Positions 1-24,769 of a DNA stretch of 24,769 nucleotides are shown here, piece after piece. The stretch lies in IMG/VR virus record IMGVR_UViG_3300047480_000850, positions 1 to 24,769 of that record, one strand, 5' to 3'. Numbering within the stretch: the first letter of the stretch is position 1; each line of letters starts with the position of its first letter. The translations under genes and the position numbers were made by a program. The notes beneath the pieces are model-generated. The model made no database searches and was not told the origin of the DNA. It saw only the letters and a list, made by a program, of their open reading frames with translations. This DNA is from a virus.

Positions 1-300
1 GAAATCACATCGGATATCGTTTCTTTGAGTGATGGTTCTGATCTGGATGAACTGATTGGTTTTGTCAAAGAAAAGAACTTCACCAAATGCCGCCAATGGG
101 TCGCAAACGCCTCTCCAGACGCTTCTACGTTCTATCGAGGGATATACGACAAGCTGCTGCCAATTCTCGCTCCAGCAAGCATTCCGCCCGTTATTTTGGC
201 TATTGCAGAGTCGCAGTACCGCGCATCAGCTACAATTGACCCAGAAATTAACACGGTTGCTTTCCTGATTCAACTAATGTCCACTGCGCAGTTCAAATAA
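1..300 (+). CDS. 44: Sliding-clamp loader large subunit (gp44), C-terminal fragment
   Basis: The frame is open from base 1 and ends at TAA 298-300, so only the last 99 residues are visible; the start and AAA+ ATPase core lie outside the window. The visible part is the helical collar of RFC/gp44-type clamp loaders, and its end (FLIQLMSTAQFK) closely resembles the end of T4 gp44 (LFIQLACEMQWK). In T4 four gp44 subunits and one gp62 use ATP to open and load the gp45 clamp for the replicative polymerase. Gene 62 lies one gene downstream, which supports the call. The next start codon overlaps the stop (TAATG), indicating translational coupling. Confidence 0.88.
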   Translation, partial: EITSDIVSLSDGSDLDELIGFVKEKNFTKCRQWVANASPDASTFYRGIYDKLLPILAPASIPPVILAIAESQYRASATIDPEINTVAFLIQLMSTAQFK

Positions 301-758
301 TGACTTACACCAGATCGATACTTGGCTTTTCTGGTGAGTATCGCTTTCTGTCTAATTTTTACCCTGTAGAATTTGAGGTTGACGGTGAACTGTACACATC
401 ATCCGAACAATTTTACATGGCTGCTAAGTGTTTAGACCCATTTGAACGTGCTAAAATAATGGCTTTCGATAAACCTAGCATGATTAAAAAGCTAGGCAGT
501 AAAGTAAAGCTGATTGATGGTTGGGATGACGGTCTGCGCGACAAAGCTATGATGACAGCGTTAAAGGCTAAGTTTTCCACACCAAAGCTAAAAGGTAGTT
601 TGTATATGACTACCGGCGCATATCTGGAAGAAACAAACCACTGGGGTGATATCTATTGGGGTGTTTGTGATGGGGTTGGTCAGAATAAACTAGGTCGCAT
701 GTTGATGTGGTTACGCGATCATCATTTGTTTAAGAAATTTGAGGATTGTCCCCAATGA
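300..758 (+). CDS. NADAR (YbiA-like, DUF1768) domain protein
   Basis: A 152-residue protein that is essentially one NADAR domain. Recognisable blocks are FLSNFYPVEFE near residue 17, SSEQFYMAAKC near 34, an LRDKAMMTALKAKF helix near 79, and a C-terminal VGQNKLGRMLMWLRD block. Family members are N-glycosidases acting on ADP-ribose-linked or riboflavin-pathway substrates, and some remove ADP-ribose from guanine in DNA or RNA. The gene lies between clamp-loader genes 44 and 62, which are neighbours in T4. It starts in TAATG overlap with 44 and ends in ATGA overlap with 62, so it is translationally part of the replication operon. A role against host NAD or ADP-ribosylation defence is inference; a metabolic role is possible. 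Confidence 0.85.
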   Translation: MTYTRSILGFSGEYRFLSNFYPVEFEVDGELYTSSEQFYMAAKCLDPFERAKIMAFDKPSMIKKLGSKVKLIDGWDDGLRDKAMMTALKAKFSTPKLKGSLYMTTGAYLEETNHWGDIYWGVCDGVGQNKLGRMLMWLRDHHLFKKFEDCPQ

Positions 759-1162
759 GTTCACCTTTTGATTTTGTCAAGTCATTTACTTCGACAAAAG
801 AATACTTATATGACAATGAAACATTATTCGCAAAGGATTATGTAGCATTTGTTGTTAACCGTGCTCTGTCTAATGATCCACGATGTGCGCTGTTTGTAGA
901 CGCATTATCGACTTATCCTGATTTAGATAAAAAGCTGCAGCACGACTTTTATTTCTACGGCATACCAAAACTTCGTACAGGTAGTATGTGGACAAAGAAG
1001 CAACAGAATACAGATATTAATATGGATTATGCCAAAATATTGGCTGAAGACCTGAACGTATCGATTCAACGTGCTATTGAGATATTGCCGTTGATTGATG
1101 AAGAGTTGCTGGCTAAGTATGAAAAGCTGCAAGGCGGAAAAGTAGTTAAGCGCGGGAAATAA
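755..1162 (+). CDS. 62: Sliding-clamp loader small subunit (gp62)
   Basis: 135 residues, starting at ATG 755 (MSSPFDF), which overlaps the NADAR stop as ATGA and has a GAGGA ribosome-binding site nine bases upstream; an in-frame TTG at 746 is a poorer start. The sequence matches the short T4-type clamp-loader small subunit: an early KDYVAFVVNRALS block, a central LDKKLQHDFYFYGI block, a basic PKLRTGSMWTKK block and a helical tail. It is the non-ATPase partner of gp44 in the clamp-loader complex. It is shorter than T4 gp62 (187 residues), as in many distant T4-like phages. The clamp gene 45 is not visible here. Confidence 0.85.
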   Translation: MSSPFDFVKSFTSTKEYLYDNETLFAKDYVAFVVNRALSNDPRCALFVDALSTYPDLDKKLQHDFYFYGIPKLRTGSMWTKKQQNTDINMDYAKILAEDLNVSIQRAIEILPLIDEELLAKYEKLQGGKVVKRGK

Positions 1163-1170
1163 CTAGCATA

Positions 1171-1205
1171 AATAAGATCATGTTTAACTATATCATGATT
1201 TTATT
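1171..1205 (+). promoter_or_regulatory. Hairpin abutting the regA start codon
   Basis: Bases 1171-1182 pair with 1194-1205 to give a 12-bp stem (one G-U) with an 11-nt loop TTTAACTATAT. The last paired base is directly before ATG 1206. There is no clear Shine-Dalgarno outside the stem, so this structure probably controls initiation of regA translation. A weak terminator between 62 and regA is an alternative. Confidence 0.5.
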
Positions 1206-1601
1206 ATGTCAGAAAAATTTAATTACGGCGTTGAAGTGACTTTGCCAAATCCAGATTCATTCGCTATTATTGTGGAATCCCTTACCCGAATCGGTATCAA
1301 GTCTAAGAAATCAAACACACTTTATCAGAGTTGCAGTTTGCTTCATAGGCGCGGGAAATACTACATTATGCATTACAAAGAGTTTTTTAAAGTCGATGGG
1401 AAGCATGCGGAGATTGATGAAGAGGATTTGCGTCGTAGAAACGAAGTAACTAAGCTGCTTGCAAAATGGGGGCTGTGTGTTATAGTTAATAAAGATGATG
1501 TTACTTTAGCATCACCCGAAACCCCGATAGATATTATTCCATTCAAAGTGAAAAAAGAATGGGTTTTAATATCTAAGTATACAGTAGGTAAAAAGAAATA
1601 A
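1206..1601 (+). CDS. regA: Translational repressor RegA
   Basis: 131 residues, near the 122 of T4 RegA. Shared features include the ESLTRIGI block near residue 25, the nearly invariant LYQSC near 39-43, the GKYYIMHYKEFFKVDGK strand pair near 51-66, EEDLRRR near 73-78, and the C-terminal EWVLISKYTVG. RegA binds start regions of many early phage mRNAs and blocks ribosome loading, including on its own message and clamp-loader mRNAs in T4. It sits directly after gene 62, as in T4. The start ATG is preceded by a 12-bp hairpin rather than a normal ribosome-binding site, consistent with tight translational control. Confidence 0.95.
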   Translation: MSEKFNYGVEVTLPNPDSFAIIVESLTRIGIKSKKSNTLYQSCSLLHRRGKYYIMHYKEFFKVDGKHAEIDEEDLRRRNEVTKLLAKWGLCVIVNKDDVTLASPETPIDIIPFKVKKEWVLISKYTVGKKK

Positions 1602-1617
1602 AGGTAATTAATATATT

Positions 1618-2070
1618 ATGATCGATGTGAAATTTTTGGAGCAATTCGTAAACATTCAGAGTGCGGTAGAGCCAGAGCCAGATAGTAGGTTTTACATATC
1701 AGAAGTTGCTCGAATCGCGTCATCTAGAATGTATGGTCTAAATCTACCACGGTGTACAGGTAAAACAACTGCTCTTGAAAAATATGCAAATACCCGCTCC
1801 GCATTACGTTTTGATGGTGTGACTTGTAGCTTTGTGAATTCATTTCATAAAATAGGCGGTTTTTACTCTGATCGAACGGTATTAGGTAGTTTTCGAGGGC
1901 AACGAAGTAATGGTATGAAATATCAATGTTGCGTGGCTGATGAATTCAATTTGAATATGCATAAAGAAGGCGTCAAAGAATTTTTCTGGCAGACTATTGT
2001 TGATCTAAATAATGCGAATATGTTGACCAAAGATTTCTATATTCTCTATCTCGGAACTGAACGAGTATGA
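1618..2070 (+). CDS. Small P-loop protein with terminase-like ATPase motifs
   Basis: 150 residues, family not recognised. It carries a Walker-A-like LPRCTGKTT (residues 43-51) that resembles the PRQSGKT form seen in large terminases and related helicase-fold ATPases, and a hydrophobic strand ending in DE (CCVADEF, residues 104-110) that fits Walker B. A VLGSFRG segment near 88-94 resembles the RG-containing strand between these motifs in terminases. The protein ends soon after Walker B, so it would be a minimal or truncated ATPase domain. AAAGG lies upstream of ATG 1618. The stop overlaps the next start (ATGA). Function unknown; ATP binding is inferred. Confidence 0.6.
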   Translation: MIDVKFLEQFVNIQSAVEPEPDSRFYISEVARIASSRMYGLNLPRCTGKTTALEKYANTRSALRFDGVTCSFVNSFHKIGGFYSDRTVLGSFRGQRSNGMKYQCCVADEFNLNMHKEGVKEFFWQTIVDLNNANMLTKDFYILYLGTERV

Positions 2071-2294
2071 TTGACGATAATTTAGGCCCAATTAACCCTA
2101 TGCTTGATTCCGCACCACCCAGAGTGTTTGGTAAGCGGTTTCTAGTCAAAGGATCGACCTTTGATAACGGTGTTGACAAACCATCAATCATGCTTATCAT
2201 TACTGATCTGGTTGAGAAAAATTTCAAAATCAAATTTTATAAGGATGCTGAATCTGCTGCCAGCACTCTTAGACTTCTCGAAGCAGCAAACTAA
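2067..2294 (+). CDS. Hypothetical protein, 75 aa
   Basis: No family recognised. A short soluble protein with a predicted beta-rich middle (KPSIMLIITDLVEKNFKIKFY, residues 39-59) and an Ala/Ser-rich C-terminal helix. It starts at ATG 2067, which overlaps the previous stop by four bases, so it is translationally coupled to the P-loop gene and may act with it. It ends 14 bases before the dsbA start. Coding is supported by the overlap and by being the only long frame here consistent with the operon; no membrane segment or signal peptide is visible. Confidence 0.6.
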   Translation: MIDDNLGPINPMLDSAPPRVFGKRFLVKGSTFDNGVDKPSIMLIITDLVEKNFKIKFYKDAESAASTLRLLEAAN

Positions 2295-2308
2295 AGGAAA
2301 AATTAATT

Positions 2309-2593
2309 ATGAGTATCGTGCAAACTTCCCAAATCAACATGCCCAATGATCCTGAGACATTGAAGACTATCAAGGATGCTCTCTTTGAAATCAGCGCTTC
2401 TATGACTCGTGTAGAGGGCGAGAAAGACTTCCAAAAGAACGCATTGGTTGATTTGGCTGAAAAGACTGAAGTGCCAATCAAGTTTTTAAAAACATGTGCA
2501 TCCATCTACCATCGTCAGAATAAAGATCAGGTAGAAGGTGATAAAGAGGTTGTATTTGAGCTTTATGATGCTATTTTTGGGGATATTTCTTAA
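2309..2593 (+). CDS. dsbA: dsDNA-binding protein DsbA homologue
   Basis: 94 residues against 89 in T4 DsbA. The C-terminal half matches best: FLKTCASIYHRQNKDQ followed by EVVFELYDAIFG corresponds to T4 LLALYHKDNRDV and EVVELYDTVFSK. In T4, DsbA binds double-stranded DNA and is associated with late-promoter regions; here it would be a small helical DNA-binding accessory. A good AAGGA site precedes ATG 2309. The last 23 bases overlap the end of the convergent GIY-YIG endonuclease gene. In T4, dsbA lies near gene 32, so its position beside regA and 43 differs. Confidence 0.8.
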   Translation: MSIVQTSQINMPNDPETLKTIKDALFEISASMTRVEGEKDFQKNALVDLAEKTEVPIKFLKTCASIYHRQNKDQVEGDKEVVFELYDAIFGDIS

Positions 2594-3533
2594 TAGCATA
2601 CCATCCTCTAAAGGGTACAACTTTATCTAAATGGTGGTTCATTTTAATCGGTGACCCGCCATTTTTATATGAAACTCTTAATGCTGATTCCGGTAGCCCA
2701 TTATCATCACAATATTTGATAAAATTTCCGTGGGTTGTGTGTTGCAAAATACCTTGGTCATCGAAAATTTCAATAATTACAGCAGTATTAGAATTTGAAC
2801 CTGAAACCGCTAACCGATGTGATTCTTTATGCGACTCAGACCACTCAGGACAATTGTTATGTTTTGCATCTGATATCTTTTTTCTCTGCTCGTCTGATAT
2901 CGTATTCCCTTTATTTGGGTTTATGTAATCAGGATTTACATCTAACATTGTCATACCTTTATTCCATGGCGGGGATTCGTTTCTGATTTTTTTAAACCGT
3001 GCAATAGTCTCAGGCTTATGGGTTTTACCCTTCATTGAGCCAGGTGTATTATTCAGTTTTCTTGTTTCGGCACGTTTTTGATCCGCATTGTTTTTCGTTT
3101 CAAGTGACATCTTTTTTCGCCTTTTAGCACCTGCGCGAATATTTTCTAATGATGACCCAGTTCTCTTGGGGTATTTTTTACCCCTTAATGGGGATGCGAT
3201 TCCCTTGAGTGGATTATAAGTCTCGTCATATGCCATTTTTGATGCAAATGCTCTGTTAATATAGAGTGGATTGTTTGGCGCATTAACTGCTTTTTGCAGT
3301 TTATTTTCTTTTTCTGTTGCTTCATTTCTAGTGTCAAATGTTTTTAAAATTACAGTTTTGAAAAGATGCGGGTTTAATGATCTTTCTTTAATCCAAATGT
3401 TTTTATATATTTTAGACGATACACTACCATTATAATTTTCATTCAATATCCGATCAACAGAAGTTGATCCGATGTAAAATGGTGGGAGTTTGTTACCACG
3501 ATAGCTGGTAAGATAGACGCAATAAATAGACAT
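2571..3533 (-). CDS. GIY-YIG homing endonuclease, Seg-like, free-standing
   Basis: 320 residues read leftward from ATG at 3533-3531. The N-terminus holds the GIY-YIG pair in divergent form: CVY at 5-7 and YIG at 20-22, followed by an RNEATEKENKLQ helix near 69-80 that should carry the metal-binding Glu. Downstream come several short basic repeats typical of NUMOD3-type DNA-binding motifs (PLRGKKYP, GSMKGKTHKPETIARFKK, PPWNKGM). Such free-standing enzymes cut phages lacking the element and spread with neighbouring DNA. The gene is antisense to its surroundings, between dsbA and 43, overlaps the dsbA 3' end by 23 bases, and has a near-consensus late promoter about 95 bases upstream. AAAGGA precedes the start. 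Confidence 0.88.
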   Translation of the reverse strand: MSIYCVYLTSYRGNKLPPFYIGSTSVDRILNENYNGSVSSKIYKNIWIKERSLNPHLFKTVILKTFDTRNEATEKENKLQKAVNAPNNPLYINRAFASKMAYDETYNPLKGIASPLRGKKYPKRTGSSLENIRAGAKRRKKMSLETKNNADQKRAETRKLNNTPGSMKGKTHKPETIARFKKIRNESPPWNKGMTMLDVNPDYINPNKGNTISDEQRKKISDAKHNNCPEWSESHKESHRLAVSGSNSNTAVIIEIFDDQGILQHTTHGNFIKYCDDNGLPESALRVSYKNGGSPIKMNHHLDKVVPFRGWYAIKKYPQK

Positions 3534-3598
3534 GCTGATAGTTCCTTTTTAACTGTTAGAGTCCTTGGGTATTTGCAGTACCGCGAAGGACATTTTTG

Positions 3599-3626
3599 TT
3601 GACAGTAGACATAAATGGTCTACAAT
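3599..3626 (+). promoter_or_regulatory. Sigma-70-type promoter of DNA polymerase gene 43A
   Basis: TTGACA at 3599-3604, a 16-bp spacer and TACAAT at 3621-3626: a perfect -35 and a one-mismatch -10. Transcription would start near 3633, giving a leader of about 55 bases before ATG 3689. This fits host-polymerase-driven early expression of the replicase. Confidence 0.75.
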
Positions 3627-3636
3627 AGTATTTATT
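3624..3636 (-). promoter_or_regulatory. T4-type late promoter for the GIY-YIG endonuclease
   Basis: The minus strand reads AATAAATACTATT, twelve of thirteen bases of the T4 late consensus TATAAATACTATT. It points at the endonuclease gene starting at 3533. It overlaps the -10 box of the plus-strand polymerase promoter. The first ten bases recur upstream of the second endonuclease gene. Confidence 0.65.
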
Positions 3637-3637
3637 G

Positions 3638-3661
3638 TTTACAGAACTTCTATTCTGTAAA
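3638..3661 (+). promoter_or_regulatory. Leader hairpin of polymerase mRNA, possible operator
   Basis: TTTACAGAA (3638-3646) pairs with TTCTGTAAA (3653-3661) in a perfect 9-bp stem with loop CTTCTA, just inside the predicted transcript. In T4 and RB69 the polymerase represses its own translation by binding a leader hairpin. A similar role here is inferred from position only. Confidence 0.5.
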
Positions 3662-3685
3662 TTTTGTGTAAATTTATGTAAATTT
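3656..3685 (+). repeat. Three tandem TGTAAATTT repeats before the 43A start
   Basis: TGTAAATTT occurs at 3656-3664, 3667-3675 and 3677-3685, with 11- and 10-base periods, ending four bases before ATG 3689. The first copy forms part of the hairpin's 3' arm. No Shine-Dalgarno is visible in this stretch. The arrangement suggests cooperative binding of an RNA or DNA regulator at the initiation region. Confidence 0.6.
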
Positions 3686-3688
3686 AAA

Positions 3689-5200
3689 ATGAACCCAGAT
3701 ATTAACCAGTTTTACACCCATGTGAGTTCCCGATATGGAAAAATCTATTATCGCGGCTACGAACATAAAAATGGGAAGAAAGTACGTGTCCATGGGAAAA
3801 TTCCATTCTCACCGACAATTTACTTTGAGACTAAAGAAGAGAGTGAATACAAAAGCATTTACGGTAAAAATCTGAAGCCTCGCAAGTTCGATACTATACC
3901 TGCAGCACGTGAGTATGTGAAGCAATATAAAGGCACCATAAAGATGTATGGATACGAGCCTAACCGGTGGCAGTACGAATTCATTGCTTTGAACTACCAA
4001 GAACCTATGCAGGTTATGTTGTCTGAGTTAAAGGCTACAGGCTTTGATATTGAAACTCGTGTTGGTGTTAACGGCCCTCCAGGTGTACCTGACCCATATC
4101 TGGCATTGGAAGAAATTACCCACATTGCATTTGAGAATCATGCCACTGGTGAAATGGTGAGCTACACCACTGCACCTATCACGATTATGGAGCATGAGGG
4201 ATGTAAGATGGTTCGGTTTGAAACCGAGGCTGAATTACTTGAAGCAATCATCCGCTATATCCAAGAGGAAGACCCTGATATTATCTATGGTTTCTATTCT
4301 GAATTCTTCGATGTACCATATTTGATTAACCGTATTAATCGCGTATTGGGTGACGATGAGGCTAATCGCCTGTCCCCATTTGGCATCATTGATGAACGTG
4401 AATATGAGATTGATGAGGAAGTGCGCAAAGAATACACAATTGTTGGTCGCACACATTATGACATTCAAGCAATGTACCGGAAGTTTGTTCTTCAAAAGGA
4501 AGAAAAATACAGTCTTGATCATTTAGCCAAAGTCAATCTGGGTGTTGGTAAGCTGGAAAACCCATGCACAACGTTTAAGCAGTTTAGCGAAGCCGAAGAG
4601 CATATTGAAACGTTTGCACAGTACAACGTAATTGACACAAAGCGCATGACTCAGTTGGATAAGGCCAAGGGTTTAATTGCTTTGGGTGTGATGCTGGCAT
4701 ACACGATGAAGTGCTGTTTTGAGGATGTTTATTCGCCGGTTCGGTATTGGGAATGTAGTATCCAGTCGATGCTCTTGAATGAGAAAAAATTCGTAAATAT
4801 TGAACGTCAGAGCAATGGTAATGAGTCGATCCCAGGTGCATACGTCTCTGAGCCAATTCCTGGCCTCTATGCGTGGCTTATCAGCATTGATGCTGCATCG
4901 CTATACCCAAGCATCATGAAGGCTCTAAACCTGTCTCCAGAGACTTTGGTTGGTGTCAAAGAAGGTGTGACTGTAGATGAAATGCTACTTGGTAAGACGT
5001 TGAAAGATTTTGGTATCACCGAAGACTTTACACTGGCTGCTAACGGAGCCATGTTTAGAAAGGATGTGAAGGGAATCGTTCCTCGTGTAGTTGACTTTGC
5101 ATTAGGTGGTCGTAAAATTGCTAAGAACGAAATGTTGCGCTATAAGCAAACGTCTGTGGATATTGAAGAAGAAGCAAAACGCCGAGGCATTGAGTTATAG
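3689..5200 (+). CDS. 43A: DNA polymerase, N-terminal part (gp43A, split family B)
   Basis: 503 residues covering the N-terminal, 3'-5' exonuclease and first palm segments of a T4-type family B polymerase. Visible motifs: Exo I FDIET (D120, E122), Exo II segment GFYSEFFDVPY (D208; the usual Asn of this motif is not conserved), Exo III YNVID (Y312, D316), and polymerase motif A IDAASLYPSIM with catalytic D401. The frame stops at TAG 5198-5200 in the fingers region, after IEL. The missing C-terminal half is gp43B, past the antisense HNH endonuclease. ATG 3689 is preferred over in-frame codons upstream because family homology starts there. The two chains must associate to give an active enzyme; together they have 869 residues (T4 gp43: 898). 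Confidence 0.93.
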   Translation: MNPDINQFYTHVSSRYGKIYYRGYEHKNGKKVRVHGKIPFSPTIYFETKEESEYKSIYGKNLKPRKFDTIPAAREYVKQYKGTIKMYGYEPNRWQYEFIALNYQEPMQVMLSELKATGFDIETRVGVNGPPGVPDPYLALEEITHIAFENHATGEMVSYTTAPITIMEHEGCKMVRFETEAELLEAIIRYIQEEDPDIIYGFYSEFFDVPYLINRINRVLGDDEANRLSPFGIIDEREYEIDEEVRKEYTIVGRTHYDIQAMYRKFVLQKEEKYSLDHLAKVNLGVGKLENPCTTFKQFSEAEEHIETFAQYNVIDTKRMTQLDKAKGLIALGVMLAYTMKCCFEDVYSPVRYWECSIQSMLLNEKKFVNIERQSNGNESIPGAYVSEPIPGLYAWLISIDAASLYPSIMKALNLSPETLVGVKEGVTVDEMLLGKTLKDFGITEDFTLAANGAMFRKDVKGIVPRVVDFALGGRKIAKNEMLRYKQTSVDIEEEAKRRGIEL

Positions 5201-6367
5201 CCAATTTTCTGGAGTAATTTTATCAACTACTTCATAAATTGGCAGTATCACTAAAGGTATGTCATTGTAAAATTCAAAGGTTTGTATATAATTTCTAATA
5301 CATGGTGAAACTTTATAGCTAAAAATTTTCTTAGGAGCGTCAAGACGAATTAACTTTTGAATTACTGAATTGTTAAATTTATCTGGGTGAACTCGTAATA
5401 ATCGTTGAAGGCTAAAAGTAATTTTACCTTCAAAAATAAATGCATGTTTACATGTATTTTCAGATACACCAAACGGCAGTTCATCTAATTTAGGATGTGT
5501 TTCTGTTTGGTTTGTTACCCAATTTTTGTAGATTACTACTCCCTTCCATGGGTTGTCGTATCCATCTCTTGTTTGAATAAACCCATCTGGAATATTTTCG
5601 GTTACTTTAAATCGTTTACTTTCTTTCGTTGTTGGGTTGTAAAAATGATGTGCGCCAGTGAATCTTTCTACTGCAATACTAGAGTGTGATGGGTTGCCGA
5701 TATCAAACCCTTGTGGTATATCTTCAGTATTTGGGATGAAACGAGTTTTATCCGGCTTAGATATGTTATAAATTTGTATACAATCTTTAATACCGTTATC
5801 TGACATCTTTTGTTTTGTTTTATCAGTATGGATTCTACCAACTTGGCATAAAATCACGTCACCGTTTAGATAACGAAGGTCGTCGCGGTCAATTTGAAAA
5901 TTCGTATCAGAATCGGGATAGTGGACTATGACTTTATTTTTCATATGAGTTGACATTTTTTCTAGCTGAGATGCAGTCAGTTTTCGACCTTTGTTTCTTA
6001 GTGAATTGTTTATTGCGATCTGATTTCTAAATTCAGAATATAAATTAGCTTTTATTATTAATTCAGACTCTGTTTTAGCACATCTACCCATTAAATTAAA
6101 TGCGGCTATTGTTGATGGTTGACTCATAGCTTTAGCAAGGATATAATGAGCTATATAATGATTGAATTGAGAAAGATTTGCTCTATTCCAAGGTGCGTCC
6201 TTTATTTTTATAAATTCAGGAAATTTATTTTTAGGTAAGATATGATGGGATTCTGTTGCAGTTCCTTTTGTTTCTTCAAACGCATAACAGTAAAGTAGAT
6301 ACCATATAAAGTAGTCTAAATCTGTTATATGTTTGTTAGCGTAGTGGATTATTTCTTCAGTTTGCAT
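5195..6367 (-). CDS. HNH homing endonuclease splitting gene 43
   Basis: 390 residues read leftward from ATG at 6367-6365. The HNH core is near the N-terminus: ESHHILPK (H41, H42), N64 in NRANLSQ, then H70 and H74 in NHYIAHYILAK, the usual order for phage HNH enzymes. The C-terminal half has repeated units of the type YNxxxK-xxRF-xxxxIPxGF (near residues 200 and 240), like the DNA-binding tails of T4 Mob-type enzymes. It lies antisense within gene 43, overlapping the 43A end by six bases and ending 46 bases before the 43B start. A late-promoter-like element sits upstream. T4-like Aeromonas phages are known to have gene 43 split at an endonuclease insertion; this appears to be a similar case. 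Confidence 0.87.
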   Translation of the reverse strand: MQTEEIIHYANKHITDLDYFIWYLLYCYAFEETKGTATESHHILPKNKFPEFIKIKDAPWNRANLSQFNHYIAHYILAKAMSQPSTIAAFNLMGRCAKTESELIIKANLYSEFRNQIAINNSLRNKGRKLTASQLEKMSTHMKNKVIVHYPDSDTNFQIDRDDLRYLNGDVILCQVGRIHTDKTKQKMSDNGIKDCIQIYNISKPDKTRFIPNTEDIPQGFDIGNPSHSSIAVERFTGAHHFYNPTTKESKRFKVTENIPDGFIQTRDGYDNPWKGVVIYKNWVTNQTETHPKLDELPFGVSENTCKHAFIFEGKITFSLQRLLRVHPDKFNNSVIQKLIRLDAPKKIFSYKVSPCIRNYIQTFEFYNDIPLVILPIYEVVDKITPENWL

Positions 6368-6399
6368 TGTTAATTCTCTTTATGGTGGTTTATTACAGG

Positions 6400-6409
6400 A
6401 GTATTTATT
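6400..6409 (-). promoter_or_regulatory. Late-promoter-like element for the HNH endonuclease
   Basis: The minus strand reads AATAAATACT, identical to the first ten bases of the late promoter before the GIY-YIG gene and close to T4 TATAAATACT. It is about 33 bases upstream of ATG 6367, with AAAGAG as a possible ribosome-binding site in between. The same bases on the plus strand are the spacer between AGGAG and the 43B start. Confidence 0.5.
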
Positions 6410-6413
6410 AAAA

Positions 6414-6519
6414 ATGAAAAGTCTATCTGAAATGACAGACGACGAGTTACGCGCTGCATATAAAGCAGCTAAACGTGAATCTGAAATGAAGAATATTCTT
6501 CAAAATGCGTTAAAAGTGT
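6414..6519 (+). CDS. 43B: DNA polymerase C-terminal part (gp43B), exon 1
   Basis: Starts at ATG 6414 with AGGAG (6398-6402) upstream. It encodes 35 codons plus one base; the residues run from MKSLSEMTDDE through NALKV. Sense resumes exactly where 43A stops: a helical fingers segment leading to Lys34 of polymerase motif B (Kx3NSLYG). Without splicing, the frame would hit TAA at 6543-6545 inside the intron. Joined to 6772-7766 it gives a 366-residue protein. The 5' splice site after T6519 is set by the intron guide sequence: GTGT (6516-6519) pairs with GCAC (6529-6532), with the standard U-G wobble at the cut. Confidence 0.82.
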
Positions 6520-6771
6520 TAAAAGCTGGCACCTTCAGCAAGTAATTGCTGTCGAAAATTGTGTGAATTCGGGGAACATCTAGACCAGAAAATCCCGAGC
6601 CAAGCCTACTATTGTAGGAAGGTGTAACGACTATTCCGAGAGGAAGTACACTCAAGTGAGTGGAAGCGCACAACCCCAGAAATGGGTGATGATATAGTCT
6701 GATCTGCATGGGGACATGCAGCACTAATTCAAAGTGGAGTGAACCTGACGATTTCACTTTAACATTTTTTG
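6520..6771 (+). ncRNA. Group I intron (IA-like, no ORF) in DNA polymerase gene 43B
   Basis: A 252-nt intron. The guide GCTGGCAC (6525-6532) pairs with both exon ends: its 3' half with GTGT (P1), its 5' half with exon 2 CAGC at 6772-6775 (P10). P2 is CAGCAA/TTGCTG at 6536-6551 with a GTAA loop. A CGGG/CCCG stem joins 6570-6573 and 6594-6597. A P6 extension hairpin is at 6605-6618. P7 pairs GACTA (6629-6633) with TAGTC (6695-6699), and P9 is CTGCATG/CATGCAG at 6704-6721. The core text (CGGGGAAC, AATCCCG, GATATAGTCTGA) strongly resembles the T4 td intron. It ends in G6771, the required terminal G. No endonuclease is encoded inside. Splicing restores SANSLYG, the polymerase motif B. Confidence 0.93.
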
Positions 6772-7766
6772 CAGCAAACAGTCTCTATGGCGTTTTCTTG
6801 CAGCAAGGGTTTATGTTCTACGATCCTCGACTAGGTAAGGCTATTACGCTTTCTGGTCAGTACATCATTATGAAGGTCGGTACTCACTGCGACAAGCGGT
6901 TTAACGAATTCTTCAAAACTGACAATCTAACATACACATTCTATAGTGATACGGATAGCTGCTATTTGAATATGAAGCCAGTGGTTGATAAGTATTGGAA
7001 AGATCAACCAGACTTGAAGATTGTGGATGCGCTTGATAAATTAATGGAAACAAAACTGCGACCATTTATCAATGAAGCTACTGATGAAATCGCGCGTGTG
7101 CAAAACCATTTTGATAAGACTATTCACTTTAAACGTGAAGCAATTTCTTCATCTGGTTTCTGGTGTGCCAAGAAAAAGTATGCAATCAAAGTCTATGACA
7201 ATGAAGGTGTGCGATACCCAGATGGTGATTACAAAATCATGGGTATTGAGGTGGTTCGATCCAGTACACCACAGTTAGTGCGTGACAGATTGAAAGAAGC
7301 AGTTAAGCTGATTATTGACGGTAAGTTGCAAGAGACACGTGATTTTGCAGTGGATGTGCGCAAAGAGTTTAATACCTGCAACATTACAGATATTGCTTTC
7401 CCAGGCGGCGCAAACAATCTGGCAAAGTGGCGTGATCCAAACAGGGTTTATATCAAAGGTACCCCAATCGCTGCTAAGGCATCTCTCATGTACAACAAAC
7501 TACTGGCAGATGTCAAAGATGGTTATGAAAAGTACGATGCGATTGGTGAAGGTGACAAAATTAAGTACATCTATATTGATGAGCCTAATCCAATTAGAGA
7601 GAAAGTAATTGCGTTTGTTGATGATCTACCGGTGGAGTTTAATCTGCACAAATACGTGGATCGTGCTACGCAATATGAGAAGACATTTAAGAATCCATTG
7701 AACAACATTTTTAAAGCTGTTGGATGGGAACTTGAAGAGGCAGTAACGTTAGACGAGTTTTTTTAG
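6772..7766 (+). CDS. 43B: DNA polymerase C-terminal part (gp43B), exon 2
   Basis: Exon 2 begins CAGCAAAC; with the last base of exon 1 it reads TCA GCA AAC, giving KVSANSLYG, the dNTP-binding helix of family B polymerases. Motif C YSDTDS follows with catalytic Asp at residues 95 and 97 of spliced gp43B. Later come the thumb and a C-terminal LDEFF, resembling the short sliding-clamp-binding tail of T4 polymerase. Spliced gp43B has 366 residues; it holds palm residues that pair with D401 of gp43A, so neither chain can polymerise alone. TAG 7764-7766 is 12 bases before uvsX, and AGAAGGAAG between them serves uvsX. Confidence 0.93.
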
Positions 7767-7778
7767 AAGGAAGTAAGT

Positions 7779-8870
7779 ATGAATAAATTGATGGGTAAGT
7801 TAATTAAGACAACAAAGATTAAGGAAGTAGCGGTTCTAAGTGAATCTACTTTCTTCACAAAGAAGGATACGATTGTTACCGATATTCCCTTGATCAACAT
7901 TGCATTGGCTGGTGATATCGATGGTGGTTTGCGCCCAGGCCTACTCTCCATTGCAGGCCCAAGCCGACATTTCAAAAGCAACTATGCTTTGATTATGGCG
8001 TCGGCTTATATGAAAAAATATGATGACGCAGTGATCCTGTTCTATGATTCGGAATTCGGTTCACCGGCTAAGTATTTTGAGTCTGCTGGTATCGATCCAG
8101 ACCGTGTTGTGCATATCCCAATCACCAACATTGAAGAACTGCAATTCGACTTGATGGATAAGTTGAATCGTAAGAATGCTGATGGTATCAAGCGTGGTGA
8201 TCATGTGTTTATCTTGATTGACTCTATTGGTAACTTGGCTTCTATTCGTGAAGTTGAGAATGCACAAAACGAGAATAGCGCAACGGATATGTCACGTGCG
8301 AAAGCGTTGAAGGGTTTGTGGCGCATGGTTACTCCATTCATGACTCTGTTGGACATTCCTATGGTTGCAATTCAGCACACCTACGAAGAGCAAAAGATGT
8401 ACGGCAAGACTATCATGTCTGGTGGTCAAGGCGGCATGTTGTCTTCGGATGCTGTGTGGATTTTGGGTAAGTCTCAAGAGAAAGATGGTACTGATTTGCT
8501 TGGTTATACCTTCACGATTAACATTGAGAAGAGTCGCCACGTGAAGGAAAAATCTAAGCTGAAAGTGTTGGTCACATTCGAAGGTGGTATATCTAGGTAC
8601 ACTGGTATTCTTGATCTTGCTTTGGAGGCTGGTGAAGTAATCAAACCTAAGAACGGATGGTACCAGTTGGTCGATAAAACCACTGGTGAGATGCTTGGTA
8701 GTGCAGTGCGTGAATCGGCTACTGCCAAAGAGGAATTCCTTGGGGTTGTTCTCAAACGCGAGAGCTTCAAACAGTGGGTTCGTGACACATTCCAAGTGTC
8801 TGCTGGTCAGTTGATTGCTAGTGAAGAGACGGGTGAAGAAGAACCTTTGTTTGACGAAGCCAACGACTAA
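7779..8870 (+). CDS. uvsX: RecA-like recombinase UvsX
   Basis: 363 residues (T4 UvsX: 391). The Walker A is GPSRHFKSN (60-68), matching the unusual T4 form GPSKSFKSN; LFYDSEFG follows at 87-94, and Walker B is FILID (144-148). DNA-binding-loop and Gly-rich regions are represented by SGGQGGMLSSDA, and the polymerisation and core strands by VEKSR/IEKSRHVKEKSK. UvsX coats ssDNA, pairs homologous DNA and starts recombination-dependent replication in T4. A strong AGAAGGAAG site precedes ATG 7779; ATG 7791 is an alternative. The acidic C-terminus is shorter than in T4. A terminator follows. Confidence 0.96.
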   Translation: MNKLMGKLIKTTKIKEVAVLSESTFFTKKDTIVTDIPLINIALAGDIDGGLRPGLLSIAGPSRHFKSNYALIMASAYMKKYDDAVILFYDSEFGSPAKYFESAGIDPDRVVHIPITNIEELQFDLMDKLNRKNADGIKRGDHVFILIDSIGNLASIREVENAQNENSATDMSRAKALKGLWRMVTPFMTLLDIPMVAIQHTYEEQKMYGKTIMSGGQGGMLSSDAVWILGKSQEKDGTDLLGYTFTINIEKSRHVKEKSKLKVLVTFEGGISRYTGILDLALEAGEVIKPKNGWYQLVDKTTGEMLGSAVRESATAKEEFLGVVLKRESFKQWVRDTFQVSAGQLIASEETGEEEPLFDEAND

Positions 8871-8891
8871 CCTGCGCTTTACAAAATAGGA

Positions 8892-8921
8892 AAGGGGCTT
8901 AGAATAAACACTAAGCCCCTT
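8892..8921 (+). terminator. Hairpin terminator after uvsX
   Basis: AAGGGGCTTAG (8892-8902) pairs perfectly with CTAAGCCCCTT (8911-8921), an 11-bp GC-rich stem with an 8-base loop. The following tract (TTGTAGTTTTA) is only moderately T-rich. It would separate the 43-uvsX transcript from helicase gene 41. Confidence 0.65.
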
Positions 8922-8949
8922 GTAGTTTTATGCATAAGAAAGATAATGA

Positions 8950-10365
8950 ATGTCAGTTGAAAATTTGATTTTTTCCCAACTCCTATCTAACGAAGAATAC
9001 GCACGTAAGGTACTTCCACATTTGCGGGAAGAATATATGTCAACCAATGAAGCCAAGATTTTTCTGAAAATTTATCATCGCTTCTTTTCCAAATACAACA
9101 AACCTCCAGCAAAACAAAGCATGTTGCTGGAAATCGAAAAACTCAAAGCATCTGCTGATACGTATGATGCTATGGTGGAATTCGTAAACCACAAAGAAGA
9201 ATTTACGGAGAGTCTGCAATACTTAGTTGATATGACTGAAGAGTATTGCAAAGAACGTGCGCTCTACAATGCATTGCGTGACAGTGTGTTGATCATGGAT
9301 GGTTCAAACACCAAAGAGACGCGCACACCAGAAATGATCCCTACGCTGCTTACACAAGCCTTGGCTGTATGTTTTGATACTACAGTGGGGCATAGCTATG
9401 GTGATGATTTTGAAGAGCGCTATGAATATTATCATGACGAAGTTGCGCGTATACCAACAGGCATTCCGTACATCGATAAAATCACACGTGGTGGGTTCCC
9501 TCGTAAGACCCTTAACGTGTTGCTTGCGCCACCTCACGGCGGTAAATCTTTCGCCATGGTTAACGTTGGTGCAGGTGCATTGAAGCAAGGTCAAAACGTT
9601 CTATATATCACTATGGAAATGGCTGAGATGGAAATCGGTAAACGCTTTGACGTTAACCTGTTGGATGTTGATTTTGACATGCTTGAGGAAATTCCAAAGG
9701 ACATTTATCTCAAGAAAATGGCGAAACTAAAAACCTCGTCAAACGGCAAACTTGTGATTAAAGAATATGGTACTGGTATGGCTAGTGCTGCTAACTTCCG
9801 TCAGTTGCTTTCTGAGTTGAAAACCAAACAGAATTTCACGCCAGATTTGATCATCATTGATTACATGAACATCTGTGCGTCTGAGTTTTACAAAGCTGGT
9901 AGCAACCACAATTCTTACACAGTGGTGGGGTCTGTCGGTAAAGAACTTCGTGCGCTTGCAAAGGATGCAAATGCTGCTATTCTTACTGCTACACAGACAA
10001 ATCGTTCTGGGGTCGAATCGAGTGAACTGGATATGACTGCAGTTTCTGACTCTGCATCCACAAGCATGATTGCTGACTTTTTGCTTGGTGTGATTAACAC
10101 TGGTGAACTGCGTGAATTGAACCAAATTATGTTTGTTCAGATTAAGAATCGATACGATGGTATTAGCAGCTATGTGAAACACATCATGGGCACGATGTAC
10201 AGCAAAATGCAGATGTTTGACCTTGATGAGAATGTTGAAAAGTTTGCACCAAAAAAGCGCGACAAGTTAAATAGTAAAAAGCCAGACTCTGCACCTGTAG
10301 ATATGTCACATACTATTAAACCAACAACAGCGTCGTTTGACGACTTTAAATTCGAAGATGAGTAA
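8950..10365 (+). CDS. 41: Replicative DNA helicase (gp41, DnaB-like)
   Basis: 471 residues, matching T4 gp41 (475). An N-terminal helical domain precedes the RecA-like ATPase: Walker A APPHGGKS (193-200), the Glu-bearing strand TMEMAEMEIGKR (221-232), Walker B LIIIDYMNI (300-308), and the ATQTNR sensor near 345. DnaB-type hexamers move 5' to 3' on the lagging strand; in T4 gp41 works with primase gp61 and loader gp59, neither of which is in this window. The C-terminal tail is long and charged. The stop overlaps the start of the downstream coiled-coil protein by eight bases, although that protein looks structural. Confidence 0.95.
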   Translation: MSVENLIFSQLLSNEEYARKVLPHLREEYMSTNEAKIFLKIYHRFFSKYNKPPAKQSMLLEIEKLKASADTYDAMVEFVNHKEEFTESLQYLVDMTEEYCKERALYNALRDSVLIMDGSNTKETRTPEMIPTLLTQALAVCFDTTVGHSYGDDFEERYEYYHDEVARIPTGIPYIDKITRGGFPRKTLNVLLAPPHGGKSFAMVNVGAGALKQGQNVLYITMEMAEMEIGKRFDVNLLDVDFDMLEEIPKDIYLKKMAKLKTSSNGKLVIKEYGTGMASAANFRQLLSELKTKQNFTPDLIIIDYMNICASEFYKAGSNHNSYTVVGSVGKELRALAKDANAAILTATQTNRSGVESSELDMTAVSDSASTSMIADFLLGVINTGELRELNQIMFVQIKNRYDGISSYVKHIMGTMYSKMQMFDLDENVEKFAPKKRDKLNSKKPDSAPVDMSHTIKPTTASFDDFKFEDE

Positions 10366-11098
10366 TCTAAATTCCTTTGCAGAACTAATGAAAAAAGCGG
10401 CTGAAGAAAAAGCCGCTCGGATTGCCGCTGAAGCCGCTCGTAAAGAGAAGGAAGTGGCACCATTACTTTCTGAATTATTCAAAACAGTAAAGACTGCAAA
10501 GGAAGTTGCTAACAAAGAAGTTGTTGAAAAGCATGAAAAAGTCGTAGAGCTAGTCAAGACACTTGAAACAAAGGTCGAGGAAGCCACGAGAACCGCGCAG
10601 GAAGCGATTTCTGACGCAGTTGATAGCGAAGTACCACAACCCGAAGAAAACGCTGTAATGCGCGTTATAAAGCAACTTCAAAAAGACTTTGCTTCTTTGA
10701 AACAGAGCGTGGAGGTGATTCGACAGACTGGAAGTAGCACAACTTCATTTGGTGGAGGTGGTTCGGGTGAAGTTCAAATCACGCGCATGGATGACGTTGA
10801 ACGGGTGACTCCTAAAACTGGTGATACGCTAGTGTGGGATGAGTCATTAAATAAATTCGTTTACAAACCAATAAATACATCAGAAGAAGATATGCCATAC
10901 GCAAAACGAGTTGACTTTGTTTCAGAGAGTTTGATATATAAGGGCGAGGCGCAAGTTGGATCGCGTGAAGATGATCCTGTTTGGCGTTTGCATCGATTAG
11001 TTTTATCAGTGGATGGTGATTTGGTGGAGACTTGGGCAACAGGTGATGCATCTTTTTCTTACTCTTGGACAGACCGAGCAACTTATCCTTATCAATAA
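10358..11098 (+). CDS. Coiled-coil virion/fibre protein
   Basis: 246 residues from ATG 10358, which overlaps the helicase end. Residues 1-135 are Ala/Glu/Lys-rich and strongly helical with heptad-like spacing, so a trimeric or dimeric coiled coil is likely. A GGGGSG linker follows near 143, then a block reading MDDVERVTPKTGDTLVWDE and NKFVYKP, the short domain common in phage fibre and structural proteins. The rest is beta-rich, with an SESLIYKGEAQVGS strand and a Trp/Tyr-rich end. It opens the virion-protein block. Probably a fibre or whisker component; the exact role is unknown. Expression from the helicase message would couple early and late functions unless an internal promoter is used. 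Confidence 0.65.
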   Translation: MSNLNSFAELMKKAAEEKAARIAAEAARKEKEVAPLLSELFKTVKTAKEVANKEVVEKHEKVVELVKTLETKVEEATRTAQEAISDAVDSEVPQPEENAVMRVIKQLQKDFASLKQSVEVIRQTGSSTTSFGGGGSGEVQITRMDDVERVTPKTGDTLVWDESLNKFVYKPINTSEEDMPYAKRVDFVSESLIYKGEAQVGSREDDPVWRLHRLVLSVDGDLVETWATGDASFSYSWTDRATYPYQ

Positions 11099-11101
11099 AA
11101 A

Positions 11102-12310
11102 ATGTCAGATAATATCCAATTACCCAACACAACAACGGCTGTTGCGACAGACGAAGTTAACGGCGCACATCTACAAAAAGTCAAATTGACTCTGGGTGGT
11201 GATGGTGATGATGGTGGTACCGTCAGTAACTTTAACCCAATGCCGGTCAAACTGGATGCTGCGAGTTTGGCTGCGCTTGAAAACATTCAAGTCACTGTAG
11301 AGAATCCTACTAATGCGGGATTGACCGATACTCAGCTTCGTGCATCCCCTTTGAATGTTACTGTATCAAACCTTACAGCAACAGGCCTTACTAATACAGA
11401 ACTTCGCGCTTCGCCATTAACTGTTACCGTATCAAATCCAGCCCCTAATGGGTTGACTGATACACAGCTTCGCGCAAGTGCTGTGCCTGTTTCTATCGGA
11501 TCACAGCCACTACCAACAGGCGCTTCAACTGAGGCAACACTTGCTGCTTTGAAAGGTGTTATTGATGGTTTGAAAGCCACTGTTGATGCTTTAAATGCGA
11601 AGGTCACTGCTGTTAATACTTCAAGTATTGCAGGTGAAGTTAGTCTCTCAGCACCAACTCTTTCCGCACTCGAAAACACTACAGTAACAGTTTCAAATCC
11701 AACTGCACAAGGTCTTACGGATACTCAACTTAGAGCGAGTGCGGTTCCTATTTCGTTAGCATCTCAGCCACTGCCTAACGGCGCATCCACAGAGACAACA
11801 CTGGCTGCATTAAAGACTGCTATCGATAACTTGAATGCGAAGGTTACTGCTGTTAACACTGGTGCAGTCACACTTACAAATCCAACTGCACAAGGTCTTA
11901 CTGATACCCAACTTAGAGCAACACCATTGACTGTTTCGGTGGACAATCAAACAGCCCTTACCAACACGCAATTGCGCTCTGCTGAATTGGGAGTTGCTGA
12001 TATCTCTATGCAGTTTCTTACCCAAGAAATTAAAGGTGTTAATGAAACAATCAAAGACATGTTGGATAGCATACTTTATGTCACCCATTCCATGCTTGAA
12101 AAGATGGCGCGTCTTGATAGATTTGACAGAATGACAGTGCAAGTTTCTGATAACTCAGGCAACGAATTAAACTCTGCGTATTACGGTGTTGCAACGAACC
12201 TTGTAGGTGAGTCAACTACTGGTCGCTCGTTTTCACGTATGAATGAACCATGGAATTTTTCTAATGCAGGTTCTGCACACATTTACAACCAACTGACAAT
12301 TACAAACTGA
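11102..12310 (+). CDS. Repeat-containing virion fibre protein
   Basis: 402 residues. The middle consists of six copies of a unit ending in G-LT-T-LR (Leu-Arg at 79, 101, 123, 210, 271 and 291), followed by short beta strands such as VTVSN. Two longer helical inserts (ASTE-TLAALK...LNAKVTAVNT) at about 141-172 and 228-252 are near duplicates. The C-terminal 100 residues, with ITQEIKG-like helices and MLEKMARLDRFDRM, look like an assembly or attachment domain. Such LR repeats are common in phage tail-fibre or capsid-decoration proteins; exact location in the virion unknown. ATG 11102 comes three bases after the preceding stop without a clear ribosome-binding site. Confidence 0.65.
   Translation: MSDNIQLPNTTTAVATDEVNGAHLQKVKLTLGGDGDDGGTVSNFNPMPVKLDAASLAALENIQVTVENPTNAGLTDTQLRASPLNVTVSNLTATGLTNTELRASPLTVTVSNPAPNGLTDTQLRASAVPVSIGSQPLPTGASTEATLAALKGVIDGLKATVDALNAKVTAVNTSSIAGEVSLSAPTLSALENTTVTVSNPTAQGLTDTQLRASAVPISLASQPLPNGASTETTLAALKTAIDNLNAKVTAVNTGAVTLTNPTAQGLTDTQLRATPLTVSVDNQTALTNTQLRSAELGVADISMQFLTQEIKGVNETIKDMLDSILYVTHSMLEKMARLDRFDRMTVQVSDNSGNELNSAYYGVATNLVGESTTGRSFSRMNEPWNFSNAGSAHIYNQLTITN
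11694..11919 (+). repeat. Near-identical DNA repeat, 183-base period
   Basis: Bases 11694-11736 and 11877-11919 match in all but two of 43 positions and encode NPTAQGLTDTQLRA in the fibre protein. The segment between them also resembles 11520-11620. These are coding repeats, and their DNA-level similarity would allow copy-number change by recombination. Confidence 0.7.
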
Positions 12311-12311
12311 T

Positions 12312-14009
12312 ATGACAATCACTAATAACCTAAGAAAACTAGTTCATCGCAAGGCATGGGAATTTGCTAGTCCCATGTTTGCAAACACCGCTAACGGTGC
12401 ATTTGTTGACACAATCAAAGACCCAGATCATCCGTTTTATAACATGGTGTTTTTTGTCAACGGTGCATCTGGTGTGTATATGTATGACACGAATGAGGAT
12501 GCTTGGATTCAACTTCCTAACTCGGGTATTGCAGGCGCTTTTAACTCTGGCTCATGTGGCGATATGCTTGAAATTGGATCACTGGGTGGAGTTACTGTAC
12601 AGAATGCGACTGCAGGTACTACGACAACTATTACGACAAATAGAAACATTGTTCGCTCTATTGCAGGTGCAAAAATTCGCGTGATCGCTGGTGCTGGTAT
12701 GGGTTATGAGGGTGTAGTTTCTTCAAACACACTAGGCGCAAGTTCTGTATTGACAGTATCACCTGCGTCAACAATTGCTTTTAATAGCACTACAATGTAT
12801 GAAGTTTACTCAGGCTCTTTGTTATTTTTCAACGCAGGTACATCTAGTGTTGGCTTGAGTCTTTATGACATCGCAACTAACTTCTGGATAAGTAAATCAG
12901 TAGTTGGTTTACCCACCTCGTTTGCATCTGACGGACAGTTAGTTTCTACAACTAATATGCCTGAAGAAATTTTAACTGGTAACGCAACATCGGCTACTGC
13001 AACCACACTTGTCACTAATAAAAACTTAGTGCTTAACCAAGTTGCAAACTATGCTGTGCGTATTGTTACTGGTACAGGTGCTGGTCAATCTAGAACTATT
13101 ATTTCCTCGTCTGTTGGGCCAAACACTACATTTACAACATCATCTGCAACCACTGCGCTCACAGCTATGACTCGTGCAGCTACTGGTGTTGTGATAGCAA
13201 CTGTTGCATCTAGTGCGGCGCTGAATATGATCCCTGGCCGTGGATTCACCATTACAGGTGCATCTGATGCTACGTTTAACGGTGTTTATGTAATTACTGC
13301 TATTTCTAATGGATTAATCACATTGCAAGGCACTAATACCACTGTGCAGGCAACGGCACAGACAGGCACTGGTCAAGACACATGGATTGTAAACCCTGAT
13401 GCGACTTCCTTGTTTGTTGTAGAGGGTGATTACAACACCGTATTTTTAGGCGGTAACGCTTCAGTAGCTTTGTATCGTTATAACCTAGGCTCTAACTTAT
13501 GGGTGACGGTTACCCCAACTGCTGCACGTTCTGGTAACCCAGGTGGTGGGTTCACAATGGATGTTGTGAATAGTGTTCCTAGTTGGGGTGAAGGTACAAA
13601 CTCTACTCCACACTTTCAAGGCAGTATTCTTGTAAAACAAAACGGTCGTTATATCTATTCTCTTCGTGGGGGCGGTTCCAACGTATTAGACTTTTACGAT
13701 ATTGCTACAAACACATGGTTGTCTAACGCAGCATATGGTAATCAGTTTGAAACGTTTAACTCGGGCTCTCATTCTTGGGAAGATGACGGTGTTATCTATA
13801 TACAGAAAGAAGGTACAGGTCGTGTTTTTCAATTTGATATCGATAAACATGTGTTATTGCCGTTTGCCGTGATTGTTTATCCAAACTCATCAACCGTGAC
13901 TGGTGACAAAATGTTTACGAAGAAGTTTATTGATGGTGTAGGTAATGTTAATTTCTTTTATAGTATGTTTCACTCACGTGCCGAACTTTGTAGAACATTG
14001 ATTATCTAA
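12312..14009 (+). CDS. Kelch-like beta-propeller virion protein
   Basis: 565 residues. Four units resemble Kelch repeats, with hydrophobic-Y-D-x(5)-W cores: MYDTNEDAW (57-65), LYDIATNFW (184-192), YRYNLGSNLW (388-397) and FYDIATNTW (461-469), plus a weaker FDIDKHVLLPF late. Between them are inserted Ser/Thr-rich beta modules, including a duplicated TTxITTNRNI/TTLVTNKNLV pair and a GVVIATVASS...TLQGTN Ig-like module (288-340). A propeller with receptor- or glycan-binding surface is inferred. It starts two bases after the preceding stop, with no clear ribosome-binding site. Role: exposed fibre or baseplate protein, most likely. Confidence 0.65.
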   Translation: MTITNNLRKLVHRKAWEFASPMFANTANGAFVDTIKDPDHPFYNMVFFVNGASGVYMYDTNEDAWIQLPNSGIAGAFNSGSCGDMLEIGSLGGVTVQNATAGTTTTITTNRNIVRSIAGAKIRVIAGAGMGYEGVVSSNTLGASSVLTVSPASTIAFNSTTMYEVYSGSLLFFNAGTSSVGLSLYDIATNFWISKSVVGLPTSFASDGQLVSTTNMPEEILTGNATSATATTLVTNKNLVLNQVANYAVRIVTGTGAGQSRTIISSSVGPNTTFTTSSATTALTAMTRAATGVVIATVASSAALNMIPGRGFTITGASDATFNGVYVITAISNGLITLQGTNTTVQATAQTGTGQDTWIVNPDATSLFVVEGDYNTVFLGGNASVALYRYNLGSNLWVTVTPTAARSGNPGGGFTMDVVNSVPSWGEGTNSTPHFQGSILVKQNGRYIYSLRGGGSNVLDFYDIATNTWLSNAAYGNQFETFNSGSHSWEDDGVIYIQKEGTGRVFQFDIDKHVLLPFAVIVYPNSSTVTGDKMFTKKFIDGVGNVNFFYSMFHSRAELCRTLII

Positions 14010-14011
14010 TC

Positions 14012-14221
14012 ATGTTAATCAGCCTGTTATATGGCTTTTTTGTATCGAAAGCAAAAGATGCAAAACAGAAACTCATGTACAAGTTTTCACGAGTTTCTGT
14101 TGCATTCAAAGACCCACAAATAAAACTAAATAAGAAATACAGCAATGTAAAAGTTGACATGCTGTTGACGAAAACAAAGGTTGTGTCAAAATACACCTAC
14201 ATGAAAGTTGAAATTGATTAA
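14012..14221 (+). CDS. Hypothetical small protein, 69 aa
   Basis: A very basic protein with a hydrophobic N-terminus (MLISLLYGFFVSKAK) that could be a short membrane segment or signal-like stretch, followed by Lys-rich beta-type sequence. No family recognised. ATG 14012 is two bases after the preceding stop. An imperfect inverted repeat (14059-14104) lies inside it. Position within an uninterrupted run of structural genes argues for coding; function unknown. Confidence 0.5.
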   Translation: MLISLLYGFFVSKAKDAKQKLMYKFSRVSVAFKDPQIKLNKKYSNVKVDMLLTKTKVVSKYTYMKVEID

Positions 14222-14498
14222 CGCATTCGAACCAAAATTAGTCGGCAACACAATTAGCATGACTACTAAGTTTTACGATGGTAATAACATTGAAGTTATT
14301 CCAGATTCTGTAACTCTAAAGTACAAAAAGCCTGACTCGTCAATTACTACGGTATCAATCACCCGCATTGATAATAAATACTCTTCTAACGTTTTATTGG
14401 ATGTTGCGGGTATGTGGTATTTTCGATGGGAAAGTACCGGTAACTACGCTTCTGCCGAAGAGTTTAGTGTTAACGTTCACAGTTCGCTATTAAGTTAA
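14208..14498 (+). CDS. Small Ig-like virion protein (BppU-N-like)
   Basis: About 96 residues forming a single beta-sandwich: ISMTTKFYDGN near 17, VTLKYKKPDSS near 35, a YSSNVLL strand, and the diagnostic AGMWYFRWESTGNY near 68 followed by EEFSVNV. This pattern is shared with N-terminal domains of some phage baseplate upper proteins and many short tail-associated proteins. No ATG fits; TTG 14208 or TTG 14214 must start it, overlapping the previous gene by 14 or 8 bases, so the exact start is uncertain. It ends 32 bases before the next gene. Confidence 0.6.
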   Translation: MKLINAFEPKLVGNTISMTTKFYDGNNIEVIPDSVTLKYKKPDSSITTVSITRIDNKYSSNVLLDVAGMWYFRWESTGNYASAEEFSVNVHSSLLS

Positions 14499-14530
14499 AT
14501 ATACCCAAACAAACACATAGAAAGTAAATT

Positions 14531-16249
14531 ATGGCAATTCAAGACGATTTTTCAGTATCAGCTACGGGTGATATTCGATATACTGGCGCTGCTCATGGCG
14601 CATCTGGTTCTGGTTATTACACCGTTATCGCGTTTCACCGTTGGCTTGGTGCCCTTATGGATGATGCTGCTGCTACCGGCAATGATATTTTGGACATTAC
14701 AGACGCGACTGCATCCGAACGATCAACTGATAACATTATCACGCTGATTAACGGATATAACATTGATCAAGTTGCATCAGAACACCTTTACGATGGCTCT
14801 ATTATTCAAGCTGGTGGTGCTACTGTATATGACGGTGTTTTGGTTTTCGCAACACCAGGTATGCATTTGGAGATTCAACAAAACGGGTCAATGGTTGCAA
14901 ACGACTTTTGGAATACAATTCCATTTGGTGCATCCTTAAAAGGTCTTAATTCTGATCCTGCTAACGGTATTTCACACCGGTTTATGTTGCTTGTTCGCAC
15001 TGGTGGTACAGATATTGATTTGCGTAAAATTATCGGTCAAACTCGTGAATCTGGGTTTACATATTCCGAGTTTAAAATCAACGGTACTTCACGTGGTAAC
15101 AACGTTATGGCGCTCACATACGCTGATGACTTGAACGATGAAACAGCCCCCGCTACTGTTGCAACATGGACATCCATTAATAACACGTTCCAAGGTTATA
15201 ACGCAATTGACGTTAATAATGATGGTACAAACGAGTTTTATTACTCCAAGTGGAACCGTGACTCTTTCTCTATTAACCAATTCTACGAACGTATGAAGTG
15301 GTTGACTCGTAGAGGCACAACTGAAACTCTTTATGGTCTTAATGGTGAGGTATTCCGTGGCATTACACACGAAGTAACACTAACAACTCCACGCGCTGGT
15401 ACGTTTAATGCTTTTGAACCAGTTTCTTGGTCAGGCGGCACAGGCCAGATGCTTGCAATTGACTCTACAACTGCCGGTACTAAAATGTGGATTCAGCTTT
15501 TGACTGGGGTTGCTCCATCCGGTGCAGTTACCATTACAGGCACAACATCTGCAGCATCAACTACAAACTCCGGTACACCACTTGAGCGTACTTTGTCCTT
15601 TCCTTTTGTTGGGGTTTCCACTGGTTCTGCGCTGATTGGCTCTTACGGTCTTGCACTTGAATCGACTGACCTTTCTGCGTCTGACAAGGTGTTTGACTTA
15701 ACTAACACTCAGCGTACACCACCTAACTATGTGCAGTTTACAGTGTCTGGTCTTGTTGCATCTGAGGATCGCGTTTTAGTCGGCCCTGCAACGGGCGGTG
15801 GTTTGCTTGATGACGGTCAATTCTTGTTGAATGCTGCTATTACTGCTGGCGCAACTTCGGTTGTTGTTAAGGCTGGTACACAAACGCCAGGTACAGGCAC
15901 AGCGTCTGCAACTGACACACCAACTACTGGTACTATTCGCATCAGGGATGCAAACGGTGTGTATCAACGTGTGACATACACTGGTTACACTGTTGCTGCA
16001 TCTACTATGACTTTTACTGGTTGCTCCGGTGTGCCAACTGCTGCACTGAATCAGCCTGTATTCATTTCGTATATTGACACATTGGCAGCAAGTTCAAGTG
16101 TTATCTATACATCGGTTTATCACTCAAACCGTAACCTGTTTGTGCGGGTTCGCGACGGTGCTGCGAGCCCAATCAAAACGTTTGAATCGCCTGCTACTCT
16201 TGGTAGCTCCGGTGGTTCAGCATCTGCAATTCGTACTTCTGACGCATAA
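14531..16249 (+). CDS. Large virion structural protein, 572 aa
   Basis: Starts at ATG 14531 with AGAAAG upstream. The N-terminal 300 residues form a distinct domain (QDDFSVSATGDIRYTG; YTVIAFHRWLGALMDDAA; LYDGSIIQAGGATVYDGVLVF; FYERMKWLTRRGTTETLYGLNG) that I recognise only as a recurring phage tail/structural type. After that come Ser/Thr/Gly-rich beta modules, including ITAGATSVVVKAGTQTPGTG and a RVTYTGYT strand, as in adhesin stalks. No enzymatic motif is visible. Likely a tail or fibre component; a head decoration role is possible. Base composition and codon use look like its neighbours. Confidence 0.65.
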   Translation: MAIQDDFSVSATGDIRYTGAAHGASGSGYYTVIAFHRWLGALMDDAAATGNDILDITDATASERSTDNIITLINGYNIDQVASEHLYDGSIIQAGGATVYDGVLVFATPGMHLEIQQNGSMVANDFWNTIPFGASLKGLNSDPANGISHRFMLLVRTGGTDIDLRKIIGQTRESGFTYSEFKINGTSRGNNVMALTYADDLNDETAPATVATWTSINNTFQGYNAIDVNNDGTNEFYYSKWNRDSFSINQFYERMKWLTRRGTTETLYGLNGEVFRGITHEVTLTTPRAGTFNAFEPVSWSGGTGQMLAIDSTTAGTKMWIQLLTGVAPSGAVTITGTTSAASTTNSGTPLERTLSFPFVGVSTGSALIGSYGLALESTDLSASDKVFDLTNTQRTPPNYVQFTVSGLVASEDRVLVGPATGGGLLDDGQFLLNAAITAGATSVVVKAGTQTPGTGTASATDTPTTGTIRIRDANGVYQRVTYTGYTVAASTMTFTGCSGVPTAALNQPVFISYIDTLAASSSVIYTSVYHSNRNLFVRVRDGAASPIKTFESPATLGSSGGSASAIRTSDA

Positions 16250-16261
16250 TAAAGGAAATAA

Positions 16262-16474
16262 ATGCTAGAAACAGTTCAAACTGATTTATTGGTTACAGGG
16301 TTGAACACCCTGTATTGGAAGGGAGTAAAACTTGAAAATATTACTTCCTTCAATATTTTTTCTCACCGAGGAAAATCAACATGTATTATCACGGTATCTT
16401 GTGATTTTCCAGATAGTATTTTTCAAGAAATTAATAGTGTAGCTGGTATTGTTATTCGTAAGGGGCGCAAATAA
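16262..16474 (+). CDS. Hypothetical small protein, 70 aa
   Basis: Starts at ATG 16262 behind a good AAAGGA site and ends directly at the next start codon (stop 16472-16474, ATG 16475). Predicted mostly beta (TDLLVTGLNTLYWKGVKLENI, then STCIITVSCDF), with a small basic tail. No family recognised. Packed between a structural protein and another small gene, so a minor virion component or assembly factor is plausible. Confidence 0.6.
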   Translation: MLETVQTDLLVTGLNTLYWKGVKLENITSFNIFSHRGKSTCIITVSCDFPDSIFQEINSVAGIVIRKGRK

Positions 16475-16705
16475 ATGAGTAGTGAATTTTTGGTAATTGC
16501 ACCATCTGACTGGATTTTGATTGACTGGGAAAAAATTACATCCCTGGAACCTGAAATGTATGCTCACTCAGTAAAGTATTTTATTGAGTCAAATCAATTG
16601 TACTACATTGAAGAGTTCTTGCGGAAATGGGAAATGTTTCCTGTTGACAAAACCATTACTGCGGCTAAACTTATTGAAGAAACTTTTTTAATTAAAGTTG
16701 GCTAA
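16475..16705 (+). CDS. Hypothetical small protein, 76 aa
   Basis: ATG 16475 abuts the stop of the preceding gene, with AAGGGG in that gene's last codons as ribosome-binding site. Acidic, Trp- and Tyr-rich, largely helical (SVKYFIESNQLYYIEEFLRKWEMF). No family recognised, no membrane segment. The shared operon with the 70-residue gene suggests they are used together. A terminator follows. Confidence 0.6.
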   Translation: MSSEFLVIAPSDWILIDWEKITSLEPEMYAHSVKYFIESNQLYYIEEFLRKWEMFPVDKTITAAKLIEETFLIKVG

Positions 16706-16728
16706 TTAAATACAAGATATAAGTCTTG

Positions 16729-16761
16729 AGCCACCTTAGCTAAGGCTTTGGTGGCTTTTTT
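16729..16761 (+). terminator. Intrinsic terminator before the large adhesin-like gene
   Basis: AGCCACC (16729-16735) pairs with GGTGGCT (16750-16756), followed by a run of six T (16756-16761). The loop contains a further palindrome (CTTAGCTAAG). It ends 13 bases before ATG 16775, so the next gene probably has its own promoter or depends on readthrough. Confidence 0.75.
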
Positions 16762-16774
16762 ATTAGGAAGAATA

Positions 16775-19615
16775 ATGACAGCATATACAATGACAGGTTC
16801 TGGAACACTTCGTGATATCGGAAACGCTTCGATATTTGGAGTAACGACTGCTAGAACTGGTGGTGATACTTTTGCGTTGAACGGTCAGACATTAACTATC
16901 GATCAAGATATTCGATATGGGTTATCTGGCGCAACAACATTTACACTAGGATCAATTACAGTTTCTCCAACAACTGGAGGTAACTTAATTATTGATGCCA
17001 CAAAGGTGTGGTTAATTCCATTTACAACTGGTTCTGGTACTATGACTGCCGGTACAGCTATCACATTGTCAGGTGTCACATGCAACACTATTGGTATTTG
17101 GTCTGCTGTTAATACCGCTCCTGTTTTGACTGGTGTTGCCACTGGGTTTATTAAAGTCACAAACGCATCTGCGCAACCTCCATCATCAGGCACATTTACT
17201 CAAGCTGGATACACATTCACGATATCAGGCGCACCTGTTCGTGGGTTTATTGAAGTTAATGGTGACGAATCATCCACAATTACTGCAAACAGATTGGGTA
17301 AAGTTCAATTCAAGGGTGCATGGTATGCAGTTGGTACAACATCTGGTTCAAACGCGACAACATACCAACTACCCACAAATGGCTCTGTGCAGTATTATCC
17401 AGCCGTTTATGTAGATTCCGATGCTGCAACAATCACAGGCGCTACTCGTTCTGCTGGTAGCGTTACTTATCAAGTCGCATCTCATAGTTTTGTGGTTGGG
17501 GATGAAGTAACAGTAACTGGCGCTTCACCTGCTGGTTATAACGTTATAGACGCGATTATTACTGCTGTGACTAACACATCCTACACAATTACATTAGCAG
17601 ACCCAGGTGCATGGGTTTCTGGCGGTTCTGCTGTGGTTCCTGAAGTGTATACATGTGCTGGTTCGCTTGTTGCTGCTGCATCTACACCAACTGATGCTGT
17701 TCGTGGTAAAGTATTCTGGGCCACAACTGCTGGTGTTTTACGTTTTGGTTCTGATGGCACAAACGCTGTTGGTTATGTTCCACCTGCTGGTCGTAGAATT
17801 CGTTTACCAAACATTATTACTGCAAATAACACAACTGCTGCACGTGCAACAAACGTATTACCAAATGCGACATTAGCAACACGTTATGACTTTACTACAA
17901 CTGGTGGTGGCGTGGTTGATATTCAAAAGGCTTCTCTCGCGTGGTACCCTTCCTTTGCGCAAGCATACTCTGTGGTGATGAAACACAGTGGTATTTGCAC
18001 TCAGTTGATTATGTCCGAAATTGCACAGCCTATGACTGTATGCCGTGTTGGTGTTGGTCAAGAAGCAGCAAACGCCCAATTCGGGTTGTCAATAAGTCTG
18101 TGTTTTGCTGGTGGTAATTTTGAAGGTAGTGTTTTTACTTCAGCTTCACTTGCTACAGCGGGTCGTTACATATTTTCTGGAACTGATATTGCTGGGTTTA
18201 CCTTTAACAAGTGCAAAGACTTTGCACTTGTTATTCGTGCCAACGCTACAACAGGATCAGCAACACTCACACGCGCACAGAACTGCAACTTTAATAATCA
18301 AACAATTGGCTTGGGCCAGGTTCTTTTAACAACATGCACCAATGTTAATTATTACAATACAGTATATTACGACGCAATTACTACTACAGGTACAACCAAT
18401 CCTATGTCTATTTGGTTGTGTTCCGCAAACACAATTAATTGTGTATTTGATGGTTTGACTTTTGGTGGTTTGACTAACGTTCACCCATACACTGCAATAC
18501 TTACAATTAACGCTGCAGGTTGCGCAAACTTGAAATTGCGTAGAATTGGGACATCACCATCTGCACAATTGTCACTTGGTGCAACTAACCCAACAGGTAC
18601 TGTGTGTGCAATTGCAACTGGTGCGGCTGCTCAAGATATTAAATTACAACGTATCTTTACATCACTGACGCGAACTAACTTATACTCTGGTGATAACTCA
18701 TCTACACGAATTACCGTTGATAACTGTATGGGTGATTATGCAGACGTACCAGTTAATAACATGTTGAACGTGCTTTGTAGAGGTGTTGGTGCAACCCCAA
18801 CATATGCTGCACAGACTGCGGTATATGGTACTCATTGGTTTGATCATTTTATCTCTGCAACAGTTGGTCGTATTGCTATTTTAATGAATGAGCCTACGGT
18901 TTTGACTGCAGCACAAGTGTCACTAACTGGTGGTGCTGCGTTTACTGCGGCTGGTGGATTGTATATGCCTGTAATTGGTCAAACTGCAACGTTTGAAATG
19001 CCATATTACACATTAGGACATACTCAGTTTACTAACAGTGCTGCAATTATGGCGGGTGGTACGGCAACAAACTATAACTACAACTTTTCCGTTGACTTGA
19101 ACAATGGTGCTGGTTGGAGTACAATGACAACTGCAAACTATACAGCTACGACTTTAGCCACAGCTTTAAACGCGCTAGGTGCAATTAATCCAGCACTTGG
19201 AGTTAAGTTGCGTTTGAAAATCACCACAACTGTGACAAACACAACTGCAATCACTTCTTTGTATTTGATTACCACAACAACCGCTGCTGCACAAGCCAAC
19301 TATTACCCACTCGAAACAGTGAATATTGTGATTGACGCTAAAGATGCTGCAACTTCTGCGCCTATTCAAGACGCTAGAGTTTACTTAGTTGCGGGTGCGG
19401 GTGGGTTTTTACCAGAAGGTACAGTTATTTTAAATAACCTTACAAATGCATCTGGAATCGTTTCGACATCAATTGAGTTATCTGGTGCATCACAGCCTGT
19501 AATTGGTCGGGTTCGTAAAATGACAGATTCGCCAAGATATAGAAACTCTCCATTATCAGGTACTATCACCTCTGCAGGATTGGAAATAACATCATTTTTA
19601 GTGAGTGACGAATAA
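16775..19615 (+). CDS. Large fibre/adhesin-like virion protein, 946 aa
   Basis: The start is ATG 16775 (MTAYTMTGSG), with AGGAAG at 16765-16770; an in-frame GTG upstream lies in the terminator. The N-terminal 80 residues (GTLRDIGNASIFGVTTARTGGDTF; LTIDQDIRYGL) are a recurring phage structural domain. Residues 224-288 are a small Ig-like module (GSVTYQVASHSFVVGDEVTVTGA) related to one in the 565-residue Kelch-like protein. A long Thr/Asn/Gly-rich middle looks like beta-solenoid. The last 100 residues (VNIVIDAKDAATSAPIQDARVYLV...NASGIVST) resemble a carboxypeptidase-regulatory-like Ig domain, often found in surface-binding phage proteins. Probable receptor-contact fibre. A perfect 29-bp palindrome lies in its coding sequence. 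Confidence 0.7.
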   Translation: MTAYTMTGSGTLRDIGNASIFGVTTARTGGDTFALNGQTLTIDQDIRYGLSGATTFTLGSITVSPTTGGNLIIDATKVWLIPFTTGSGTMTAGTAITLSGVTCNTIGIWSAVNTAPVLTGVATGFIKVTNASAQPPSSGTFTQAGYTFTISGAPVRGFIEVNGDESSTITANRLGKVQFKGAWYAVGTTSGSNATTYQLPTNGSVQYYPAVYVDSDAATITGATRSAGSVTYQVASHSFVVGDEVTVTGASPAGYNVIDAIITAVTNTSYTITLADPGAWVSGGSAVVPEVYTCAGSLVAAASTPTDAVRGKVFWATTAGVLRFGSDGTNAVGYVPPAGRRIRLPNIITANNTTAARATNVLPNATLATRYDFTTTGGGVVDIQKASLAWYPSFAQAYSVVMKHSGICTQLIMSEIAQPMTVCRVGVGQEAANAQFGLSISLCFAGGNFEGSVFTSASLATAGRYIFSGTDIAGFTFNKCKDFALVIRANATTGSATLTRAQNCNFNNQTIGLGQVLLTTCTNVNYYNTVYYDAITTTGTTNPMSIWLCSANTINCVFDGLTFGGLTNVHPYTAILTINAAGCANLKLRRIGTSPSAQLSLGATNPTGTVCAIATGAAAQDIKLQRIFTSLTRTNLYSGDNSSTRITVDNCMGDYADVPVNNMLNVLCRGVGATPTYAAQTAVYGTHWFDHFISATVGRIAILMNEPTVLTAAQVSLTGGAAFTAAGGLYMPVIGQTATFEMPYYTLGHTQFTNSAAIMAGGTATNYNYNFSVDLNNGAGWSTMTTANYTATTLATALNALGAINPALGVKLRLKITTTVTNTTAITSLYLITTTTAAAQANYYPLETVNIVIDAKDAATSAPIQDARVYLVAGAGGFLPEGTVILNNLTNASGIVSTSIELSGASQPVIGRVRKMTDSPRYRNSPLSGTITSAGLEITSFLVSDE
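18205..18233. repeat. Perfect 29-bp palindrome inside the adhesin-like gene
   Basis: Fourteen bases (18205-18218, starting TAACAAGTGC) are followed by one central A (18219) and their exact reverse complement (18220-18233). It codes for part of FNKCKDFALVI in the 946-residue protein. Transcribed RNA would form a stem of about 13 bp with a 3-nt loop. Confidence 0.85.
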
Positions 19616-19616
19616 T

Positions 19617-19826
19617 ATGGATACTTTACAAGGTGAATTAAATAGAAGAAATACAGAAACAATGGCACAGAAACTTGAAGAGATGAATCAAAGGATTTAT
19701 GCGCAAAACGCTAAAATCGATTCCCTTCAAAATACTGTACACACATTTACAGCAAAAATACAGGCACTCGAAACTCAATTGAATTTTATGAGAGCTAAAT
19801 TAGCTGGCTCTGGCCCATCAGCTTAA
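19617..19826 (+). CDS. Small coiled-coil protein, 69 aa
   Basis: ATG 19617 comes one base after the preceding stop. Nearly the whole protein is one coiled coil (KLEEMNQRIYAQNAKIDSLQNTV, TAKIQALETQL), with hydrophobic residues at heptad positions and a short Gly/Ser-rich tail. No family recognised. Such short coiled coils act as trimerisation or chaperone modules for fibres, a role that fits its position directly after the adhesin-like gene, but this is inferred. GTG 19605 is an alternative start. Confidence 0.6.
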   Translation: MDTLQGELNRRNTETMAQKLEEMNQRIYAQNAKIDSLQNTVHTFTAKIQALETQLNFMRAKLAGSGPSA

Positions 19827-19832
19827 TACATT

Positions 19833-20333
19833 ATGTCAATTACAATTAATTTCAACACCAAAGTCATATCGATTCCAAAAACGTTTATGACTCAAAAAAC
19901 TCCAATTCTGTTTGAGTTGGATGTTAATGCTTTACGTTTGGCGTTAAAAGAGATTGAAGAGTCGGGTGCGGGTATAGTTTACCCAGATACTCACCGACAT
20001 AATACAGAAATTACGTTATCGGGTGTGACGTATGCACGATCTGTTGAAATTATTAACGGATACACAATTACGTTTGAAGATGGTCAGTATGTTGTTTCTT
20101 GTGTTGGTGCAAACCATAATATCGCAGACGTAAAAAATCTAAATCAAGTTTCTATTGTGGTTGGCAACTCAGCGGGTCTAGTTGTTACAACTGGTGGCGG
20201 TGGAGCAACAGCAAATGAAATTCGTGATGCAGTTTGGTCTGCTCCTGTATCAACAATGAATGACTCAACCACTATCGGTGGTTGGTTCAAAACAAATCTA
20301 TTAACAGTTTCTAAATTTCTAGGATTAAAATGA
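19833..20333 (+). CDS. Virion-associated protein, 166 aa
   Basis: Starts at ATG 19833 and overlaps the next start at its end (ATG 20330 within the stop). A beta-rich N-terminal domain (ITINFNTKVISIPKTF; VYPDTHRHNTEITLSGVTYARSVEIINGYTITFEDGQYVVSCVGANHN) leads to IADVKNLNQVSIVVGNSAGL. A GGGGATANEIRDAVWSAP linker follows, and a short amphipathic end. I recognise the pattern from many phage tail/fibre operons, but no precise function is assigned. The NEIRDAVW segment is commonly an attachment or linker element in such proteins. Confidence 0.6.
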   Translation: MSITINFNTKVISIPKTFMTQKTPILFELDVNALRLALKEIEESGAGIVYPDTHRHNTEITLSGVTYARSVEIINGYTITFEDGQYVVSCVGANHNIADVKNLNQVSIVVGNSAGLVVTTGGGGATANEIRDAVWSAPVSTMNDSTTIGGWFKTNLLTVSKFLGLK

Positions 20334-21196
20334 CACAAATTAAAACAGTAACCGAAGCATACTTGGCAATGTACCAAGTTATTACCGAAGAACTTCACCC
20401 AGATATTAAGACGATTCTTGATTCTGAAAGTCTTCCTACGCATCATATTTTTAAGGCAGTGTCAAAGAAAATAAGTGATCTTGGTAAGCAAGGTATTGAT
20501 AGTGGTATTGAAGATGGAAAGCCTAAAAAAGGGTCTTCACGTGCTGTATATTTCCCCAAGGATCATAAAGAAATTACAGTCGATGGTACCAAGACCAAAA
20601 CCCCAACTGCAATTAAAATTGCTTTTGAAGGTCAACTCGACAAACACCATGGCGAAGATACTCTGTTAGGTCAAGACCAAAACAGTCTTGAATCTGATCA
20701 CCATATCAATCGCTCTTATGGTGTTTTAGGGTGGGATCATGAAGGGCATTACAAGACCAATCACCATGGAGTTTTGGCTCCAGTTTTTGAGTCACATTCT
20801 GAAGGCCATCATCTTGAAATGGGTCGTGTTGAAAAATACAATGCAAAAGATTTGGCAAACCACACGAAGAATGAAGATTTTCCGAAGGGTCTGACGCATC
20901 ATCAAATTATAGATTCTATGGAGCATGAGCATAGGTCGGCACATGGTCAACATTCTTATGAACCAAAAGATCATGACAAAATTGTTGAGCATCCATATGT
21001 CAGTAATATGATCAGTATGATGCATGATTCTGGTATGCACCCAGGCGATCTTGCTCCACGTAATATGGGTATATATGTACATCCAGTAACTGGTCATCGT
21101 CATCCAGTTATTATTGATTATGGGTTTTCAAATGATATTGCTAAGAAGTATCGTAAAGCTCGTCATAACATGGCTTTTGGTAAGAATAACTGGTAA
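20330..21196 (+). CDS. His-rich protein-kinase-like protein
   Basis: 288 residues with the main protein-kinase signatures in order: a Gly-loop-like GSSRAVYF (68-75), a VAIK-type strand TAIKIAF with Lys96, a catalytic-loop HPGDLAPRNMG (Asp240, Asn245), and IIDYGFS, a DFG-like metal site with Asp263. The spacing is compatible with a compact kinase or aminoglycoside-phosphotransferase fold. About 10 percent of residues are His, many in pairs, unusual for a kinase and perhaps metal-binding. The C-terminus is basic. It lies between virion genes and overlaps the PAAR gene start (TAATG), so it may be packaged or injected, or modify a virion partner; a pseudokinase scaffold is the main alternative. 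ATG 20330 has AGGATT upstream. Confidence 0.65.
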   Translation: MTQIKTVTEAYLAMYQVITEELHPDIKTILDSESLPTHHIFKAVSKKISDLGKQGIDSGIEDGKPKKGSSRAVYFPKDHKEITVDGTKTKTPTAIKIAFEGQLDKHHGEDTLLGQDQNSLESDHHINRSYGVLGWDHEGHYKTNHHGVLAPVFESHSEGHHLEMGRVEKYNAKDLANHTKNEDFPKGLTHHQIIDSMEHEHRSAHGQHSYEPKDHDKIVEHPYVSNMISMMHDSGMHPGDLAPRNMGIYVHPVTGHRHPVIIDYGFSNDIAKKYRKARHNMAFGKNNW

Positions 21197-21480
21197 TGAG
21201 TGCAGTAGCATTACTTACATCGATATGCACAGGTCACGGTGGGTTTCCACCTAGACAGGCTGTTTCTGCGTCACTTAATACCTTCATTGAAGGTGTAGGT
21301 GTACAGGTCGTAGGAGACGCTTGGGCAGAGCATAGTGATGGTAAATCAAGTCACGCATCAATACTGGCTACAGGATCACCCAAAACCTTTCTGGGCGGTC
21401 TTCCAATAGGTCGTGTAGGTGATGCTATAGCATGTGGTAGTTTAGTCGCTACAGGCGCTTTGAGGACAGAAATAGGATGA
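21196..21480 (+). CDS. PAAR-domain tail-spike tip protein (gp5.4-like)
   Basis: 94 residues: a single PAAR repeat protein rich in Gly and short beta turns (STGHG-like CTGHGGFPPR near 12, VQVVGDAWAEHSDGKSSHASILATGSPKTFLGGLPIGRVGDAIACGS). PAAR proteins form a metal-stabilised cone that sharpens the tip of the tail-spike trimer (gp5.4 in T4) or of type VI secretion spikes. Cys and His residues (C12, H14, H46, H53, C80) could bind the metal. It overlaps the kinase-like gene in TAATG and the next gene in ATGA. The gp5 spike itself is not in this window. Confidence 0.82.
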   Translation: MSAVALLTSICTGHGGFPPRQAVSASLNTFIEGVGVQVVGDAWAEHSDGKSSHASILATGSPKTFLGGLPIGRVGDAIACGSLVATGALRTEIG

Positions 21481-22181
21481 GTAATTTAGTTTTAGAAGCA
21501 ATGCGAAATGGTGGGTTGTATAACCCTATTCGATCTGCAGTCACCGGCACGTTTGGTAGCTTTCAAATACCGAGTGTTTCAGAGCTACAGGTATTGGCTA
21601 CTGGTCAGAGTTTAATTACAGGTCTACCCGTTCCACCTGCACCACAGATTGTTGCTGCTCAAGAGTCTTTAGTAACTGCTTACAATAAAGTCAACGAGTT
21701 TTTAGGTCACACCGATAGAATTTCTGGCGTCGATCTAACAGGCAATACAACACTTGCAACTATTGCAAAAACTGTTGGTGCTGCGCGTAATGTAAATGGC
21801 GAACTAAGTTGCTCAAGTGTTCTCGCTGCTTTTGGTGCGCTCACTAAGGCAGATGAATATATTCAAAAAATTAATGAGTTTATTCAAAAAGTCGAAGAAT
21901 TCAAAGCAAATGTGGCTGGCAGAATTATCGAAACAGTTTTGACTGCAGTTGGGTTAGTCGCTGTACTGGCTGAACAAATTGCTAATGATGTCGGTGCGTT
22001 TGCTGCAGCACAGCTACGGTTAGCAGAAGAGTTTGTTGCTAACTCTATTGCAAGCCTTGTGGAAGATGAATGTATGAGTGCGATTCTCACAAATGTGATG
22101 ACGCAAGAAATGAAAAATGTTGTAAATAAACAAATTGATGAATCAGCAGCGCAACTAAGGAAAGCTAGATATGGATACTAA
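21477..22181 (+). CDS. Putative tail/virion protein, 234 aa
   Basis: Starts at ATG 21477, overlapping the PAAR stop; GAGGA lies 12 bases upstream. After a short N-terminal region with Pro-rich VPPAPQ near 52, the protein is almost wholly helical: long Ala/Val/Glu-rich stretches such as IQKINEFIQKVEEFKANVAGRIIETVLTAVGLVAVLAEQIANDVGAFAAAQ. Part of that (AVGLVAVLAEQIA) is hydrophobic enough to insert in a membrane or pack in a helical bundle. No catalytic motif. Its position right after the spike tip suggests a tail-tube-interior, tape-measure-like or tip-associated role, which is inference. Confidence 0.55.
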   Translation: MSNLVLEAMRNGGLYNPIRSAVTGTFGSFQIPSVSELQVLATGQSLITGLPVPPAPQIVAAQESLVTAYNKVNEFLGHTDRISGVDLTGNTTLATIAKTVGAARNVNGELSCSSVLAAFGALTKADEYIQKINEFIQKVEEFKANVAGRIIETVLTAVGLVAVLAEQIANDVGAFAAAQLRLAEEFVANSIASLVEDECMSAILTNVMTQEMKNVVNKQIDESAAQLRKARYGY

Positions 22182-22500
22182 AGAAGAAGTTTTTGCTAAA
22201 TTAGATCAAATTAAAGAGGCATGGGCGGGTTTGGATCGCAACCCAAGTGCAGAGACTATTGCGAGTAACGATAAATTACGCGATATATGGAAGAAAACTC
22301 TTTCTATGTCACATGATGAGTATCTTGCAAAAGTCAAACGTGGACACACAGCACGTGGAGAAAGTAGTGCAGCAATTGATGCTGTTATGTCACAAAGATA
22401 TGCTGATCCTGATGCCGACGACGCGCATAGAGAAAAAATGAAGAAGGGGCTTAAAGACGGTTCTTTAGCCCCTAAGCAACATGCATACCAAAATCAGTAA
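22171..22500 (+). CDS. Hypothetical protein, 109 aa
   Basis: ATG 22171 overlaps the previous gene by 11 bases, with AAGGAAAG upstream. Charged, helical protein (TKEEVFAKLDQIKEAWAGL; KRGHTARGESSAAIDAVMSQRYADPDADDAHREKMKKGL). No family recognised. Last gene of the plus-strand block; its 3' end contains a hairpin (22445-22473) and overlaps the convergent 55-residue gene by seven bases. Probably a minor virion or assembly protein by position. Confidence 0.55.
   Translation: MDTKEEVFAKLDQIKEAWAGLDRNPSAETIASNDKLRDIWKKTLSMSHDEYLAKVKRGHTARGESSAAIDAVMSQRYADPDADDAHREKMKKGLKDGSLAPKQHAYQNQ
22445..22473 (-). terminator. Possible terminator for the minus-strand block
   Basis: AGGGGC-T-TAAAGA (22445-22457) pairs with TCTTTA-GCCCCT (22462-22473), a 12-bp stem with one bulged base and loop CGGT. 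On the minus strand it is followed a few bases later by a run of six T (plus-strand A run 22433-22438). It lies just past the 55-residue minus-strand gene, inside the end of the plus-strand gene. Confidence 0.45.
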
Positions 22501-22661
22501 TTTGTTTTAGGGCTTTCTGAAGTCATGGATACTTTTTGTCCTGGCTTCAGATTTTGCATCAAGCGAAGATATTCAGTTGTTGCCAAAAGAAAATCATCTT
22601 CGTCGTATTTTTTTGAAATTTTGATTCCACTTTCAAAGTGAATCGTAACTAAAATTTTCAT
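22494..22661 (-). CDS. Hypothetical small protein, 55 aa
   Basis: A short minus-strand frame from ATG 22661-22659 to TGA 22496-22494. The residues run MKILVTIHFESGIKISKKYD, then a Leu-rich helix (DDFLLATTEYLRLMQNLKPG), then QKVSMTSESPKTNY. An AAAAGGTG ribosome-binding site lies eight bases upstream, which strongly favours coding. It sits between the large-terminase gene and the convergent virion block, 44 bases after the terminase stop, and so probably shares its transcript. Function unknown. Confidence 0.6.
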   Translation of the reverse strand: MKILVTIHFESGIKISKKYDEDDFLLATTEYLRLMQNLKPGQKVSMTSESPKTNY

Positions 22662-22705
22662 ATTGAAACACCTTTTAATTTTCGATGTTTCTATTATAGC
22701 ACAGA

Positions 22706-24349
22706 TTAGTCACGTGGTTGCAAGTCTGACATTAGCCATTTTTGCATCCAGTCAGCACCGCCACCAACACGTTGCATAACGTCGATATCACCAACGGCAT
22801 CTCTGCCGTCATCAATAAAGCCAAACGGCAACATATTTTCATCAATGTACTGCTCTGTCTTCTTAGCCAGAATAGAACGAATATTGGTGTCTGTCAACTC
22901 AGCAAACAAAGGCTGTTTTGTCAACCAAGCAAACAACCACAAACAAGTCATCAAGTCATCATTGATTTCTTCGTCATCCGCAGCATAGGAAGCACCTTTC
23001 TGCGAAAACACTCCAAACTCAGTCAATATCTTGTGGGAGTTGATTATCAACTGATCCTGCTCCATCAAACTCTTCAAAGTAGCGCAGCCGATTGCCTTCA
23101 CTTTCTTGGTGGTTCGAATACCAGGGTATCCTCTTCCTTCGTTCAAAACATCTTTGAATGTAAAGTAAACATTTTCATACTCAAATTCGTAGAACAGGTT
23201 TGAACTGATCATTTCACCAAGGTCGTTTACTTCAATTAAAACATATGCATCATTATAGCTCTTTGCAATTGTGTAAATCAAATGTGGATAGCTTTCTGGC
23301 GAAATTTCGTTATCTTTATAAGTTGCAACAACTTCATATGGCAAACTTGTGATATCAATTACAGTCAGTGCAGAGAAATCTAAGTGGCGACCACGTGATG
23401 TATCAACTGTGATGACATAATTTCTACCCTTGACAGGTTGCTTGAAATACTCTAATTTGTCTTTTATAAAGATCGGTGGAACTGTTGTCAAAGCCATCAG
23501 CGTAGCACCGTTTAACAGGGTCTTAGAACTTCCCATAAATTGGCAAAGCACTTCCTGGTTATACTTCAGTTCACCAAGGGTCTGTAGCTGATCCAGACGC
23601 CATTTCTCATCGCGTGAAGGGTTCTCGTGCCACTCTGCCGCAACAGGGAAGAAACCATTGGTACCTTGCTCCGCTTCTACCCACATTTTGTGGTAATGGT
23701 TCAAACCCTTTGGGGTTGACGACAAGTATATTCGAGTGTCTTTACCCGATGAAATTGTAGGGAAAACAGATGTGAAAAACTCTTCTGCAATGTTAGGTGG
23801 GATGAACGCTGTTTCATCAATATACAAAGCAGAAACAGAGAATCCACGAATCGCGTTTGGGGATGTTGCGGCAGTGATGATACCGCTACCATTGGACAAT
23901 TCTATGGAGCCTTTGTTCCACTCTTTTACACCAGGTTGCATCCAGAAAGGAAGACCTTCGTAAGAGAATTGAATACGACTCAAAATTTCACGTGCAACTG
24001 CAGCCTTGTTAGCCATGATACCAACAAGTTTAACGTCATGGAAAATAATAAACCAGAGAAAGAACGCAGCAGTGGTTTGTGTCTTACCTTGTTGGCGACC
24101 AATCTTACAGATTACTTTTCGATTGTTTACATATGCGTTAATGATCCGTTCTTGGAATGGGTAAAGTTCAAAAGGGATTATACCACGATCCACGTGAACA
24201 ATTTTCACATATGTCTTGATAAAGTAGATTGGGTCAGCCGCGCATTTAGCCCACTCGTTGAGTTGATCTTGGGTGTAGTTCATAACTACCCCATGGTTCT
24301 TCAAGTTTTTGTTGCCGTTGTAATAGATATTTTGATTTTGAGTTGCCAT
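22706..24349 (-). CDS. 17: Terminase large subunit (gp17)
   Basis: 547 residues read leftward from ATG 24349. ATPase motor: Walker A GRQQGKT (84-90), Walker B ALYIDE (174-179), coupling motif STPKG (211-215). Nuclease: VDTSRG (Asp316), IEVND (Glu373), and NDDLM near 463-467, the RNase-H-like metal triad that corresponds to T4 D401/E458/D542. It cleaves concatemers and pumps DNA into proheads, working with a small subunit and portal not visible here. The N-terminus is about 90 residues shorter than T4 gp17 but aligns with the T4 NLKRANIKTQWT segment, so the upstream start is right. ATG follows a hairpin directly; AGGG in the hairpin is the only ribosome-binding candidate. Confidence 0.96.
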   Translation of the reverse strand: MATQNQNIYYNGNKNLKNHGVVMNYTQDQLNEWAKCAADPIYFIKTYVKIVHVDRGIIPFELYPFQERIINAYVNNRKVICKIGRQQGKTQTTAAFFLWFIIFHDVKLVGIMANKAAVAREILSRIQFSYEGLPFWMQPGVKEWNKGSIELSNGSGIITAATSPNAIRGFSVSALYIDETAFIPPNIAEEFFTSVFPTISSGKDTRIYLSSTPKGLNHYHKMWVEAEQGTNGFFPVAAEWHENPSRDEKWRLDQLQTLGELKYNQEVLCQFMGSSKTLLNGATLMALTTVPPIFIKDKLEYFKQPVKGRNYVITVDTSRGRHLDFSALTVIDITSLPYEVVATYKDNEISPESYPHLIYTIAKSYNDAYVLIEVNDLGEMISSNLFYEFEYENVYFTFKDVLNEGRGYPGIRTTKKVKAIGCATLKSLMEQDQLIINSHKILTEFGVFSQKGASYAADDEEINDDLMTCLWLFAWLTKQPLFAELTDTNIRSILAKKTEQYIDENMLPFGFIDDGRDAVGDIDVMQRVGGGADWMQKWLMSDLQPRD

Positions 24350-24352
24350 ATT

Positions 24353-24386
24353 AAAAAAGCCCTAAGACTTTTACATCTTAGGGCTT
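24353..24386 (-). terminator. Intrinsic terminator after gene 32
   Basis: On the minus strand AAGCCCTAAGA (24386-24376) pairs with TCTTAGGGCTT (24367-24357), an 11-bp stem with an 8-base loop, followed by TTTTTT (24358-24353). It should end the gp32 transcript. It lies four bases ahead of the terminase ATG and contains that gene's only Shine-Dalgarno-like AGGG. Confidence 0.8.
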
Positions 24387-24423
24387 ACATAGTAAAAGTT
24401 ATTACTATTTAATATGCAGTGAA

Positions 24424-24769
24424 TTAGTCAATCAAACTTTGGAAAAATGCATCATCGTCGCCTGCATCATCCATAGTTGGAATTGGTGTCTCAGCGCGTG
24501 GAGCTTTTTCAGCCTTTGCCTTTGCTGGCTTTGGTTGTGGTTGTGGAGTTTCTTTTGCAAGTTTTTCCATTTCATCCAAAGTACCGTCAACATCATCATC
24601 TTTAGGTGCAGCAGCTTTTGGCTTACCTTTACCCTTTGGTGTTTCAGCGACTTCGCCAGTCACAACTAAGTAACGTTGCTTCAAGTCATCATAAGACTTG
24701 AATTTGTCTTCTGCGATTTCCAAATTGATATCAAACAGGTTTGCAAACAATTCTTCAATCTTGTCTTCG
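24424..24769 (-). CDS. 32: Single-stranded DNA-binding protein (gp32), C-terminal fragment
   Basis: The frame is open to the window's right edge; about 114 residues are visible, and the OB-fold core lies outside. The visible start, EDKIEELFANLFDI followed by DKFKSYDDLKQRY, matches the T4 gp32 region ending in SKDKFKSFEELNTKFG. Then comes a Pro/Lys/Ala-rich linker and a strongly acidic tail ending in DDDAFFQSLID. In T4 this acidic C-terminus recruits replication and recombination partners such as polymerase, UvsY and gp59. The linker here is longer and more Pro-Lys-Ala-rich than in T4. It is transcribed leftward toward the terminase with a terminator in between. Confidence 0.88.
   Translation of the reverse strand, partial: EDKIEELFANLFDINLEIAEDKFKSYDDLKQRYLVVTGEVAETPKGKGKPKAAAPKDDDVDGTLDEMEKLAKETPQPQPKPAKAKAEKAPRAETPIPTMDDAGDDDAFFQSLID

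Follow-up and report, generated by a model that had tools for sequence, protein, structure and literature searches.

A split T4-type DNA polymerase gene with an ORF-less group I intron in its motif B codons and a freestanding antisense HNH endonuclease gene

For T4 relatives, group I introns in gene 43 have already been published, that of Aeromonas phage 25 in 2010. This intron, 25.g43B, carries no homing endonuclease gene, and a freestanding endonuclease is predicted to serve it; a putative gene 43 group I intron has also been listed for phage JSE (PMC2993671). The phage 25 record (DQ529280) annotates 43A, a GIY-YIG endonuclease gene and a 43B "split by group IA2 intron", and the 43A and 43B products co-purify, with polymerase activity (PMC2988022). 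We found similar gene 43 introns in Aes508, phiAS4, Aes144, UP87, G2285, PSD2002 and PSTCR6, and in these named phages we read the cut as NSLYGA|L, 24 nt downstream of the cut described here. The G2285 record (an Escherichia phage, L005 in our collection) states "unable to determine intron/exon boundaries", and in the PSTCR6 record (L167) exon 1 is annotated as a hypothetical protein; both are consistent with a cut at NSLYGA|LGN. A second group of relevant systems comprises the collaborative pairs of the cyanophage psbA intron with F-CphI and of T3-type phages, in which an ORF-less intron adjoins a freestanding endonuclease gene (PMC3984707). Cleavage of the intron site by the endonuclease was demonstrated for those pairs and is proposed for the one described here; both the host gene and the nuclease family differ.

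The DNA analyzed here, referred to as the window, is the whole stretch of 24,769 nucleotides of IMG/VR virus record IMGVR_UViG_3300047480_000850. It has the layout of such a pair, as an ORF-less intron (positions 6520-6771) and a freestanding endonuclease gene (5195-6367) interrupt one polymerase gene. Like phage 25, the window has 43A, an endonuclease gene and 43B in this order, and motif B of its 43B is interrupted by a group I intron without an ORF. In phage 25, however, which is a member of the Straboviridae, the cut lies 24 nt further downstream, the intron is 347 nt long, and the GIY-YIG endonuclease gene is on the polymerase strand. Providencia phage PSTCR6 (MW057858) is similar in having 43A, an antisense HNH gene whose product is homologous to that of the window (27% over 84%), a short 43B exon 1, a group I intron and exon 2, but its intron is at the T4-type site NSLYGA|L, and its record has no such annotation. 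The Acinetobacter phages Lazarus and AB-Navy4 share the 43A/43B split and an antisense HNH gene of the same family, but there is no Rfam group I intron match at that place, and several additional ORFs lie between the halves. Two IMG/VR loci, L013 and L015, also have a split polymerase gene and an ORF-less intron in motif B, and in L013 an antisense HNH gene is also present, its stop overlapping that of 43A; the introns of both loci are distant in sequence, and the P1 of these introns (AGGU/GCCU) sets the cut 2 nt further upstream, which is why we rejected identity with the window site. An intron of JSE at the window site was likewise rejected, as the first polymerase CDS of JSE has only 402 aa, which places the break upstream of motif B. 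The window cut lies 5 nt before the Asn codon, and its intron is the only one that we found at exactly this position. The preliminary description of this DNA, made from its letters alone, knew of no intron at this site of gene 43. This holds for the exact nucleotide position, which appears to be new, but its argument for novelty falls with the introns of phage 25, JSE, G2285, PSD2002 and PSTCR6, and the split of the gene by an endonuclease gene had escaped it. The best overall explanation, with a probability of roughly 0.9, is an ORF-less IA2 intron in 43B of a split T4-type polymerase gene, which probably travels by collaborative homing.

The intron itself, its splice sites and its location in motif B of a T4-type family B polymerase had been correctly recognized. 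The covariance-model search that had been proposed together with this assignment gave a single match for the window (cmscan, Rfam 15), namely RF00028 at positions 6510-6721 of the plus strand, with 76.1 bits and an E-value of 5.8e-18, spanning the whole model (1-253). Exon 1 ends with GUGU (6516-6519) and exon 2 begins with CAGC (6772-6775), and the guide GCUGGCAC, consisting of GCUG (6525-6528) and GCAC (6529-6532), pairs with all eight bases of the joined exons GUGU|CAGC, as had been claimed. P1 is thus GUGU/GCAC (6516-6519:6529-6532), with a U·G pair at the 5' cut (U6519 with G6529), P10 is CAGC/GCUG (6525-6528:6772-6775), and the omega-G is G6771, the final base of the 252-nt intron on the plus strand. 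Joining 6519 to 6772 gives AAA GTG T|CA GCA AAC AGT CTC TAT GG and thereby restores KVSANSLYG, whereas the unspliced frame reads KVLKAGTFSK and then stops; the preliminary description had foreseen both. The conserved core from P3 to P8 is present, with P3 at 6559-6564:6668-6673, P4 at 6569-6574:6593-6598, P6 at 6599-6601:6621-6623, P6a at 6605-6609:6614-6618, the guanosine-binding helix P7 (GACUA/UAGUC) at 6629-6633:6695-6699 and P8 at 6675-6677:6684-6686, and further helices are P2 (6536-6540:6547-6551), P7.1 (UUCC/GGAA, 6634-6637:6642-6645), P7.2 (CACUC/GAGUG, 6649-6653:6658-6662), P9 (6704-6710:6715-6721) and a 3' hairpin (6731-6736:6755-6760). By its extra P7.1 and P7.2 helices, a feature of T4-type introns, and its homology to the phage 25 intron, which is annotated as IA2, we assign the intron to this type. 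We aligned it with 14 other ORF-less introns located at motif B of family B polymerase genes, and RNAalifold predicted 44 consensus pairs for these 15 introns, 35 of which show compensatory changes in at least one sequence. The covarying pairs span P3, P4, P5, P6, P6a, P7.2, P8, P9 and the 3' hairpin, while the P7 strands are invariant across the alignment. The window intron forms 42 of the 44 pairs. Its thermodynamic folding is only modestly better than that of shuffled sequences (z −2.2), which is to be expected, because the ribozyme is pseudoknotted. With this core and these splice sites, the intron very likely undergoes guanosine-dependent self-splicing.

The polymerase is encoded in three pieces on the window DNA, all on the plus strand. 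43A (3689-5200, with the start ATG at 3689 and the stop at 5198-5200) encodes the N-terminal half of a split family B DNA polymerase, 503 aa with the exonuclease domain and motif A (PF03104, 2e-20; PF00136, 1e-13; PHROG 262, 9e-124). Exon 1 of 43B (6414-6519), supported by an alignment of the spliced translation to the related contig L003, starts with ATG, is preceded by AGGAG at 6397-6401, and encodes MKSLSEMTDDELRAAYKAAKRESEMKNILQNALKV plus the first base of a Ser codon. Exon 2 (6772-7766; PF00136; PHROG 262, 6e-109) completes motif B, encodes motif C (DTDS) and the polymerase C-terminus, and is 91% identical to L003. In L003 (QNALKTGANSLYG), motif B is uninterrupted, and L003 as well as two more IMG/VR contigs with 91% identity in the C-terminal part have an uninterrupted gene with neither endonuclease nor intron. 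Among named phages, the closest relative of this C-terminal part is Synechococcus phage BUCT-ZZ01, with 47.7%. Gene 43 is thus split into two open frames that have their own starts, with the break in the linker before motif B. Exon 1 has only 106 nt because the antisense endonuclease gene already splits gene 43 at 1.2 kb further upstream, and splicing therefore restores a 43B of 366 aa rather than a one-piece polymerase. As the situation is analogous to that of phage 25, 43A and 43B very probably form a two-subunit polymerase. One could also imagine that positions 5201-6413 are spliced out as a second intron of another kind, which would result in a one-piece polymerase from a single mRNA. The linker is shorter in the closest uninterrupted relative, so that a longer stretch could in principle be removed, but no second Rfam match was obtained anywhere in the window, for which reason a second intron between 43A and 43B was rejected. 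In addition, 43B starts with an ATG of its own, preceded by AGGAG, the halves of phage 25 are separate proteins, and the heads and tails of the split recur in other loci (see below), all of which makes a second intron very unlikely. Even less probable, and close to negligible, is the idea that the polymerase gene is decaying or defective and the intron in it a dead remnant. The two deviating consensus pairs could be taken as signs of decay, but the intron core and the splice sites are intact, exon 2 is open and conserved as described above, and the related contig L001 has the same arrangement with an unchanged intron.

The gene between 43A and 43B (5195-6367, minus strand) encodes a freestanding HNH homing endonuclease of 390 aa, and its stop abuts the 43A stop. 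It matches PHROG 655 (homing endonuclease, 1.7e-19) and PHROG 12434 (HNH endonuclease, 2e-11), and it has no Pfam match at 0.001. Homology to known homing endonucleases is thus combined with a location inside an interrupted gene, and relatives also adjoin gene 43B in the Acinetobacter phages and in PSTCR6. The region upstream of 43A encodes a clamp-loader subunit and a RegA-type repressor, and UvsX and a DnaB-type replicative helicase are encoded downstream of 43B. Just upstream of 43A, a second antisense homing endonuclease-like gene (2571-3533, minus strand) encodes 320 aa with a GIY-YIG-like N-terminus (PHROG 10820, 314). We propose that the intron RNA would excise itself after transcription by two guanosine-dependent steps, and that the spliced 43B would pair with the separately translated 43A to form the polymerase. 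The antisense HNH protein would act on uninterrupted alleles, cutting them at motif B or close to it, and in the ensuing repair the intron would be copied along with the endonuclease gene and the split ends. The HNH gene is probably what moves the intron, and endonuclease-driven co-mobility (collaborative homing) of the two is the best single model, to which we give slightly better than even odds.

This arrangement is not confined to the window. Pattern scans of IMG/VR for a P7 3' strand followed by NSxYG codons gave about 15 distinct family B polymerase loci in which the intron lies some 3 to 7 nt upstream of the Asn codon; the position is further upstream in L054 and approximate in L029, L044, L066 and L076. 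Rfam confirmed the introns in the tested loci except for L013 and L076, which were below threshold. Pattern matches in L009-L012, L014 and others were without polymerase frame and were dropped as chance matches, and intron flags on L128 and L143 were false, as their frames are open through motif B. In all 14 intron loci with sufficient upstream sequence the polymerase is split, in the same linker and roughly 30-45 codons before the intron, and in most of them the gap holds an endonuclease gene. Homologs of the window HNH gene are found in this slot in L013, L023, L024, L029, L044 and L068, VSR-like genes, recognized by inspection, in L021, L033 and L054, while the remaining intron loci have either a remnant or no endonuclease gene at all; altogether, three endonuclease families occupy the slot between the polymerase halves. 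Searching with the region that follows motif B gave 76 loci without intron, of which 71 are uninterrupted and five are split. A naive Fisher test of the association between split and intron gives 1.3e-12, which is inflated, as the loci are related, and has to be read as an indication rather than as a calibrated probability. PSD2002 has the intron without the split and the five loci have the split without an intron, and thus neither element requires the other. The 43A tails resemble each other across split genes (IEEEAKRRGIEL in the window, VEEEMKRRGIT in L021, IEAEMKRRGLE in L140), and so do the 43B heads (SEMTDDEL, LSDDEL, MSDDEL, LSNEEL). Such ends occur in split genes of distant polymerases and are missing from uninterrupted relatives such as L003; the T4 linker is longer and uninterrupted. 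From the look of these tails and heads, a cassette may carry coding ends besides the endonuclease gene. That this cassette has spread between polymerases that are only about 30-45% identical, and that the endonuclease target is the intron site, we propose tentatively and at odds well short of even. Further interruptions inside 43A were seen in the intron-bearing loci L021 (3644-4471) and L066 (1229-2352). In L055, L058, L064, L067 and L069, polymerase-like frames of another type start right after GATATAGTC upstream of NSFYG or NTLYG, and L055 and L058 look intron-like.

The window intron is one more case in a known class, at a new nucleotide position, and the finding itself is ordinary in kind; the collected loci, in which gene split, endonuclease gene and intron are paired time and again, matter more and are where the interest lies. 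They suggest that introns and gene-splitting endonucleases have settled together in motif B of phage family B polymerases, repeatedly and with unrelated nucleases, which would make this motif a hot spot. This offers many natural pairs for testing collaborative homing, and it accounts for the broken appearance that phage polymerase genes often have in annotations.

The closest relative of the window intron is not another gene 43 intron but resides in the DnaB-helicase gene of Klebsiella phage Roth32 (85%, tree support 0.99), and the window intron therefore probably arrived independently. This kinship is also what could be expected if the intron splices but has moved alone, either through reverse splicing or together with an endonuclease gene that the intron has since lost, the HNH gene being an unrelated later invader that cuts elsewhere. 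The intron of PSD2002 in an unsplit gene is in line with this, and endonuclease turnover has been proposed as an alternative origin of such loci (PMC10448857). However, a split in 14 of 14 intron loci compared to five of 76 loci without intron is hard to obtain from independent events alone, and we rate this alternative somewhat below even. Regarding the favored co-mobility of intron and HNH gene, the comparison with L001 is of interest: at about 1% divergence on both sides, the two contigs have only four differences in the 5.4 kb from 1720 to 7078, a tract that takes in both endonuclease genes and the intron. This is what a recent gene conversion would leave, but it is only suggestive, because another tract, at 20501-22500, is also identical.

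Two observations concern the endonucleases themselves. The sole difference between the HNH genes of the window and L001 is at position 6367, where the start codon ATG of the window is CTG in L001, and expression of the gene may be in the process of being lost there. The C-termini of the HNH protein of L024 and of the GIY-YIG proteins of L005 and L017 share a zinc-finger-like stretch, CPHCG..G...M.R.HF.NC, with 60-64% identity over 23-25 aa, and these unrelated nucleases in one slot look as if the DNA-binding part had been kept and the nuclease swapped.
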